This document shows, one piece after another, positions 1-64,000 of a stretch of DNA of 64,000 nucleotides. The DNA is from Brevundimonas sp. (GTDB taxonomy: Bacteria; Pseudomonadota; Alphaproteobacteria; Caulobacterales; Caulobacteraceae), in NCBI RefSeq assembly GCF_016463485.1, contig NZ_JAEMRD010000003.1, positions 1 to 64,000 of the forward strand. The letters are read 5' to 3'. Each line of letters opens with the position of its first letter. The stretch's first letter is position 1. Under the pieces are notes generated by a model, which saw only the letters and a program-made list of their open reading frames with translations, was not told the origin of the DNA and made no database searches. A program made the translations under genes and the position numbers.

Positions 1-256
1 CGGCCGGCTGACGGCGAAAGTCGTGATAAAAGGTCACCACGCCGTGGACATCGGCCCTGCTCAAATTCAGCGCATCAGCGACTACAGGAACGATGCGGTC
101 GTCGATGTATCCGAACTCGGCTTGCACGGCATGCAGCCACGGCAACAGCATGCCGCGATCAATACCCAGCGTCGCCTTCAGCCGGTCGACCGCCGCCGCG
201 TAGATCGGGTCCGCTTGAACACCCGGTCGTTCAATCGGCCTGTCTTTGCGTCCCAT
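1..256 (-). CDS. fdsG: NAD-dependent formate dehydrogenase gamma subunit (partial, N-terminal part)
   Basis: This gene is absent from the ORF track because it runs off the left edge with no stop. Reading the minus strand from the ATG at 256 gives 85 uninterrupted codons. They include LLPWLHAVQAEFGYIDD and VHGVVTFYHDFR, which are typical of FdsG, a thioredoxin-fold [2Fe-2S] protein of the NuoE/24-kDa family. The cluster-binding cysteines would lie beyond the edge. In soluble formate dehydrogenases FdsG passes electrons from formate oxidation towards NAD+. It lies 69 bp downstream of a co-directional LysR gene, and the rest of an fds operon is expected to the left. NuoE of complex I is the alternative, but the HDFR wording and LysR neighbour favour FdsG. 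Confidence 0.8.
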   Translation of the reverse strand, partial: MGRKDRPIERPGVQADPIYAAAVDRLKATLGIDRGMLLPWLHAVQAEFGYIDDRIVPVVADALNLSRADVHGVVTFYHDFRRQPA

Positions 257-325
257 CCGACCGGACTGCCGCGCCGGCAGACCACCGTCAAATCGCGGTT
301 TCCAATGGATGATAAGCAGAGACTA

Positions 326-1231
326 TCATGGTGGAGAAAATTTCGGCGCGAGGGCGAGGCCTCGCGCGGCAAGTGCCGCGGCCTTGGCTAACCGGCTGGT
401 CGGTGAACGATCCGAGATGATCAGGCCGACCCTGCTAAAGGGCAATGGATCGTCGAATCGGACCACCCGCGCCCACAGGTCTGTCGGCAGAAGGCTAGCG
501 TAGACATCCGGCACGATCGACGCATAGACGCCGCTCTCGACCAGCGCCATCAGGGCCACATACGAATCCGCCGTCGCGCGGGGATGTACCGCCAGACCCC
601 GTTCAGCGAGATGGGCGTCCAGTATTCTGCGGTTCTGCATCCCTTCGTGGAGCAGGCACAGGGGGTAGGACAGGGCCTCATCTACGCACATGCCTGCGGC
701 GTCGGTCGGGCGGCTGCCCGCTTGGGCAAGAAACACTGCGCGCTCGGAATACAACGGCACGCTGACAACCTGGGCCGGCGGCTCGTGGTCGAGATAGGTG
801 ACCCCAGCGTCCAGCTCGAACGCGGCCAAGCCCCGCTCGATCTCGCGGGAGGTCAGCGAGCGCACGGAGACGGTCAGGTCCGGATGCCCAGCCCTCAACG
901 CCCGCACGAGTGGGCCGATGACGGGCATGGATGCGGGGATCGCACCCAGCCGCAAGTCGCCTCGCAGCGCCCCCGTATCGGCCTCGGCCGCCTGGTGCAG
1001 CCCATCCAGCATGGCAACGACCTGCTGGGCCCAGGGCAGAATGGCCGCACCGTCCGCTGTCAGGCCGATGAAGCGCCGGTCCCGATCGACAAGCCGCTTT
1101 CCCAGCAGATCTTCCAACGTCAGCAGACCCGCCGACAGTGCGGGTTGGGTCACATTGCACGCCGCCGCCGCACGAGCGAAATGCCCCTCTCGGGCCAGGA
1201 CGACGAAATATTCGAGCAGTCGCAGTTGCAT
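326..1231 (-). CDS. LysR-family transcriptional regulator
   Basis: The protein is 301 aa, the usual LysR length. An N-terminal winged helix-turn-helix covers about residues 1-60 (LEYFVVLAREGHFARAAAAC, then VTQPALSAGLLTLE), joined by a linker helix to a periplasmic-binding-protein-like effector domain from about residue 88. It points the same way as the fdsG fragment just downstream, so by context it probably controls formate dehydrogenase in response to formate, as the LysR protein FdsR does in Cupriavidus. That assignment rests on position only. The ATG at 1231 precedes the conserved opening LRLLEYF. No strong Shine-Dalgarno is visible. Confidence 0.88.
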   Translation of the reverse strand: MQLRLLEYFVVLAREGHFARAAAACNVTQPALSAGLLTLEDLLGKRLVDRDRRFIGLTADGAAILPWAQQVVAMLDGLHQAAEADTGALRGDLRLGAIPASMPVIGPLVRALRAGHPDLTVSVRSLTSREIERGLAAFELDAGVTYLDHEPPAQVVSVPLYSERAVFLAQAGSRPTDAAGMCVDEALSYPLCLLHEGMQNRRILDAHLAERGLAVHPRATADSYVALMALVESGVYASIVPDVYASLLPTDLWARVVRFDDPLPFSRVGLIISDRSPTSRLAKAAALAARGLALAPKFSPP

Positions 1232-1331
1232 GACGTGTTCCGTGACGGGTCGACGAGGACATCTGGATCCGTGCTCGGTAATCTCTAGCGGGCGGCTCTG
1301 TCACAGCCAAACTCGCGCGCCATCGCTTGTC

Positions 1332-1359
1332 ATTCTAGATACGATCACACATTCTGGAT
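1332..1359. promoter_or_regulatory. Direct repeat ATTCTAGAT / ATTCTGGAT upstream of the hydrolase
   Basis: Two 9-base copies differing at one position start 19 bases apart, at 1332 and 1351, about 40-65 bp before the hydrolase start at 1399. The preceding bases read GTCATTCT, part of an element also seen in other promoters of this window (34.1 and 57.7 kb). They could be activator or repressor half sites on one face of the helix. This is a weak observation. Confidence 0.25.
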
Positions 1360-1398
1360 TTGATCGGCTCGTCAGGTGTAGACGGACAAGGCTCGAAC

Positions 1399-2841
1399 AT
1401 GACCATAACATCGCTCGACATGGCGAAATCCGCATCGCCGCCTGGCCGAGCGATGACGACCTGGCCGATCGCAGGCCCACCTGCGCTCACCCTGACGGCC
1501 TTTGACCTCGCCGAGGTCGGATACCGGGTCGATGAACATCTCCTGTCCGGGCACGCCACCGCCTACAAAGCGTCAGGGCCCCAGGGCCGCGACGGCCGCT
1601 GGTCTGCGAGACCGCGAGATACAGCCCAATACGCGACGCGTCTGGTTGTCGTGCGGCCCGTCGATGCGACCCTGTTCAACGGCACGGTCGTCGTTGAATG
1701 GCTGAATGTCAGCGCCGGGGCCGATACCGCGCCGGAGTGGGGATACACGCATCGCGAACTGATCCGGAGCGGCTACGCCTGGATCGGTGTGTCTGCTCAG
1801 AAGGCCGGGATCGATGGCGGCGGACTGATGGCTTTTCCCGGAATGGAGGCTCTGAAAAAGGCCGATCCCGAACGCTACGGATCGCTCAACCACCCCGGTG
1901 ACGCCTTCTGCTACGACATCTTCACCCAGGCCGCAAAGGCGGTTCGGGCCGAGCCGGAGAGACTCTTGGGCGTCCAGGCAGCGAAGACACTGATCGCCGC
2001 CGGAGAGTCACAGTCGGCAGGACGGTTGACGACCTATATCAACGCCATCGCGCCGCTGGAACAGGTGTTCGACGGATATCTGGTCCATTCGCGATTTGGC
2101 GGCGCACCGGGCCTCGGCACGTCGTCGATCCTGATGTCGCTGCTGACCGCGCTGCGGCCGATCCATATGCGCGCCGATACGCCCGTCCCGATCCTGAACT
2201 TCATCACCGAGACCGACCTGATGATGAAGCGGTTCGGCTATCTTCCGGCGCGTCAGCCTGACCATGATCGACTCAGGACCTGGGAGGTCGCGGGCACGGC
2301 TCACGCCGACACCTACGTCATGGGGGCGTCCCCGATGGACAGTGGCACGGCGTCCTTGGAAGCGTTGGCCCGCGCCATGGCCCCGACCTGCGACCTTCTG
2401 GGTCTGACCCTGCCCGGCGAGATCAACGCGGCTCCGCAACACCACTATGTCATGATGGCCGCCTTGTCCGCGCTGAACCGGTGGGTCACCACAGGCGAGG
2501 CTCCGCCGACCGCGCCGCGATTGACGCTGGAAGCCGACAGACCGGCGAGGCTGAAACTTGACGACACCGGCAACGCCGTGGGCGGCATACGCTCGCCCTG
2601 GATGGACGTCCCGACGTGCCGACTGTCCGGGCTGGCCGTAGCGAAAAGCCGGATGGGGGCTCTTTTCGGATCAACCGCTGCCTTCGCACCGGCCGTTCTG
2701 GCCCGCCTCTATCCGGCCGGGTACGACGACTATATGGCAAAGTTTCGTGAGGCGCTGACGGCAGCGATCACCGCCGGTTTCATCCTGCCCCAGGACCGCG
2801 CCGAGATCGAAGCCCTGGCGGCGGCGAGCTATCCGAAGTGA
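1399..2841 (+). CDS. Alpha/beta hydrolase domain protein (Abhydrolase_10-like)
   Basis: The 480-aa protein has a putative nucleophile elbow AAGESQSAGRL with Ser204. It also has YTHRELIRSGYAWIGVS and EVAGTAHADTY, which resemble the bacterial alpha/beta hydrolase domain proteins of the PF20091 type. No signal peptide is seen, so a cytoplasmic esterase or lactonase is likely. The ORF track starts at 1360, but the ATG at 1399 has an AAGG stretch just upstream and removes 13 unlikely residues. It stands alone on the plus strand and overlaps the end of the convergent TetR gene by 13 bp. Substrate is unknown. The surrounding esterases suggest it cleaves a related ester. Confidence 0.72.
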   Translation: MTITSLDMAKSASPPGRAMTTWPIAGPPALTLTAFDLAEVGYRVDEHLLSGHATAYKASGPQGRDGRWSARPRDTAQYATRLVVVRPVDATLFNGTVVVEWLNVSAGADTAPEWGYTHRELIRSGYAWIGVSAQKAGIDGGGLMAFPGMEALKKADPERYGSLNHPGDAFCYDIFTQAAKAVRAEPERLLGVQAAKTLIAAGESQSAGRLTTYINAIAPLEQVFDGYLVHSRFGGAPGLGTSSILMSLLTALRPIHMRADTPVPILNFITETDLMMKRFGYLPARQPDHDRLRTWEVAGTAHADTYVMGASPMDSGTASLEALARAMAPTCDLLGLTLPGEINAAPQHHYVMMAALSALNRWVTTGEAPPTAPRLTLEADRPARLKLDDTGNAVGGIRSPWMDVPTCRLSGLAVAKSRMGALFGSTAAFAPAVLARLYPAGYDDYMAKFREALTAAITAGFILPQDRAEIEALAAASYPK

Positions 2842-3434
2842 GCTGAACCTCGGGGTGTCTGCTCCGCGTCGGACCGGATGCCTTCGAGCAGCAGGGCCAG
2901 GATGCGCGGCGCGCGGACCCGGCGCTCCTCCAGTCCCCACCGCTTCAAGGCAGACCCCGCCATGACGGTCAGGTCCAGCAGGTCCGTCTCGTCGAGATCC
3001 AGACGGACGATCCCGGCGCGGCGCGCGGTCTCCAGCGGAACCTGACAGATGGCGACGAACCGAGCCAGCAGCGGTGCCGGAACAATGAGGTCGCTGTCCA
3101 GCAGAGGTGCGACGTCGATGTCCTGGTCGATCATGGTCCGGATGAGGCTCAGCAGCCCGTCCGGCTGATCCGCGAGATCGGCCGCCTGGGCTTCGAGGTC
3201 GTCGAGGTTGCGGTTCAAGAGGGCGACGACCAGGTCGATCCGCTCCGGGAAATGCCGATACAGGGTGCCCCGCCCTACCCCGGCCCGTTTCGCGATCTCG
3301 CCCAGCGGTGCCTCGACGCCGCCCGCCGCGAACACCTGAGCCGCCGCGTCCAGCAGGGCAGCCCGATGACGGACCACATCCTTGCGCGGCAATGGCTTCG
3401 GAACAGAAATCGTCTTTTTGTTCAAAACGGACAT
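2829..3434 (-). CDS. TetR-family transcriptional regulator
   Basis: The 201-aa repressor has an N-terminal helix-turn-helix APLGEIAKRAGVGRGTLYRHF at about residues 40-60 and a helical ligand domain behind it. The ORF track begins at 3503, but that start would run into the divergent gene's leader. The ATG at 3434 (MSVLNKKTISV) gives a normal TetR length. It is transcribed divergently from the GMC/ALDH/esterase operon across an 85-bp gap, the classic arrangement for a local repressor of that operon. Ligand unknown. Confidence 0.85.
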   Translation of the reverse strand: MSVLNKKTISVPKPLPRKDVVRHRAALLDAAAQVFAAGGVEAPLGEIAKRAGVGRGTLYRHFPERIDLVVALLNRNLDDLEAQAADLADQPDGLLSLIRTMIDQDIDVAPLLDSDLIVPAPLLARFVAICQVPLETARRAGIVRLDLDETDLLDLTVMAGSALKRWGLEERRVRAPRILALLLEGIRSDAEQTPRGSAHFG

Positions 3435-3519
3435 TGATGTACTGTTTTTTCGGGTGGATAGTCGTCGTCTGGAACCGCGACCGACGCAAGCGTCACGGAC
3501 CATACAAGGGACGAAAACC
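3435..3519. promoter_or_regulatory. Divergent promoter region between TetR and GMC operon
   Basis: This 85-bp gap must hold the promoters of the TetR gene (minus) and the GMC operon (plus). A small dyad ACAT-TG-ATGT at 3431-3440 overlaps the TetR start and is followed by a T-run. It might be part of a TetR operator. No stronger inverted repeat is visible. Confidence 0.4.
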
Positions 3520-5175
3520 GTGCAGGACCAATTCGACTACATCGTCATCGGTGCAGGTTCGGCGGGCTGCGTGCTCGCCAACCGACTGTCGGCCGACCCG
3601 GCCAACTCGGTCTTGCTGGTCGAGAGCGGGCCTTCAGACGACAGCCTGTTCGTTAGGATGCCACGCGGGATCGGCGTGCTGCTCACCCCCGGCAACGAGC
3701 GGCTGTTCACCTACGAGGCGCGCCAGGGCGGCAATCGCAAGACCGAGACCTGGGTTAAGGGTCGTACGCTCGGCGGATCCAGCTCGGTCAACGGCATGGT
3801 CTATATCCGGGGCGCGCCCCGCGATTTCGACGGCTGGGAAGCCGAAGGCTGCATTGGCTGGGGCTGGGACGAGATGCGTCGTCGCTTCATCGAGCTGGAA
3901 GACCACGAACTGGGGGTGGGCCCGGATCGGGGCGTCGGCGGGCCGCTGAAGATCAGCGTGCCCGCGTTCGGCGATCCGATGAGCGAGGCGTTGATCACCG
4001 GCGCGGGCGAACTGGGTGTGCCCCGGGCCCGCGACATCAATGACCGGGCCTCAGTCGATGACGGCGGGTTCGGCTATCAGCCGGTGACGATCCACGACGG
4101 CTCGCGATTCAGCGCCGCCAAGGCCTTCATCCACCCGATCCGCAAGCGTGACAATCTGACGGTCGTCAGCGACACCCACGCCCTGCGCCTCCATTTCGAC
4201 GGGACGCGAGTCACCGGAGTAAGGCTGCGCGGCAAGGCCGGCGAGCGTGACGTCCGGTGCGGGCGCGAAGTCATCCTCAGCGCCGGCGCGATCGAGACCC
4301 CCAAGCTGCTGCAACTGTCGGGGATCGGCCCGCGCGACCTGCTGACCTCGCTGGGAATCGACGTGGTCGCCGAGGCGCCCAACGTCGGCAAGAACCTGAT
4401 CGAGCATCGCTATCTGTCGATCCAGCACCGCAGCCGTGCGCCCAGCCAGAACGAGAAGCTGCGCGGGCCGGCTATGCTGGGCAGCCTGCTGACCTATCTG
4501 TTTACCGGCAAGGGCCCGATGACGCGCGGCGCCTACGAGGGTGGGGGCTTCATCAAGACCGACCCGGCGCTGGCACACCCGGACATCCAGATCGGCGTCG
4601 GCCTGTTCTCCATGGCAGAGATGGGGATGTCGCTGGACGGTGCTCCGGAGCCGAAACCGGGCGAGACGCCCAAGCCGCCGAAGATGCAGGTCGATTCCGC
4701 GCCTGGAGTCTCGGTGGGTGGCTATTTCACCCAGCCCAAGAGCCGGGGCGAGATGCGGATCCAGTCGGCCGATCCCGATACGCCCCCGATCATCGACGCC
4801 AACTATTTCTCTCATCCCGACGACCGCAAACACTCCATCGCGATGGTCCGCTGGATCCGACGGTTGATGCGGACCGAGGCGGTTCGACCTCTGATCGTCG
4901 AGGAACTGGTTCCCGGTCCCGCCTGCGAAACCGATGACGAGATCATCGAGGCCTTTCTGACACTTGGGACCACCGCCTTCCACGTCGCAGGAACCTGCCG
5001 GATGGGATCGGATGCTCAGTCAGTCGTCGATCCTCGATTGCGCGTCCGGGGTGTCAGCGGTCTGCGCGTCATGGACACCTCCGTGATGCCCACTCTGGTG
5101 TCCGGCAACACCAATGCGGCGACCCAGGCCATGGCCCTGCGCGCCGCAGATCTGATCCTCGAAGACGCCGCCTGA
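3520..5175 (+). CDS. GMC-family FAD-dependent alcohol oxidoreductase
   Basis: The 551-aa flavoprotein oxidises a primary or secondary alcohol using FAD. It opens with the ADP-binding motif YIVIGAGSAGCVLANRL and a LLVESG strand end. It carries GMC signature 1 (GGSSSVNGMVYIRG) and signature 2 (SAGAIETPKLLQLSGIGP), and ends with the catalytic FHVAGTCRMG histidine region and SGNTNAA asparagine region. The track start at 3382 lies inside the divergent TetR gene. The GTG at 3520, nine bases after AAGGG, matches family length. The next gene is an aldehyde dehydrogenase, so an alcohol-to-acid conversion is the likely job. This pairing also occurs in polyethylene glycol degradation, but nothing here proves that substrate. 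Confidence 0.85.
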   Translation: MQDQFDYIVIGAGSAGCVLANRLSADPANSVLLVESGPSDDSLFVRMPRGIGVLLTPGNERLFTYEARQGGNRKTETWVKGRTLGGSSSVNGMVYIRGAPRDFDGWEAEGCIGWGWDEMRRRFIELEDHELGVGPDRGVGGPLKISVPAFGDPMSEALITGAGELGVPRARDINDRASVDDGGFGYQPVTIHDGSRFSAAKAFIHPIRKRDNLTVVSDTHALRLHFDGTRVTGVRLRGKAGERDVRCGREVILSAGAIETPKLLQLSGIGPRDLLTSLGIDVVAEAPNVGKNLIEHRYLSIQHRSRAPSQNEKLRGPAMLGSLLTYLFTGKGPMTRGAYEGGGFIKTDPALAHPDIQIGVGLFSMAEMGMSLDGAPEPKPGETPKPPKMQVDSAPGVSVGGYFTQPKSRGEMRIQSADPDTPPIIDANYFSHPDDRKHSIAMVRWIRRLMRTEAVRPLIVEELVPGPACETDDEIIEAFLTLGTTAFHVAGTCRMGSDAQSVVDPRLRVRGVSGLRVMDTSVMPTLVSGNTNAATQAMALRAADLILEDAA

Positions 5176-5212
5176 CGGCTGACCCCTCCCCTATTCTCTG
5201 GAGACCACCACC

Positions 5213-6703
5213 GTGGACATCCCCTTCACCGACATCAGCAACCTCTATATCGACGGCAGATGGGTACCAGGTGACGCACCCGCCGAGGCGGTCCTGAACC
5301 CCGCAACGGAACAGATCATCGGCCATGCGCCGGTCGGCGGCGTCGGCATGGCGGACGCCGCAGTCGATGCGGCGCGACGGGCCTTCGACAGTGGCCCGTG
5401 GCCGCTGATGTCGATGGCTGAGCGGGTAGCGGTGATGACCCGCCTTCACGCCGCACTCGAGGCGCGCAAGGCCCGGATCGCCGCCCTGATCGTCGCCGAG
5501 GTCGGATGTTCACAGGGCATCACCTGGGCCATGCAGGTCCAGGCACCGCTCGACCATTTCCGCGACGCCATGGTCCACGCCATGCGCGACACCACGGTGC
5601 AGTTGCCGATCGAGGCCACCCCCAACCCGATGAACCCGGAAGGGCCTCAGATTCTCGGAGGAACGACCGTGGTGCGCGAACCGGTCGGGGTGGTCGCCGG
5701 GATCACCGGCTACAACTTCCCCTTCCTGCTGAACCTGTCGAAGGTCGCGCCTGTCTTGCTGGCCGGCAACACCCTGGTGCTCAAGCCGTCGGCCTTCACG
5801 CCGTTCTCGGCCCTGTTGTTCGGTGAGGCGGCCGACGAGGCAGGCCTGCCCCCCGGCGTGCTCAACATCGTCAATGGAGGGCTCGAGGTCGGCCAACTGC
5901 TGACGACCGATCCCCGTGTCGACTTGGTCAGTTTCACGGGCTCCGAAACCGTCGGTGCCGCGATCATGGCCCAGGCCTCGCCGACCCTGAAACGCGTGCA
6001 TCTGGAACTCGGCGGCAAGTCAGCCCTGATCATTCGCCACGACGCCGACGTGCAGCGCGCGGCCATGACGGTGGTCGGGATGCTGTCGGTCAATGCGGGC
6101 CAGGGCTGCGCCCTGTTGACGCGCCTGCTGGTCCACAACAGCATCCGCCCGGCCTTCGTCGAGACGGTCAAGGCCTTCGCCGCCATGTGGAAGATCGGCG
6201 ATCCGGCCGATCCCAGCGTCATGATGGGGCCACTGATCCGCGAGTCGCAGCGCGCCAAGGTCGAACACTATATCCAGCTGGGTCTCGATTCCGGAGCAAA
6301 GCTGATCCACGGCGGCGGGCGACCGGCGGGCCTGGACAAGGGGTTCTTCACCGACCTGACGCTGTTCGACGATGTCGACAACAACTCGGCCATCGCCCAG
6401 GACGAGATCTTCGGGCCGGTCGGCTGCATCATCGGCTTCGACACCGACGACGAGGCGATCCAGATCGCCAACGATTCTCGCTACGGCCTGAACGGCGGCA
6501 TCGAGACTGCCGACGCCGCGACCGGTTATGCGATGGCCAGACGTATCCGCGCGGGCAGCGTGATGATCAACGGCGGCACCGGCAAGATGAGCTTCGCCCC
6601 CATCGGTGGCTACAAGCGATCCGGCGTCGGCCGCGAGTACGGGCCGGACTGGCTCAAGGAATTCACCCAGGAGAAATCCATCTTCTATCCGGTCGGCCGC
6701 TAG
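5213..6703 (+). CDS. NAD(P)-dependent aldehyde dehydrogenase
   Basis: This 496-aa protein has normal family length. It contains GITGYNFPF and KPSAFTP for cofactor binding, FTGSETVG at the Rossmann turn, the general-base Glu in ELGGKSALI and the nucleophilic Cys299 in NAGQGCALL. It starts at a GTG after a CTGGAG site, 37 bp behind the GMC oxidoreductase. It should oxidise the aldehyde made by that enzyme to a carboxylic acid in the cytoplasm. Exact substrate unknown. Confidence 0.9.
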   Translation: MDIPFTDISNLYIDGRWVPGDAPAEAVLNPATEQIIGHAPVGGVGMADAAVDAARRAFDSGPWPLMSMAERVAVMTRLHAALEARKARIAALIVAEVGCSQGITWAMQVQAPLDHFRDAMVHAMRDTTVQLPIEATPNPMNPEGPQILGGTTVVREPVGVVAGITGYNFPFLLNLSKVAPVLLAGNTLVLKPSAFTPFSALLFGEAADEAGLPPGVLNIVNGGLEVGQLLTTDPRVDLVSFTGSETVGAAIMAQASPTLKRVHLELGGKSALIIRHDADVQRAAMTVVGMLSVNAGQGCALLTRLLVHNSIRPAFVETVKAFAAMWKIGDPADPSVMMGPLIRESQRAKVEHYIQLGLDSGAKLIHGGGRPAGLDKGFFTDLTLFDDVDNNSAIAQDEIFGPVGCIIGFDTDDEAIQIANDSRYGLNGGIETADAATGYAMARRIRAGSVMINGGTGKMSFAPIGGYKRSGVGREYGPDWLKEFTQEKSIFYPVGR

Positions 6704-6798
6704 CGGCGACAGGCGACGGCGTGCAGGCCCCGTCGGCCATCGGCGGATCAATAAAGGCGCAAGGCCGATCCAACGGCGCGCTCAAGGGAGACTGAGAC

Positions 6799-8457
6799 AT
6801 GGCTGACACTTTCGCCGCGCCGAACCGGCGTACACTGTTCGGTGCAGCGGCGCTCGCCGCCGGCGCCGCCCTTTCGACCGAGGCCATGGCCTCGTCTGGC
6901 GTTGTCGCACAGGCCACGCCAGAGGCTCCATCCAGCCCAGGGTTCCCGGTCGTCGAGACCACCCACGGCAAGGTGCGCGGCCAGACGAATGGCGATGTGC
7001 GACAGTTCAAGGGCATCCCCTACGGTGCCCCGACCGGAGGTCGAGACCGCTTCATGCCGCCGCGCAAGCCGGAACCCTGGACCGGTGTCCGCGACGCGCT
7101 CGGCTTCGGCCCGGTCAGTCCCCAGACCCTGATCGATCTGCGCGCCGACCTGGCCATGCTGGTGCAGTGGGACCGTCAGGAGGGCGGCATGGGAGAGAGC
7201 CCGCTGCACCTCAATATCTGGACCCAGGGTCTGGACGACGGCAAGAAGCGGCCGGTGCTGGTCTCGATCCACGGCGGTGGTTTCGAGAGCGGATCGGGCA
7301 ATGCGCCCGGCTTCGACGGGGCCCAGCTGGCCCGCTACGGCGACGTCGTGGTGGTGACGGTCAGCCACCGGCTGGCCAGTTTCGGCTATATCAACCTGGT
7401 CGACAACGGCGCACCGGCCGAGTTCGCCTCGGCGGGCGTGACCGGCATCATGGACCTGGTCCTGTCGCTGGAATGGGTGCGCGACAATATCGCTGCCTTC
7501 GGCGGGGATCCGGCCAATGTGACGATCTTCGGCCAGTCCGGCGGGGGCTACAAGACGACCGTGCTTTTAGCCACGCCCGCCGCCAAGGGCCTGTTCCACC
7601 GGGCGATGGTCCAGAGCGGCTCGGCGCTGAAGCTTACGGAACGCGAAGCCTCGGCCCGCACAGCTGCGGCCCTGCTGAACCATCTGGGGATTGACAAAAG
7701 CCGCATCACCGACCTGCAACAGGTGCCGTGGACCACGCTGCTGGAGGCCCAGACGGCGGTGGCAGCAATGCCGACCGGCGGGCGGTTCTCGCCTGTGCTC
7801 GACGGGTCCTATCTGCCGCGTCATCCGTTCGATCCGAGCGGTCCGGCGGAGTCGGCCGACATCCCCCTGATTATCTCGACGACGCTCGAGGACGGCGGCC
7901 TCATCAGCTTTAACTGGGACCTGGACGAGGCGGGACTGAAGGCTCAGATGGCCGCAAGGATGGGTCCGCTCGGCGACCAGGCCGTCGCCCTGTACCGCGC
8001 CCGCTATCCGAACAAATCGCCCTTCCTGATCCAGGCCCAGATCGCGACCGATGCCGGCTTCCGCAAGAACGCGATCCTCCAGGCCGAGCGCAAGGCAGCC
8101 CAGAGCCCAGGCAAGGTCTGGATGTACCAGTGGGATTGGGAAACCCCGGCATACGACGGCAAGTTCGGAGCCATCCACGGTATCGACGTCTCGGCGTCGT
8201 TCCACAACTACCGCGACGGCATGGTCGGCTGCGGCGTGGCGTCGGGGCGGCTGATGTGCGACCGACTGGCCTCGACGCTGATCGCCTTCGCCAAGACCGG
8301 CAATCCGAACAACGAACAGATCCCCGCTTGGCCCGCCTATGACGCCGGGACACGCGCAACGATGATTTTCGACAACGAGATGCGCGTCGAGAACGATCCC
8401 AGGTCGGAGATCCTCGGGTTCTGGAACAGCCTGCCGGCACCCACGCCGGCGCGGTAG
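6799..8457 (+). CDS. Exported carboxylesterase type B (Tat signal)
   Basis: The 552-aa protein begins with a twin-arginine export signal, [17 protein letters not shown], so it probably folds in the cytoplasm and acts in the periplasm. Carboxylesterase features follow: the oxyanion motif IHGGGFESG, nucleophile Ser247 in FGQSGGG, an acidic residue in STTLEDGG and His in [13 protein letters not shown]. The elbow reads GQSGG instead of the common GESAG, and the same variant occurs in the second type B esterase at 17431. It lies 95 bp behind the ALDH gene and is likely the third gene of that operon, releasing an alcohol or acid from an imported ester. Confidence 0.85.
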
Positions 8458-8461
8458 ACCC

Positions 8462-9808
8462 TCAAAGCCGTGGCAAGTTCTGTGTCCGCTCAAGGACGAT
8501 GCGTCGCGCCAGTGGTGCATCGCCCCTGAGCAGGGCCTGACGCAGACCTGGAACCGACGCAACGGCGGGGGCCGTAACTTGCGTGGAGACGGCCGCCACG
8601 ACGGACAGGAATATCTCGATCGCGTCATCGCCGGACAACGGACCGAGTTGGTCAAAAATCGATGACTCACCGACGGATTTCAACCGCTCTGCACGGACGG
8701 CATCCGGCGTCTCGCAGGCGGCGCTCACCGCCTCGAGCTGGAGCTGTCGATGGAAGGACGCCAGATCGTCGGAGGCGACCGTCGTCTGCCCCAGATACTC
8801 AAGCGCGCGCGCAACGGCCCGAGCCGGGTCGGGCACTGTGACGACCACGCCACCGGAACGCCCGCGCTCCATTCGGACCACCCCGTTCTGCTCCAGAATG
8901 CGGACGGCCTGTCTAAGGGTGCCCACCGTGACCTTGTAACGCGCCAACAGGTCGCCCGCCCCGCCGATCCTCGCACCCGGCCGCCAGCCGAGCAGGCGAA
9001 CGTCACGCAGCAGCTCGCGCGCCAGGCGCTCGGCCGGGCTGGATCCGCCGCCTATGGGCTGTTCAGTCTCGATCGGCGGCAGGAGGCGACCCTCCCTGTC
9101 GATGGCGCTCCAGGCGTCCTGGCTGTCCCGGATCACGGCCAGTTGTCGGCGGCGCAGATCGAAAAGAGCGGCGACATCGCCGGCCATTTGCGCGTCGACC
9201 ATTTCCAGCAGGGCGTCCCACCACGAGCGCTGAAAGTCCTGCCCCCCGGCGACGACGCTGTAGGGTGCCAGATCCTGGCCGTAGTCGGCCGTCACCTCAT
9301 AGGCGAGACCGGCCAGAGGGTCCCTGACCAGACGTCGGATGGCGACCATCAACTGACCGATCTCGCCGGCGGGCATGAGGCCGGCATTGCTCGCGCGCCT
9401 TAGCCGTTGGGCCAGCTGGCGTATGCGCTGGCACTCGACCAGCTCAAGCCTTGGCGTCGCTGTCAGAAAGACGTGTGTGTCGGTCGCCTTCAACAAGCGT
9501 TCGAGGGCGTGGGGGCCCTTCATCCGGCTTTCCAGCACAATGGCGAGCGCCCTACCGGCTGAACGTGGATCGGGAGGAGAGACGACTAGGCCACCGCCCG
9601 CGCCCCGCTTCATCGTGGCGACGCCACGCTCATCGAGAATGCGGACCGCCTGACGCAGGATTGACCGCCCGACATCGTGGCGAGCGCGTAGATCCTGCTC
9701 GGACGCGACCACGTCTCCCGGCTTCAGGTTCGATCCCCGGATCAGGTCCGTCAGTTGTGTCGCGAGTTGGACGGCGGCCGGATCGGCGGACATGGTTCTA
9801 ACCGTCAT
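8462..9808 (-). CDS. Double GntR/FadR-type regulator (two winged-helix + FCD-like units)
   Basis: The 448-aa protein is about twice the usual GntR-FCD length. Unit 1 has a winged helix at about residues 15-85 (LRARHDVGRSILRQAVRILD, GAGGGLVVSPPDP) and a helical C-domain to about 230. Unit 2 repeats this at about 248-320 (LLARYKVTVGTLRQAVRILE, GRSGGVVVTVPDP) with another helical domain to the end. One polypeptide may therefore do the work of a dimer or bind two operators. It lies 93 bp downstream of a co-directional TonB receptor gene and ends 4 bp from the convergent esterase. The receptor promoter carries two TCTGATATCAGA-like sites. The start could also be the ATG at 9793. Confidence 0.85.
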   Translation of the reverse strand: MTVRTMSADPAAVQLATQLTDLIRGSNLKPGDVVASEQDLRARHDVGRSILRQAVRILDERGVATMKRGAGGGLVVSPPDPRSAGRALAIVLESRMKGPHALERLLKATDTHVFLTATPRLELVECQRIRQLAQRLRRASNAGLMPAGEIGQLMVAIRRLVRDPLAGLAYEVTADYGQDLAPYSVVAGGQDFQRSWWDALLEMVDAQMAGDVAALFDLRRRQLAVIRDSQDAWSAIDREGRLLPPIETEQPIGGGSSPAERLARELLRDVRLLGWRPGARIGGAGDLLARYKVTVGTLRQAVRILEQNGVVRMERGRSGGVVVTVPDPARAVARALEYLGQTTVASDDLASFHRQLQLEAVSAACETPDAVRAERLKSVGESSIFDQLGPLSGDDAIEIFLSVVAAVSTQVTAPAVASVPGLRQALLRGDAPLARRIVLERTQNLPRL

Positions 9809-9901
9809 TGTCGCACGGACGCCGCCGATCGATACGCGATCCGGCGAGGCCCGGATAGAGACATCGATCGACGGCGCTTGCGCGACGCGCCGAAACCCGG
9901 A

Positions 9902-12220
9902 TCAGGTCCCGAAATCGAACCGCAACTCGACTCCGAAGAAGCGAGGCTGGCCGTACAGATAGGTGGCGACGCCGAACTGGCTGGTCAGCTGGTTGTTGGT
10001 CCCGGTGATATATTCTTCATCGGTCGCGTTGCGGACATAGGCGGCGGCACTGACGCCCGTGCCGTTGATGTTGCGCCAATCGGCCCGCAGATCGATCCGG
10101 GTATAGGCGTCGACATTGGTGCCCATGCTGGACAGGGCGACCAGGGCATTGCCGTTCGGCACGTTGGCCGGATCGGTCGCGATGCCGCTCTGGTAATAGA
10201 CGCTGGCCAGAGCCGACAGGTCGCCCATGCCTTCGGGCAGCGGGATTTCCACGCGGGGCGTGAAGTTCAGCTGGTGCTCGGGCGTGTTGGGGAAGCGGCT
10301 GCTGGACAGGTCGCCCAGCAGGGCATCGTTATAGCTGTCGTATTTGGCGTCGAGATAGGTGTATTGCACCGAGGCGCTGAACCAGTCGGTCGGGGCAATG
10401 GTCAGATCGAGATCGATCCCGGCGATGGAACCCGCAGCCGCGTTGCGCGTCACCGTCGATGCCGGCACGGTCGCCAGGTTCACGAACCGCTGGATGTTGG
10501 TGTAGTCATCGTAGAAGACGTCGGCCGCATACCGCACCTGCCAGTCGCCCAGGACGGCCAGACCCTTGATCCCGAACTCGTAGTCCGTGACTTCCTCGGG
10601 CTGGAAGAACTGGTCCGCCGGGTTGATCGCCGTGCCGTTGAAGCCGCCGCTCTTGAAACCCTTACGGACGGTCGCATAGACATTCAGATCCTGGCTGAAC
10701 TGGTAGTTGGCCGCGACGTTCCATGTCGTCGCATCGAAGCTGGCGAACAACCTGGCACCCGCCGCCGCGCTAAGACCGGTCGGGTAGGGCTGGAGCGGCG
10801 AGAACAGCACAAAGGTCTCTGACGGTCCGCTCGAGCGTTCGTCGGTGGTCTTGCGAATGCCGCCGGTCAGGGTCAGCTGATCCGTGACGGCCCAGTCGAC
10901 CTGACCATAGAAGGCTCGGCTGCCCGAGGACCCTTGGGCGATGTTGACGGCCTGGATCACGCCGCCGTTGGGCAGAAGGCCCGGGATCCGCACGAACTGA
11001 CGCGTGTCAAATCCGTAGACGATCGGCGTGTTGGAATCCTCGGTGAAATAGCCGATGACCCCGTCGATGTTCCCGAAGTTGAATTGGGCCTGGAACTCTT
11101 CGCTGGTGGTCTTGGTCTTCTTGCCGACCGGGTTGGTGACGTGCAGGACCGTTACCGGGCTACCGTCGAGGTCATAGGATTGCCCGGCTGTGAATCGACG
11201 CTGGCTGTAGATGTTCTTCAGCGTCAGGTGATCGTTGAGGCGCCAGGTGGTCGTATTGATCCAGCCCTGGCTGTCCAGCTTGATGAAGTCAGGCTCGTAG
11301 TTGGTCGCGATGGATCGCGGCCCTCGCGCCCTCTGGGCCGTCAGAGCCGTCTGCAACTGGGTATAGATCGGCTCATTCGAGAACGTCGGGGTGATGACCG
11401 ACAGCAGCAGGCCGGAACCGGCCTCATCGACCTCGACGTCCTGATAGAGCAGCGTGTTCTCGAACCCGTCGAACGGACGTGCCGTAATGCTGGCGCGCCA
11501 GGCCTGACGGTGCTCGTCATCCATCTGATCACCGGTCGTGACATTGTCGGTATAGCCGTCGCGGCGCAGCATCTGGCCCGCCACGCGGAACATCAACCTC
11601 TCGCCCAGGAGCGGGCCGCCGAGACCGAACTCGACGTCGCGGCGGCTGTAGTTGCCGACCCGGCCCAGCAGATAGCCGTTGAAGTCCTCGCTCGGCGCCT
11701 TGGGCGCGAACAGGATGGCACCGCCGGTGGTGTTCCGGCCGAACAATGTGCCCTGCGGTCCCTTCAGGACCTGGATGCCCTGCAAGTCGAAGATGGCGTC
11801 TCCGAACGAGGGCACTTCGGCAAAGTAGGGCACGACGCCGGGAGAATTCTGACCGAAGGTCTGACCCTGGCCGCGAATCGAATAGGTGATGTTGTTGCGG
11901 TTTGCGGTGGTGTTCTGAACACTGAGGCCCGGCGCGACCTGACCCAGGTCGTTGGCATCCCGGACGCCCTTTTCTTCGAGGATTTCCTCGCTCAACGCCG
12001 TTACGGCGATCGGCACTTCCTGCAGGCGCTCCTGCCGACGACGGGCAGTCACGACCACGTCGTCCACGGCCGATGCGGAATTCGGGTCACTGGATGATGG
12101 CGTAGCCTGCTGTGCGGATACCAGCGTCGGGGCCGTCAGGCAGGTCGCGAAAAGCAGACCTGCAAGGCCAAGCTTGCGAAGTGGGCGCGCGAAAGCGGCG
12201 CCGAAAGCGTGATCGTTCAT
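9902..12220 (-). CDS. TonB-dependent outer-membrane receptor
   Basis: The 772-aa receptor starts with a signal peptide (LGLAGLLFATCLTAPTLVSA). The plug domain opens VDDVVVTARRRQERLQEVP and contains LKGPQGTLFGRNTTGGAI. A long beta-barrel region follows, ending in FFGVELRFDF, with terminal aromatic residues as in outer-membrane barrels. It imports a substrate across the outer membrane using TonB energy. The track start at 12391 adds 57 unlikely residues. The ATG at 12220 follows a perfect GGAGGG site. It is divergent from the unusual hydrolase at 12504 and probably co-transcribed with the double GntR gene. Its cargo is unknown. Confidence 0.9.
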   Translation of the reverse strand: MNDHAFGAAFARPLRKLGLAGLLFATCLTAPTLVSAQQATPSSSDPNSASAVDDVVVTARRRQERLQEVPIAVTALSEEILEEKGVRDANDLGQVAPGLSVQNTTANRNNITYSIRGQGQTFGQNSPGVVPYFAEVPSFGDAIFDLQGIQVLKGPQGTLFGRNTTGGAILFAPKAPSEDFNGYLLGRVGNYSRRDVEFGLGGPLLGERLMFRVAGQMLRRDGYTDNVTTGDQMDDEHRQAWRASITARPFDGFENTLLYQDVEVDEAGSGLLLSVITPTFSNEPIYTQLQTALTAQRARGPRSIATNYEPDFIKLDSQGWINTTTWRLNDHLTLKNIYSQRRFTAGQSYDLDGSPVTVLHVTNPVGKKTKTTSEEFQAQFNFGNIDGVIGYFTEDSNTPIVYGFDTRQFVRIPGLLPNGGVIQAVNIAQGSSGSRAFYGQVDWAVTDQLTLTGGIRKTTDERSSGPSETFVLFSPLQPYPTGLSAAAGARLFASFDATTWNVAANYQFSQDLNVYATVRKGFKSGGFNGTAINPADQFFQPEEVTDYEFGIKGLAVLGDWQVRYAADVFYDDYTNIQRFVNLATVPASTVTRNAAAGSIAGIDLDLTIAPTDWFSASVQYTYLDAKYDSYNDALLGDLSSSRFPNTPEHQLNFTPRVEIPLPEGMGDLSALASVYYQSGIATDPANVPNGNALVALSSMGTNVDAYTRIDLRADWRNINGTGVSAAAYVRNATDEEYITGTNNQLTSQFGVATYLYGQPRFFGVELRFDFGT

Positions 12221-12329
12221 CGTTCCCTCCGTGCCGGCAACACCCTTGATGGGTGCTGGTGGGATGATCCCCCCGCCGTGCATTGAACAAATCAGTCTCA
12301 TATGTTCAGAAAGTCGGCAAGAAGATTCG

Positions 12330-12341
12330 TCTGATATCAGA
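12330..12341. promoter_or_regulatory. Perfect palindrome TCTGATATCAGA (candidate operator)
   Basis: This 12-base perfect palindrome lies 110 bp upstream of the receptor start and 163 bp upstream of the divergent hydrolase. It is the best example of a motif, TCTGA-NN-TCAGA, that recurs in other catabolic promoters here. The symmetry fits a dimeric repressor such as a GntR or TetR protein. Confidence 0.5.
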
Positions 12342-12420
12342 ACGGTGGTTTTGGAGACCAACCAAAGGCGGGTTGATATTGGGTCACCCATTCAACCTCG
12401 TTCCCACTAGAGAATAGTTG

Positions 12421-12432
12421 ACCGATATCAGA
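12421..12432. promoter_or_regulatory. Degenerate copy ACCGATATCAGA of the same motif
   Basis: The right half and centre (GATATCAGA) match the palindrome at 12330 exactly, while the left arm is changed. It lies 91 bp centre to centre from that site, in the same divergent promoter and closer to the plus-strand hydrolase gene. Two sites in one promoter would suit a protein with two DNA-binding units. Confidence 0.35.
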
Positions 12433-12503
12433 ATGACTGCATAGATGGCATCATCGGCCGCAGAGCCGGGACCGGATGCGGTCACACATTGGGAAGAACG
12501 CTT

Positions 12504-14597
12504 ATGTTGAATGTCGTCGATAAGCCGGCGCTGGAGACCCGCGGCTACGTCGTTCGTGACAGCTATTTTGGTGCCCCGTACATCGACCGGGACGAATGGC
12601 GCGAGAAACCCTACCCCCATCGCAACGTCCACGGGGGATTCGCAGACACCGACACGCGCTTTACCTTCTACTTCCCGGCCGAGGAGGAATGGGGCGGCCG
12701 GATGTATCATCCACTCGAAGGTGCCCATGCGGGACACGAAGAGGCCTTTGCCGGGGCCATGGGCGCGCTGCTGGGTGGTCTCGACATGATGGTCGGCCTG
12801 GGCGGCTATATGGTCGAATCGAACTCGGGCCATATCGGCGACGACATCGATCCGCGCGCCGGCATCGATCCAAGCCTGTACGGCTATCGCGCCAGCGTCG
12901 AGAGCGCGCGGTTCTCGAAATACGTCTGCAAACAGGTGTTCGGCCGCGAGCCGGACTACAGCTATGTCTGGGGCGGCAGCGGCGGTGGCCGCCGGTCGCC
13001 ACTGTGTCTGGAATATTGCGACGGCGTCTACGACGGCGCCCTGCCCTTCATGGGCGGCGGCAATGTCGAGCCCCACGGCACAAACTCGCGTGTCCGCAGC
13101 GAGCAGCCCTTCTCGTTCGGCAGTATGTTCAACGTCCAGCGCCTGTTGCGCGGCGACAAGCTGGACAGTGTCATCGACGCCATGGCCCCCGGCGGCAGTG
13201 GCGATCCCTTTGTCGGGCTGACCCAGCACGAGCGCGAGGAACTGGCCAACCTCTATCGCCTCGGATACCCGCGCGGCGACGAGTTCATGATCGCCAAACC
13301 CATGGGCCAGATCTGGCTGTGGTGTTCGATCGCCGGAATGCTGCTGGAGGAGGACGCGGACTATTTCGCGAACTTCTGGACCCAGCCCGGCTATATCGGT
13401 CACGATCGCCCCGAGGTGGTCAGGGACGACCTGATCGACGTCAAACTTCCGATCACCCGCATCATCACCGCCCAGGACCTGATGGGCGAGGAGTTCGCCG
13501 GGGCCGAGTATGCCGACTCCAAGGCGATGATCATGCTGATGGCATCCAGCAGCGGGGCCTGGGACCTGCCCGTCGCCATCGAGGTCAAGGGCCTCACCGG
13601 CGGCTACAGCACCGGCTGCGGCGTCAGGATCGACAGCGGTGCCGTCGCGGGCCGGCAATTGTTCTGCACCCGCGCTGTGGGCGACATCTGGTTCTGCGAC
13701 GGTCGCGCCGACGCCAACATCCTGCGCTTCCGAGGTGTCGAGGTCGGCGACAGCGTCCACCTGGACAACCACGCCTTCCTGGCCTTCTGCTACGCCTATC
13801 GACACCACATTTCGGAAGATCCGCTGAACGACTTCCTGCGCGTGGACGGTCAGCCGATCTATCCGCAGCACGGCGTGCCGGTGCAATCGCCGCTGATGGG
13901 CGTGCCCTATTCGGGACAGTACGAGGGCAAGCTGCTTTGGGTCCACCACACCCATGACGCCTCGCTATGGCCGCCCCAGGGCGTCATCTACAAGAGGGCG
14001 GTCGAAGAGGCGCAAGGGCCTGAAAAGGCACGCGAGAGGTTCCGTCTGCAGTGGACCCAGAACGCCGAGCACGTCCCGCCGATGCTGCTGCCGACCAATC
14101 CCAAACGGGCGACGACGACCTGGCTGATCGACTATATGCCCGTTATCGAACAGGGACTGGTCGATCTGGCGACCTGGGTCGAACAGGGCATCCCACCTGC
14201 CGAGACGACCTATGCCTTCTCGGACGGAAAGGTCACCCTGCCTCATTCCGCCCGGGAACGCGGCGGCATTCAGCCGGTCGTGGAGGTTACCGCCAACGGA
14301 ACCGTGCGGACCGACGTCAGGGTCGGTGAACCGGTCACCTTGACCGTCCACGCCGAGGCACCCGAGGGCGCAGGGACCTTCACCCAGGCGCATTGGGATC
14401 TCGACGCCAGCGGCGCCTATTCGCTCATGGCCGAAGTGGCACATGGCCAGACCGACCTGACGCTGTCGACGACGACCGCCTTCGACAAACCCGGCGTCTA
14501 TTTCGCCACCTGCCGGGTGCGGCTGAACCGTCACGGCGATCCGTCGGCCCGCAGGCAGGTCGAAAACCTCGCCTCGGCCAGGGTCGTGGTCACCTGA
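12504..14597 (+). CDS. Large putative alpha/beta hydrolase with C-terminal PKD-like domain
   Basis: I do not recognise a named family for this 697-aa protein. A nucleophile-like elbow YVWGGSGGGRRSPLCLEYC places Ser159 in a tannase-like setting, and GALPFMGGGNVEPHG follows. Residues of about 600-697 read as an immunoglobulin or PKD-like beta domain (VGEPVTLTVHAEAPEGAG, DKPGVYFATCRVRL). No signal peptide is seen. The ATG at 12504 follows GGGAAGAA, while the track's TTG at 12489 lacks such a site. It is divergent from a TonB receptor and followed after 105 bp by a tannase-family esterase, so a role in opening a related ester is plausible. Catalytic acid and histidine are not assigned. Confidence 0.6.
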   Translation: MLNVVDKPALETRGYVVRDSYFGAPYIDRDEWREKPYPHRNVHGGFADTDTRFTFYFPAEEEWGGRMYHPLEGAHAGHEEAFAGAMGALLGGLDMMVGLGGYMVESNSGHIGDDIDPRAGIDPSLYGYRASVESARFSKYVCKQVFGREPDYSYVWGGSGGGRRSPLCLEYCDGVYDGALPFMGGGNVEPHGTNSRVRSEQPFSFGSMFNVQRLLRGDKLDSVIDAMAPGGSGDPFVGLTQHEREELANLYRLGYPRGDEFMIAKPMGQIWLWCSIAGMLLEEDADYFANFWTQPGYIGHDRPEVVRDDLIDVKLPITRIITAQDLMGEEFAGAEYADSKAMIMLMASSSGAWDLPVAIEVKGLTGGYSTGCGVRIDSGAVAGRQLFCTRAVGDIWFCDGRADANILRFRGVEVGDSVHLDNHAFLAFCYAYRHHISEDPLNDFLRVDGQPIYPQHGVPVQSPLMGVPYSGQYEGKLLWVHHTHDASLWPPQGVIYKRAVEEAQGPEKARERFRLQWTQNAEHVPPMLLPTNPKRATTTWLIDYMPVIEQGLVDLATWVEQGIPPAETTYAFSDGKVTLPHSARERGGIQPVVEVTANGTVRTDVRVGEPVTLTVHAEAPEGAGTFTQAHWDLDASGAYSLMAEVAHGQTDLTLSTTTAFDKPGVYFATCRVRLNRHGDPSARRQVENLASARVVVT

Positions 14598-14702
14598 GTT
14601 CAGAACAACGAACGGGTCCAAGGCGACCCAGACTTTTCCAACGCCGGTGATGCGTCCGATCAAGAGGCGCGATGCCTGCGACAACGTCCAGGGAGAACAA
14701 TC

Positions 14703-16358
14703 GTGAGTCTATCTGTGAAATCCAGACTACTGGCGTGCGGCGGTGCCGTCGGGGCGCTGGCGCTATTCTACGGGTCATCCGCGTCCGCAAGGACGTGCGA
14801 GACCGCCACGGTCCAGGCCAGCGCACCGGCCGACACCACGATCACTTCGGCGACCCCGACGGCGGCCCCTGTGCCGCACTGCCGGATCGAGGGCTATGTG
14901 ACGACCACCAACCCCGGTCCGAACAAGGTCAATTTCCGCCTGCAACTGCCCGACACCGGTTGGCAGAACCGCTATTATTTCATCGGCATGGGAGGGGCGG
15001 CGGGATATGTGCCGTCGGATTCGCAGATCCCCGCCGGCAATCCGCTGGTTCAGGGTTTCGCTGTCGCCGGCACCGATACGGGGCACACCGGGCACATCCT
15101 GGACTGGAGCTTCCTGGCCGATCCCGCTCAGGCCCGCGACCACATCGACCGCGGGGCCCATGTCACCGCTGTCGCGACCCAACAGATCACGCGTCTCTAT
15201 TATGGCGTCCAGTCCTTCTATCGCTACACCTCCGGCTGCTCAGGCGGCGGGCGGATGACGACGGAGGCCATCGAGCGGCACCCCGAGGACTATGACGGCG
15301 TCCTGCTCGGTGCCCCCGGTGGTCGCAGCTCGGCGACCATGCTGGCCTTCATCAACGCGGCCCAGCAGATGGCGCGTGAGCCGGGTGCCTGGGTCTCGCC
15401 GGCCAAGTTCGCCATGCTGGACGCCAAGGTCACCGCCGCCTGCGACGAGATCGACGGTGCCAAGGACGATATCATCCAGGACCACACCAAATGTCGCTTC
15501 GACTTCGACACGGTGGCCTGCACCGACGGTGACAAGCCGGATTGCCTGACTCAGCCCGAACTCAAAAGCATCAAGGCCATCGTGGCCGGGCCCCGCAGTC
15601 CGGCAGGCCAAATCAAGGTCGGCTTTCCGATCTCCAACATGACCGTGTGGGCGGGCTTCATGGGCCAAGTTCCGCCCCCTTGGTCGGACGCCGCCACGGT
15701 CGAGAACATGGCGCGTTCATCGCCCGGCTATGTGATCGGCAGCTCGCTGGCCAAGGTCCTGTTCGGCCCTGACTTCGACGTCATGACCATGGACCTCAAC
15801 GACCAGGCCACGGTCGATCGCTGGTGGGAAGCGACCAAGGAGCTGGATTTCGGCTGGCCCTACAGCGCCAATCTCGCGCCCTATCGTGCCGCCGGCGGCA
15901 AGGTGCTGATGTGGAACGGGGTCAGTGATCCTTGCTGTATCGACACGGAGATGGAGCAATATTACGCCGATGCGGCTGTTTCGGTCGGCGGCATGGACAA
16001 CCTGCGCCAGTTCGCCAGCTTCTATAAGATCCCAGGCATGGGCCACTGCGGCTCGGGCACGGGGCCCGGCGATGCGCCCGACGTGCTGATGACCGAGCTC
16101 ATCAACTGGGTCGAGAAGGGCGAGGCTCCCGGACCCGTCGTCGCCCACCGCGGAGTGGATCGTCAGCAGCTGCTGTTCGCCGATCCCGCGACCCGGATGG
16201 TGTCCGGTGTCCTCGTGCCGCCGCCGACGGGAACCTCGCGCGATTTCATGCTGTGCCGCTATCCCGAGGTCGCCGTGTTTGATCGCTCCAAGGCCAGCGT
16301 ACCGAACGCCGTCTACGATGCCGCCAACTGGACCTGCCAGGCCCCGCCACGCACCTGA
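14703..16358 (+). CDS. Tannase / feruloyl esterase family protein, exported
   Basis: The 551-aa protein has a Sec-type signal peptide (LLACGGAVGALALFYGSSASA). The complete CS-D-HC catalytic arrangement of the tannase family is visible: Cys179-Ser180 in SGCSGGGRM, Asp409 in GVSDPCC and His448-Cys449 in GMGHCGSGTG. Such enzymes hydrolyse galloyl, feruloyl or other aromatic esters outside the cytoplasm. It starts at a GTG behind AGGGAGAAC. The preceding hydrolase gene lies 105 bp upstream and both are probably one transcript. Exact ester unknown. Confidence 0.85.
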   Translation: MSLSVKSRLLACGGAVGALALFYGSSASARTCETATVQASAPADTTITSATPTAAPVPHCRIEGYVTTTNPGPNKVNFRLQLPDTGWQNRYYFIGMGGAAGYVPSDSQIPAGNPLVQGFAVAGTDTGHTGHILDWSFLADPAQARDHIDRGAHVTAVATQQITRLYYGVQSFYRYTSGCSGGGRMTTEAIERHPEDYDGVLLGAPGGRSSATMLAFINAAQQMAREPGAWVSPAKFAMLDAKVTAACDEIDGAKDDIIQDHTKCRFDFDTVACTDGDKPDCLTQPELKSIKAIVAGPRSPAGQIKVGFPISNMTVWAGFMGQVPPPWSDAATVENMARSSPGYVIGSSLAKVLFGPDFDVMTMDLNDQATVDRWWEATKELDFGWPYSANLAPYRAAGGKVLMWNGVSDPCCIDTEMEQYYADAAVSVGGMDNLRQFASFYKIPGMGHCGSGTGPGDAPDVLMTELINWVEKGEAPGPVVAHRGVDRQQLLFADPATRMVSGVLVPPPTGTSRDFMLCRYPEVAVFDRSKASVPNAVYDAANWTCQAPPRT

Positions 16359-16379
16359 CAGAACCAAGGCCCGACCTGG

Positions 16380-16409
16380 GACGCCGCTCCACCTGCATGG
16401 GGCGGCGTC
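16380..16409. terminator. Hairpin between convergent tannase and TetR genes
   Basis: GACGCCGCTCC and GGGGCGGCGTC can pair over 11 positions with one G-T wobble and an 8-base loop. The T-tail is weak (TTCG). Its place between two gene ends supports a terminator. Confidence 0.55.
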
Positions 16410-16421
16410 TTCGTATCCGGA

Positions 16422-17093
16422 TCAGCTTGCGTCGGCCTTGCGGAAATCGGCTCGGGCCTCGGTCGAGAACGGGCAGGTCAGCACGGCCAGAGCCGCCTCG
16501 AACACGTCACTGCAATACTGGTCGGTACTGGCATAGCCGGCCGGCGAAAGCTTGAGCTTGCCGCCCAGTTCGGAAATGCCGTTTAGAAAAACGCTGGCGC
16601 TCAGTGCAAGGCGGCGACGAAAAACATCGGGCTCGAGATGCGAAAGCGATTCGCTGAGTTTGCTGCGGATCTCGGTCGAGGCCGGAGAGATATCGGTCGA
16701 ACGCACGAACGGATGCTGTTCCGGATCCAGATGCATGACGGCCAGGGTGAAGCGCGCATAGTCCTTCATGTCCTGTGCCTCCAACACGGTCACCAAGGGC
16801 GAGAACAGGCAACTCAACATCCGCGCCACGCTGAAATCATTCTCGGCCCGGGCCGCGTCGAGCAGGCTCTGGCGATGGGCCTCCATGGCCGGAAGCCGCA
16901 TCTCCGACACCGCCTGGATCAGGCCGAGCTTGGACCCGAAATGATGCTGGACGACATAGTTGTTGGCCTGGCCGGCGGCGGTGGCCAGTTGGCGCAGCGA
17001 CACCCCATCCAGACCGTGCTGACCGTACAGCCGTTCCGCCGCCAGCATCAGCTTCTTGGCGGTCTTCGGATACTCGTGAAACAGTCTTGCCAT
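16422..17093 (-). CDS. TetR-family transcriptional regulator
   Basis: The 223-aa regulator has an N-terminal helix-turn-helix DGVSLRQLATAAGQANNYVV followed by HHFGSKLGL at about residues 30-60 and a helical C-terminal domain. The start at 17093 (MARLFHEYPKTAKKLM) is preferred over the track start at 17111, but both are possible. It converges on the tannase gene and is divergent from the esterase at 17431, so one of these operons is its likely target. The NNYVVQHHFGSK wording is typical of TetR proteins in steroid and aromatic catabolic loci, but the ligand is unknown. Confidence 0.85.
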   Translation of the reverse strand: MARLFHEYPKTAKKLMLAAERLYGQHGLDGVSLRQLATAAGQANNYVVQHHFGSKLGLIQAVSEMRLPAMEAHRQSLLDAARAENDFSVARMLSCLFSPLVTVLEAQDMKDYARFTLAVMHLDPEQHPFVRSTDISPASTEIRSKLSESLSHLEPDVFRRRLALSASVFLNGISELGGKLKLSPAGYASTDQYCSDVFEAALAVLTCPFSTEARADFRKADAS

Positions 17094-17430
17094 CTGCGGT
17101 CCATGCCCCACTGCCGCACAAAATAAAAGCAGACGATCCCGCGAGAAATTAGAGACGATCGCTGCCGATCCGGTTTAAGGCGCTTGACTTATACAGGCGT
17201 TCGTCCTCAGATGCAGCGGGGCATTTCGAGCGGCAGCAAAGGCAAACGCCGCTTGATCAGACCTCGAAAAAGCAGTCGTCGGCGCGTCGCCGTACGACGC
17301 GGGAGTGGAAACGCAGTCATCACCGTTCTCACCCGCTTTGCGGCGCGGTCGGCCATGCCGACTCTTCGACAAAGCGTGAGGCGGACCACCAGCAACGAGA
17401 TCCCTGGGGTCTCCGGGAAACAGGTTCGGC
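17094..17430. other. 337-bp divergent intergenic region
   Basis: No credible gene is seen here. The region separates the TetR gene from the esterase at 17431 and must hold both promoters. It contains CTTGACTTAT at 17183, which could be a -35 element (TTGACT) with TCAGAT 17 bases on. The identical 10-mer occurs before the TonB receptor at 21143. No copy of the TCTGA-NN-TCAGA palindrome was found here. Confidence 0.5.
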
Positions 17431-19095
17431 ATGTCTAATCTCCTCGCACTCAGCGGCGCCGCATCGGCGTCGGCCGCGGTCATCCTCGCCGCCGTACTCG
17501 CCGTGGCCCTGCCGCCGCCCCCTGCACAGGCCCAGGACGCGGCACCCATCGTTGCGACCCCCGAAGGCCAGCTTCAGGGTGTACCATCCAAGGGCGTATT
17601 GTCGTTCCTCGGCGTCCACTATGGAGCCGATACAGGCGGCGCGAACCGCTTCCTGCCGCCAGCCGCGCCACCGGCCTGGGGCGGAGTTCGGGTCGCTGAC
17701 CGCATGGGTGATCGGTGCCCACAGCCCCCCGTGAACATGCCGCCGGAGATGGCGAGCGTCCTGTCGTTCTCCGACTTGCCGACCAGCGAGGATTGTCTGG
17801 TCCTGAACCTGTGGACCCCGGCGGTCGCCGACAACGCAAAACGTCCGGTCATGGTCTGGCTGCACGGCGGTGGCTTCTTCCTCGGCAGCGGCGGCGACAA
17901 ATATTACGAGGGCAGCAATCTGTCGCGCGGTCAGGATGTTGTGGTCGTCACCCTGAACCACCGCCTGAACGTGTTCGGCTATCTTGAACTCGGACCAGAG
18001 GCCGGACCTCAGTACGCGGACTCGAACCTGGCGGGCATGCTCGACATCGTGGCGGCTCTGAAATGGGTCAAGGCCAATATCGCATCCTTCGGCGGTGACC
18101 CCGACAACGTTACCATCTTCGGCCAGTCGGGCGGCGGCTCCAAGGTCAGCACCCTGCTGGCCATGCCGTCGGCCCAGGGCCTGTTCCACAAGGCAATCAT
18201 CCAGAGCGGCGCGGCCGTGAAGGTCGGCACGGTCGAGGCCGCGACCGCCACGCGTGACAAGCTGTTCACCCAGCTGGGTCTTCAGGTCGGGGACATCGCG
18301 GCTCTGCGAGCCCTCCCGACCGACACCCTGATGAAGGCAGGCGCCCGCGCCGGACTGCTGGCCTATATGCCCGCCGTCGACGGCGAGACATTGCCGACCA
18401 ATCCGTTCGATCCGGTCGGTTCACCGCTCTCGGCCAATGTTCCGATCATGGTCGGCTCGACCAAGGACGAGGCCACGAATGTGGTCCTCAGCGATCCGAC
18501 CTGGCAGACGATGACCGAGGCCGATCTGACCACGCGCGTCGGCGGCATGGTCGGCCCGGCCGAGGCGGCCAACACCATCGCCCTGTACCGCGCCCAGGCC
18601 CCGAACGACCGGCCGATGCACCTCTACACCAGCGTCATGACGGACATGATGTTCACGTGGAGCTCGATCACACTGGCCGAGCGCAAATATGCCCAGCAGG
18701 CCGCGCCGGTCTTCATGTACAAGATCGACTGGAACTCGCCTGTGCTGGGCGGCAAGCTCAGGTCGCCCCACGCGGTCGAACTGCCCTTCATCTTCGACAA
18801 CGTCGATGTCTCTGCCGGCCTGGTTGGCGCAGGCCCCGAGCAGAACGCGATGGCGGACCTGATGAGCGCCACCTTCGCCGCCTTCGCCCGCACCGGCAAT
18901 CCCTCGATCCCCGGCGCACCCGCCTGGCCGGCCTATACGCCGCAGACACGCGAGACCTTCATCTACGACGTCCCTCCGACCGTTGTCGCCGATCCCAACA
19001 GCCAGCTCAGGGCCTATTGGGCCGCCCGCGCCGCCCAGCCTCAACCGGCCGAGTCCCCGATCCAGGGCGTCATGGACGGAAAGAAGTTTGAATAG
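17431..19095 (+). CDS. Exported carboxylesterase type B
   Basis: The 554-aa protein has a Sec signal peptide (ASAAVILAAVLAVALPPP, cut near AQAQ). Carboxylesterase features are the oxyanion motif WLHGGGFFLGSGG, nucleophile Ser233 in FGQSGGGS, Glu in GSTKDEATN and His in SPHAVELPFIF. As in the esterase at 6799 the elbow is GQSGG. The two are diverged paralogues, one using Tat export and one Sec. It leads a plus-strand group with an SDR 51 bp and an epoxide-hydrolase-like gene about 890 bp downstream. It likely hydrolyses an ester in the periplasm. Confidence 0.87.
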   Translation: MSNLLALSGAASASAAVILAAVLAVALPPPPAQAQDAAPIVATPEGQLQGVPSKGVLSFLGVHYGADTGGANRFLPPAAPPAWGGVRVADRMGDRCPQPPVNMPPEMASVLSFSDLPTSEDCLVLNLWTPAVADNAKRPVMVWLHGGGFFLGSGGDKYYEGSNLSRGQDVVVVTLNHRLNVFGYLELGPEAGPQYADSNLAGMLDIVAALKWVKANIASFGGDPDNVTIFGQSGGGSKVSTLLAMPSAQGLFHKAIIQSGAAVKVGTVEAATATRDKLFTQLGLQVGDIAALRALPTDTLMKAGARAGLLAYMPAVDGETLPTNPFDPVGSPLSANVPIMVGSTKDEATNVVLSDPTWQTMTEADLTTRVGGMVGPAEAANTIALYRAQAPNDRPMHLYTSVMTDMMFTWSSITLAERKYAQQAAPVFMYKIDWNSPVLGGKLRSPHAVELPFIFDNVDVSAGLVGAGPEQNAMADLMSATFAAFARTGNPSIPGAPAWPAYTPQTRETFIYDVPPTVVADPNSQLRAYWAARAAQPQPAESPIQGVMDGKKFE

Positions 19096-19146
19096 CCGCC
19101 CTCTCCCCGAGAACGCCCGACCGACCCCTGTGAACGGAACAACAGC

Positions 19147-19986
19147 ATGACACGTCTGGCCGGCAAGACTGCCGTCATCACAGGAGCCGGCTCGGGCATC
19201 GGCCGCGCCTCCGCCCTGAAGTTCGCAGCCGAGGGCGCGGCGGTCGCCGTCACCGATATTCTCGGCGACACCGCCGAGGCCGTCGCCGACGAAGTCCGGA
19301 CTGCAGGCGGCAAGGCGATCGCCTTCGCCGTCGACGTCGCCGACGACCGGGCCCTGAAGGACATGATCGACCGCACGATCGCCGACCTGGGTAAGCTGGA
19401 CATCCTGTTCAACAACGCCGTCAACACGGCGGCCGGCAAGCGCAAGCGCGACGTGGACTTCCTGCAGTTCGATCCCGCAGTTTTTCACGAGATCGTCCAG
19501 GTGAACGTGCTGGGAGGGGTGCTCGCGTCGAAATACGCCCTGCCCCATATGTTGGAGCGCGGCAGCGGCTGCATCCTGTTCACCTCCTCGACCAGTTCGC
19601 TGGGCGGCGACGTCGCGCAGTTCTCCTACGGCGCGTCCAAGGCGATGGTGAACTGGTACGTCAAGACGATCGCCACCAACTACGGAAAGCAGGGCATCCG
19701 CTGCAACGCGGTCATCCCCGGTGTGATCGAGACCCCGGCGATGAAAGCCTGGGCCAGCGCCGAGATGCACGCCGCATTCATGAAGCTGCAGAACACGCCC
19801 CGTCTGGGTCGCCCCGAGGACATCGCTAACCTGGCCGCCTATCTGGCGTCCGACGAGGCGGCCTTCATGAACGGAGGGCTCTACAAATGCGATGGCGGCA
19901 TGACCGCTCCCCTGCCCTTCGCCCAGCTTCAGCTCGACTACCTGATCCCCCGACACAAGCCGCCCGTCACGCCTGTGGGGGCCTGA
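19147..19986 (+). CDS. Short-chain dehydrogenase/reductase (SDR)
   Basis: The 279-aa classical SDR has the cofactor turn VITGAGSGIGRAS, the NNA motif (LFNNAVNTA), catalytic Ser in FTSSTSSLGG and Tyr-Lys in YGASKAMVN. It should interconvert an alcohol and a ketone with NAD(P)H in the cytoplasm. It lies 51 bp after the exported esterase and 3 bp before the tandem epoxide-hydrolase-like gene, which points to one operon. Substrate unknown. Confidence 0.88.
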   Translation: MTRLAGKTAVITGAGSGIGRASALKFAAEGAAVAVTDILGDTAEAVADEVRTAGGKAIAFAVDVADDRALKDMIDRTIADLGKLDILFNNAVNTAAGKRKRDVDFLQFDPAVFHEIVQVNVLGGVLASKYALPHMLERGSGCILFTSSTSSLGGDVAQFSYGASKAMVNWYVKTIATNYGKQGIRCNAVIPGVIETPAMKAWASAEMHAAFMKLQNTPRLGRPEDIANLAAYLASDEAAFMNGGLYKCDGGMTAPLPFAQLQLDYLIPRHKPPVTPVGA

Positions 19987-19989
19987 TCG

Positions 19990-20928
19990 ATGGGCGTACG
20001 ACAGGAAGACGCCGTTCAGGAAATGCTGGCGGCATGGAGCAGCAACGGCGCGATCGACATCGACCGTGTCGTCCAGGGTTTTGCCGACGACGCCCGTTGG
20101 ACCCTCTACATGCCGGACGGGCCGACACTGGTCGGACACGACGCCATCCGAGCCGAACTGGAGCGGCAGGCAACATACATCTCGGCCATTGAGACGGAGA
20201 TCGTGCTCGTCGCCTCAAGCGATGACATGGTGATCGCAGAGCGACACGATCGCTTCATGCGACACGGCAGGCCTGTCGAGCGATGGGTCGCAGGTGCCTT
20301 CGAACTGAACGCCGAAAGCCGCATCACGGCCTGGCGCGATTATTTCGACGGGCTGGATTTCGCACGGCAGGCCGGCGTTTCGCCGGACAGGCTTTCGGGC
20401 CTGGAGAGCCTTGACGCGCAGCCCGGTCTGGATCGCCGCCCCCCGGTCCCCGAAGCGACAGACGGGACCGGACTGTCGATGGCCCTGCATGCGCCGCAGG
20501 GGCCTCAGCAAGCGTTCGTCGAGGCCTTCTGCGAGGCCTGGGGTGACGGAACGCCGACCAGCCGGCCCGATGTCGATCGCATCATCGCGATGATGGCACC
20601 CGACGCCGAATGGCGGCTCTGGGTTCCCGGCGGGCCGCTGGTGGAGGGACGTCAGGCCCTAGCGGCCGAAATCACCCGCCAGATCGCCTATTCGGGCCAC
20701 AACCGGTGCAACACCGTCCACGCGGTCTCGAATGCGCGCGTCGTCATTCAGGAGCGATCCGACTGGGCCGTGCTGGTAGGGCGGCCCTGCCCGCATCAGA
20801 TGATCGCCATCTACGAGCTGGACGACGAGGGCCTGATCGTCCGCTGGCGGGAATATATCAACATGGCCGATCTGGATCGGAAGCGCGGGGTCAAGGCCGA
20901 AGTCGCCCACGTCGAGATCATTGCGTAA
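19990..20928 (+). CDS. Tandem limonene-epoxide-hydrolase/SnoaL-like protein
   Basis: The 312-aa protein consists of two NTF2-like domains, about residues 5-125 and 165-305. Each looks like a limonene-1,2-epoxide hydrolase unit, a family whose members are normally single domains of about 150 aa. The first has the R-x-D pair Arg85/Asp87 (ERHDRF) and Asp117 (WRDYFD), matching the Asp-Arg-Asp catalytic set. The second keeps Arg256/Asp258 (ERSDWA) but has Glu288 (WREYIN) in place of the last Asp. It could therefore be an intramolecular dimer with unequal sites. It starts 3 bp after the SDR. Function as epoxide hydrolase, cyclase or isomerase is inferred. Confidence 0.72.
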   Translation: MGVRQEDAVQEMLAAWSSNGAIDIDRVVQGFADDARWTLYMPDGPTLVGHDAIRAELERQATYISAIETEIVLVASSDDMVIAERHDRFMRHGRPVERWVAGAFELNAESRITAWRDYFDGLDFARQAGVSPDRLSGLESLDAQPGLDRRPPVPEATDGTGLSMALHAPQGPQQAFVEAFCEAWGDGTPTSRPDVDRIIAMMAPDAEWRLWVPGGPLVEGRQALAAEITRQIAYSGHNRCNTVHAVSNARVVIQERSDWAVLVGRPCPHQMIAIYELDDEGLIVRWREYINMADLDRKRGVKAEVAHVEIIA

Positions 20929-20959
20929 GTCACTTGACTTATGTTTTTCAGAAGATCAA

Positions 20960-20971
20960 TCTGAAGTCAGA
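20960..20971. promoter_or_regulatory. Palindrome TCTGA-AG-TCAGA (candidate operator)
   Basis: Both arms match the perfect site at 12330, and only the two central bases differ. It lies 183 bp upstream of the TonB receptor start at 21143 and just behind a possible -35 element (TTGACT at 20934). A second dyad, TTCAGA-N7-TCTGAA (20947-20965), overlaps it. Confidence 0.5.
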
Positions 20972-21142
20972 TCGCAATCAAGGATCAGGGCTCGCTACCA
21001 AGCTTCAGGGACCCGCCGCGCTTCGTCCAGTCGATGCAGACACGACAGTCCCCGCGCACGTGACGACATTCAAACCAGCTCGAACATCAAGGACGGCATA
21101 GACGGTCCTGAGCTGGCCAACATCATTTCCTTAGGGGGAAAC

Positions 21143-23383
21143 ATGGCTAGACATACCCTGTTCGCGGGAGCGAGCGCGCTTGCACTCATACTGTCATCGG
21201 CGGTCGGACCGAGCGCCGCCCAGGCCCAGGACCGCCCGGCACCGGCCGAGGAAGACCAGGCCTCCGCACTTGGCGACATCGTCGTCGTCGCACGCCGTTC
21301 CGAAGAACGCCTCCAGGACGTTCCGCTCAGCGTGACAGGGATCTCGGCGGAGGAGCTTGAAAGCCGCACGATCACGACCGGCACCGATCTCCAGAAGCTG
21401 GTTCCAACCCTCAGCGTCGGCGTCAGCATCTTCGGCGGGGCGCAGCAGTTCTCGCTGCGGGGTGTTCGCACCGGCGTGGTCAGCTATCTCAACGAGGTTC
21501 CCGTCAACGCCGTCCTGGCCGATCAGATGCTGTGGGACCTGGCCTCGATCCAGGCCGTCTCCGGCCCCCAGGGCACCCTGTTCGGCAAGAACAGCACCGG
21601 CGGTGCCGTCCTTTTCGTGCAGAACACGCCGACGGACGAATTCGAAGGCTACCTCGAAGGGCGGGTCGGCAGCTACAACCTGTATGAAGGCACGGCCGTC
21701 GTGAACCTGCCTGTCAACGACATGCTCGCCCTGCGCTTCGGGGCCCGCGTGACCCGGCGTGACGGGCTCATCGACAACCTGACCGGCCCGGACCTTCAGA
21801 AGCTGGACCACCGGTCGCTTCGGTTCTCGGCCCGGTTCACCCCCAATGAATATCTGAGCAACGTCACGACCTTCAACCTCGCGGATCGAGACGACACGCC
21901 CTACGCCCAGATCAGTGGTGCCGGCCCGGGGACTCCGACCTGCCCGACGGCCCTGCCGGCCTGCATCTACGGCGCGGCCTACGGAGTCGAACTGGCCGCC
22001 CAGCGCACGCGCGGCATTCGCACCGTGTCCATCCCGCTGAACGCCAGCCAGACAGCGACGCCCTGGCAGTTCACCAACGTGCTGAGCGGCTATTTCGGAT
22101 CGGTCACGGCCAAATACATCTTCGGCTACCAGAAGAACGAGGACCGCCAGTTCACCAGCCAGCTGTCGATCCCCCTGCCCGTCATCATCGGCCTGAACGA
22201 CAACGAGACCAGCCTGACGACACATGAAGCCCAGCTGCTGGGGACCGCGTTCGGTGAGCGACTGTCCTGGGTCACCGGCCTTTATTCGTCGGCCAGCGAT
22301 GTGAACAACTTCAACGCCTATCTGTTGTTCGCGCCGGTAGGCACGCCTCACAACATCAATACGACCCAGCAAACTGGCGGCAACACCACCACCGATTCCT
22401 GGGCTGCCTATGCCCAGGGCACCCTGGCGGTCACAGATCGCCTGAACCTGACGGCCGGCATCCGCTACACCGAGGACGATGTGAAGACGGCCCAGTTCGG
22501 ATTCAGCCCCGGCCTGCGCTGCAATCTTCCTGCGGCCCTGCCCAGCGTGAACATCGCCACCTGCACCCAGCGGATCGCCGCCCAGACGGACGCGGTGACC
22601 TACAATCTGTCGGTCGATTTCAAGGCCACCGACGACGTGTTGCTGTATGCGACCACGCGCAAGGGTTACAACGCCGGCGGCTTCAACGCCAATATCAACG
22701 ATCCCGATCTGGAGGTCGTGCGGCCCGAGTTCATCACCGACTACGAGGCCGGTCTGAAGGCGGACTGGAGCCTGGGCAGCATGCCGATCCGGACCAACCT
22801 GTCGGCCTTCTACGCCGAATACACCGACATCCAGCGCACCACCTCACTGCTGTTCCAGAACCTGGTCGTGACCGGCAACTTCAACGCCGCCGAAGCGACC
22901 ATCTATGGCGGGCAGATCGAACTTCTGGCGCGGCCGCTGGAGCCCCTGACGATCCAGGCCTCCTACGGCTACCTGCACACCCAATACGACAGCTATCAGA
23001 ACGCCATCCTCGGCGACGTCAGCGGCAACCGCTTTGCCCAGGCACCCCAGGATTCGGTGAACCTGTCGGCGACCTGGCGTCACCCGCTCAGCGTCGGCGA
23101 ACTGGTCGGCCAGATCGGCTATGCCTACATCAGCGAGGTCGCCTTCGCCGACGATAACCTGACGACACCCGGCAATATCGCCCCGGCCTATGGCCTGATC
23201 GACGCGCGGCTGGACTGGAAGGACGTCGGCGGTCGCGGCATCGATCTGGGCGTCTACGTCAAGAACGCGACCGACGAAGATTACCTGCTGAACACCACCG
23301 ACCGGACGACCCCGTTCGGCTTCCAGTCCCAGCTTTATGGCGACCCGCGGACCTTCGGCTTTGAAGTTCGCTACGCGCTTTAG
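21143..23383 (+). CDS. TonB-dependent outer-membrane receptor
   Basis: The 746-aa receptor has a signal peptide (LFAGASALALILSSAVGPSA). The plug begins LGDIVVVARRSEERLQDVP and holds SGPQGTLFGKNSTGGAV, and the barrel ends in TFGFEVRYAL. The track start at 20921 adds 74 non-signal residues. The ATG at 21143 sits behind TAGGGGGAA. A strong terminator follows the stop, so it is mostly transcribed alone. The candidate operator at 20960 suggests substrate-controlled expression. Cargo unknown. Confidence 0.9.
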   Translation: MARHTLFAGASALALILSSAVGPSAAQAQDRPAPAEEDQASALGDIVVVARRSEERLQDVPLSVTGISAEELESRTITTGTDLQKLVPTLSVGVSIFGGAQQFSLRGVRTGVVSYLNEVPVNAVLADQMLWDLASIQAVSGPQGTLFGKNSTGGAVLFVQNTPTDEFEGYLEGRVGSYNLYEGTAVVNLPVNDMLALRFGARVTRRDGLIDNLTGPDLQKLDHRSLRFSARFTPNEYLSNVTTFNLADRDDTPYAQISGAGPGTPTCPTALPACIYGAAYGVELAAQRTRGIRTVSIPLNASQTATPWQFTNVLSGYFGSVTAKYIFGYQKNEDRQFTSQLSIPLPVIIGLNDNETSLTTHEAQLLGTAFGERLSWVTGLYSSASDVNNFNAYLLFAPVGTPHNINTTQQTGGNTTTDSWAAYAQGTLAVTDRLNLTAGIRYTEDDVKTAQFGFSPGLRCNLPAALPSVNIATCTQRIAAQTDAVTYNLSVDFKATDDVLLYATTRKGYNAGGFNANINDPDLEVVRPEFITDYEAGLKADWSLGSMPIRTNLSAFYAEYTDIQRTTSLLFQNLVVTGNFNAAEATIYGGQIELLARPLEPLTIQASYGYLHTQYDSYQNAILGDVSGNRFAQAPQDSVNLSATWRHPLSVGELVGQIGYAYISEVAFADDNLTTPGNIAPAYGLIDARLDWKDVGGRGIDLGVYVKNATDEDYLLNTTDRTTPFGFQSQLYGDPRTFGFEVRYAL

Positions 23384-23401
23384 ACCCCACCACCCCGCCT
23401 G

Positions 23402-23441
23402 CCGCTCCCGGCCCACGCACCGGGAGCGGACTTTTCTTTTT
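23402..23441 (+). terminator. Strong intrinsic terminator after the TonB receptor
   Basis: A perfect 10-bp stem, CCGCTCCCGG with CCGGGAGCGG, has an 8-base loop and is followed by ACTTTTCTTTTT. It separates the receptor from the SDR/MFS genes that begin only 32 bp later. Confidence 0.9.
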
Positions 23442-23472
23442 CGCGTGAGCGACCCCATTGAAAGAGTCGGCA

Positions 23473-24300
23473 ATGATTGACGAAAGCCGGCGAGATCCGA
23501 CCTTTGTCTCGAAATACGGTCCCTGGGTGCTGGTCAGCGGCGCTTCGGAGGGAACGGGTGCGGAACTGGCAACCCTCGCTGCGGCCAAGGGCTGCAACGT
23601 GGTGCTGGTGGCACGACGGCTGGACAAGCTGGACACTCTGGCCACGACATTGCGCGATCGGTTCGGTGTCGAGGTCGTGACGCAGTCGCTGGACCTGACC
23701 GTCGCCGACGGTGCCGCTCGGCTTCAGGCCTGTGCTGACGGACTTGACCTTGGCCTGGTGATCTTCAACGCGGGCGGCGACAACGTCGGCGGCCCCTTTC
23801 TGGCCAAGCCCTACTCCGAGTGGCGACAACTGCTTCAACGCAACATCGACATGCTGACCGAGGCCTGCCACCGCTTCGCCACGGCTTTCGTCGCCAAAGG
23901 TCGCGGAGGGATCGTCATCATCGGATCGGAGGCGGCGTTCCAGGGCACGGGTCGGCTGGCGCTCTATTCCGCGACCAAGGGCTATGCCCTGAACCTGGGC
24001 GAAAGCCTGTGGCGCGAGCTGAAACCCAGGGGGGTCGATGTCCTCAACGTCCTGATCGGTGCGACCGATACGCCCAAGCTGCGCACCGTGTTCGAGAAGA
24101 ACAATCTGTCGCCGGACGCCGTACCGCTGACCCTGGCCGAAGATGTCGCGCGCGTCGCACTCGACCACCTCGGCGATGGGCCGACGGTGGTCCTGGACGC
24201 CCTGGACGACGACGAAAATCCGATGCTGTCACGACGCCTTCGGCGCGAGCGGGTCGTGTACCACAGCGAATTCCTGAATCACTTCTATGGGCCGGAATGA
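23473..24300 (+). CDS. Short-chain dehydrogenase/reductase (SDR)
   Basis: The 275-aa SDR has VLVSGASEGTGAELA at the cofactor turn, FNAGGDN in place of the usual NNAG, catalytic Ser in IIGSEAAF and Tyr-Lys in YSATKGYALN. The cofactor motif and C-terminus resemble the NADP-dependent ketone-reductase type. The ATG at 23473 is preferred to the TTG at 23458. It begins soon after the receptor's terminator, and the next SDR starts 4 bp after its stop. Substrate unknown. Confidence 0.85.
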   Translation: MIDESRRDPTFVSKYGPWVLVSGASEGTGAELATLAAAKGCNVVLVARRLDKLDTLATTLRDRFGVEVVTQSLDLTVADGAARLQACADGLDLGLVIFNAGGDNVGGPFLAKPYSEWRQLLQRNIDMLTEACHRFATAFVAKGRGGIVIIGSEAAFQGTGRLALYSATKGYALNLGESLWRELKPRGVDVLNVLIGATDTPKLRTVFEKNNLSPDAVPLTLAEDVARVALDHLGDGPTVVLDALDDDENPMLSRRLRRERVVYHSEFLNHFYGPE

Positions 24301-24304
24301 CGCC

Positions 24305-25105
24305 ATGAGACGGCTTGAGGGCAAGATCGCCATCGTCACGGGCGGGGCCGGCGGCATAGGCTCGGCGACCGCGAGGAGGCTGACGTCCGAGGGCGCAATC
24401 ACGATGATCGCAGACCATGATCTTGAGAGGGCGCAGACTGTGGCGGGCGCGATCGGCCACAGAGCCACCGCGGCCTTCTACGACGCTGAGAAGACCGAAA
24501 CGGTCGAGGCCCTCGTCGCTTCCACCGTGGCGCAATTCGGTCGTCTGGACATTTTTCTGAACAACGCTGCGATCACGACGCCGCAGATCCAGAAGGACGA
24601 CACGACGGCGGTCGATATCGCGTTCGAGACCTGGGACCGGGTCATGGCGGTCAACCTGCGCGGCTATCTGGCCGGCTGCAAATATGCGGTTCCGGCCATG
24701 CTGAAGACCGGGGGTGGCGCGATCGTCAACACCGCTTCGGGGTCTGGGCTGGTCGGCGACCTGTCGCGGATCGCCTATGGAACCTCCAAGGCGGGTGTCA
24801 TCGCCCTGACCCGTTCGGTCGCCACCCAGTACGGACGACAGGGCATCCGCTGCAACGCGGTCGCCCCCGGCCTGATCCTGACCGAGGCGGCCAGGGACGG
24901 GGTGCCCGAACTGATCGAGATGATCCAGAACCACGTCCTGACGCCGCGCCTCGGCACGCCGGAGGATGTCGCCGCCGTGGTCGCCTTCCTGGCGTCCGAG
25001 GACGCGGGCTTCATCAACGGCGAGACCATCGTCTGCAACGGCGGCTCGCTCGCGCATCAGCCTCATACCCACGACCTGGCGCAGTATCTGGAAGGGCGTC
25101 ACTGA
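24305..25105 (+). CDS. Short-chain dehydrogenase/reductase (SDR)
   Basis: The 266-aa classical SDR shows IVTGGAGGIGSATARR, FLNNAAI, a Ser in NTASGSGLVGD and Tyr-Lys in YGTSKAGVI. The ATG at 24305 avoids overlap with the preceding SDR. The track start at 24287 would overlap it by 14 bp. Its stop overlaps the start of the MFS gene by one base (TGATG), a sign of translational coupling and a shared operon. Confidence 0.87.
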   Translation: MRRLEGKIAIVTGGAGGIGSATARRLTSEGAITMIADHDLERAQTVAGAIGHRATAAFYDAEKTETVEALVASTVAQFGRLDIFLNNAAITTPQIQKDDTTAVDIAFETWDRVMAVNLRGYLAGCKYAVPAMLKTGGGAIVNTASGSGLVGDLSRIAYGTSKAGVIALTRSVATQYGRQGIRCNAVAPGLILTEAARDGVPELIEMIQNHVLTPRLGTPEDVAAVVAFLASEDAGFINGETIVCNGGSLAHQPHTHDLAQYLEGRH

Positions 25106-26448
25106 TGTCGGACACGTTGATCGCCCCTGCTGCAAAGGTGCCGGGCAAACACTATCGCTGGCTGGTGCTGGCCGTGCTGACCGCCGTGCATTCCACGCAC
25201 CACATCGACCGCAACGTCCTGTCGGTCGTGGTCGAGCCGATCCGTCAGGAGTTCGGGTTGAGCGACAGCCAGATGGGGATGCTGGGCAGCCTGGGATACG
25301 CCCTGGCCTTCGCCATAGCCGCGATCCCTATGGGCTATCTCGTCGACCGGGTGAACCGCCGGAATATGCTGGTCGGCATTCTGGCGCTGTGGAGCATCAT
25401 GACGGCGGTCTGCGCCTCGGCCAATTCCTATGTGCAGTTACTGCTGGCGCGGATGGGGGTCGGCATCGCCGAGGCCGGCGGAGCCCCGACCGCCATGTCG
25501 ATGGTCTCGGACTATTTCCCGCCCAAGCAGCGATCGACCGCCATCGGCATCTGGTACCTGAGTTCGGCCATAGGCACCGGCATCATCTTCCTGGTCGGAG
25601 GCATCCTGGCTCAGTCGTTCGGCTGGCGGACCGTGTTTCTGGTCGCGGGGATCCCCGGGCTGGTGATGGGGGTGATCCTGTTCCTCGTCGTGCGCGAGCC
25701 CCGGCGCGGGGGATCGGAGGTCATCGTCGTCGATACGCCAGAGGCCAGCCCCGAAGCCATCCCTGCGCCGTCTGCCGACGAGGCGGAGAAGGCCGCGACG
25801 CTCAGCGAAGCGTTCGCCTATGTGCTCCGCCGTCCCGCCATTCTCAGCATGATGGCCGGGATCGTTCTGGCCGCAGCGATGAGCTCGGCGTTCGCCCTTT
25901 GGTCGGTGTCGTTCCTGGTCCGCGTCCACCAGATGCCCCTGGCCCTGGCCGGGGTGTCGATCGCCGTCGCCTTCACGGTTTTCGGGATCGTCATCCCCCT
26001 GATCTCGGGACTGATGGGTGACCGGCTATCGAACTCGAAACAGGGCCACCGGCCGGAGCGTCTGGCCCTGCTCAGCGCCACCACAATGACCGGCGTGGTC
26101 ATCTGTGGGGTCGCCGCCGCCCTGTCGGGCAGCGCGGTGATGGCGGTGGCCATGATGTGCCTGTGGTGCGGACTGATGCTGGCCCACAACGGACCGGCCA
26201 ATGCGCTGGTGCTCAGCTTGCTGCGTCCCCGGATGCGCGGCGTCGTTGTGGCGACCTTGCAGACGGTCGCGACCGTCGTGGGCACAGGCCTTGGCCCATT
26301 CCTGGTCGGCGTGCTCAGCGACGTCTACGGCGGCCCGAACTCACTGCGCTGGGCCATCATGACCGGCATGTCGCTGAACGTCGTGGCGGTGTTGTGCTTC
26401 CTGAATGCGGCCCGGACGGCGCGCCGGGATTCCCTGCTGGACGGCTGA
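25105..26448 (+). CDS. MFS transporter
   Basis: The 447-aa membrane protein has about 12 hydrophobic segments. It carries the MFS loop signature GYLVDRVNRRNMLVG after helix 2 and HHIDRNVLSVVVEPIR in the first helix, as in MFS proteins related to organic and aromatic acid transport. It is translationally coupled to the SDR upstream. It probably moves the substrate or a pathway intermediate across the inner membrane. Direction is not shown. Confidence 0.88.
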   Translation: MSDTLIAPAAKVPGKHYRWLVLAVLTAVHSTHHIDRNVLSVVVEPIRQEFGLSDSQMGMLGSLGYALAFAIAAIPMGYLVDRVNRRNMLVGILALWSIMTAVCASANSYVQLLLARMGVGIAEAGGAPTAMSMVSDYFPPKQRSTAIGIWYLSSAIGTGIIFLVGGILAQSFGWRTVFLVAGIPGLVMGVILFLVVREPRRGGSEVIVVDTPEASPEAIPAPSADEAEKAATLSEAFAYVLRRPAILSMMAGIVLAAAMSSAFALWSVSFLVRVHQMPLALAGVSIAVAFTVFGIVIPLISGLMGDRLSNSKQGHRPERLALLSATTMTGVVICGVAAALSGSAVMAVAMMCLWCGLMLAHNGPANALVLSLLRPRMRGVVVATLQTVATVVGTGLGPFLVGVLSDVYGGPNSLRWAIMTGMSLNVVAVLCFLNAARTARRDSLLDG

Positions 26449-26495
26449 ACCATTCTCCGGTTTAACTAAACAAAGATAGGGAAACTGTTCAGGAT

Positions 26496-27530
26496 ATGCG
26501 CACGTTCAACCGGACGATGCCGCGTGCCGACTTCAACTATCAGGTGCTGGTCGCACCGATGGAGGTCAGCGCCCCGGCCATGAACGACACACGGGGCTTC
26601 TTCGGCCTGGTGATGAACAAGACCATGCCCTACGGCGTGCTGAGGGATGCGGAGGGCCATCTGTACGCCCCCGTCCGCGCCCTGATGGCACCGACCGGCA
26701 CGCCCAATCCGACCACCTTCTTCTATCAGTCCACGCGGCTGGGCGAAGACACCCTGGTCATGGACCGGCCACGCATGGCGGCCCAGGCCCAGACCGCCCT
26801 GCCCGTCCAGACGCTGGAAGGCGACACGGTCGTCTGGCGCTCGCCCGACACCGACGCGGGCAACACCTGGCGGGTCACCGCCTCGGCCGAGCGGTTCACC
26901 TGGACCGAGGACGGGCTGTTCGAGATCAGCGGCAAGCTGCTGGGTGTCGGGATGCAGTGGTATCTGCCCGGCGTCGACTGGGGCACCTTCTACACCGCCC
27001 AGATCTATGAGGTCAGCGGCGTCTGCGACGGCCATCAGGTCAAGGGCGTCATCTCGCTGGATCAGGCCTATCTCGCCGAGGGCGGCGCGATCCACTACAA
27101 GAAAGACCTGATCGTCAACAACGGCATGCACGTCATCTGGTGGAATTTCGCCACCGTGTACGAGGACGGCACGTTCGACGTGGGTTCGTTTTGCGTCGGC
27201 CACGAAATGCTGGGCTACGCCATCTTCCAGAACGAGAAGGGCGAGATCCGCACCACGACCAAGATCGAGGGTGTCTCCCACCATCCCGACGGCGACTATT
27301 TCTGTGACACGGCCCGCATCATTCTCGACGACAGCGAGGAATGGGAGTTCCTGCCCGATCCCAAGGGCCGGATGGTCAGCTTCCTGGGCGGATTTCCGAT
27401 CACGGCCCAACAGGAGGGCCGCTGGCGTCGCGTCGGCGACACGCGTGTTCCATCCCACTGGCTGGGCTGGGGCGAGACCGACAGGCGCAACGGGACGTCG
27501 CGCAATGTCCGGGGATCGGACATCGCATGA
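26496..27530 (+). CDS. Unknown protein, possibly CrtC/AttH-like beta-barrel fold
   Basis: The 344-aa protein has no signal peptide and no family I can name firmly. It is rich in Trp, Tyr and acidic beta-strand-like segments (VGMQWYLPGVDWGTFY, GMHVIWWNFATVYEDG, KIEGVSHHPDGDY). This pattern recalls the lipocalin-like hydroxyneurosporene synthase (CrtC/AttH) group that binds hydrophobic ligands. Its stop overlaps the SnoaL-like gene by 4 bases (ATGA), and a CrtI-like flavoprotein follows. The three look like one functional unit acting on a lipophilic substrate. Function is not known. Confidence 0.5.
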   Translation: MRTFNRTMPRADFNYQVLVAPMEVSAPAMNDTRGFFGLVMNKTMPYGVLRDAEGHLYAPVRALMAPTGTPNPTTFFYQSTRLGEDTLVMDRPRMAAQAQTALPVQTLEGDTVVWRSPDTDAGNTWRVTASAERFTWTEDGLFEISGKLLGVGMQWYLPGVDWGTFYTAQIYEVSGVCDGHQVKGVISLDQAYLAEGGAIHYKKDLIVNNGMHVIWWNFATVYEDGTFDVGSFCVGHEMLGYAIFQNEKGEIRTTTKIEGVSHHPDGDYFCDTARIILDDSEEWEFLPDPKGRMVSFLGGFPITAQQEGRWRRVGDTRVPSHWLGWGETDRRNGTSRNVRGSDIA

Positions 27531-27877
27531 CCATCTCAAAGACCGAGATCGAACGCTTTCTGCACGGCCAGCTCGACGCCTGGAATGCCCATGACCGCGA
27601 GGCCTTCTTCGGCTTCTATCGCGAGTTCGGGCGGAACGGTCTGACCATCGACTACGTCGGCAAGCCACGCCGCGACGCCATGGAAATCCTCGAAACCATG
27701 TGGGCCGACCACAATCTGCGGATGCGGCTGGAGGCGGTGAAGGCGGTGATCAACGGGCACGAAGCGGCCTGTCATCACCGCAACCATATCGAGGCCGCCA
27801 ATGTCGTGATCGAGACGATGGAGCTCTACGACTTCGGCGACGGAACCCTGTCGATCCGCTACTTCATCGACGCCTGA
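27527..27877 (+). CDS. SnoaL/NTF2-like protein
   Basis: The 116-aa protein matches the size of single NTF2-like domains. It opens with a helical stretch (IERFLHGQLDAWNAHDREAFF), followed by strands including HRNHIEAANVVIETMELYDF. Members may be isomerases, cyclases, hydrolases or ligand binders. The track starts this frame at 27341, inside the previous gene. The ATG at 27527 overlaps the previous stop as ATGA, which settles the start. The next gene begins one base after its stop. Confidence 0.7.
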   Translation: MTISKTEIERFLHGQLDAWNAHDREAFFGFYREFGRNGLTIDYVGKPRRDAMEILETMWADHNLRMRLEAVKAVINGHEAACHHRNHIEAANVVIETMELYDFGDGTLSIRYFIDA

Positions 27878-27878
27878 T

Positions 27879-29438
27879 ATGGATGATCGCCACGACGTCG
27901 TCATCGTCGGCGGTGGCCACAACGGCCTGATCGCCGGCACGTATCTGTCCAAGGCGGGCAAGCGTGTCCTGGTCGTCGAACAGGCTGCCATGGCGGGCGG
28001 TCTGTCGCAGTCCGACCATGTGATCCCCGAAGCGCCCGATCACATGATCAACACCGGCACGGCCGAGCTGATCCACATTCGCGCCTCGCCGGTCATGCAG
28101 GAACTCGACCTGCGCAGCCACGGCTGGAAGACGGTCGAGACCGACCCGACCTATGCCTGGCTCGACCCCGATGGCGGCTCGATCGCCGTGTTTCGCGACC
28201 CGCGCCGGACGGCCGAGGATATCGCCCGGTACTCGAAGGCAGATGCCCGGGCCTATCTCGAATTCATCGAGCTGATCGACGGCCTGATGCAGTTTGCGGG
28301 GGCCATGGGCAAGGCCGATCCGGGGGTTCGTACGGCGGCCAACTATCTGGACCTGGCCAAGGTGGCGATCCGCAACAGGGCACTCAAGACCAAGCTCCAG
28401 CTCATCAGCACAGCGCCCGCCGACCAGCTGGCGGCCGAATGGTTCGAACATCCGGCGACCCAGGCCCTGTTGCTCGGCATCGTGGCGGGCGCAGGTCCGT
28501 TCGACACCGACGGAAACGGCATCGCCTATGCCCTGTTTGGACTGCTGCACCGGGTCGGGGTGTCCAAGGCCGTGGGCGGGATGCGGATGTTCGCAGATGC
28601 GCTGGTCAGCGCCTATGCGGCCTCGGGAGGCGATCTGATGCTGAATGCCGAGGTCGCCGAGATCGTCATCCGCGACGGCGCGGCCCGGGGCGTGCGCCTG
28701 AAGGACGGTCGCACGATTGAGGCTGGGGTGGTGATCGCCACCTGCGACCCTATCACGGCCGCACGCCTGGCGACGCCGGGCGGCCTAAACCGGGTCACGC
28801 AGACCCGATTGGAGTACGCCCCGGCCCACCGCGCCAACGTCGGGCCGTCGCTGATTAATGTCGCCTCGTCCCGGCCCTTCCGGCTCAAGCGGCATCGGCG
28901 CGACGACGGCGTGGATCTCAACCAGACGGTCGGCCTGATCGGCACCGCTGACGAACTGAGGCAGGCGCTGGTCCAGGCGCGGCGCGGATTGGTCCCGACG
29001 GTGCCGGTTTTCTCCGTGTCGCCGATGACCAACTGGGACCCGTCGATGGCACCGGACGGTCAGGGCGTGGTCTATATCTATCTGCCGGTCTTCCCGGTCG
29101 ATGTGAACTCAGGCTGGGACACGTCCAAGGCCCCGGCGGCCCAGGCCATCATCACGCGAGCGGCGGAATACTATGACGGCTTCGACGGCGAACTGGGGCG
29201 GTGGTTCGAGACCTGTCCTGACCGCGAGGCTCGTACCGGCCTGACCAAGGGCTGCGTCACCCATGTCGATTTCGGGGCCCAGCGGACGGGGGCTAAACGT
29301 CCGGCCTTCGGTCTGGGCGGACCCGAGCCCCTGGCTCCCGGCTTCTTCCTGGGCGGCGCGGGGATCCATCCCGGCGGCGGGGTGTCAGGCGGTCCGGGGC
29401 GGCTGGTGTCGAAACGGGTGCTCGACTACCTGGCCTGA
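27879..29438 (+). CDS. Phytoene-desaturase-like FAD oxidoreductase
   Basis: The 519-aa flavoprotein has the N-terminal FAD motif VVIVGGGHNGLIAGTYLSKAG and VVEQAAMAGGLSQSD. A CrtI/amine-oxidase-like body follows, with a C-terminal FAD region GFFLGGAGIHPGGGVSGGPG. Relatives desaturate carotenoids or oxidise hydrophobic substrates. Here catabolic context makes desaturation or retinol-saturase-like chemistry on the island's substrate more likely than carotenoid synthesis. It is coupled to the SnoaL-like gene and converges on an SDR with 10 bp between stops. Confidence 0.8.
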   Translation: MDDRHDVVIVGGGHNGLIAGTYLSKAGKRVLVVEQAAMAGGLSQSDHVIPEAPDHMINTGTAELIHIRASPVMQELDLRSHGWKTVETDPTYAWLDPDGGSIAVFRDPRRTAEDIARYSKADARAYLEFIELIDGLMQFAGAMGKADPGVRTAANYLDLAKVAIRNRALKTKLQLISTAPADQLAAEWFEHPATQALLLGIVAGAGPFDTDGNGIAYALFGLLHRVGVSKAVGGMRMFADALVSAYAASGGDLMLNAEVAEIVIRDGAARGVRLKDGRTIEAGVVIATCDPITAARLATPGGLNRVTQTRLEYAPAHRANVGPSLINVASSRPFRLKRHRRDDGVDLNQTVGLIGTADELRQALVQARRGLVPTVPVFSVSPMTNWDPSMAPDGQGVVYIYLPVFPVDVNSGWDTSKAPAAQAIITRAAEYYDGFDGELGRWFETCPDREARTGLTKGCVTHVDFGAQRTGAKRPAFGLGGPEPLAPGFFLGGAGIHPGGGVSGGPGRLVSKRVLDYLA

Positions 29439-29448
29439 CGGCCAGCGA

Positions 29449-30216
29449 TCACATCATCACGCCGGAATGCAGGGCCAGCTGACCGCCGTCGTTGTTCAGG
29501 ATCACCCCGCTCAGATAAGAGGCCGCGTCCGACGCCAGGAAGGCGATGGCCTCCGCCTGTTCCCCAACCGTGCCCATGCGTCCCAGCGGAACGCGCCCCA
29601 CGCGGGCCCTGAGCCGTTCCGGGTCCATGCCGGTGGGGCCAGTCGTCATGTCCGTCGCGGTGATGCCCGGACAGACGCAGTTGACCCGAATGCCGTATCG
29701 TCCCCACTCGACCGCCAGAGATCGGGTCAGGCCGACGACGCCGTGCTTGGACACGACGTAACCGATCTGGTTCGGCACGGCCGCCAGACCCGCGATCGAC
29801 GCGACATTGACGATCGCGCCCCGTCCCGCCGGGATCATCGCCGTCTTGGCCACCACTCTGGACCAGTAGAACTGCGAATACAGATTGGTGCGGATCACCC
29901 GATCCCAGGCGACGAAATCCTCGGCCGGCGCGACGACAGAAATGCCGGCGTTGTTCACCAGGATGTCGATCCGGCCGTACGCATTGAGCACCCGGGCTGA
30001 CGCTTCATCGGCAACGGCCTCGTCGGCGGCGTCGCCGACGATGACACAGCCCTTGCCCCCCTTTGCCTCAATCTCCGCGACCACTGCCCCCGCCGCAGCG
30101 GGATCGAGATCGTTGACCGCGACGACGGCACCCTGATCCGCCAGCAGCAAGGCCGTGGACCGGCCGATGCCGCCGCCTGCGCCCGTGACGATCGCGACCC
30201 TGTCCTCGAAGCGCAT
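29449..30216 (-). CDS. Short-chain dehydrogenase/reductase (SDR)
   Basis: The 255-aa classical SDR has IVTGAGGGIGRSTA, VNNAGISV, Ser in NVASIAGLA and Tyr-Lys in YVVSKHGVVGL. The track shows a 616-aa ORF to 31299, but its first part is only a shadow of the MFS gene. The ATG at 30216 is preceded by AGGAGG at good spacing. It follows the MFS gene closely on the minus strand and is probably co-transcribed with it. Confidence 0.88.
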   Translation of the reverse strand: MRFEDRVAIVTGAGGGIGRSTALLLADQGAVVAVNDLDPAAAGAVVAEIEAKGGKGCVIVGDAADEAVADEASARVLNAYGRIDILVNNAGISVVAPAEDFVAWDRVIRTNLYSQFYWSRVVAKTAMIPAGRGAIVNVASIAGLAAVPNQIGYVVSKHGVVGLTRSLAVEWGRYGIRVNCVCPGITATDMTTGPTGMDPERLRARVGRVPLGRMGTVGEQAEAIAFLASDAASYLSGVILNNDGGQLALHSGVMM

Positions 30217-30245
30217 GGCGTCAACCTCCTGGTGTTTGATGAAGC

Positions 30246-31430
30246 TCATGTGCCGACCGCCCTGGCTGACAGGACGCTTGCTCGCCCTGCGATCAGGCCT
30301 GTGGTGATCAGGCCGAACCCGATCAGCGCGACCAGCCCCGCTACCGCCTCGAACCCACCCGTCCACTGATGCAGAAGGCCGATGCCCAAGGGCGCGAGGG
30401 CCGCCGGGATATAGCCGACGCTCTGGGCCATGCTCGACATATGGGACGCGACATGGCTGTCGGGCGACCTCAGCAGCACCATGGTCAGGGCCAGCGAGAA
30501 CAGCCCGCCCTGCGCCAGTCCCTGAACGATCGCCCAGACCCAGACGCCGGAAAGCGGAGCCAGCAACAGTCCCAAAAGGCCCACCGTTCCGAACACCGAC
30601 AATACCACCGCGATCAGACGCTGCGCCGGCCTGCGTGTCGCGATCGAGGGAATGGTCAGGGACGTCGCCAACTGAACCACGATCAGGACTGACAGGACCA
30701 GGCCGGCCGTTACGGCGTCCAGCCCCCGTTCTCTGAGGATCGGGGCCAGCCAGCCCAGTACGCAAAACGCCAGCGCCGACTGCAGCCCCATGAACAGCGC
30801 GACACTCCAAGCCAGCGGATCGCGCCACAGGCCCTTGACCGGCAGGACGACACTGACCGCCGTCGTTCCTCCGCGCAGTTGCGGCCCCCAAAGGACCAAG
30901 GCCGCCACGACCGGCACCGCCCACATCGACAGACCGACCTGCCAGCCGCCGCCCAGCATCGCCTCGACCGGCACGGTGACCGCAGCCGCCAATGCCGCAC
31001 CGCCAGAGATCGCCGTGACATAGCCGCCGGTCAGCAGAGCAGTCCGGTCCTCGAAATCCCGCTTCACCAGGGTGGGCAGAAGCACATTGGCCGTGGCGAT
31101 GGCCGCTCCCGCCAGGATCGAGAAGGAGAACAGCGCCCAGACCGGCCCCAGGGCCCGGCACGCCGTGCCCAGCCCGATTAGCAGCAGGGCCCCGAAGAGA
31201 CTGCGCTCGGTCCCCCACCGCCTGGCCAGTCGTGGTGCCAGCGGCGCGCACAAGCCCAGACACAGCACCGGCAGGGTGGTCAGCACTCCCACCTGCCATG
31301 GCTCCATTCCCGTCGCCCGGACGACTTCGGGCAGCCGCACCGACAGGCTGGCAAACACCAATCTCAGGCAGAAGGCGGTCCCGATGATTCCTGCCGCCAG
31401 CAGCAACCTGTCTTTCGGTCGTGACGCCAT
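30246..31430 (-). CDS. MFS transporter, CynX/NimT-like
   Basis: The 394-aa protein is strongly hydrophobic with about 12 membrane segments. It starts like the cyanate transporter CynX group (LRLVFASLSVRLPEVVRATG, GVLTTLPVLCLGLCAPLAPRL). Such proteins move small organic anions across the inner membrane. It leads a two-gene minus-strand unit with the SDR at 29449. It is divergent from the amidohydrolase at 31539 over about 108 bp. Confidence 0.8.
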   Translation of the reverse strand: MASRPKDRLLLAAGIIGTAFCLRLVFASLSVRLPEVVRATGMEPWQVGVLTTLPVLCLGLCAPLAPRLARRWGTERSLFGALLLIGLGTACRALGPVWALFSFSILAGAAIATANVLLPTLVKRDFEDRTALLTGGYVTAISGGAALAAAVTVPVEAMLGGGWQVGLSMWAVPVVAALVLWGPQLRGGTTAVSVVLPVKGLWRDPLAWSVALFMGLQSALAFCVLGWLAPILRERGLDAVTAGLVLSVLIVVQLATSLTIPSIATRRPAQRLIAVVLSVFGTVGLLGLLLAPLSGVWVWAIVQGLAQGGLFSLALTMVLLRSPDSHVASHMSSMAQSVGYIPAALAPLGIGLLHQWTGGFEAVAGLVALIGFGLITTGLIAGRASVLSARAVGT

Positions 31431-31512
31431 CCTGTTCGGCTCCTCACCACTGCCGGTCGATCAAATCTATGGGGACCGCTTGCCACAGATCATTCGACAG
31501 TGAGAATATCAA

Positions 31513-31524
31513 TCTAATAACAGA
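31513..31524. promoter_or_regulatory. Operator-like TCTAATAACAGA just before an amidohydrolase
   Basis: Ten of 12 bases match TCTGATATCAGA. It ends 5 bases before the GAGGAAG ribosome site of the amidohydrolase at 31539, where a bound protein would block transcription. It is flanked by AATATC and GATATT, a wider dyad. Confidence 0.35.
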
Positions 31525-31538
31525 TATTGAGGAAGCCC

Positions 31539-32567
31539 ATGTTGATCGACGTCCACGCCCACCTTTTCACGCCCGGCATGCTGAACCGGCACCCGTTCTG
31601 GGGGCCCTTCATGAAGCCCCAGGGCCTGACCGTCGGCCATTTCTCGCTGGGCACCAAACAGCCCGCCAAGGCGGCGAACGACGCCGAGGCCGAAGCCAAT
31701 CTGCTGGCCCGGATGACCCACGCCGCCCGGCTCGAGGTCATGGCTCAGCGCGGGGTCGACAAACTGGTGCTGTCCACGCCGTCCCACGCCTTCATGTATT
31801 GGGCGGGCGAGTTCGGGACGGAATACGCGCGCATCTGCAACGACGAACTGGCGGCCTTCTGTCGCGTCATGCCCGACAAGTTCGACTTCTGGGCCCATGC
31901 CAACCTGGCCGACCCCGAGGCGGCGGTCGCGGAGATCGACCGGGCCGTGCGCGTGCTGGGCGCCAAAGGTCTGTGCGTCGGCGGCACAAACTTCGACGGC
32001 ATCCAGACCTATGACGAACGGCTGTTCCCCGTCTGGGCCAAGCTGGCCGAGCTGGATGTGCCGATCATGGTCCACGGCTTCAACCAGTCGATCTATCTGG
32101 GCGAGCGCCACCACGAAGACCGGTTCGAGACCACCTCCATCGTCGGCGACTGCGTCGATGAGACCCTGTTCTTCTGGTATCTGATCTGCGGCGGTGCGCT
32201 GGACGCCTATCCCACGCTGAAGACCTACATCACCCACGCCGGCGGGATGGCGGTGTTCCAGCTGGGCCGGTTGTCGGAACTGAACGGCGTCATGGCACCC
32301 GATTCGAAGAACCAGCGCCCGGTCATGGACTATATGAAGAATTTCTACTTCGACCTGGACGTCCACCACCCGGCCCTGCGCCGCGCGGTAGCGGAGGTCG
32401 TCGGCGCGGACCAGTTGCTGTACGGCACAAATTTCGGCGGGGCCTATGACTACGGCGACCTGACCGACGGCATCGACCTGTCGGACGTCGATCGCGACAA
32501 GATCCGCAGCGGCAATGCGATCAAACTGCTCAAGCTCGACATGACGCGGGCCGCCCAGGCGGCCTGA
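31539..32567 (+). CDS. ACMSD-type amidohydrolase (PF04909-like), variant active site
   Basis: The 342-aa protein resembles the ACMSD/resorcylate decarboxylase branch of amidohydrolases. It has a metal-binding HxH in LIDVHAHLFTPG, further His in MVHGFNQSIY and ITHAGGMAVFQLGRL, and a late YGTNFGGAYD. In the family the last motif normally contains Asp (as in GTDYP), a metal-associated residue. Here it is Asn298. The start is the ATG at 31539 behind GAGGAAG, not the TTG in the track. A paralogue with the same change lies at 34230. It may decarboxylate or hydrolyse a ring or ring-cleavage product. Confidence 0.82.
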   Translation: MLIDVHAHLFTPGMLNRHPFWGPFMKPQGLTVGHFSLGTKQPAKAANDAEAEANLLARMTHAARLEVMAQRGVDKLVLSTPSHAFMYWAGEFGTEYARICNDELAAFCRVMPDKFDFWAHANLADPEAAVAEIDRAVRVLGAKGLCVGGTNFDGIQTYDERLFPVWAKLAELDVPIMVHGFNQSIYLGERHHEDRFETTSIVGDCVDETLFFWYLICGGALDAYPTLKTYITHAGGMAVFQLGRLSELNGVMAPDSKNQRPVMDYMKNFYFDLDVHHPALRRAVAEVVGADQLLYGTNFGGAYDYGDLTDGIDLSDVDRDKIRSGNAIKLLKLDMTRAAQAA

Positions 32568-32577
32568 CCCCGACCCG

Positions 32578-32608
32578 GGCCGCGCCCCTTCAGGAGGGTT
32601 GCGCGGCC
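32578..32608. terminator. Hairpin between convergent amidohydrolase and MFS
   Basis: GGCCGCGC (32578) and GCGCGGCC (32601) pair, with further inner pairing CCCT/AGGG. It overlaps the last codons of the MFS gene. No long T-run is seen, so it is a weak bidirectional terminator candidate. Confidence 0.4.
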
Positions 32609-33942
32609 TGGGCCCTCAGGGCTTCAACGGTCCGTTGGTACGGCTTCAGCCCCGACCAGGTCAGCCACAGCCCCAGCAAGGAGATCGGCCCGCCCACGAT
32701 GGCCAGGGCATAGGGCAGCGCCGAGTCGTCCTTGAACACGTGGTCGGTGACCAGCGCGATCGACATGGGCCCAAAGCCGATCCCGACCAGCCCGCCGATC
32801 AGCAGATAGACGGCGACGGCCTTGCCCCGCATCCGGTTCGGCGTGATCTCCTGCACCGCCGTCGGAGCCGCAGCCTGGGCCATACCGAAGCCGGTGATGA
32901 CCACGGTCAGCAGGGCAAAACTCAGCCATGGGATCGGGACCAGCGACCAGACGCAGACCGTCGGCAGTACCAGCAGCCAGGCCAGCATGGCGACCCTCAA
33001 CCGTGCCGCAGGCACCCCCTTGGCGGCCCACCGGTCGCTAATCCAGCCGCTGACCAGGGTGCCGGTCAGGCCGCCGACGGCGACGAGCACGCCGATGATG
33101 ATGCCCGACGTCTGGGTCGGAATGTCGAACCGCCGGTCGAAGAAAGTCGGCGCCCAGGCCAGGTTGCCATAGCCGACCACTGCCACCACCCCCGGATAGG
33201 TCAGGACGCGCGAGAAGGTCGAAAAATGCCGTTTCAAATGGCCCAGAAAGTCGCCCCAGCTGGCTCCGGCCTTGGACAACAGCGCCGCCGCCGCATCGCG
33301 CCGGACGGGTTCGCGGATCGTGAACAGCAACAGCGCCAGGAACAGCCCCGGCGCTCCCGCGATCAGGAAGGTCAGACGCCACTGGGACATCAGGCCCACA
33401 CCCGGCAGGCTCAATCCCACGTCCGGAATGATCCGGGCGATCAGGGCCCCCAGGATCAGCGACGCCCCCGACCCGATCGCCAGCGCCAGATAGTAGACGC
33501 TGAACGCCCTGCCCCGCCGATGCGGAGCCACATAATCGGCGATGATCGAATAGGCGGCCGGTGCCAGGACGGCCTCCCCGATGCCGACGCCCATGCGGGT
33601 CATCACCAGTTGCTCATAGCTCTGGGCAAAGCCTGACAGGACCGTCATCACGCTCCACAACACCATGCCGACAACGATCAGGTTTCGGCGCACCGTCCGG
33701 TCGATCAGCCAGCCGAACGGCAGGCCCGCAAAGGTGTAGAACAGGGCGAACGCGTAGCCTTGCAGGAAGCTGAAGGCCGTGTCGGAAATGCCGAACTCGG
33801 CGCGGATGGGGCGGACCAGCAGAGCCGGCAGTTGCCGATCAAGCTGCGACAGCAGGGTCGCGACGAACAGCACGCCGATCACATACCAGGCATATCGAAT
33901 GGGCGGATACGGGGCTTCGACCGGCGTCGCCTGGACCGTCAT
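32590..33942 (-). CDS. MFS transporter
   Basis: The 450-aa protein has about 12 membrane segments, with LLSQLDRQLPALLVRPIR in helix 1 and the loop GWLIDRTVRRNLIVVG after helix 2. The ATG at 33942 follows GGAGGTTGAGA. The longer track start at 34047 adds a polar leader unlikely to be translated. It sits between two paralogous amidohydrolases but on the opposite strand, and its promoter is shared with the second one. Probable uptake of an aromatic or organic acid. Confidence 0.87.
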   Translation of the reverse strand: MTVQATPVEAPYPPIRYAWYVIGVLFVATLLSQLDRQLPALLVRPIRAEFGISDTAFSFLQGYAFALFYTFAGLPFGWLIDRTVRRNLIVVGMVLWSVMTVLSGFAQSYEQLVMTRMGVGIGEAVLAPAAYSIIADYVAPHRRGRAFSVYYLALAIGSGASLILGALIARIIPDVGLSLPGVGLMSQWRLTFLIAGAPGLFLALLLFTIREPVRRDAAAALLSKAGASWGDFLGHLKRHFSTFSRVLTYPGVVAVVGYGNLAWAPTFFDRRFDIPTQTSGIIIGVLVAVGGLTGTLVSGWISDRWAAKGVPAARLRVAMLAWLLVLPTVCVWSLVPIPWLSFALLTVVITGFGMAQAAAPTAVQEITPNRMRGKAVAVYLLIGGLVGIGFGPMSIALVTDHVFKDDSALPYALAIVGGPISLLGLWLTWSGLKPYQRTVEALRAQAAQPS

Positions 33943-34091
33943 TCTCAACCTCCGTCTATGCTCGCCTGGATCAGGCGTCGGGCCCTTCGTCGGCAAACCG
34001 ACGTGACCTCTCTGGTCGTGCGATCGCGAGCGGCGATGCCCGGTCAAGATACCCGATGACGCCGTCGCTCTGTCAAGGATTGTTTTGACAT

Positions 34092-34106
34092 GCGAATGTC
34101 ATTCGC
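34092..34106. promoter_or_regulatory. Inverted repeat GCGAATG-T-CATTCGC
   Basis: Seven-base perfect arms flank a single central base in the divergent region between the MFS (start 33942) and the amidohydrolase (start 34230). The core CGAATGTCATTC is found identically at 57701 upstream of a TonB receptor, and a variant GAATGCTATTC occurs before the P450. It could be a second shared operator type. Confidence 0.45.
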
Positions 34107-34229
34107 GGTACAGAATAGACTGAACACTATCGACCAGATCGTTCAAAATATGCGATGATCGGTCATCAGGAAACGCCATTTGGATCGAAGAGCCTCATCA
34201 AGAGGCCTCGACGCAGGAAGGACATCGAA

Positions 34230-35306
34230 ATGCTGATCGATCTTCACGCCCACGCCCCGCTGCCGGGCTACTACAATCAGGACCCGCACTGGGGTCCGTT
34301 CTTTGAGAAGCATGACGACGGCCATATCCGCCTGCGGGTCGGTGAGTGGGTTCTGACGCTCGGATCACCGGAACGCCGCGCGGCGGTCAAGCGCGGCGAG
34401 ACGATGGAAGTCTCCGAATTCATGTCCAAATGGAACGACCCCAAGCACCGTCTTGCGGGTATGGATGCGCTGGGCCAGGACGCCCAGGTGCTGTCGGTGC
34501 CGTCGCACTGCTATATGTACTGGGCCGATCCGGCGTTCGCGAACAAGTTCTCGACCACGGTCAACGACACCCTTGCCGACTACTGCGATCGCTCGGGTGG
34601 CCGGTTGATGATGTGGGCGACGGCGGCGCTTCAGGACCCGGTCGAGGCCGCCAAGGAAATCCGCCGTGCCTGTACCCAGCTGGGGGCCAAGGGCCTCAGC
34701 GCCGGCGGCTCCAACTTCGGCGGCATGGAGTTCGACGATCCGCGCATGGACCCGATCTGGGAAGTCCTGTGCGACCTCGACCTGCCCATGTTCGTGCACG
34801 GCTATAACCAGTCCGTGACCTGGGGCGACAAGGCCAATACGGACAAATACGAGACCACGGCCATCGTCGGCATGAATTACGACGAGACCAAATGCTTCTG
34901 GTATCTGATCTGCGGCGGTGTGCTGGACCGGTTCCCGAACCTGAAGGTCTATATCACCCACGCTGGCGGCTTCGTGCCCTACCAGCTGGGTCGCCTGGCC
35001 CAGACCATCAAGAACCTCGACGTCGTGCACAACAAGAAGGATCTGGAGGAATACCTGCCGAACTTCTGGTTCGACCCGGAACTGCACGAGCTGCCTATGC
35101 GTCAGGCCCTCGTCGAGGTGATCGGTGCCGACCGGCTGGTCTACGGCACCAATTTCGGAGGTTCCGACGCGATCCGAGGCGATCTGACCACGGGTCTGCG
35201 GGTGTCGCCCGAGGACCTGGAGAAGATCCGCTGGAAGAATGCGGCCGAGCTGCTGCATATCGACCTGAACAAGATGGGCCGGGCGGTCAAGCCGATTGCC
35301 GCCTGA
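34230..35306 (+). CDS. ACMSD-type amidohydrolase, paralogue of 31539
   Basis: The 358-aa protein shares its layout with the amidohydrolase at 31539: MLIDLHAHAPLPGYYNQ, MFVHGYNQSVTWG, YITHAGGFVPYQLGRL and YGTNFGGSDAIRG. Again the usual late Asp is Asn (Asn308). The two proteins clearly arose by duplication and both keep this change, so it is probably functional. The start at 34230 follows GCAGGAAGG. A terminator lies just after the stop, before the HIT and FAH genes. Likely reaction is non-oxidative decarboxylation or hydrolysis of an aromatic acid or a ring-cleavage product. Confidence 0.83.
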   Translation: MLIDLHAHAPLPGYYNQDPHWGPFFEKHDDGHIRLRVGEWVLTLGSPERRAAVKRGETMEVSEFMSKWNDPKHRLAGMDALGQDAQVLSVPSHCYMYWADPAFANKFSTTVNDTLADYCDRSGGRLMMWATAALQDPVEAAKEIRRACTQLGAKGLSAGGSNFGGMEFDDPRMDPIWEVLCDLDLPMFVHGYNQSVTWGDKANTDKYETTAIVGMNYDETKCFWYLICGGVLDRFPNLKVYITHAGGFVPYQLGRLAQTIKNLDVVHNKKDLEEYLPNFWFDPELHELPMRQALVEVIGADRLVYGTNFGGSDAIRGDLTTGLRVSPEDLEKIRWKNAAELLHIDLNKMGRAVKPIAA

Positions 35307-35323
35307 TCCACCGCAGACTGAGG

Positions 35324-35352
35324 ACGGCGGCTCCCGACGGAGCCGCCGTTTT
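35324..35352 (+). terminator. Intrinsic terminator after the amidohydrolase
   Basis: A perfect 10-bp stem, ACGGCGGCTC with GAGCCGCCGT, has a 6-base loop and ends in TTTTC. Confidence 0.75.
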
Positions 35353-35378
35353 CGTTCGAGGCCTTGGCGAGGACGTCC

Positions 35379-35813
35379 ATGACCGCTCACCCCGGATGCA
35401 AGATCTGCACGATGCTGGACGCTGCAGCGCCGGAGGACGTGGTGTTGGCCGGCGAGCATTGGGGCGTGGTGGCGATGCAGGAGACGCCCGGTATCCTCAT
35501 GGCCTTCACACGCGACCACGACGCCGGGATCGGGACGGTGTCCGACCAGGCGGCCGCCGCGTTCGGTCCGATGATCAAGACGCTTTCGGCGGGCCTGGTG
35601 GCGACCGGCGACTTCGAGAAGACCTCGGTGATCTATCTCGGCGACAATGCAATCCACACCCATTTCATGCTCGTGGGCCGAAAGGCCGGAGATGCGCCCA
35701 TCTTTGACAACAGCCCGCTCATGGCGCGGTTTGCAGACAAGGATCGTGACCGCACACGCGCGCTCGCGGCCCGGCTCCGGGACGCCCTCAGCCCCTCAGG
35801 AACGACACTATGA
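35379..35813 (+). CDS. HIT-like protein
   Basis: The 144-aa protein has a Zn-type CKICTM opening and a degenerate histidine triad AIHTHFMLVGR near residue 87. HIT proteins bind or hydrolyse nucleotides. The ATG at 35379 removes five unlikely residues. Its last four bases overlap the start of the FAH-family gene, so the two are co-translated. Its role in the pathway is unclear. It could recycle a nucleotide product or be a housekeeping passenger. Confidence 0.72.
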   Translation: MTAHPGCKICTMLDAAAPEDVVLAGEHWGVVAMQETPGILMAFTRDHDAGIGTVSDQAAAAFGPMIKTLSAGLVATGDFEKTSVIYLGDNAIHTHFMLVGRKAGDAPIFDNSPLMARFADKDRDRTRALAARLRDALSPSGTTL

Positions 35814-36655
35814 AACTGGCCCGATGCACCGACGGCGGCGCTCCCTTCTGGGCGGTCGTCGAGCCCGAAACCGACACCGCGAGGCCGATCAAGGGCGGGG
35901 TCGCCGCCTGGGGACCGGCCGTGACGCGCGGCGACGGCGAAGCGGCCCTGACTTTCGAGGGCCCTGCTCGGCTTCTTTCGGCGCTTCGCCTGCTCGCCCC
36001 GTGCGACAACACCTCCAAGGTCGTGATCGCCGGCGCCAACTACAGCAAACACCTGGTCGAGTTCGGCGTCGCCGCGCCGTCCCAGCCGATCGCCTTCCTC
36101 AAGGCCTATGGTGCCCTGATCGGCGCGAACGATCCGATCCGCTACCCGCCCCTGACCGAACAGCTCGACTATGAGTGCGAACTGGTCGTGGTGATCGGGG
36201 ACGATGCCGTCGATCTCAACGATCCCCTCGCCTCGGTCCTCGGATACACGGCCGGCAACGACGTCAGTGCCCGCGACCTGCAACGCAGCGGGCCGCCGGG
36301 GATCGGCATGGACCTCTATGCCGCCAAGAGCCAGGACAGGGCCACGCCGGTCGGTCCCTGGATCGTCACCAAGGACGAGTTCCCGGCGGGCAGTCCGGCG
36401 CTGAAACTGTCGACGACCATCAACGGCGAGGTTCGCCAGGACGGGACCACGGCCGACATGACCTGGGACGTCGCGGAACTGATCCGGTTCGTGCAGCCGC
36501 GCGTCAGCTTCGGTAACGGCGACCTGCTGTTCACGGGTACGCCAGAAGGCGTCGGTCAGGGATCGGGTCGCTATCTGAACCCCGGCGACGTCGTCGAGGT
36601 CACGCTGGAAGGGATCGGCACGCTTCGCAACCTGATCGGGCCCAAGGTCGGCTGA
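35810..36655 (+). CDS. Fumarylacetoacetate hydrolase (FAH) family protein
   Basis: The 281-aa protein has the FAH C-terminal fold. Metal ligands lie in LDYECELVVVIGDD, then YTAGNDVSARDLQ, and FTGTPEGVGQGSGRYLNPGD completes the core. Family members hydrolyse C-C bonds of acylpyruvates, decarboxylate or hydrate ring-cleavage products. It is coupled to the HIT-like gene (ATGA overlap) and converges on a TetR gene. A second FAH paralogue is at 53511. Confidence 0.87.
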   Translation: MKLARCTDGGAPFWAVVEPETDTARPIKGGVAAWGPAVTRGDGEAALTFEGPARLLSALRLLAPCDNTSKVVIAGANYSKHLVEFGVAAPSQPIAFLKAYGALIGANDPIRYPPLTEQLDYECELVVVIGDDAVDLNDPLASVLGYTAGNDVSARDLQRSGPPGIGMDLYAAKSQDRATPVGPWIVTKDEFPAGSPALKLSTTINGEVRQDGTTADMTWDVAELIRFVQPRVSFGNGDLLFTGTPEGVGQGSGRYLNPGDVVEVTLEGIGTLRNLIGPKVG

Positions 36656-36664
36656 AGCCTCGTC

Positions 36665-37327
36665 CTAGCCGCGCTTCAGCGTCCGCAGGATAAGGTCGAT
36701 CGTGGTCTGGAGCCTCAGGGCGAGCGGCTTGCCCTCGGCCGGAGGCACGACCGTTTCACTGAGTGCAAGACGCACCATCATCTCGGCGATGGCATTGCGG
36801 TCCACGGGCGTGCCGATGTCCCGCTCCCAGGCATCGAAGACCGGGTCCAGGGCATTCAGAACCCGCGCGATGAAATGATCGAAGTTCGATTCGAAATACT
36901 GGATCACGAAGGCCGGTTCGACGTGCAGGAACTGCGATCCACGGCGGGTCTCGTTGTTCGACACACTGTATTTCAGGAAGGCGGCGAACCGTTCAGTCGG
37001 TGTCTCGCAACCCTCCATCGCGTGATTCAGTTCGTCGTCGGTCTCCGTGCGCAGACGCAGGACCACGGCCTCGAGCACGGCCTCCATCGACGGGAAATAG
37101 CGGTACAGGGTGCCGCGCGATACCCCGGCGGCATCGCAGACCTCCTGGGCCGTGATGCGAGGGGTGCCGTGATTCATCATCACGTTCTGGGCCGCATTGA
37201 CAATGTTCTCGATGGTCTTGGCCGCGCGGGGATCGGGCCGGCGCGTGCGACCCGCCTCCGGCGCGGCGCGACTGGCCGGGCGCTCGGCCATCGCCTCAGG
37301 GCGGGCCTTTCGGGCGCTGACGGTCAT
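36665..37327 (-). CDS. TetR-family transcriptional regulator
   Basis: The 220-aa regulator has a basic N-terminal tail, then a helix-turn-helix ITAQEVCDAAGVSRGTLYRYF at about residues 60-80 and a helical ligand domain. The ATG at 37327 is preferred to the track start at 37429, which lies in the promoter. It is divergent from the SDR at 37488 and probably controls it. A CAGAA-N7-TTCTG dyad lies in the shared promoter. Confidence 0.85.
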   Translation of the reverse strand: MTVSARKARPEAMAERPASRAAPEAGRTRRPDPRAAKTIENIVNAAQNVMMNHGTPRITAQEVCDAAGVSRGTLYRYFPSMEAVLEAVVLRLRTETDDELNHAMEGCETPTERFAAFLKYSVSNNETRRGSQFLHVEPAFVIQYFESNFDHFIARVLNALDPVFDAWERDIGTPVDRNAIAEMMVRLALSETVVPPAEGKPLALRLQTTIDLILRTLKRG

Positions 37328-37417
37328 GCGTTGAAGGCTCCAGGGATTCGAGCCCAAGGGTAGCCCGCAGGGCCCCGAATCGCAAACCGCACAGGCCTCG
37401 GACGAAATAGTTCGAGA

Positions 37418-37434
37418 CAGAAATAGCAATTCTG
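37418..37434. promoter_or_regulatory. Inverted repeat CAGAA-N7-TTCTG
   Basis: This 17-base dyad is in the TetR/SDR divergent promoter. Read on the minus strand it is CAGAATTGCTATTTCTG, close to CAGAATGCTATTCTG upstream of the P450 at 48573. It may be the operator of the adjacent TetR protein. Confidence 0.4.
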
Positions 37435-37487
37435 ACTAGAAAATAATCAAGGATCGGCTCGCCAGAGGCCCACGAGGAAATCAGACC

Positions 37488-38339
37488 ATGCATATCGATC
37501 TCAGCGCCAAGCGCGTCATCGTCACGGGTGCCAGCCGGGGCATCGGATACGCGACCGCTGCGGCCTTTGCGCGCGAAGGCGTGCGGCTGGCGATCTGTTC
37601 ACGGAGCTCCGAAACCCTGTCGGTCGTCGCCGACGAGATGCGAACCCTGGGTGCCGCCGAGGTCATCGCGGTCGCATTGGATGTTCGCGACACCGAGGCG
37701 GTGCGGGCCTTCGTCGCCCAGGTCGCCGAGGCCTGGGGCGGCGTCGATGTGCTGGTCAACAACGCCGGGCAAGGCAAGGGTGGCAGCCTGGAGAACCTGC
37801 AGCCCGAGGACATCCTGGATCACGCCAACAATATCCAGGTCGCCCACTTCCGCTTCGTCCAGGCGGTCGTGCCCCATATGCGCAAGCAGCGGTGGGGTCG
37901 GATCATCAACATCAACGCCCTGGCCGGCGCCCTGCCGACGCCGGACGGCATTCCGTCGGTAACCAATCGCGCCGCAGGGATCGCCCTGTCCAAACTGCTG
38001 GGCCAGCAGCTGGCCAAGGACAATATCCTGGTCAACAGCCTGAACATGGGCTGGATCGACACGGGCCAGTGGGATCGCCACTACAAGGAAATGCCCTCGA
38101 CGATCACGCGCGAGGAGTTCCTTGAGATGGTCGTCAAGATCGTGCCGCTGGGTCGGTTCGGGCGGCCGGAAGAAGTGGCCAATGTCTGCGTCTTCCTGGC
38201 CAGCGATCTGGCGACCTTCCTCAGCGCTGCGTCAATCGACGTGTCCGGCGGGTTGCAGGGTGCCATCGCCTATTACCCCACGCTGAAGCGCGAGATGCAG
38301 GAGATGGGTCGCGACCGGGAGGCTGCGCTGGCGGGATAG
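37488..38339 (+). CDS. Atypical SDR-fold protein lacking the Tyr-Lys pair
   Basis: The 283-aa protein keeps the SDR cofactor motif VTGASRGIGYATAAAF and LVNNAGQGKGG. Where classical SDRs have YxxxK it reads SVTNRAAGIALSK. Aligned on the following helix, Tyr falls on Ser157 and Lys on Arg161. Family chemistry would need another proton donor, or the protein may do a different job, such as binding or lyase-like catalysis. The ATG follows CGAGGAAA. It is the only plus-strand gene in its unit and faces the TetR at 36665. Confidence 0.8.
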   Translation: MHIDLSAKRVIVTGASRGIGYATAAAFAREGVRLAICSRSSETLSVVADEMRTLGAAEVIAVALDVRDTEAVRAFVAQVAEAWGGVDVLVNNAGQGKGGSLENLQPEDILDHANNIQVAHFRFVQAVVPHMRKQRWGRIININALAGALPTPDGIPSVTNRAAGIALSKLLGQQLAKDNILVNSLNMGWIDTGQWDRHYKEMPSTITREEFLEMVVKIVPLGRFGRPEEVANVCVFLASDLATFLSAASIDVSGGLQGAIAYYPTLKREMQEMGRDREAALAG

Positions 38340-38599
38340 GCGTAAGCCGTGTGCGCGGGCGCTGGACCAGGGTGGCGGTTAAAAGCAGACCGCCAAAGCG
38401 CCACACCGCCAACACAACCTCTGAATTTCAATAGCTTGCCTGGCCGAAGGTTGGCGGCCGTCACGATACTCGGCGTTCCGACCGGCGAGCCTGGGCGGTT
38501 CGCCCTTATCAGGATGTCAAAGACCACGCCCGGAGGTGGGAAAGGTCGCTTCAAGACACAAGACCCGACGAGGAATAAATTCCTCATGCCACGCAGGTC
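38340..38599. other. 260-bp gap between convergent SDR genes
   Basis: No credible gene is seen. It holds a small hairpin, TGGCGGT/ACCGCCA (38373-38395), and a near-perfect 16-base palindrome GAGGAAT-AA-ATTCCTC at 38570-38585 just after the minus-strand operon's end. These are likely transcription end signals or a protein site. Confidence 0.4.
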
Positions 38600-39313
38600 T
38601 CAGTGGGCCTCGCCTTGCGGGTAGAGGGCCAGGCGAGCGATGTTGGCGCGGTCCGGCTGCTCCAGCATGAAGCGGATGGCACGGGCGACATCATGTGGGT
38701 CCAGCGCGACGGGAGATTCGACCTTGGCCGCCGCCATCATCTTGTCGAACATCTCGCTGGATGTAGAACCCGGCGCGATGGTGCCGACCTTCACGCCCGT
38801 CCCCGCCAGCTCGATGCGCAGCGACTGGGTGAAGGCCTCGAGCGCGTGTTTCAGCCCGCCGTACACTCCGCCCGCGCGCGAGATCAGATAGGCGCTGATG
38901 CTCGACACATTGATGATCGCGCCTGAGGACTGACCCCGGAACTCTCGTGCGAACACATAGGAGCTGCGCACGACCGCCTCGAAATTCACGCGGATCATAT
39001 AGCTGACGGCATCGAGGTCGATGGTGTCCATCGTGCCCACCGCCATAACGCCCGCGTTATTGATGACGACATCGGCGCGACCGAACCGCTCTTTCGCCAG
39101 GGCCAGGAGCTGTTCCGGCACACCCGCTTCGGCGATGTCAGCGGCCAGCAGGGCGCTGGGGCCCGGCAGGGTGGCGGCCAGAGCCTCGAGCTTTGCCATC
39201 CGCCGGCTGGTCAGGACCAGGTTGCACCCGGCCTGGCTGAGTTCCAGTGCGGTGGCGGCCCCAATGCCGGCCGAGGCGCCCGTGAGGACGACGGTCTTGC
39301 CGTTCAGCTCCAT
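38600..39313 (-). CDS. Short-chain dehydrogenase/reductase (SDR)
   Basis: The 237-aa SDR has VVLTGASAGIGAATALEL, VINNAGVMA, Ser in NVSSISAYL and Tyr-Lys in YGGLKHALEAF. The track ORF to 39802 joins it to a shadow of the next gene. The ATG at 39313 begins MELNGKTVVLTG. It is the last gene of the seven-gene minus-strand operon and overlaps the previous SDR by 10 bp. Confidence 0.87.
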   Translation of the reverse strand: MELNGKTVVLTGASAGIGAATALELSQAGCNLVLTSRRMAKLEALAATLPGPSALLAADIAEAGVPEQLLALAKERFGRADVVINNAGVMAVGTMDTIDLDAVSYMIRVNFEAVVRSSYVFAREFRGQSSGAIINVSSISAYLISRAGGVYGGLKHALEAFTQSLRIELAGTGVKVGTIAPGSTSSEMFDKMMAAAKVESPVALDPHDVARAIRFMLEQPDRANIARLALYPQGEAH

Positions 39314-40131
39314 TGGCCGGGTGCCTTCTTCATGCCGTCGATGATGGGCCGCATATCCGCGACATTGGGCAGGTGGGCAGTGAAACCGCCGTCGACCGAC
39401 AGGATCTGGCCGGTGACGTAGGAGCTCAGGTCCGAGGCCAGAAAAACGACCATGTTGGCGATGTCTCGCGGCGTACCCAGACGCGGCACCAGACAGTGGC
39501 TGAGAAAGATCTTCTGGATATGGGCGGGCAGCCGCTGCTCCAAACCGGGCTGGATGATCAGGCCGGCGGCGATCGCGTTCACCCGGATGCCCCGGGGGCT
39601 GTAGCCGGTCGCCATGTGGCGGGTCAGGGCATTCACCGCCGCCTTGGAGGCCGCATAGGCGAAATTGCTGACGTCTCCCGACAAGGACTGGCCCGACGAG
39701 ATGTTGATGATCGAGCCCCCGCCCCGCTCCAGCATCGACGGGATCGCGTATTTGCAGAACAGCATCGGCGCGCGGGCATTGATCGACTGGACCTGATCCC
39801 AAAGCTCGACGGCCATGTCGGGAATGTCGAGATCGCGCGATGAATAGCCGGTCGCCCCGGCGTTGTTGTCGAGGATGTCGACGCCACCGAAGGTCTCGAC
39901 CGCGAACGCGACGACGGCGCGAATGTCGTCCTCCGAGGTGATGTCCCCGGCCTTGCAGGCGACGTCGTACCCCTGCCCCTTCAAGCCATCCGTCACAGCC
40001 TGAAGCTCGGGCGCGCGCAGGTCGGTCAGCACGACCCGCGCGCCTTGTTCCGCCAGGGCCAGGGCCGTTTCAGAACCGATCGATCCCGCCGCGCCGGTGA
40101 CCAGCGCCACCTTCCCGTCAAGCAATCCCAT
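39304..40131 (-). CDS. Short-chain dehydrogenase/reductase (SDR)
   Basis: The 275-aa SDR has VTGAAGSIGSETALAL, LDNNAGATG in place of VNNAG, Ser in NISSGQSLSGD and Tyr-Lys in YAASKAAVNAL. It lies 27 bp after another SDR in the operon headed by the ferredoxin gene. Within a Rieske dioxygenase locus one SDR may act as cis-dihydrodiol dehydrogenase, but which of the four does so cannot be told. Confidence 0.87.
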   Translation of the reverse strand: MGLLDGKVALVTGAAGSIGSETALALAEQGARVVLTDLRAPELQAVTDGLKGQGYDVACKAGDITSEDDIRAVVAFAVETFGGVDILDNNAGATGYSSRDLDIPDMAVELWDQVQSINARAPMLFCKYAIPSMLERGGGSIINISSGQSLSGDVSNFAYAASKAAVNALTRHMATGYSPRGIRVNAIAAGLIIQPGLEQRLPAHIQKIFLSHCLVPRLGTPRDIANMVVFLASDLSSYVTGQILSVDGGFTAHLPNVADMRPIIDGMKKAPGQWS

Positions 40132-40158
40132 AGTCTTCTCCCCGTCGATTCGTCGGCT

Positions 40159-40971
40159 TCAGCCGCCCTGTTGTTCCATCTCGGCCACGTTCGGCGGCCG
40201 CGACTGATAGCCCGGCATATGCAGGCCTCCGTCGACATTGATCATTTCGCCGGTGACGAAGCGCGACATCTCCGACGCCAGGAAGACCGCGACGGGCGCG
40301 ACGTCCTCCTCCGGGTCGCCGTTCCTCAGCAGAGGTTTTCTGGACGCCGCCATCTCGGCAAAGCCCGGCGTCGCCTCGGCCATGCGATGGAACACCGTGC
40401 CCATGGCGGCGGGCGACAACAGATTGACCCGGATATTGAACCGGCCCCACTCGTGCGCCGCACTGCGGGTCAGGCCACGCAGCGCCGATTTGGTGATGTT
40501 GTAGTCGGAGTTCAGCCAAGCGGCCGTCTCGACGTCGATCGAATAGAAGTTGATGATCGATCCGCCGCCGCGCGCCGCCATGTGAGGCCTCGCCGCCTGC
40601 ATCGACCACCATCCGGCCCACAAGCCCGAATGCAGTGTGGCATCCAGCATCTCGTCGGTCTTGTGCTCCAGCAGCACCTTGGGGCTGAGGGTGAAGGCGT
40701 TGTTGACCAGGATGTCGATGCCGCCGAACAGCTCGACGGTCTTTTCGACCGCGCCCTGGATCTGTTCCTTGATGCGCACATCGGCCTTGATGACCTCCGC
40801 CCGTCCGCCGAGTTCCTCGGTCAGTTCCTGTTTGATTGAGGCACAGTAGTCGTCGTTGAACTCGGCGACGACGACCGTCGCCCCCTCGCGGATGAATTTG
40901 CGGGCGATACCCCGTCCGATGCCGCCGCCGCCGCCGGTAATCAGGGCGACCTTGCCGTCGAGCAATGCCAT
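40159..40971 (-). CDS. Short-chain dehydrogenase/reductase (SDR)
   Basis: The 270-aa SDR has ITGGGGGIGRGIARKF, LVNNAFTLS, a Ser region NFYSIDVETAAW and Tyr-Lys in YNITKSALRGL. Its start codon overlaps the stop of the extradiol dioxygenase by one base, which indicates translational coupling to ring-cleavage enzyme synthesis. A dehydrogenase acting directly before or after ring cleavage is a fair inference. Confidence 0.87.
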   Translation of the reverse strand: MALLDGKVALITGGGGGIGRGIARKFIREGATVVVAEFNDDYCASIKQELTEELGGRAEVIKADVRIKEQIQGAVEKTVELFGGIDILVNNAFTLSPKVLLEHKTDEMLDATLHSGLWAGWWSMQAARPHMAARGGGSIINFYSIDVETAAWLNSDYNITKSALRGLTRSAAHEWGRFNIRVNLLSPAAMGTVFHRMAEATPGFAEMAASRKPLLRNGDPEEDVAPVAVFLASEMSRFVTGEMINVDGGLHMPGYQSRPPNVAEMEQQGG

Positions 40972-41885
40972 CAGCGAAGTTCCTCAGGCGTGCGAATGGT
41001 CGTGCCCAGGATCGGGCCGACCAGTTCATGTCCCCAGTAGCTGAGCCTTTCGGCGTTCAGCTCGAACGGGTCGCCGGGCCAGGGATGGGTCTCGGCGATC
41101 ACCTCGACGGCAAAGCCCGAGGGGGTAAAATGATAGAAGGAGAAATGCGGGTCCTGGGTGTGCTGGCCCAGGGTCATCTGGACCTGGATCTGGCGCTTGT
41201 TGACGATGTCCCAGGTCTCGCCGACATCGCGCAGGTCGCCGGTCAGCAGACCCATATGCTGGATGCCCATCCGGCCTGGCGCATGGCCGTAACCGATATC
41301 GTGGCTGGTGAGATTGTTCAGCCCGGCGCGATAGAAGCCGGTCTTGCCTTTTCCGGCACCCGAACCATACCACTGGAAGCCCATGATGTTGATCAGGAAA
41401 TTGTCCAGCTCCGGTCCGTACTCCGGCGTCATCACCACGACGTGGCCAAAGCCCCGGCCGTAGGTGTTGAAGCCGCCGTGGCGCCTGCCGGGCACGAACG
41501 AATCCGGTTCGCCCTTCTGGCCGTAGAAGAGTTCATACTGATAGCCTACCGGATCCTTGAACCGGACCACGTCGCGGACGGCGCGGCGGGCGCGCAGGTC
41601 GTCGGTCCCGTGTTCGACGGCGATCCCCGCGTCTTCCAGCTTTTTCACCGCCTTCTCGAAGGCGATGCGGTTTACGCATTCCCAGCCGATATAGGCTAGC
41701 TTGTCGATCGGGCCGGGCTGGAAGGCGAACCGGTAGCGCCGGTCGTCCATGCGCAGATAGAGCGCGTCGGGCTCGTCCTCGGGTGACTTGGCGATCGCGA
41801 GGCCAAGCACCTCGGGGCCGTAGCTGCGCCAGGCGTCGATGTTGGGGCTTTCAAAGCCCAGATAGCCGATACCCCGGATATCCAT
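40971..41885 (-). CDS. VOC-family extradiol ring-cleavage dioxygenase (BphC-like)
   Basis: The 304-aa protein has two vicinal-oxygen-chelate domains, as in 2,3-dihydroxybiphenyl 1,2-dioxygenases. The catalytic C-terminal half offers the three expected iron ligands: His in GFGHVVVMTPEYG, His in GIQHMGLLTGD and Glu in FAVEVIAETHPW. The N-terminal half begins GIGYLGFESPNIDAW. It should cleave a catechol-like ring next to its hydroxyls with O2 and Fe(II). Its place in one operon with SDRs and opposite a Rieske oxygenase gives a standard dihydroxylate, rearomatise, cleave order. The real catechol is unknown. Confidence 0.85.
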   Translation of the reverse strand: MDIRGIGYLGFESPNIDAWRSYGPEVLGLAIAKSPEDEPDALYLRMDDRRYRFAFQPGPIDKLAYIGWECVNRIAFEKAVKKLEDAGIAVEHGTDDLRARRAVRDVVRFKDPVGYQYELFYGQKGEPDSFVPGRRHGGFNTYGRGFGHVVVMTPEYGPELDNFLINIMGFQWYGSGAGKGKTGFYRAGLNNLTSHDIGYGHAPGRMGIQHMGLLTGDLRDVGETWDIVNKRQIQVQMTLGQHTQDPHFSFYHFTPSGFAVEVIAETHPWPGDPFELNAERLSYWGHELVGPILGTTIRTPEELR

Positions 41886-41912
41886 GGTCAGATCCTCAAG
41901 TCTTGCGGTGGG

Positions 41913-42671
41913 CTAACAGGCGGTCGTGCCGCCATCGATGACGATGTCGGCACCGGTGATGAAGGCGGCTTCGTCCGAGGCCAGGAAGGCAGCCATGCCG
42001 ACCACGTCCTCCGGCTCGCCGGGGCGGCCAATGGGGATGCCGGCGATCAGCCCGGCCCGCACCGCAGGGTTCTCGACGAAGGCGCGAGTGCCGGGGGTGA
42101 TGACGAAGCCGGGGCTGATGGAGTTGGCGCGAATGCCCAGCGGGGCACCTTCCAGCGCCATCTGGCGGGTCATGGCGATGACGCCGCCCTTGGTTGCGTT
42201 GTGGGCGACGGTGCCGTTGCCGCGCGAGCCCTGCCAGCCGGCCGTCGAGGCGACGTTGATGATCGCGCCGCCCTGTCTGGCCAGATGCGGCCAGGCGTAT
42301 TTGGTGGTCAGGAAGACGAGGTCGAGTTCGTTCCGGATCGTGAACCGCCAGTCCTCGACCGACAGGTCCGCGATGGAGCCGAACTTCGCGGCCGAGGCGT
42401 TATTGTAGACAATGTCGATCCGGCCGTAGGTCGAGACGGCCTTGTCGATCCAGGCCTGAGCGCCCTCGGGGTCGCCGAGATCGCAGACCATGCTGATCAT
42501 GACGCCGCCGGCCTCTGCGACCAGTCGCGCGGTCTCCGCGTCGGCCTCGGCGTTGACGTCGCAGCCGACGACGATAGCGCCGTCGGCGACGAAGCGGAGT
42601 GCCGCCGCCCGGCCCTGCCCGCCCCCAGTGCCCGAGATAAGGGCGACACGGCCTTCCAGACGACGGGTCAT
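41913..42671 (-). CDS. SDR-family protein with His in place of the catalytic Tyr
   Basis: The 252-aa SDR has ALISGTGGGQGRAAALRF at the cofactor turn, YNNASAAKF, and Ser in NVASTAGWQG. The active-site motif reads AHNATKGGVIAM, so the position of Tyr is His (codon CAC, one base from TAC) while Lys is kept. The start overlaps the GPH transporter's stop by 4 bases. The change could alter pH behaviour or reaction type. The TGGGQG turn is also unusual. Confidence 0.82.
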   Translation of the reverse strand: MTRRLEGRVALISGTGGGQGRAAALRFVADGAIVVGCDVNAEADAETARLVAEAGGVMISMVCDLGDPEGAQAWIDKAVSTYGRIDIVYNNASAAKFGSIADLSVEDWRFTIRNELDLVFLTTKYAWPHLARQGGAIINVASTAGWQGSRGNGTVAHNATKGGVIAMTRQMALEGAPLGIRANSISPGFVITPGTRAFVENPAVRAGLIAGIPIGRPGEPEDVVGMAAFLASDEAAFITGADIVIDGGTTAC

Positions 42672-44053
42672 GCCGTTGTCTCCGCCTGGGCGTCTCGCGC
42701 GTCGAGAGCCGTGCGGATCGCGGCGTGTTTCTCGCGCGTCAATGGATAGGTAAAGGACAGCCAGGCACCGAGCAGGAACAGCACCGCCGACGGACCGGCG
42801 AACACCATCTCCAACCCGGAGATGGCCTCGGGCGTATTGGCGGTCATCAGTGCGGGCTTGTACCCGACCATGGCCAGAGCCGCGAAGGAAAGGCCGACCG
42901 CCAGCGCACCGCCCAGCTTCCAGCTGCTGATGAGCAGGGCATAGAGGACGCCGGTCTGGTCCGAGCCGGTGTCCAGCCTCAGTTCGTCGCCTGCATCCGC
43001 CATCATCGCACGGGGCAGAAGGTTGAAGGCCCCGAACGACAGACCCCAGCCCATCATGCCCAGTGAGACGGCGACGAGATTTCCATCCGGCAGGAAGACG
43101 AAGGCGACGCTGACAATCGCCGCCAGCAGCCCTGTGATCCCCAGTACGAAATGCTTGTCTAGCCGCCGCGCCAGCCAGGCCACGGCAGGGACGGTGATCA
43201 TCGCCGTAACCACTTGCGCGATCAGGACGACACCGATGGCGCTACGATCCAGACCCTTGGCGGCCGTGACGAAAAAGACCAGCATGGCCGAGGCCGTACC
43301 GAAGCCCAAGCCGAACAGCAGGTCGATGGCGGCGATGCGGAACACCGCCTTCCGTCCCACGACGGCGAGATACTCTTTGATCCCGACGATATGACGCTGG
43401 GCGGAAGCGGCGGCTTCCGGCACCCGCCAGGCGGCCAGGGCGACAGCGGGGGCCATCAGGACGATGATGATCCAGCCCATGATCTGGGTCGGGGCCATGC
43501 CGGTGTCGCCGAGCGACTTCAACAGGATGGGAAAGCCCATGACCGTCAGAATGCCCAGCAGCGACGCGAACTGCAGCCAGGCATAGACGCGGGACCGCCC
43601 GTCGTAGCTGGCCGCCAGTCCCGACGCCAAGGCCAGTTGTGCAAGAGACAGGACCGACCAGCCGAGAAAGGCCGCCGTCAGGGTCAGCAGCAGATAGATC
43701 GGCCCAACACCCGGCTTGGCCATGAACAGTAGATAGACCGCCAACATCAGGGCCGGTGCCCCGAAGATCAGCCACGGCCGGTAGCGGCCCCAGCGACTGC
43801 GGGTCCGGTCCATGGCAGCCCCGATCAGGGGATCGACCACGATGTCGAAGATGCGCACACCGGTGAAAATCAGGCCGATCACGGCCAGCGGCAGGCCCAG
43901 CACGGTCGCGTAATGCTCGGGGATCATCACGACCAGCGGCAGCGACAGGGCCGTCAGCGGAATACCCATGAGGGACAGCGACAACAGCCCCGGCAGCTTG
44001 CGTCCGCCTGCGGGCGTGGCCGCCGGGTTCGCCGCGGCGGAGGGCGCGGTCAT
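42668..44053 (-). CDS. GPH-family (MelB-like) MFS symporter
   Basis: The 461-aa protein has about 12 membrane segments and the family signature FDIVVDPLIGAAMDRTRSRW with GRYRPWLIFGAP. GPH proteins are cation-coupled symporters for glycosides and also occur in catabolic clusters for other compounds. Both ends overlap neighbours by 4 bases (ferredoxin upstream, SDR downstream), so expression is tightly coupled. It probably imports the Rieske pathway substrate across the inner membrane. Confidence 0.86.
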   Translation of the reverse strand: MTAPSAAANPAATPAGGRKLPGLLSLSLMGIPLTALSLPLVVMIPEHYATVLGLPLAVIGLIFTGVRIFDIVVDPLIGAAMDRTRSRWGRYRPWLIFGAPALMLAVYLLFMAKPGVGPIYLLLTLTAAFLGWSVLSLAQLALASGLAASYDGRSRVYAWLQFASLLGILTVMGFPILLKSLGDTGMAPTQIMGWIIIVLMAPAVALAAWRVPEAAASAQRHIVGIKEYLAVVGRKAVFRIAAIDLLFGLGFGTASAMLVFFVTAAKGLDRSAIGVVLIAQVVTAMITVPAVAWLARRLDKHFVLGITGLLAAIVSVAFVFLPDGNLVAVSLGMMGWGLSFGAFNLLPRAMMADAGDELRLDTGSDQTGVLYALLISSWKLGGALAVGLSFAALAMVGYKPALMTANTPEAISGLEMVFAGPSAVLFLLGAWLSFTYPLTREKHAAIRTALDARDAQAETTA

Positions 44054-44268
44054 CCCGCGACCGGTTCCACGATCAGGGCCGATTGCGGGCAGGACTCGGC
44101 GCCTTCGATGGCCCGTTCCAGCAGTTCCGGCGGCACGATCTCCGTCGTCAGGACCACCAGCCCGCCTTCGAGCTGATAGATCTCAGGGCAGATCTCGACG
44201 CACGTCCCATAGCCGCAGCACGAACCGCGATCGGCGACCACGCGATGGGCGATAGCTTGTGAACTCAT
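44050..44268 (-). CDS. Small ferredoxin, probably [3Fe-4S] type
   Basis: The 72-aa protein has Cys17, Cys23, Cys27 and Cys60 in GSCCGYGTCVEICPEIY and ESCPQSAL. The spacing C-x5-C-x3-CP with a distal CP and Tyr20 at the usual second-Cys place fits the [3Fe-4S] or variable ferredoxins that serve P450s and some Rieske oxygenases. The ATG at 44268 is six bases behind GGAGG. The track start at 44352 is unlikely. It leads the seven-gene operon and is divergent from the Rieske genes. No ferredoxin reductase is in the window. Confidence 0.83.
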   Translation of the reverse strand: MSSQAIAHRVVADRGSCCGYGTCVEICPEIYQLEGGLVVLTTEIVPPELLERAIEGAESCPQSALIVEPVAG

Positions 44269-44416
44269 AGTCATCCTCCGTGCCGGGAGTCCCTTGGGGA
44301 CTTCTCCGGGGGCGCTCGGCCCATCGTTCCTCGTTGAATCGAACAGTTGCATTTTCTATACAGAAATGCCACCTCTGTTCAAAATTATATGGCGCAAGTC
44401 GCCGCGGAGGACAACT
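44269..44416. promoter_or_regulatory. Divergent promoter of the two ring-attack operons
   Basis: The 148-bp gap serves the ferredoxin operon (minus) and the Rieske operon (plus). It contains the dyad TTTCT-ATAC-AGAAA at 44353-44366, overlapping ACAGA-N9-TCTGT (44360-44378). Half sites of the ACAGA/TCTGT type also occur in the P450 and TonB promoters at 48.6 and 52.6 kb. Confidence 0.45.
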
Positions 44417-45793
44417 ATGCTGGACCGGACACGGACAACGCTTTCGGACGGGACGACGATCGACGATCTGATCAATGTGCAGACCCGAGAGGTACAGCTG
44501 CGCGCGATCTCGGATCCCGAACTCTACGACATCGAAATGCGCAAGGTGTTCGGCAAGACCTGGCTCTTGCTGGGTCACGAGAGCGAGATTCCGGCCTCGG
44601 GCGACTTCATTACCCGGCTGATGGGATCCGACCCCGTTCTGATCACGCGTCAGAAGGACGAGACCATCAAGGTCATGCTGAACGTCTGCCCGCACCGGGG
44701 CATGCGCGTGTGCGTCAACGACGCCGGCAACGCCAAGGTCCACACCTGCATCTATCATGGCTGGGCGTTCAAGAACGACGGCGACTTCATCGGCGCGCCC
44801 GTCGCCGGCGAGAAGATGCACGGCGACATCCTGCCCAAGGAAAAGCTCGGCCTGACCCAGGCGCGCGTCCACATCTACGGCGGCCTGATCTTCGCCACCT
44901 GGAATTTCGAAGGCCCCTCGTTCGACGAATTCCTCGGCGAGATGAAGTGGTACTACGACATGCTGTTCTGCCGGACGGACAACGGCCTTGAGGTCCTGGG
45001 TCCGCCGCAGCGCTTCACCATCAAGGCCAACTGGAAGACGGCCTGCGAGCAGTCCGCCTCCGACGGTTTCCACACGCTGACGCTCCACCGCTGGCTGGGC
45101 GAGTTCGCCAAATTCGGCGATGGCGACCTGACCACCTCGATGTACGGCACCGAAGTGAGCTCCCTGCAAGGTCACTCCCTGCGCTGCATGCCCGTGGCGA
45201 ACAAGTTCAAGCAGGCCAAGGATTTCCGGGACGGAAACCTGACGATCGCCGAGAAGCTGGCTATCGTGCCGCCCCCCGGTATCACCAAGGAAATGCTGCC
45301 CGAACTGGTCCGCAACCTGACGCCGGAACAGCTGGGCCTGCTGGTCGACAGCCCGCCCCAGGTCGGAGGAATGTTCCCCAACGTCCTGATCGCCTTCATT
45401 TATGTGCCCCAGCCGGACGGCGAGATCATCGGCCTGACCTCGCTGCACACCTATATCCCCAAGGGCCCGGACGAGCTGGAGTTCTGCAACTACATCCTCG
45501 CTGAAAAGGACGCCCCCGAGGAGCACAAGCAGAAGGCGCTGCAGTTCGCGGTACGCATGCTGGGTACCTCCGGCATGGTCGAACAGGACGATTCCGACAC
45601 GTGGCCGCATATCACCCAGACCGCCAAGGGTGCCGCCGCTCGCAATGTCACGATGAAGTATCAGGCCGTCTGCACCACCCCGCCACGGCCCGACTGGCCC
45701 GGTCCGGCCCTGGTCTACGAAGGCTTCACCAAGGACGACACCCAGTGGAACTGGTGGCTGGCCTATCGCGACCTGATGAACGCCCCGGCTTGA
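44417..45793 (+). CDS. Rieske non-heme iron oxygenase, alpha subunit
   Basis: The 458-aa protein has a Rieske [2Fe-2S] site with Cys91/His93 (CPHRGMRV) and Cys111/His114 (CIYHGWAF). It also has a mononuclear iron site with Asp216, His219 and His224 in DGFHTLTLHRW. This is the catalytic subunit of an aromatic-ring-hydroxylating oxygenase that adds O2 to the substrate using electrons from a ferredoxin. The ATG at 44417 follows GCGGAGGA. The beta subunit gene lies 31 bp on. Substrate specificity is not readable from these motifs. Confidence 0.93.
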   Translation: MLDRTRTTLSDGTTIDDLINVQTREVQLRAISDPELYDIEMRKVFGKTWLLLGHESEIPASGDFITRLMGSDPVLITRQKDETIKVMLNVCPHRGMRVCVNDAGNAKVHTCIYHGWAFKNDGDFIGAPVAGEKMHGDILPKEKLGLTQARVHIYGGLIFATWNFEGPSFDEFLGEMKWYYDMLFCRTDNGLEVLGPPQRFTIKANWKTACEQSASDGFHTLTLHRWLGEFAKFGDGDLTTSMYGTEVSSLQGHSLRCMPVANKFKQAKDFRDGNLTIAEKLAIVPPPGITKEMLPELVRNLTPEQLGLLVDSPPQVGGMFPNVLIAFIYVPQPDGEIIGLTSLHTYIPKGPDELEFCNYILAEKDAPEEHKQKALQFAVRMLGTSGMVEQDDSDTWPHITQTAKGAAARNVTMKYQAVCTTPPRPDWPGPALVYEGFTKDDTQWNWWLAYRDLMNAPA

Positions 45794-45824
45794 TCATCGC
45801 AGACATCATCAGGATACCATCGCC

Positions 45825-46406
45825 ATGACCATGAACGCCGTCATCCCCACCGACGTCAGCGTCGCCGAGGAGGCTCCCTTCCGTCCCAACCGCGTGCCGG
45901 TCGGGTCGCCCGCCTACAACCAGATCGCCGAGTTCCTGTACGAGGAGGCCTGGCTGCTGGACGAGATCCGCCTGAAGGACTGGGTCGCGCGGCTCGATAT
46001 CGACCTGCGCTACACCTGCCCGGTACGCCAGACCCGGTCTCTGAAGCATCATTCGCAGTCAATCGTCCGGACCGTGATGCATTTCGACGAGACCTACGCC
46101 TCGATCCGCGGTCGGGTGGGCCGGATCACCGACACCCAGAGCGCCTGGGCCGAGGATCCGCCCTCGCGTACGCGCCGTCTGGTGACCAACATCCTGGTCG
46201 AATCGACCGACGATCCGGACGAATTCGAGGTGAAGAGCTATCTGCTTTGCAGCCGCAGCCGGTTCGAGGAGACGACGTTGCTGATGCTCAGCTGCGTCCG
46301 CCACGACCTGCTGCGTCGTCATGGTGCCAGCTTCAAACTGGCCCGTCGCGAGATCATCGTCGACCAGACGGTGCTCGGCTTCCCGAACCTCGCCATCTTC
46401 CTCTGA
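45825..46406 (+). CDS. Ring-hydroxylating dioxygenase beta subunit
   Basis: The 193-aa protein fits the NTF2-like beta subunits of Rieske dioxygenases in length and pattern (IAEFLYEEAWLLDEIRLKDW, LDIDLRYTCPVRQTR, ending VLGFPNLAIFL). It stabilises the alpha3beta3 enzyme and has no catalysis of its own. It is placed 31 bp after the alpha gene with no reductase between or after. Confidence 0.9.
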   Translation: MTMNAVIPTDVSVAEEAPFRPNRVPVGSPAYNQIAEFLYEEAWLLDEIRLKDWVARLDIDLRYTCPVRQTRSLKHHSQSIVRTVMHFDETYASIRGRVGRITDTQSAWAEDPPSRTRRLVTNILVESTDDPDEFEVKSYLLCSRSRFEETTLLMLSCVRHDLLRRHGASFKLARREIIVDQTVLGFPNLAIFL

Positions 46407-46422
46407 CGTGACGCCACACTGA

Positions 46423-46460
46423 CGTCGGCGCCGCCCGGATCGACCGCGCGAGCGCCGACG
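46423..46460 (+). terminator. GC-rich hairpin inside the Rieske operon
   Basis: CGTCGGCGC and GCGCCGACG form a 9-bp stem with a 20-base loop just after the beta subunit. Without a T-run it may act as a processing or partial termination signal before the MDR gene. Confidence 0.35.
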
Positions 46461-46493
46461 CGTGCCTCACACTCCCGATATCAGGAGCCGCCC

Positions 46494-47420
46494 ATGCGCG
46501 CCGCCGTCATCTCCGGCAACGGATCCGCCCCGGTCCTTCAGGACTTCCCCGAACCGACGGCCCAGGAGGGATGTGTCCTGATCGAGGTCGATACGGCGGG
46601 GCTGGGCGGCTGGGACGTGCTGGGCGCCTATCGCCTGGGCGTTCAGTATCCGTGCGTGATCCGGGGCGAAGGCGTCGGCCGCGCCGAGGACGGTCGCCGG
46701 GTCTATTTCGGCGAGCGTTCGGTCGCACCCTGGGGCGCGTGGGCGGAGAAGACCATCGTCCCCGTCGCTGAGGTCTGGGACGTACCCGACGACATCGACG
46801 ATCGCACCGCCGTCACCATGGGTATCGCCGGCACCGGCATCCTGATCCCGCTGGAGGCCGCAGAGATCCAGCCGGGCGAGAGCGTTCTGATCCTGGGTGC
46901 CACCGGGGTCCTGGGCCAGATCGGCCTGCAACTCGCCAGAACTTTGGGGGCCGGCCGAGTGGTTGCCGCCGCCCGCAGCCAGGCCGGGCTTGACCGCCTG
47001 ATGGAACGAGGCCTCGCCGACGCCGTCGTGGCCATGGGCGGCGACTACGACACCGAAGCGCTCAAGGTTGCTTCGGGCGGGGACGGGTTTGATGTCGTCC
47101 TCGATCTCGTCTTCGGCAAGCCCTTCCTGTCGGCGGTCAAGGCCACGAAATGGGGTGCCCGCCTGATCACCATCGGCACGGGCGCGGGCCGCACGGTGGA
47201 GCTCAATATCGGCGACCTGCTGTTCCGGACCCTGACCTGTATCGGCACCGGCCAGCGCCCGGCGGCCGACCGCGAGCAGATCTGGCGACGACTGCTGGCC
47301 ATGCAGAAGGATCAGGCGATCGAGGTCGACTACATCGACTATGACTTCGCGGATTCCGCCGACGCCTGGACCGCCCAGGTATCAGGCCCCCACGCCAAGA
47401 TCACGGCGAAGGTCCGCTGA
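46494..47420 (+). CDS. Medium-chain dehydrogenase/reductase (zinc-independent, quinone-oxidoreductase-like)
   Basis: The 308-aa protein has an MDR N-terminal GroES-like domain (VLIEVDTAGLGGWDVLGAYR, VIRGEGVGR) and a Rossmann half with ILGATGVLGQIGLQLARTLG. Zinc ligands are absent, as in NADPH:quinone oxidoreductases and enoyl reductases. It starts behind CAGGAG, 88 bp after the Rieske beta gene. It may reduce an enone or quinone made by the oxygenase pathway. Confidence 0.83.
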   Translation: MRAAVISGNGSAPVLQDFPEPTAQEGCVLIEVDTAGLGGWDVLGAYRLGVQYPCVIRGEGVGRAEDGRRVYFGERSVAPWGAWAEKTIVPVAEVWDVPDDIDDRTAVTMGIAGTGILIPLEAAEIQPGESVLILGATGVLGQIGLQLARTLGAGRVVAAARSQAGLDRLMERGLADAVVAMGGDYDTEALKVASGGDGFDVVLDLVFGKPFLSAVKATKWGARLITIGTGAGRTVELNIGDLLFRTLTCIGTGQRPAADREQIWRRLLAMQKDQAIEVDYIDYDFADSADAWTAQVSGPHAKITAKVR

Positions 47421-47424
47421 TGAC

Positions 47425-47456
47425 GGTCGCGGAGGGTGCGCACATCCTCCGCGACC
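47425..47456. terminator. Perfect 11-bp hairpin between convergent MDR and peroxidase genes
   Basis: GGTCGCGGAGG pairs fully with CCTCCGCGACC over a 10-base loop. There is no clear T-run, so termination strength is uncertain, but the position fits a shared end signal. Confidence 0.6.
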
Positions 47457-47470
47457 ATCGTCGGTCGGCG

Positions 47471-48019
47471 TCAGCCGGCCGCCAACGCCTTGTCGATCGC
47501 ACCGACCAGTCGAGGATCGGCGGCACCGATGTCGGGGGCAAACCGGTCGATGACCTGACCGTCACGGCCGACCAGGAATTTCTCGAAATTCCACACCACC
47601 TCGCCGGGTCCACTCGTCGCGATGCCATAGCCGTTCAGACGCTCGCGCATCGGGCCATCGCCGACGGCCTCGGCCTTGGCCGCCGTCAGGCCGGCATAGA
47701 GCGGGTGGATGTCCTCGCCCTTGACGCTGATCTTGGAATACAGCGGAAAGGTCACGTCGAAGCTGGTCTGGCAGAAGCTCGCGATCTCCTCGTCCGTCCC
47801 CGGCTCCTGACCGTTGAAGTTGTTCGCCGGAAACGCCAGCACTTCGAGGCCGTCCGCCGCCTTGGCGCGATACAGGGCCTCGAGCCCTTCGTATTGCGGC
47901 GTAAGCCCGCATTTCGACGCGACATTGACGATCAGCAGAACCTTGCCGGCATGGTCGGCCAGGGTGTCCGACCCGCCGTCGTTTCGGGTCAGGGGAATGG
48001 CGGTGATCGCGTCGCTCAT
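47471..48019 (-). CDS. Glutathione peroxidase family (Cys type)
   Basis: The 182-aa protein has the peroxidatic Cys in NVASKCGLTPQYEG, Gln in FNGQEPG, and Trp-Asn in VVWNFEKFLV, completing the GPx catalytic set. A second Cys in SFCQTSFDVTFP may act as the resolving residue, which would make it thioredoxin-dependent. The usual FPCN is FPAN. It reduces hydrogen or organic peroxides. It may protect against uncoupled oxygenase chemistry nearby or be a plain housekeeping gene. Confidence 0.9.
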   Translation of the reverse strand: MSDAITAIPLTRNDGGSDTLADHAGKVLLIVNVASKCGLTPQYEGLEALYRAKAADGLEVLAFPANNFNGQEPGTDEEIASFCQTSFDVTFPLYSKISVKGEDIHPLYAGLTAAKAEAVGDGPMRERLNGYGIATSGPGEVVWNFEKFLVGRDGQVIDRFAPDIGAADPRLVGAIDKALAAG

Positions 48020-48137
48020 GTCGGCTCCATCAGGTCTGGACGGCGGTCGCCGCCTTGCCCGGAAACCCTAGCAAATCGCCCCCGGACCGCGCTCGAAATC
48101 CGGCTTTCCACGCCCGATATCGAAGGAAAATAAGGCC

Positions 48138-48536
48138 ATGAAACGCGCTCCGATAGACATCGTCGGCGACTTCCTCGACGTCTGGTCCGCAGGGCCCGAA
48201 CCGCTGGAAGCCGCGATCCGCGACCTGTTCCGACCCGACACCGAATGGGTCAACATGGGCCTGTCGAAAAGCGTCGGTGCCGACGAGGCCCTGGCCATGG
48301 GTGCGAAATTCGAGGCGGCCATGGGTTACGAGAAAATCCTGGTCGAGACCCTGCATATCGCCGCCCACGGCAATGTCGTTCTGACCGAACGGATGGACCG
48401 GCTGGTCGCCGCAGACGGCCGCGAGATCGGCGCCTTTGCCATTGCCGGGATTTTCGAGCTGGACGACGACGGCAAGCTGATCCGCTGGCGCGACTACACC
48501 GACCCGTCGGCGATTGCGCTGATTCACGGCCATTGA
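48138..48536 (+). CDS. Limonene-epoxide-hydrolase/SnoaL-like protein (single domain)
   Basis: The 132-aa NTF2-like protein shows Arg85-x-Asp87 in TERMDRLV and Asp119 in IRWRDYTD, matching the catalytic Asp-Arg-Asp set of limonene-1,2-epoxide hydrolases. It is a single-domain relative of the tandem protein at 19990. It directly precedes the P450, so it could open an epoxide that the P450 makes. That link is inferred. Confidence 0.75.
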   Translation: MKRAPIDIVGDFLDVWSAGPEPLEAAIRDLFRPDTEWVNMGLSKSVGADEALAMGAKFEAAMGYEKILVETLHIAAHGNVVLTERMDRLVAADGREIGAFAIAGIFELDDDGKLIRWRDYTDPSAIALIHGH

Positions 48537-48572
48537 ACGTAACCATCGTCTCTGTCCGATGGACATTTTGAT

Positions 48573-48587
48573 CAGAATGCTATTCTG
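48573..48587. promoter_or_regulatory. Inverted repeat CAGAAT-GCT-ATTCTG upstream of P450
   Basis: Six-base perfect arms with a 3-base centre lie 55 bp before the P450 start. The core GAATGCTATTC is a GAATGYYATTC site like those at 34094 and 57702. An overlapping TCTGT-N7-ACAGA dyad runs to 48600. Confidence 0.45.
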
Positions 48588-48641
48588 TATTTGAAACAGA
48601 TCGCGCCCATGAGGCCGGCTAATTTGCGGGAAGGAAGACCG

Positions 48642-49922
48642 ATGAGCACCGCCCAGATGACCCCTAACAAGGACCTTGCCGAAGGCTTCGCCCAGGTCGG
48701 TGCCCTGTTCGCCGGCGACGACCGGAACATCGAGGAAATCTATCGCGATCACCGCGCCAACATGCCGGTGATGCAGGGAGACATCTGCGCTGAACTCGGG
48801 GCTGCGTCGTTCGCAGGCGACACCGGCCGCCCGATCTACACCATCTTCAAGCACGCCGACGTCATGAAGGTGTTGCGCGACACCAAGACCTATACCAGCG
48901 GGATCCTGATGGAGACGGGACTGGGCCAGTTCCTGGACGGGCTGATGATCACCGGCCTGGACGGCGACGAGCACCGCCAGCTGCGCGGCATCCTGCAGCC
49001 ATCGTTCACACCGGCGGTGATGGAGGAGTGGCGCGAGACCTATATCCGGCCGCTGATCCAGAAGTCCTTCATCGAACCGCTGGTGTCCCAGGGCAAGGCG
49101 GAGCTGGTCTCGACCGTGGGCGTCATGTTCCCGATCCACGTGGTCTATGCGGTGCTGGGCTTCCCAGACGATGATCCGGCTGCGCTCGAGACCTTCGCCA
49201 CCAAGGCGCTGAAGGTGCTGGGCGGCATGGCCAATGATCCCGAGGCCAAGCGTGCGGCCTTCCAGGCGTTCCAGGAACTGTACGACCCGACCCTGGCCGC
49301 CGTTCAGGCGCGCCGTGCGTCCGGTGCCGAAGGCTCCGACCTGATCAGCCGCCTGATCCGCGCCGAGTTCGAGGGTCGCACCCTGAACGATCACCAGATC
49401 ACCAACTTCGTGCGCATGATGCTGCCGGCCGCATCGGAAACGACGTCGCGCACGTTTGCGATCATGATGACCCACCTGTTCGATCACCCCGAGGTGCTGG
49501 AACGTCTGCGTGCCGACCGGTCCCTGATGCGCAAGGTGCTGGACGAGAGCGTCCGCCACGATGCCGTCGCCACCTTCAAGGTGCGCGAGACCCAGACCGA
49601 GGTCACGCTTCAGGACGTCACCATTCCCAAGGGGGCGATCATCTCGGCCTGCGTCGGCTCGGCCAATCGGGACGAGACGGTGTTCGAGAACCCTGACGTC
49701 TTCGACATCGACCGCAAGCAGATGGCGGCGTTCGGTTTTGGCTTCGGCGCGCATATGTGCGTCGGGATGTGGCTGGCCAAGGTCGAGATAGAGGAGGCGG
49801 TGGGCCTGCTGCTCGACTTGCTTCCGAACCTGAGGCTCGACCCCGACTATCCCCGCCCGGTCGTGCGCGGGGTGTCGCTGCGCGGGCCCGACGCCGTGCA
49901 TGTGATTTGGGACGTTCCCTGA
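48642..49922 (+). CDS. Cytochrome P450
   Basis: The 426-aa soluble bacterial P450 has the I-helix oxygen-activation motif AASETTS at residues 263-269, ExxR at Glu302-Arg305 (ESVR) and heme ligand Cys373 in FGFGAHMCVGMWLA. It hydroxylates or epoxidises a substrate with O2 and two electrons from a ferredoxin, probably the small one at 44050. The ATG follows GGGAAGGAAG. The track start at 48591 lies in the promoter. It is followed by a strong terminator. Confidence 0.93.
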   Translation: MSTAQMTPNKDLAEGFAQVGALFAGDDRNIEEIYRDHRANMPVMQGDICAELGAASFAGDTGRPIYTIFKHADVMKVLRDTKTYTSGILMETGLGQFLDGLMITGLDGDEHRQLRGILQPSFTPAVMEEWRETYIRPLIQKSFIEPLVSQGKAELVSTVGVMFPIHVVYAVLGFPDDDPAALETFATKALKVLGGMANDPEAKRAAFQAFQELYDPTLAAVQARRASGAEGSDLISRLIRAEFEGRTLNDHQITNFVRMMLPAASETTSRTFAIMMTHLFDHPEVLERLRADRSLMRKVLDESVRHDAVATFKVRETQTEVTLQDVTIPKGAIISACVGSANRDETVFENPDVFDIDRKQMAAFGFGFGAHMCVGMWLAKVEIEEAVGLLLDLLPNLRLDPDYPRPVVRGVSLRGPDAVHVIWDVP

Positions 49923-49950
49923 ACCCATCGACACCGCCGAAATGACGATC

Positions 49951-49981
49951 AAGGCCCCCGCCATCCGGCGGGGGCCTTTTT
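49951..49981. terminator. Strong intrinsic terminator after the P450
   Basis: AAGGCCCCCGCC and GGCGGGGGCCTT form a 12-bp stem with a 4-base loop followed by a T-run. Confidence 0.92.
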
Positions 49982-50008
49982 GGTTGGGCCCACGCCTCCC
50001 CGCCCATG

Positions 50009-50041
50009 AAAAAGCCGCCGACCGGTTTCCCGATCGGCGGC
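50009..50041 (-). terminator. Intrinsic terminator of the TonB receptor gene
   Basis: On the minus strand GCCGCCGATCGG and CCGGTCGGCGGC pair (one mismatch) over a GAAA loop and are followed by TTTTT. It sits 24 bp after the receptor stop. Confidence 0.88.
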
Positions 50042-50065
50042 AAGGTTCAACAGGAGAAGTCGGGT

Positions 50066-52525
50066 CTAGAAACGCTTGGTCAGAGAGGCGCCGTAGGTCG
50101 TAGGCTCGCCGATGAAGGCAGTCGCGAAGCCGAGGCCGGCGGCATAGACGTCGGCGAACTGGCGGGTGTTGTATTCCTCGCCGGTCAGGTTCTTGCCGTA
50201 GATCGCGAACTCGACGTTCTGGGCGTCGAACTCGATGGCGAAGCGGGCGTTCAGCAGGCCATAGCCGGGCGTCCGGGTGATGTCGTTCGACGCGGCATAG
50301 ATGGCCTTGGTCGCGGCCGACTGGTTCACCGACGGCGTGACCGGGTTGTAGAACTGGCGGCCCAGATACGAGTAATCTACGTGAAGGGTCACCGCGCCGA
50401 AGGACGTCGGCAGGACCTGAGTGGCACCTAGATTGTACTGGATTTTGGGAAGCTGGGGCAGTTCCTCGTTGCTCCGGTCGACGGGACAAATCGACGCCGT
50501 GCCGGCCGGATTCAGAGTACAGCCGGTGAAGCCCACTCCGGGAACCGCCTGCCGCTCGATGAAGGATCCGCTCTCATATTCGCCGTTCATCAGGCTGACG
50601 TTCGAGGTCAGCTCCATGCCGGTCCAGGGCCGGTAGGCGCCTTCCAGCTCGATGCCGTAGACGCGGGCGTTGCCGGCATTGACGATGAACTGGGTGCTTG
50701 CGCCGGCCGGTGTCAGGGCGGCGGCGTTACGCTGAACATCCGACTGCCAGGAGTGGAAGACTGCGACGTTGGTGCGCAGACGGTTCTCGAGCCAGGTCGC
50801 CTTGAGGCCCGCTTCCAGGTCCTTGACTGTTTCCGGCTGGAAGGCCGGAAGGCCACCGGCGCGGGTGTTCCAGCCGCCGGACTTGGAGGCGCGACGCGTC
50901 TGGACGTAGGCGAAGACGTCCTCGTTGATCTGCCAGTCCACGCCCAGGGTCCAGGCGGGATAGTCGAACTTGACCTCCTGCGTCTGGGTGCAGACGCCGG
51001 CGACATCGGGCGTGGGCACGTTGCAGGTGCCGGGCAGGCCCCAGACGGTGAAGTTATGAAGTTCGGTGTCGCGGCTGTCCCAGGTCCAGCGCAGGCCGGC
51101 GGCGATGCGAACCGAATCCGTCAGCTGGTAGTAGCCTTGGCCGAAGACGCCGGCAGACTGGTTGTGGACGTCCGCCAGGTTCTGGCCAGCCAGTCCGGCG
51201 TTGGGACGAGAGACGGCGTTGTAGGGCAGGAAGCCGAAATTCTGCGACCGGCTGAACTCCTGGCCTTCTTCGTTGGAGAAGTAGACACCGGAAATATAGG
51301 TGAACTTCTCGCCGACCGAACCGCTGATCTGGAGCTCCTGCGACCACTGGTCGGAGCTGTAGCCGGCCCAGGTCGTCAGAATCGGAACGGGCGTACCGTC
51401 CGTGTCAATGATCCCGTCGGTGTCGCTGAAGCGGTAGGCCGTGATGGACTTGAGGGTCGCATTGCCCAGATCGAGCGACGCGTTCAGGCTGAACCCATAG
51501 GCCTCAAGCTGGTTTCCGAGCGGTCGGCTGTAGAGGGCACGCACCTCGGCCGGCAGGGTCGCGAAGGTCGGCGTGTTCGGGACCAAATAGCCGGTGGCAT
51601 AGCTGCTGTAGAAGCCGTTCCGGTTATGAAGCGAGTTGTTCAGCGTCGTGGCCAGGCCGAACGCTCCGAACGATCCGGCCGGGCCGAAGAGTTCGGGGGC
51701 ATAGGCGTGCAAGGCCGTGAACTGGCCGTTGTCCTCGATCTTGTTGTAGTCGCCGGAGAGGACCAGCTCCAGCCGATCGTCCTCATACTTGAGCTTGGCG
51801 CGGACGAAGTCGCTGTCCTGGTCCCAGACGTCCCGTCCCAGGGGGATGCTGCGGCCATAGCCACTGCGGCCCTTGGTGCTGGCGACAACGCGGGCGGACA
51901 GCCGGTCGGTCAGGGGGCCGTTCGCGACGAAGCTGGCGCCGACCTGGTCGAAGCTGCCGGCCTCGACCTTGATCAGGCCGCTGTAGTCCTGGTTAGGGTC
52001 GGCGCTCAGGATGTTGACGGCGCCGCCGATGGTGTTGCGCCCGAACAAGGTCCCTTGCGGTCCGCGCAGAACCTCGACGCGTTGCAGGTCGAACAGGTCG
52101 GTCAGGCCCTGGGACGGGCGGGCGATGTAGACGCCGTCCACATAGATGGCCACGGCCGGATCGTTCGACACCAGCGCCTGCAGGTTGCCCTGGCCGCGCA
52201 TGGCGACGAAGGCGAAGCCCGACGAGGACGGCGCGCCCGTGGCAATCGAAAGGCTGGGGGTCGTGCGTTGCAGGTCGGTGACGTCGGACACCTGAGCCCG
52301 CTCCAGCGCCTGGGCGTTGATGGCTGTGACAGCCACGGGGGTCGATTGCAGGTTTTCTTCGGTCCGACGCGCGGTGACGACGATCTCGTCCAGCTGGTCC
52401 GACTGAGGCTGCGATGAAGCGCTCTGGGCGAAGGCCGGAGCGGTCAAGGCCGTACAGGCCAGAAGCCCCAGCACGCCACCTCGGCGAACCATTCTGGACA
52501 CACGTCGGCTGTTTGAGACTCTCAT
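50066..52525 (-). CDS. TonB-dependent outer-membrane receptor
   Basis: The 819-aa receptor has a signal peptide (GVLGLLACTALTAPAFAQSA). The plug opens LDEIVVTARRTEENLQSTP with LRGPQGTLFGRNTIGGAV, and the barrel ends TTYGASLTKRF with the typical terminal Phe. The ATG at 52525 follows GGGGAGG. It is transcribed alone, bounded by its own terminator and a divergent SDR. It should import a catabolic substrate. Which one is unknown. Confidence 0.91.
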   Translation of the reverse strand: MRVSNSRRVSRMVRRGGVLGLLACTALTAPAFAQSASSQPQSDQLDEIVVTARRTEENLQSTPVAVTAINAQALERAQVSDVTDLQRTTPSLSIATGAPSSSGFAFVAMRGQGNLQALVSNDPAVAIYVDGVYIARPSQGLTDLFDLQRVEVLRGPQGTLFGRNTIGGAVNILSADPNQDYSGLIKVEAGSFDQVGASFVANGPLTDRLSARVVASTKGRSGYGRSIPLGRDVWDQDSDFVRAKLKYEDDRLELVLSGDYNKIEDNGQFTALHAYAPELFGPAGSFGAFGLATTLNNSLHNRNGFYSSYATGYLVPNTPTFATLPAEVRALYSRPLGNQLEAYGFSLNASLDLGNATLKSITAYRFSDTDGIIDTDGTPVPILTTWAGYSSDQWSQELQISGSVGEKFTYISGVYFSNEEGQEFSRSQNFGFLPYNAVSRPNAGLAGQNLADVHNQSAGVFGQGYYQLTDSVRIAAGLRWTWDSRDTELHNFTVWGLPGTCNVPTPDVAGVCTQTQEVKFDYPAWTLGVDWQINEDVFAYVQTRRASKSGGWNTRAGGLPAFQPETVKDLEAGLKATWLENRLRTNVAVFHSWQSDVQRNAAALTPAGASTQFIVNAGNARVYGIELEGAYRPWTGMELTSNVSLMNGEYESGSFIERQAVPGVGFTGCTLNPAGTASICPVDRSNEELPQLPKIQYNLGATQVLPTSFGAVTLHVDYSYLGRQFYNPVTPSVNQSAATKAIYAASNDITRTPGYGLLNARFAIEFDAQNVEFAIYGKNLTGEEYNTRQFADVYAAGLGFATAFIGEPTTYGASLTKRF

Positions 52526-52599
52526 CGTAACCTCCCCGGTGGGGTCTATCGCCCCGCGCTTCACAGCTGCCGAAAGGCGCTGCGTTGAGGATAAACTAA

Positions 52600-52617
52600 A
52601 CAGAATTGGAAATCTGT
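52600..52617. promoter_or_regulatory. Inverted repeat ACAGA-N8-TCTGT in the TonB/SDR promoter
   Basis: It lies 75 bp upstream of the receptor start and 133 bp before the divergent SDR. The preceding AACTAAACA is also present at 26464, before the gene at 26496. It may be a TetR-type operator. Confidence 0.35.
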
Positions 52618-52749
52618 CGCAAGAATAAAAATCTAGGGTAAGAATGATTACGCTTTATGCTCGGGCGCGTGACATGAACCGCACGCTTGCGAACCGGGTC
52701 GCCGACCGACCGTCAGCGCGAAGTCAGCCCAGCCCTCGGAGATGATCCC

Positions 52750-53514
52750 ATGAGCGACACCACCGCCCTGTCGGGCAAGCGAATCATCGTCACCGGTGCA
52801 GCCCGTGGTATCGGTGCCAGCGCCGCCCGAGCCTTGGCTTTTGCAGGTGCCCAGGTGTCCGGGCTCGACGTCGTGAAGGCTCCGACCGCAACGACGCATG
52901 ACGGGCGTCTGACCCATGATCTGTGCGACGTCTCGTCCCGCAGCTCGGTCAACGAGGCCTTCGACAGGGCGGTCCAGGCAATGGGCGGGCTGGACGTGCT
53001 GATCCACGTCGCCGGGGTTCAACGCTATACGCCTGCCGAGGCCATCACCGACGACGAGTGGGATCTGGTGGTCGGCGTCAATGCGCGCGGCACGATGATC
53101 ACCAATCAGGCGGCGTTCGCCCACCTGAAGGACCGGGGCGGGCGGATCGTCAACTTCGCCTCGGCCGCCGGGGCGCTCGGCCTGCGCGGCTGCGCCCACT
53201 ATGCCGCGTCGAAGGGTGCCGTCCTGGCCTGGACGCGCACCATCGCCCAGGAGTGGGGACCTTACGGGATTTCCGCCAATGCCGTCGCGCCCGGAATGTG
53301 GACGCCCATGTACGACACCACGCGCGCGGGCATGACGCCCGAACAACTCGCGGCTCACGATCGCGGCATGGCAACCATAATTCCCCTCGGCGGCAAGCTC
53401 GGAGACCCCGATACGGACATGGCACCGGTACTGGTCTTCCTGGCCAGCGACGCCTCGCGCTTCATCACCGGCCAGACCCTGGCGGTCGACGGCGGGCTCA
53501 TGATGGTCCGCTAA
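52750..53514 (+). CDS. Short-chain dehydrogenase/reductase (SDR)
   Basis: The 254-aa SDR has IVTGAARGIGASAARAL, LIHVAGVQRY (the NNAG place is HVAG), Ser in NFASAAGALG and Tyr-Lys in YAASKGAVLAW. It closely resembles the SDR at 54439 (both have the HxAG variant and SAAG...GAVxAWTRTIA), so they are likely recent duplicates placed around the FAH gene. The start at 52750 follows CGGAGATG. It ends with a 4-bp overlap with the convergent FAH gene. Confidence 0.87.
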   Translation: MSDTTALSGKRIIVTGAARGIGASAARALAFAGAQVSGLDVVKAPTATTHDGRLTHDLCDVSSRSSVNEAFDRAVQAMGGLDVLIHVAGVQRYTPAEAITDDEWDLVVGVNARGTMITNQAAFAHLKDRGGRIVNFASAAGALGLRGCAHYAASKGAVLAWTRTIAQEWGPYGISANAVAPGMWTPMYDTTRAGMTPEQLAAHDRGMATIIPLGGKLGDPDTDMAPVLVFLASDASRFITGQTLAVDGGLMMVR

Positions 53515-54410
53515 ACCAGGCGGACGTCGAGGTCGGAACGCACTCGGGGCGCATCGATGATCGGATTGGTCAGCACGCCGACCCCCTCGATCTCCACCCG
53601 CACCACGTCGCCGGGCATGAGCCACTGGGGGTTCGGCGAGCCGGCAGCGACGCCCGAGGGCGTGCCCGTCGCGATCAGATCACCGGGATACAGGGTGAAG
53701 ATCGTCGACATCAGATGCACCAGGTGGGCGACATCCCAGTGCATCTCGGCGATGTCGGCGCTCTGACGCAGATCGCCGTTGACGTGGGTTGTCAGACGCA
53801 AGCCCTTACATCCGGGCGGCAGCTCGTCCGCCGTCACGATCTCGGGTCCGAACCCGCCGGTGTTGAGGAAATTTTTGCCCGCCGTGACCGCCGACGGAAT
53901 GTAGTTGTAGGCCCGCACGCTGCCGTCGTTGTGGCATGCGTAGCCGGCGACATGCGACAGGGCCTCGTCACGGGAAATCATCCGCCCTCCCCTGCCGATC
54001 ACGATCATCAGCTCACCCTCGTAGTCGAGCGTGTCGGAGGCTTCCGGTCGCCAGATCGGCTGGTTGTGGGCCACCATCGAGTCACGCGTCCGCAGGAACA
54101 TTCCAGGGAATTTCTGCGTGTCGGCCTTCATCTCCTCGACGTGCTTCATGTAGTTCTTGCCCAGGCCGATGATCTTGTCCGGCCGGGCGATCGGCGTCAG
54201 GTGGCGCAGGCTCTCCAGCGGATGGCGCGCATCCGCGCCTGAGTCCGAGGCGGCCCTCTCCGCGGTGCGCAAGGCGTCAGGACCGGTCGCCAGCAGGGAG
54301 CGGATGTCGCGCGGAAGATCGGGCGCCGCGACACTCAGATCGACAACCTCGTCGCCGAGACGGACCCCCGTGGTCGCCACACCATTCAGCTCGAATGACA
54401 ACAGTCGCAT
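53511..54410 (-). CDS. Fumarylacetoacetate hydrolase (FAH) family protein
   Basis: The 299-aa protein has FAH metal ligands in LDYEGELMIVIGRGG and GYACHNDGSVRAYN, and ATGTPSGVAAGSPNPQWLMP near the end. An N-terminal extension of about 80 residues is typical of the acylpyruvase-like branch. Expected roles are hydrolysis of ring-cleavage products or keto-enol chemistry. It follows the SDR at 54439 by 28 bp on the same strand, probably in one operon. Confidence 0.88.
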   Translation of the reverse strand: MRLLSFELNGVATTGVRLGDEVVDLSVAAPDLPRDIRSLLATGPDALRTAERAASDSGADARHPLESLRHLTPIARPDKIIGLGKNYMKHVEEMKADTQKFPGMFLRTRDSMVAHNQPIWRPEASDTLDYEGELMIVIGRGGRMISRDEALSHVAGYACHNDGSVRAYNYIPSAVTAGKNFLNTGGFGPEIVTADELPPGCKGLRLTTHVNGDLRQSADIAEMHWDVAHLVHLMSTIFTLYPGDLIATGTPSGVAAGSPNPQWLMPGDVVRVEIEGVGVLTNPIIDAPRVRSDLDVRLV

Positions 54411-54438
54411 CGACGTCTCCCTTTTCGTTTGATCGGCC

Positions 54439-55206
54439 TCAGCGGACCATCAACATTCCGCCGTCGATGGGAATGATCTGGCCGCTGATGAAGCGTGCGC
54501 CCGGCGATGCAAGAAAGGCCATGGCCGGCACGAAGTCCCGCTCCACGTCACCCAGTCGTCCGCCCAACGGAATCGTCCTGGCCTTCGTCGCATCGTGGTC
54601 GGCGAGGTCTTCGACGGTCATGTCGGCGCGGGTCCGGTCGTACATCGGGGTCCAGATCGCGGGCGCGATACAATTGGCGGAAATGCCGTAGCGCCCCCAT
54701 TCGGCGGCGATGGTGCGGGTCCAGGCGACCACCGCGCCCTTGGCCGCCGCATAGGCCGCCTTGGTCGGATGCCCCCTGACTCCGGCCGCAGAGGCGAAAT
54801 TAAGGATCGCCCCTCCGTGGTCCTTCAGATGCGGGAAGGCGGCGCGATTGACCAGAAATGTGCCGGTCGCATTCACCGCCATGACCCGGTTCCAGACGTC
54901 CAGGGTGGTGGTCGCCGCAGCCCCGCCGGTCGCGACGCCCGCCGCGTGGATCAGGACATCGAGGCCGCCCAGCGTGTCGGCCGCCCGGTCGATCGCACCC
55001 TGAATCGAGGCTTCGTCAGCGACGTCGGCGGCCTCGAACCCGACGGCACCAGCCTCCCTGGCTATCGCCTCGCCCGCCTCGGCCGACAGATCGATCGAAA
55101 CGACACTCGCGCCCAGACCGGGAAAGGCCTGCACAAGCGCCTGGCCCATGCCGCTGGCTCCACCCGTGACGATGATGCGGCGACCGGCCACTGACACGAT
55201 CGACAT
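54439..55206 (-). CDS. Short-chain dehydrogenase/reductase (SDR)
   Basis: The 255-aa SDR has IVTGGASGMGQALVQAF, LIHAAGVATG, Ser in NFASAAGVRG and Tyr-Lys in YAAAKGAVVAW. It is the nearest relative in the window of the SDR at 52750. The ATG follows GAAGAAGGAGGG. It is separated from the TonB receptor upstream by that gene's terminator and heads the SDR-FAH pair. Confidence 0.88.
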   Translation of the reverse strand: MSIVSVAGRRIIVTGGASGMGQALVQAFPGLGASVVSIDLSAEAGEAIAREAGAVGFEAADVADEASIQGAIDRAADTLGGLDVLIHAAGVATGGAAATTTLDVWNRVMAVNATGTFLVNRAAFPHLKDHGGAILNFASAAGVRGHPTKAAYAAAKGAVVAWTRTIAAEWGRYGISANCIAPAIWTPMYDRTRADMTVEDLADHDATKARTIPLGGRLGDVERDFVPAMAFLASPGARFISGQIIPIDGGMLMVR

Positions 55207-55230
55207 CGCAGGCCCTCCTTCTTCGGACGG

Positions 55231-55265
55231 AAAAAGACGGCGCGGTCCGGGAGGAACCGCGCCGT
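55231..55265 (-). terminator. Intrinsic terminator of the TonB receptor gene
   Basis: On the minus strand ACGGCGCGGT and ACCGCGCCGT form a perfect 10-bp stem followed by CTTTTT. Confidence 0.9.
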
Positions 55266-55302
55266 TGTCACGACCCGAACGCGCGGGTCAGGCTGGAAAA
55301 CC

Positions 55303-57570
55303 TCAGAAGGCGTAGTGAAGGCTGACGCCATACGTCCGGGGGCTGCCCACCACGATGGAGTTGAAGTTGGCCGCCGCGAACGAGCCGGACCTCGCCGCGA
55401 AGTATTCGTCGGTCAGGTTCTTGCCGTAGGCGGCCAGGGTGATCGGTGCGTTGGCGAAGGTAAACGACAGCTGGGCGTTCAGCAGGCCGTATCCCTCCTG
55501 GCTGATCGAGCGGCGCTGGAAATCCGTCAGGGGGACCGGCCCGGTGCCCGTGATCGACACCGTGTTCAGGAAGAAGACCTCCGAGCGGGAGTTGTAGTCC
55601 GCGTGCAGGTCCAGACGCCCCGCTTCCAGCTCGATCGGATAGTCGGCGCTGAACGAATAGGTGGTCTTGGCCACCGTCGGGATTTCCGATCCCTTGTAAG
55701 GCCCCTCGGTGAATTCCGGATGGATCAGGCCCAGGGATGCGTTCAGACGCAGGTCGCCCAGAAGGGCCGTCGCCTCGAACTCGCCGCCATAGATTTCCGC
55801 CGTCCCCGAGTTGAGCACGGCGATGATCACGGGGCTGGCCGACAGGATGGCGTTCTGCTGGATGTCCTCGAAGGTCGAGAAATAGCCGCTCAGCCCCATC
55901 CGCAGACGGTTGTCGAAGAAGGTCAGCTTGGCACCGGCCTCGTAGCTGGCGACGCTCTCCTCGTCGAACGGGCGATAGAAGGCGGCGGTGGTGCCGCTGG
56001 CCTGCTGGAACCCGCCAGAGCGGAAACCCTTCGAGAATTTCGCGAACAACAGGCCGTCGCCGGGCAGGCGGTAGTCTAGCCCCACCGTGAAGGGCACGGT
56101 GTTGAACTCGATGTCGGCGGGTGTGTATAGGCAGCTGCCGGGCGCTTCGTTCAGGCCGATCGCAGTGAACGGGCAGGCGGCCGGGGTGACCGCGGTCGCC
56201 GGCGGCTCGGCGACCAGCGCGGCTCCGGCGACGGCGAAGCGTGCCGGCGTGTAGGTCATGCCCCGCGTGTCCTTCACGGCGCGAACGCCGCCGGTGAGGC
56301 GCAGGCGCGGCAGGATTTCGTAGCTGAGCTGAGCGAACACGCTCATCGATTCGTTGTCGGGGCGGATCGTATTGTCCTGGATCGCGGTCGGCACCCGGGT
56401 GATCGGCGAGTTGCGGATCTGCTCGCGGAAATAATAGGCGCCGGTGGTCCAGTTCAAACGGTCGGCGAAGGCCGTGCCCGTCAGTTGAAGCTCCTGCGAC
56501 ACCTGATGGCCGTCGAGCTCAAAGATCCGGACGTCGGCGGTCGGGATCGGCGTGCCGTCGAGGTCGGAAGCCCCCTCGAAATTCACATTGCGATAGGCCG
56601 AGATCGACTTCAGCGTCGCCGAGCCGAGCTGCGCCGTGATCGTGCCGGTGAAGTCGTAGACCTCGGAATCATTGACGGGGTTGTAGCCCGCCTGGCTGAC
56701 CCGCGACTCGGACGCGGCGACATAGGGCGCATACATCGCCGCCGACAGCCCGGCCTGATACGAGTTCAGCACCCACAACGGCTGATGGTTCGAGCCGGAG
56801 TAGTGGTCGAAGCTCAGGTCGACCCTCAGGTCGGGCGAGATGTCGGCGCGAACGCTGGCGCGCAGGAAGTCGTCGTTCTGGTCCGCGACGTCGCTGCGCA
56901 GCGTCGGGTTATAGCCATACCCTTCGTGCTCGACGTGGCTGTAGACGAGGCGCGCCGCCAGCTTGTCGTCCACGAGTGGCAGGTTGACGATGCCCGTCGC
57001 GGTGATCGCATTGTAGTTGCCGTAGCCCAGCTTCAGCGAGCCTCCGAAATCATAGGACGGCTTGTTGGTCGTGATGTTCAGCGCGCCACCAATGGTGTTG
57101 CGGCCGAACAGGGTGCCCTGCGGCCCACGCAGAACCTCGGCCGAGGCGACATCGACCATGGCGAAATTGCTGCCCTCGGGCCGGGCGTAGTAGAGGCCAT
57201 CGACATAGGTGCCCACTGCCTGATCGACGTTGGGCAGAACGCCGCCGGGCGCGACGCCGCGGATGGCCAGGATCAGATCGTTGTTGCCATAGGGCGTGGC
57301 GGTGAAGGTGATCGACGGCGCATTCTCGGTCAGGGCCCGAACGTCCGTGATCTGACGACGGTCAAGCTCGCGCGCGCTGAAGGCGGTGACGGCGACCGGA
57401 ACATCCTGAAGACGTTCCTCGCGCCGCTGGGCGGTGACAATGACTTCTTCGAGTCCCGTCGCCACTTCGGGCTCGGGCTGCACCGGCACGCTCTGGGCCA
57501 TCGCGAGCGACGGTAACCAGAACAGCGATGCGCCGGCGAACAGCGCAGCCTTCCTCATGGTGCGTGACAT
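55303..57570 (-). CDS. TonB-dependent outer-membrane receptor
   Basis: The 755-aa receptor has a signal peptide (AALFAGASLFWLPSLAMAQS). The plug opens LEEVIVTAQRREERLQDVP with LRGPQGTLFGRNTIGGAL, and the barrel ends TYGVSLHYAF. The ATG at 57570 follows AGGGAAGGAAG. The upstream gap holds two operator-like elements (57692-57712). It is terminated on its own, so the receptor is a single-gene unit between the SDR-FAH pair and the CoA ligase. Confidence 0.91.
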   Translation of the reverse strand: MSRTMRKAALFAGASLFWLPSLAMAQSVPVQPEPEVATGLEEVIVTAQRREERLQDVPVAVTAFSARELDRRQITDVRALTENAPSITFTATPYGNNDLILAIRGVAPGGVLPNVDQAVGTYVDGLYYARPEGSNFAMVDVASAEVLRGPQGTLFGRNTIGGALNITTNKPSYDFGGSLKLGYGNYNAITATGIVNLPLVDDKLAARLVYSHVEHEGYGYNPTLRSDVADQNDDFLRASVRADISPDLRVDLSFDHYSGSNHQPLWVLNSYQAGLSAAMYAPYVAASESRVSQAGYNPVNDSEVYDFTGTITAQLGSATLKSISAYRNVNFEGASDLDGTPIPTADVRIFELDGHQVSQELQLTGTAFADRLNWTTGAYYFREQIRNSPITRVPTAIQDNTIRPDNESMSVFAQLSYEILPRLRLTGGVRAVKDTRGMTYTPARFAVAGAALVAEPPATAVTPAACPFTAIGLNEAPGSCLYTPADIEFNTVPFTVGLDYRLPGDGLLFAKFSKGFRSGGFQQASGTTAAFYRPFDEESVASYEAGAKLTFFDNRLRMGLSGYFSTFEDIQQNAILSASPVIIAVLNSGTAEIYGGEFEATALLGDLRLNASLGLIHPEFTEGPYKGSEIPTVAKTTYSFSADYPIELEAGRLDLHADYNSRSEVFFLNTVSITGTGPVPLTDFQRRSISQEGYGLLNAQLSFTFANAPITLAAYGKNLTDEYFAARSGSFAAANFNSIVVGSPRTYGVSLHYAF

Positions 57571-57691
57571 CGTGCTTCCTTCCCTGTGCGCCTTGGTTGG
57601 CGGTCGCAACCTGAGCGACCCCTGACGGTCCGCGCGGTCTCTTGTCGTTAGGGAAAGGACACTACAGCGAAAACTAAGTCAACTGCTTTAA

Positions 57692-57712
57692 TCTGATATC
57701 CGAATGTCATTC
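57692..57712. promoter_or_regulatory. Two overlapping operator-like elements, TCTGATATCCGA and CGAATGTCATTC
   Basis: TCTGATATCCGA (57692-57703) differs from the perfect palindrome at 12330 at one base. It overlaps CGAATGTCATTC (57701-57712), identical to the core at 34093. Both lie about 120-140 bp upstream of the TonB receptor start. This promoter alone carries both shared motif types. Confidence 0.5.
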
Positions 57713-57757
57713 TTGATTTGGTATGCGAACGACGCACCCAACGCACGAACCGCGCGG

Positions 57758-59389
57758 TTACCGACTGGGCTTGATGTCGGTCGTCTCGATATCCCAGGTG
57801 GTCGACGTTGCGCCTTCGTCGCGAAGCTGGAACTTGAGGACCCGCCCCTGCGGATTGACGGGCAACTCCGGCCTGAACTCGATGTAGCGGGGCACGGCAT
57901 AGTAGGGCACGCGCTCCATCAGCCAGCGGCACAGATCCTCTTCGGTCAGCGCAGCACCCGGCTTGAGCTTGGCGGTGACCTTCAGGTCGTCTTCCTGCAT
58001 GTTCGACGGCACAGCGTGGACGGCGACCTGCTCGATCGCCGGGTGTGTCAGGATCGAGGTCTCCATCTCGAAGCTGGAGATGTTTTCGCCCCGCCGGCGC
58101 AGATAGTCCTTCTTGCGATCGACGAAATAGAAAAAGCCGTTCTCGTCGAACTTGCCGATGTCGCCGGTGTGGAACCACAGATTGCCCCAGACCTTGAGCG
58201 TGTCCTCTGGCCGACGCCAATAGCCCTTGAAGATGATGTCGGGCAGCAAAGGCCGGCAGACGACCTCGCCAGACGTGCCGACAGGAACCTCGTTGTCGTT
58301 GTCATCGAAGATTCGAACATCGAGCTCGGGCGCAGCCTTTCCGGACGACCCCTCAGCATACGATCCGTCATCCGGCATCGAGGTCAGCAGGCCCTCGGTC
58401 AGGCCATAGACGTTGGAGCCGATCTTTTTGGCACCGAAGCGCTCGCGCCAGATCGCCTTGATCTCTTCAGGGAAGGGGTTGCCCTTGACGGTGTGGACCT
58501 GTCCGAAACAGCGCGCCATCGCCTCGTGCTCGTCGGCGCGGGCCAGCATGGTGCCTAGCGACCCAAGGATCGACACCACCGTCGCCCCGGACTTCTCGAT
58601 GGCCGGCCAGAATCCCGAGACCGAGAATTTCGGCGCGAACGAAATCGTCGCCCCGACCAGCATCACCGACACCACCCCCGTCGCCAGGGCATTCATGTGG
58701 AACAGCGGCAGCGGCGTCCAGTAGATGTCGTCCGGCCCGAACGGCGCCGAGCGCGTCAGCATCCGCGCGAAATGGCACATCTGATTGCCGGTAATCATGC
58801 AGCCCTTGGACGGGCCCGTCGTGCCGGAGGTGTAGATCAGGGCGTTCAGCACGCCGGGATCGGGCAGTTCGGCAAAACCGCTCTCGTCGGTCCCACGATA
58901 GTCATCCAGCGCAGCGATGGCGAAGGCGGACCCCTTCGGCTGCTCGAACGCGCCCCGGACCAGAACGGTCTTCAGAGTCGTCAGCTGGTCCTCGATATCC
59001 AGGACGCGCTGAAGATATTTCGCCTCGCAGACCAGCAGGGTCGCGCCGGCGTCCTCGATCTGGTGACGCAGGAACTGGCCGATCAGGGCGGTGTTCAGCG
59101 GCACACTGATGACGGAAATCTTGTTGGCGGCGATCCAGGTGGTGATCGCATCGATATTGTTGTCCAGCATCGACACGATCGGTGTGCCGGCGGTCAGGCC
59201 GAAGTCCCGAAGCACATGGGCGAAGCGATTGCTGGTCCGGTCGAACGCGCCGTAGGTGTGTTTCTCGCCGCTGAAATCCAGAAAGATCTTGTCCGGATGG
59301 GCGTCGACCGCGCGGCGCAGGGCGGCGATCGGCGTGTCCCGGGGGCCTGTGCGCCAACCCGCCTGCGTGGTGCTGTTCATCGCGTTCAT
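57758..59389 (-). CDS. ATP-dependent acyl-CoA ligase (AMP-binding)
   Basis: The 543-aa protein has the ANL core motifs LIYTSGTTGPSKGCM, NVYGLTEG, HTGDIGKFDENGFF and DRKKDYLRRRGENISS. Near the end GRVLKFQLR has Arg where many ligases have the catalytic Lys, a variant common in the crotonobetaine/carnitine-like ligase branch. It activates a carboxylic acid as a CoA thioester for the hydratase and thiolase-like enzymes encoded further right. The ATG at 59389 follows AAGGGTGG. Substrate acid unknown. Confidence 0.88.
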   Translation of the reverse strand: MNAMNSTTQAGWRTGPRDTPIAALRRAVDAHPDKIFLDFSGEKHTYGAFDRTSNRFAHVLRDFGLTAGTPIVSMLDNNIDAITTWIAANKISVISVPLNTALIGQFLRHQIEDAGATLLVCEAKYLQRVLDIEDQLTTLKTVLVRGAFEQPKGSAFAIAALDDYRGTDESGFAELPDPGVLNALIYTSGTTGPSKGCMITGNQMCHFARMLTRSAPFGPDDIYWTPLPLFHMNALATGVVSVMLVGATISFAPKFSVSGFWPAIEKSGATVVSILGSLGTMLARADEHEAMARCFGQVHTVKGNPFPEEIKAIWRERFGAKKIGSNVYGLTEGLLTSMPDDGSYAEGSSGKAAPELDVRIFDDNDNEVPVGTSGEVVCRPLLPDIIFKGYWRRPEDTLKVWGNLWFHTGDIGKFDENGFFYFVDRKKDYLRRRGENISSFEMETSILTHPAIEQVAVHAVPSNMQEDDLKVTAKLKPGAALTEEDLCRWLMERVPYYAVPRYIEFRPELPVNPQGRVLKFQLRDEGATSTTWDIETTDIKPSR

Positions 59390-59589
59390 TCGTCCACCCT
59401 TGGCCCGGACGGGTCAATCCGTCGCCTTGGGCCAGGCCCACGACGCCGGCGACACGCCTCGCCTTCCTCGTCCCTGCGGCCCTGCCGTCTCGCCCTCAGT
59501 TGACCTGAAAGCCGGACAGAAGCCGGACCCCGCGCGGCAGGATCGTGCAGGCGAAACTAGCCGGGTCGCCCCGACCGGTCCAGCAATAT

Positions 59590-59601
59590 TCTGATATTAG
59601 T
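59590..59601. promoter_or_regulatory. Operator-like TCTGATATTAGT upstream of the CoA ligase
   Basis: Ten of 12 bases match the palindrome at 12330. It lies about 200 bp upstream of the ligase start and overlaps the last codons of the MDR gene. Confidence 0.35.
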
Positions 59602-60619
59602 CGTTCGTTCTGTTTTCAGAACTCACGATCTCGACCACGATCTTGCCGCTCGCGCCGCGCGACGCCAAGCGGGCGATCGCCTCCCCGCCTCTCTCCAGCG
59701 GATAGCGTTCCGAGACCAGCGGCCTGATACACCCCTCGGCATGGAGTGCCATCAAGTCGCGCATGTCCTGCGCCCCCGCCAGCGGGTCACGCGCCATCCA
59801 TGCGCCCCAGAAGACGCCGGTGATCTGGGCGTTCTTGAGCAGGACGAGGTTCAGGGGGATGGACGGAATGCCTGCGGCGAACCCGACCACCAGATAACGC
59901 CCCTCCCAAGCGATAGACCGGAACGCCGGCTCGGCATAGGCACCGCCGACGGGATCCAGGATGATGTCGGCCCCGTCTTCGCCGCACGCGTCTTTCAACG
60001 CCTGGGTGAAGGCCCTAGCCCGGGCCGCGTCCGACAGGTCGCGATCATACAGCACCCCGGAGTCGGCGCCTCTCGCGAGAGCGGCGTCGAGCTTTTCCTG
60101 CGACGAGGCTGCGGCGACGACCCTGGCCCCCAGCGCCTTGCCCAACTCGACCGCCGCCAGCCCGATCCCGCCCCCGGCACCCAGCACCAGCAGGGTCTCG
60201 CCTGCGCCGATTCCGGCCCGGCCCACCAGGGCATAATAGACGGTGCCGTAGGTCACTTGAAACGCCGCCGCCTCGTCGAACGGCATGGCGTCGGGGATCA
60301 CGGTGCAACGATCCGCGGACACGACCACGACCTCGGCCATGGCACCGAACGGCAGGGACGCCGACACCCGCTGTCCCACGACCGGCGCCACGACGCCGGG
60401 CCCCACGGCGCGCACGACACCCGACAGTTCGCTGCCGGGTGAGAAGGGCCGGGTCGGCCGAAGCTGATATCGGTCCTCGATCACCAGCACGTCGGGGAAA
60501 TTGACACCGCAGGCATGAACTTCGACAGCGACCTGACCTGCGGCCGGGACGGGTTCATCGACCTCGTGGACCAATAGGGTTTCCGGGCCACCCGGCGTCA
60601 CACTCTGAAGGGCTCGCAC
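59597..60619 (-). CDS. Zinc-independent MDR / NADPH:quinone oxidoreductase-like
   Basis: The 340-aa protein has the MDR N-domain (VHACGVNFPDVLVIEDRYQL, PFSPGSELSGVV) and a Rossmann domain with LVLGAGGGIGLAAVELGKAL. Structural zinc Cys are absent. The track start at 60739 adds 40 residues without support. The GTG at 60619 follows GGAGATTTGCC and fits family length. It may reduce a double bond of an enoyl-CoA or enone. It is co-directional with the ligase about 200 bp away and divergent from the MFS gene. Confidence 0.85.
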   Translation of the reverse strand: MRALQSVTPGGPETLLVHEVDEPVPAAGQVAVEVHACGVNFPDVLVIEDRYQLRPTRPFSPGSELSGVVRAVGPGVVAPVVGQRVSASLPFGAMAEVVVVSADRCTVIPDAMPFDEAAAFQVTYGTVYYALVGRAGIGAGETLLVLGAGGGIGLAAVELGKALGARVVAAASSQEKLDAALARGADSGVLYDRDLSDAARARAFTQALKDACGEDGADIILDPVGGAYAEPAFRSIAWEGRYLVVGFAAGIPSIPLNLVLLKNAQITGVFWGAWMARDPLAGAQDMRDLMALHAEGCIRPLVSERYPLERGGEAIARLASRGASGKIVVEIVSSENRTND

Positions 60620-60700
60620 GGCAAATCTCCTATCACGTCGCGGGACTTGCAGCCCCGCTCTCGACCTATCGGGCGGCGCATCCGTGAACAAGCAAGTATA

Positions 60701-60750
60701 TTCTGGTGTTAGAACGTCGTTTCGCTTGCCGAATTCCAACCGACGTTCTA
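60701..60750. promoter_or_regulatory. Divergent promoter with long inverted repeat
   Basis: TAGAACGTCG (60710-60719) and CGACGTTCTA (60741-60750) are perfect 10-base inverted copies with a 21-base spacer. The first overlaps TTCTGGTGTTAGAA (60701-60714), a 9-of-12 match to the TCTGATATCAGA motif. It lies between the MDR (start 60619) and MFS (start 60859), where a regulator could loop or bind as two dimers. Confidence 0.45.
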
Positions 60751-60858
60751 GCCTTGGCGAAACAGACGCCGCTCCAAGCGCGCCCGGAGGATAGCAGTGC
60801 CCGTTAGATTCCGCACATCGGCGACGCCGGGTTCAGGCTGCAAGGCGGGTCTATAGCC

Positions 60859-62139
60859 ATGCCCACAAGCTCGACCTCGCCGCTCGCCAAGGGCGCCTGG
60901 TACACCCTCTTCATCCTGACGCTGGTCTATATCTCGAACTCCATCGACCGGACGGCGATGTCGATCCTGATCGAGCCGGTGAAGGCCGAGTTCGACCTGT
61001 CCGACAGCCAACTCGGCCTGCTGACCGGCTTGGCGTTCGGCGTGACCTATGCGCTGGCGGGCATTCCGATGGGGTGGCTGATCGATCGGGTCAATCGCAC
61101 GAAACTGCTGGCAGCCGTCGTGGCGACCTGGAGCCTGTGTACCGCCCTGTGCGGCTTCGCCCAGAGCTATCCGGCCCTGGTCATGGCCCGGCTGGCGGTC
61201 GGGGCCTCGGAGTCGGCGGCGGCGCCCACCGCCATGTCGATGATCGCGGACCTGTTTCCCAAGAACCGCCGGTCGACCGCCATGGGCATCTTCTGGACCA
61301 GTACCGCCTTCGGCACCGCCATCAGCCTGGTGCTCGGCGGGGTAATCGCCGCGAACTACGGCTGGCGGGCCGCCTTCTTCGTCGCCGGAGTTCCCGGGCT
61401 CATCCTGGCGGTGCTCATCTTTCTGACCGTGCGTGAGCCCATCCGCGAACGTGGCCTGGACGAGAAGGCTGGAGAGCCGGCACCGTCGATGTTCCAGACC
61501 CTCAAATTCGTCTGCGCCAATCCGACCGTGTTCCATCCGTTTGCAGGCATCGGCCTGGCCTCTCTGGCCATGTCGGGCGTTCCCGTATGGGCGGCGTCCT
61601 TCCTGGTGCGGACCCAGGATTTCACCCTGCCACAGGCGGGTCTGTTGGCCGGGCTGGGGGTCGGGATCTTTGGCGCGATGGGTTCACTGCTGGGCGGCCC
61701 GCTGGGCGATGCGGTGTCGAAGCGGTGGGGCGTTCAGACCCTGCCGGCCGTGCCCATGGCGGCCTGCGCCATGGCCTGTGCATCCGGCCTCGTGTTCGCG
61801 CTGGGATCATCGCTGATCGTTGTGGCCGTCGGCTTCATCGTCTTCGAGATCGTGTCGCGCGCCTTCACCGCCCCCGCCTATGCCATTCTCGTCACCGGCG
61901 TGGAGCCACGGATGCGCGGCGTCGTCGTATCCTCGGTCCAGGCGGTGACCAACCTGATCGGATACGGCGTCGGCCCCCTCGTGGTGGGTGTCGTCAGCGA
62001 CCGGGTCGGTGGCACGAACTCGCTCAAGTTCGGCATCGCCGCAGTGATGATCTTCAGCCTGTGGTCCAGCCTGCATTTCCTGGCCGCCTGGTTTGCGGCG
62101 CGCAAATCGGAGCGGTTCGTCGAAGGAGCCACCGCGTGA
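60859..62139 (+). CDS. MFS transporter
   Basis: The 426-aa protein has about 12 membrane segments, SIDRTAMSILIEPVKAEF in helix 1 and GWLIDRVNRTKLLAAVV after helix 2. It resembles the MFS at 25105 (similar DLSDSQLGLLTGLAFG and DRVNR motifs), so the two may carry related compounds. It leads a plus-strand group with the enoyl-CoA hydratase 73 bp downstream. It probably imports the acid that the CoA ligase activates. Confidence 0.88.
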   Translation: MPTSSTSPLAKGAWYTLFILTLVYISNSIDRTAMSILIEPVKAEFDLSDSQLGLLTGLAFGVTYALAGIPMGWLIDRVNRTKLLAAVVATWSLCTALCGFAQSYPALVMARLAVGASESAAAPTAMSMIADLFPKNRRSTAMGIFWTSTAFGTAISLVLGGVIAANYGWRAAFFVAGVPGLILAVLIFLTVREPIRERGLDEKAGEPAPSMFQTLKFVCANPTVFHPFAGIGLASLAMSGVPVWAASFLVRTQDFTLPQAGLLAGLGVGIFGAMGSLLGGPLGDAVSKRWGVQTLPAVPMAACAMACASGLVFALGSSLIVVAVGFIVFEIVSRAFTAPAYAILVTGVEPRMRGVVVSSVQAVTNLIGYGVGPLVVGVVSDRVGGTNSLKFGIAAVMIFSLWSSLHFLAAWFAARKSERFVEGATA

Positions 62140-62212
62140 CCGCCAACCCATCCCGATCCCTGAACACCCAGACCGGCCGTCGAACGACCGCCGCACCCGA
62201 CGGAGCCTGACC

Positions 62213-63007
62213 ATGGCGGATGGAGCCATCGAACGCGCGGTCCAGATCGAGCGCGTCAATCGCGTGGGCTGGGTGGTGCTGAACCGTCCCGGACAGATCA
62301 ATGCGATCAACCCTGCGCTTCGGACCGAAGCGACGCAGGCCCTGGAACTTCTGGACCGCGATCCCGAGGTCGGGGTGATCGTCATCCGCGGCGCCGGCGA
62401 GCGCGGCTTCTGCGCCGGGGCAGACATCAAGTCCCAGAGCGACGCCACCTCCCTGCCCGCACTTCGCGACGGGATGACGCCGGGCTGGATCGAGGTCCTG
62501 GACCGGGTCAGAAAGCCCGTCATCGCCGCCATTCATGGATTCTGTCTGGGCGGCGGGATCGAGATCGCCATGGCCTGCGACATCCGTATCGCGGCACCCA
62601 ACGCCGTGTTCGGCCTGCCCGAAACCGGCCTCGGCCTGATCCCCGGCGGCGGGGGCACCCAGAGGCTGCCGCGCATCGTCGGTCTGGGCCGCGCGCTTGA
62701 CCTGCTGCTGACCGGCGACCGGATCGACGCGGCCGAGGCGCACCGCATCGGCCTGGTCTCGCGCCTGTCGGCGTCCCCCGAGAGCCTGATCGACGAGGTC
62801 CAGACGATCGCCGAACGCATCGCCTCCAAGCCCGCGACCGCCTCGGCCTACGCCAAGGAAGCCGCGCGCGACGGCCTGGAACTCGATCTCCGGGCCGGGC
62901 TCAAGCTGGAAAAGGACCTGTTCGTCCTGCTGATGTCCACCGAGGACCGCAAGGAGGCCGCAGCCGCGTTCAAGGAAAAGCGCCCGCCCGCGTTCACAGG
63001 GCGCTAG
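62213..63007 (+). CDS. Enoyl-CoA hydratase/isomerase (crotonase family)
   Basis: The 264-aa protein has the oxyanion-hole segments GFCAGADIKSQ and HGFCLGGGIEIAMACDI. Both catalytic Glu positions are present, in GGGIEIA and in GLPETGLGLIPGGGG. It hydrates a 2-enoyl-CoA. The track start at 62093 overlaps the MFS gene. The ATG at 62213 fits family length. It lies 35 bp before the DUF35 gene, in a likely side-chain shortening operon. Confidence 0.88.
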   Translation: MADGAIERAVQIERVNRVGWVVLNRPGQINAINPALRTEATQALELLDRDPEVGVIVIRGAGERGFCAGADIKSQSDATSLPALRDGMTPGWIEVLDRVRKPVIAAIHGFCLGGGIEIAMACDIRIAAPNAVFGLPETGLGLIPGGGGTQRLPRIVGLGRALDLLLTGDRIDAAEAHRIGLVSRLSASPESLIDEVQTIAERIASKPATASAYAKEAARDGLELDLRAGLKLEKDLFVLLMSTEDRKEAAAAFKEKRPPAFTGR

Positions 63008-63042
63008 ATGAACCGTCGACGTCAAAATCCAGAGGCGGAACG

Positions 63043-63438
63043 GTGAGAAAACTCCCCCTGCTCAATGCGGAAACCCGGCCGTTCTGGACCGGCGGCGAGG
63101 TCGGCGAGCTGCGGATTCACCGTTGCGACGACTGCACGCGCTATTTCCACCCCCCCGCCCCGATCTGTCACCAATGCAGCAGCCTGAACGTCACTCCGAC
63201 CCCGGTGTCGGGGCGTGGACGGGTCGTGACCTTCACGATCAATCACCAGGCCTGGACGCCAGAGTTCACCGAACCCTACGTCGTCGCCATCGTCGAACTG
63301 GAGGAACAGGCGGGCCTGCGCTTCCTGTCCAATATCGTGAACTGTGCGCCCGAGGCCGTCACGATCGGCATGCCCGTGACCGTGGTGTTCGAGAACGTGG
63401 AGGACGTCTGGATTCCTCTGTTCGAGAGGGCCGCCTGA
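63043..63438 (+). CDS. DUF35 / OB-fold acyl-CoA-associated protein (ChsH2-like)
   Basis: The 131-aa protein has a Zn-ribbon with two Cys pairs (HRCDDCTRYF, PICHQCSS) and an OB-fold (VSGRGRVVTFTINHQAW). Such proteins pair with thiolase-like partners, as in the steroid side-chain hydratase and aldolase complexes. It starts at a GTG. Its stop overlaps the next start (TGATG), so subunits are made together. Its presence beside a thiolase-like gene strongly suggests a complex. Confidence 0.85.
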   Translation: MRKLPLLNAETRPFWTGGEVGELRIHRCDDCTRYFHPPAPICHQCSSLNVTPTPVSGRGRVVTFTINHQAWTPEFTEPYVVAIVELEEQAGLRFLSNIVNCAPEAVTIGMPVTVVFENVEDVWIPLFERAA

Positions 63439-64000
63439 TGGACAGCCGGTATCTGGAAAAGAACGTCGCCATCACCGGCATCGGCCAGTCCGAGGTCGGA
63501 CGACCATCCTCGCGCTCCGCCATGCAACTGACCGTGGATGCGGCGCTGGAGGCCATCGCCGATGCAGGCCTGAACCCCAAGGACATCGACGGCGTCTGTT
63601 CCTGGCCCGGCGACAACTCCAACGGCTCGAGCTTCTCGCCCGTCGGTCCCCTGTCGGTCATGACCATGCTGGGGCTGAACTGCAACTGGTTCAGTGGGGG
63701 CTATGAGGCGGCCGGGCCGCTGGCCGGGGTCATGAACGGCGTCATGGCCATCGCGTCGGGCATGGCGAACCATGTCCTGGTGTTCCGTACCATCACCGAG
63801 TCCAGCAACCGCACCAGTGGCTCCAAGGATCAGAGCCTGGCAGCCAAGTCCGGCCCGCGAGACGGCAATTTCATGTGGCAGTGGTGTACGCCGTTCAACG
63901 TGCTGTCGGTCGTCAACATCACGGCCATGTACGCGGCCCTCCACATGGAGACCTATGGAACCACGCCGGAACAACTGGCTCAGATCGCCCTGACCACCCG
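63438..64000 (+). CDS. Thiolase-like / lipid-transfer (Ltp2-like) protein (partial, 3' end missing)
   Basis: At least 187 codons are visible before the window ends. It opens VAITGIGQSEVGRPSSRSAM and has AALEAIADAGLNPKDIDGV, as in the SCP-x/Ltp thiolase-like group. In the region where thiolases carry their nucleophilic Cys (CGSG-like) it reads NWFSGGYEAAGPLAG, without Cys. That is expected of Ltp2-type aldolases rather than thiolases. It is coupled to the DUF35 gene. Likely role is retro-aldol removal of an acyl-CoA side chain, by analogy with steroid degradation. Confidence 0.78.
   Translation, partial: MDSRYLEKNVAITGIGQSEVGRPSSRSAMQLTVDAALEAIADAGLNPKDIDGVCSWPGDNSNGSSFSPVGPLSVMTMLGLNCNWFSGGYEAAGPLAGVMNGVMAIASGMANHVLVFRTITESSNRTSGSKDQSLAAKSGPRDGNFMWQWCTPFNVLSVVNITAMYAALHMETYGTTPEQLAQIALTT

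Follow-up and report, generated by a model that had tools for sequence, protein, structure and literature searches.

A covalently doubled GntR-FCD regulator and candidate paired operators in a TonB-receptor/esterase cluster of Brevundimonas

Few regulator families of bacteria are as large as GntR, for whose members the literature describes dimers and, in a single paper, a tetramer, always of single units. One winged helix-turn-helix (wHTH) per chain is the usual layout in this family, which the profile PF00392 itself does not demand. A 64,000-nucleotide stretch of Brevundimonas sp. DNA (hereafter the window) encodes a GntR chain in which this unit occurs twice. A natural fusion with both DNA-binding units conserved makes it possible to ask how covalent linkage alters operator architecture. 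The gene and the parts of its product are located as follows.

8462..9808, minus strand: double GntR-FCD regulator gene, 448 aa, a single unbroken ORF
9581..9781, minus strand: first winged helix, residues 10-76, recognition region VGRSILRQA with the canonical Arg kept
9095..9565, minus strand: first FCD-like helical domain, residues 82-238, without the His triad
8840..9037, minus strand: second winged helix, residues 258-323, recognition region VTVGTLRQA without the Arg of the SR motif
8480..8827, minus strand: second FCD-like domain, shortened and weakly conserved, residues 328-443

Two orthologues open with MATDP, which makes the ATG at 9793 the probable true start. An earlier note on this DNA had described two complete GntR-FCD regulators fused in one chain and proposed a domain search for two matches of each domain. 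PF00392 was indeed found in two separate stretches of the protein (whole-protein score 54.8 bits, E 7e-15, against a cut-off of 27), with 37.8 and 31.0 bits for the individual copies in a whole-genome scan, so that the chain has two GntR winged helices instead of the usual one. The motifs at the ends of these helices, GGGLVVSPPDP and SGGVVVTVPDP, lie where the earlier note had placed them. Thus, the two wHTHs in one ORF stand, while the word "complete" does not hold for the FCD domains: PF07729 gave no match in the 448-aa protein even at E<=10, and the second FCD, besides being short, shows little conservation. NCBIfam matches were all under the cut-off and mostly belonged to GntR models covering the wHTH.

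The predicted structure bears out the alternation of winged helices and helical domains that had been expected. An AlphaFold model built from seven sequences (mean pLDDT 80.7, pTM 0.79) consists of a winged helix (10-76), a helical bundle (82-238), a second winged helix (258-323) and further helices (328-443), with a poorly predicted linker at about 250-254. In Foldseek comparisons with the PDB, the full model retrieved almost only FCD-type GntR proteins (VanR Atu1419, CGL2915, AlkR, NanR, FadR and TM0439), and the nearest structures to the C-terminal half modelled alone were again nearly all of this type; TM-scores of these matches were low, mostly 0.2-0.6, for both models. The His triad of the FCD metal site was not found at the expected helices of either half in alignments judged by eye. 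This site is not universal among FCD regulators, and FadR lacks it (PMC7674646). The doubled architecture is therefore real, and its FCD domains are degenerate in sequence, the second one being shortened. The suggestion that the protein senses two ligands gains no support from a second FCD that is short and fast-evolving, nor from the missing His triads. The recognition helices also differ, VGRS with the SR arginine against VTVG without it, so the two units should read different sequences.

The doubled form is not confined to this genome. Twenty-two proteins, nearly all from different genomes, carry it as one open frame, and they span Caulobacterales, Sphingomonadaceae (the family of Sphingobium wenxiniae), another family of the alphaproteobacterial class, and Rhodococcus. 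A genome search found a full-length orthologue with 63% identity in the same genus. Orthologues at 62-72% identity occur in Brevundimonas bullata, a B. subvibrioides MAG and two Caulobacter MAGs, and relatives at 36-43% on a plasmid of Caulobacter sp. FWC26 and in a bin labelled Verrucomicrobiaceae; further doubled members were found in the same family (Caulobacteraceae) and in another family of the order. For these scans a profile from a three-member alignment worked, whereas nine distant doubles aligned together proved too divergent. The doubling is sparse, being present in 2 of 120 relatives and in 3 of 101 Sphingomonadaceae genomes. PF07729 is matched in several doubled relatives, with two FCD stretches per chain in three of them, and these three suggest that GntR-FCD-GntR-FCD was the original layout. 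A frameshift joining two genes, which the earlier note had named as a refuting result, was rejected, as was an assembly error, since the same doubled single ORF recurs in so many other genomes, some with two Pfam FCD matches; no point in its favour was found, and its probability is negligible.

Both halves appear to have been kept for a long time. In a tree of the 44 halves of doubled proteins and 63 single GntR units, the 44 halves cluster together, joined by three long-branch singles, with moderate support; a single clade of all halves was not rejected and scores slightly better (p-AU 0.54). Within the subfamily of the window protein, the eight N-terminal halves (100/100) fall into one clade and the eight C-terminal halves (100/96) into another. 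The doubling therefore took place before these genomes diverged, and neither half has been lost since. One duplication placed in the subfamily's ancestor was not rejected (p-AU 0.21). A recent tandem duplication was rejected because of these separate clades and because the halves of the window protein are only 30% identical (44% between the wHTHs). Among five orthologues the two wHTHs are equally conserved, with 47 of 75 invariant columns in the N-terminal and 50 of 75 in the C-terminal one, and the first FCD is far better conserved (88 of 167 columns) than the second (31 of 124).

The regulator gene is flanked by a group of carboxylesterase, aldehyde dehydrogenase and GMC oxidoreductase genes on one side and by a TonB-dependent receptor gene on the other. 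Within the reach of the contigs, the orthologous loci have the same receptor and esterases, and so does the plasmid locus of FWC26, whose regulator is 40% identical. In FWC26 the gene at the place of the first esterase listed below is annotated as a PKD domain protein. The same catabolic region of the window contains a Rieske dioxygenase alpha subunit gene (44294-45793, plus strand), nearest to 3-phenylpropionate/cinnamate dioxygenase models, below their cut-off.

9902..12220, minus strand: TonB-dependent receptor, upstream of the regulator and co-directional; start at ATG 12220 rather than 12391
12504..14597, plus strand: tannase/PKD-like esterase gene, divergent from the receptor; PF07519, E 3e-10
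14703..16358, plus strand: tannase/feruloyl esterase; PF07519, 266.8 bits

When five loci were aligned, the intergenic region between receptor and esterase proved to contain two strongly conserved boxes, TTCTGANNTCRGTCAANNATTCTCT and TTCTGANNTCAGACGAATNTTCTTG, separated by an almost unconserved spacer. They correspond to the 12421 and 12330 sites that the earlier note had offered as places for a DNA-binding test. The divergent promoter of all five orthologous loci thus has two conserved candidate operators resembling TTCTGANNTCAGAA.

12401..12433, minus strand: candidate operator box 1, TTCTGATATCGGTC followed by TTCTCTAGTGGGAA 19 bp on
12318..12342, minus strand: candidate operator box 2, TTCTGATATCAGAC followed by the half-copy TTCTTG 19 bp on
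14592..14605, minus strand: palindrome TTCTGAACTCAGGT, upstream of the tannase gene, with no 19-bp partner

Box 1 adjoins a TTGAC-like -35 element of the divergent tannase-like gene. A formal sigma-70 scan of the divergent region gave no match, and the promoter elements rest on reading by eye. The exact composite pattern occurs twice in the genome of the window, both times in the receptor/esterase promoter, and with at most one mismatch there are two copies at this promoter in each of five genomes. Among 101 relatives, exact composite boxes occur in only two, the same two that have the double regulator; part of this co-occurrence is mere linkage, because regulator and boxes share one locus. 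The core palindrome is enriched on the contig of the window, which holds 5 of about 19 distinct genome sites on 2.4% of the genome, and it is symmetric, reading CTGANNTCAG in most copies. The usual core of FadR-subfamily sites is GT...AC (PMC4494728), which the sites of this cluster do not fit. The palindrome TTCTGAACTCAGGT at 14592..14605 was not conserved in the two orthologues aligned. On the receptor side, the most conserved intergenic stretch contains TGAACA-N14-TGTTCA (12283-12308, minus strand), which may be a promoter or another operator. Elsewhere in the same genome, contig 78 (L104, about 2473) has an exact core palindrome, TTCTGATATCAGA, between branched-chain oxo-acid dehydrogenase-like and Lrp-type regulator-like genes; this match is probably unrelated.

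In all five loci, box 1 contains, besides the main palindrome, a weaker 14-mer copy, TTCTCTNNTNNGAA, at a spacing of 19 bp. The same spacing is seen at further sites in the window.

20940..20972, plus strand: TATGTTTTTCAGAA followed 19 bp on by ATCTGAAGTCAGAT, a pair located upstream of another TonB receptor, the second of the cluster
57691..57723, minus strand: candidate paired site upstream of the TonB receptor 55303-57609, TACCAAATCAAGAA then TTCGGATATCAGAT, 19 bp apart
59589..59621, plus strand: TTCTGATATTAGTC and TTCTGTTTTCAGAA at a spacing of 19 bp, a pair located where a quinone oxidoreductase gene has its 3' end and upstream of the gene for an acyl-CoA ligase

The full site at 59589 consists of two palindromes, TTCTGATATYAG and TTCTRTTTYCAGAA, 19 bp apart, and B. 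bullata has one extra composite match at the same place, by its acyl-CoA ligase and quinone oxidoreductase genes. Partial 19-bp partners accompany sites that had been found by the core alone, at 20959 and 57692 and at L098:16422 in another Brevundimonas locus. Summed over all sites, an offset of 19 exceeds every other partner distance (34, where the mean is 18.9 and the s.d. 3.7), and it also leads for the core-only sites, which were chosen without it (25 against 14.7, s.d. 2.9). Comparison with shuffled flanks gave a combined p of 0.005 when only unselected sites were counted and of 0.002 when only unselected positions were; these statistics are of moderate strength, and the pairing was found after looking. 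A genome search with the paired pattern gave 16 matches against 4 in the control. With at most two mismatches there are four matches in the genome, three of them inside this cluster. A further paired-pattern match lies beyond the window, at contig position 70748, upstream of an acyl-CoA dehydrogenase-like gene. The idea of paired operators thus gains support, for the sites at 12330 and 12421 are intergenic boxes conserved in five loci and a second copy follows at 19 bp at several promoters. The receptor promoter of FWC26 (L096:9226-9250) has TTCTCTATTGAGAA followed by TTCTTG 19 bp on, which is the geometry of box 2 with a changed core, and it accompanies the 40%-identical doubled regulator. 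Around other doubled proteins, a generic search for palindrome pairs at 19 bp gave no general signal.

From these observations it is proposed, with a probability of about 0.5, that the covalently doubled GntR-FCD-GntR-FCD protein controls the surrounding TonB-receptor/esterase catabolic cluster, two chains acting together on paired palindromes. By analogy with Atu1419 and NanR, it would be a local repressor. Two chains would associate and place their two N-terminal winged helices on the palindrome that resembles TTCTGANNTCAGAA, while the C-terminal pair, with its diverged recognition helix, would sit on the weaker palindrome 19 bp, or about two turns, away. Binding at box 1 would block the esterase promoter, because this box abuts the -35-like TTGAC, and binding at box 2 would block the receptor side. 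Release of the repressor would come from a compound formed when the imported ester is broken down, which most likely binds to the better-conserved first FCD, and the second FCD would probably serve mainly for association. The result is a predicted regulon for TonB-receptor-linked ester catabolism in Caulobacteraceae, and with candidate operators, spacing and target genes named, the locus may offer a naturally occurring example, open to testing, of a covalently doubled regulator that reads paired sites.

Other arrangements of the same protein on DNA can be imagined. One chain may be equivalent to one ordinary GntR dimer, with the N-terminal and C-terminal wHTHs on the two halves of a single palindrome; the 19-bp partners would then reflect chains lying side by side, or be incidental. 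Ordinary GntR regulators are dimers, and the model places both halves with a pTM of 0.79. Extra half-sites are also familiar from ordinary GntR regulators, whose sites have weaker adjacent half-sites 7-12 nt from the centre (PMC4494728), so that a second box is not unique to the fusion and the link between fusion and pairing is hypothetical. However, the core of the site is symmetric though the recognition helices of the two halves differ, which is better explained by identical helices from two chains, and the single-palindrome arrangement appears rather unlikely. It is more doubtful still that the N-terminal wHTH alone reads DNA, the C-terminal half being a leftover that aids folding or association. 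In that half the recognition helix has lost the arginine of the SR motif and the FCD, which is short, evolves fast, but its wHTH has been conserved as well as the N-terminal one, with the nearly equal counts of invariant columns given above.

The boxes may instead belong to another local regulator, either of the TetR genes at 16422-17111 and 36665-37429, while the double GntR controls something else. Orthologues of TetR 16422 are present in two box-bearing loci (L098 and L101), and one of TetR 36665 in B. bullata. Against this, the 66-kb contig of B. bullata that carries both boxes has no orthologue of TetR 16422, and FWC26 has this TetR at 83% identity, yet its plasmid is without a match to the composite pattern. 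In these genome comparisons the boxes follow the double GntR rather than TetR 16422, and ownership by a TetR protein is quite improbable.

The proposed paired reading by the doubled regulator can be compared with known FCD-type systems. Atu1419 of Agrobacterium fabrum (VanR group, PDB 6za3), with its wHTH and FCD fold, is among the top structure matches. It represses a hydroxycinnamate catabolic region from short promoter-region palindromes, of which one lies between -10 and -35 and another further off, and it is a tetramer with four wHTHs per assembly that is able to loop DNA (PMC7797058). In Atu1419 the four wHTHs come from non-covalent association of single units, whereas here two units are fused; its Zn site has three His, which the double regulator lacks, and the site pairs of the present cluster are close, 19 bp apart. 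NanR of E. coli is likewise an FCD-type GntR protein that reads a repeated operator with adjacent units, but three separate dimers occupy the (GGTATA)3 repeat without any fusion (PMC8012715). FadR and CGL2915/LldR (PDB 1hw1, 2di3) have the fold predicted for each half of the double regulator, and in FadR the metal histidines are also missing (PMC7674646); both are single-unit chains, and FadR-subfamily sites are of the GT...AC type (PMC4494728). If the paired reading is true, the fusion would provide within the chain itself what GntR proteins of one unit must obtain by assembling into tetramers or arrays of dimers.

The same doubled architecture is seen in WP_127846918.1 (Caulobacter sp. FWC26) and WP_011600154.1 (Rhodococcus jostii RHA1), which are annotated by family only, as "GntR family transcriptional regulator", and for which no functional description was found. 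Public annotation treats the doubled proteins in general simply as GntR or FCD family regulators, and no account of a tandem, double or fused GntR-FCD family was found in open full texts, a scope that leaves subscription papers and InterPro architecture counts aside. It is conceivable, at somewhat less than even odds, that these proteins form an undescribed and ancient covalently doubled GntR-FCD family, and that the present subfamily, through two winged-helix sets that have diverged from each other, reads palindromes paired at a fixed spacing of 19 bp.

Some other doubled members likewise have tannase-like genes and receptors beside them. In the genome of the window, a second, divergent doubled GntR of 482 aa, 22-27% identical, is encoded on contig 21 (L021:3062-4510) between a tannase-like gene and a TonB receptor. 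One contig of another genome of the same family (G188; L090, L091, L092) carries, in a stretch of about 36 kb, three doubled GntR genes that differ from one another, near look-alikes of carotenoid oxygenases, SDRs and TonB receptors, and in two of the three proteins the first FCD is much shortened. The Verrucomicrobiaceae-labelled bin (L102, L127, L128) also has three doubled genes, two of them close to the Caulobacteraceae type, which may reflect transfer or mis-binning. On plasmid pRHL2 of Rhodococcus jostii RHA1, two doubled GntR-FCD genes lie about 15 kb apart (L097:7905-9353 and L126:4776-6194), and FCD profiles are recognisable in both of their products.
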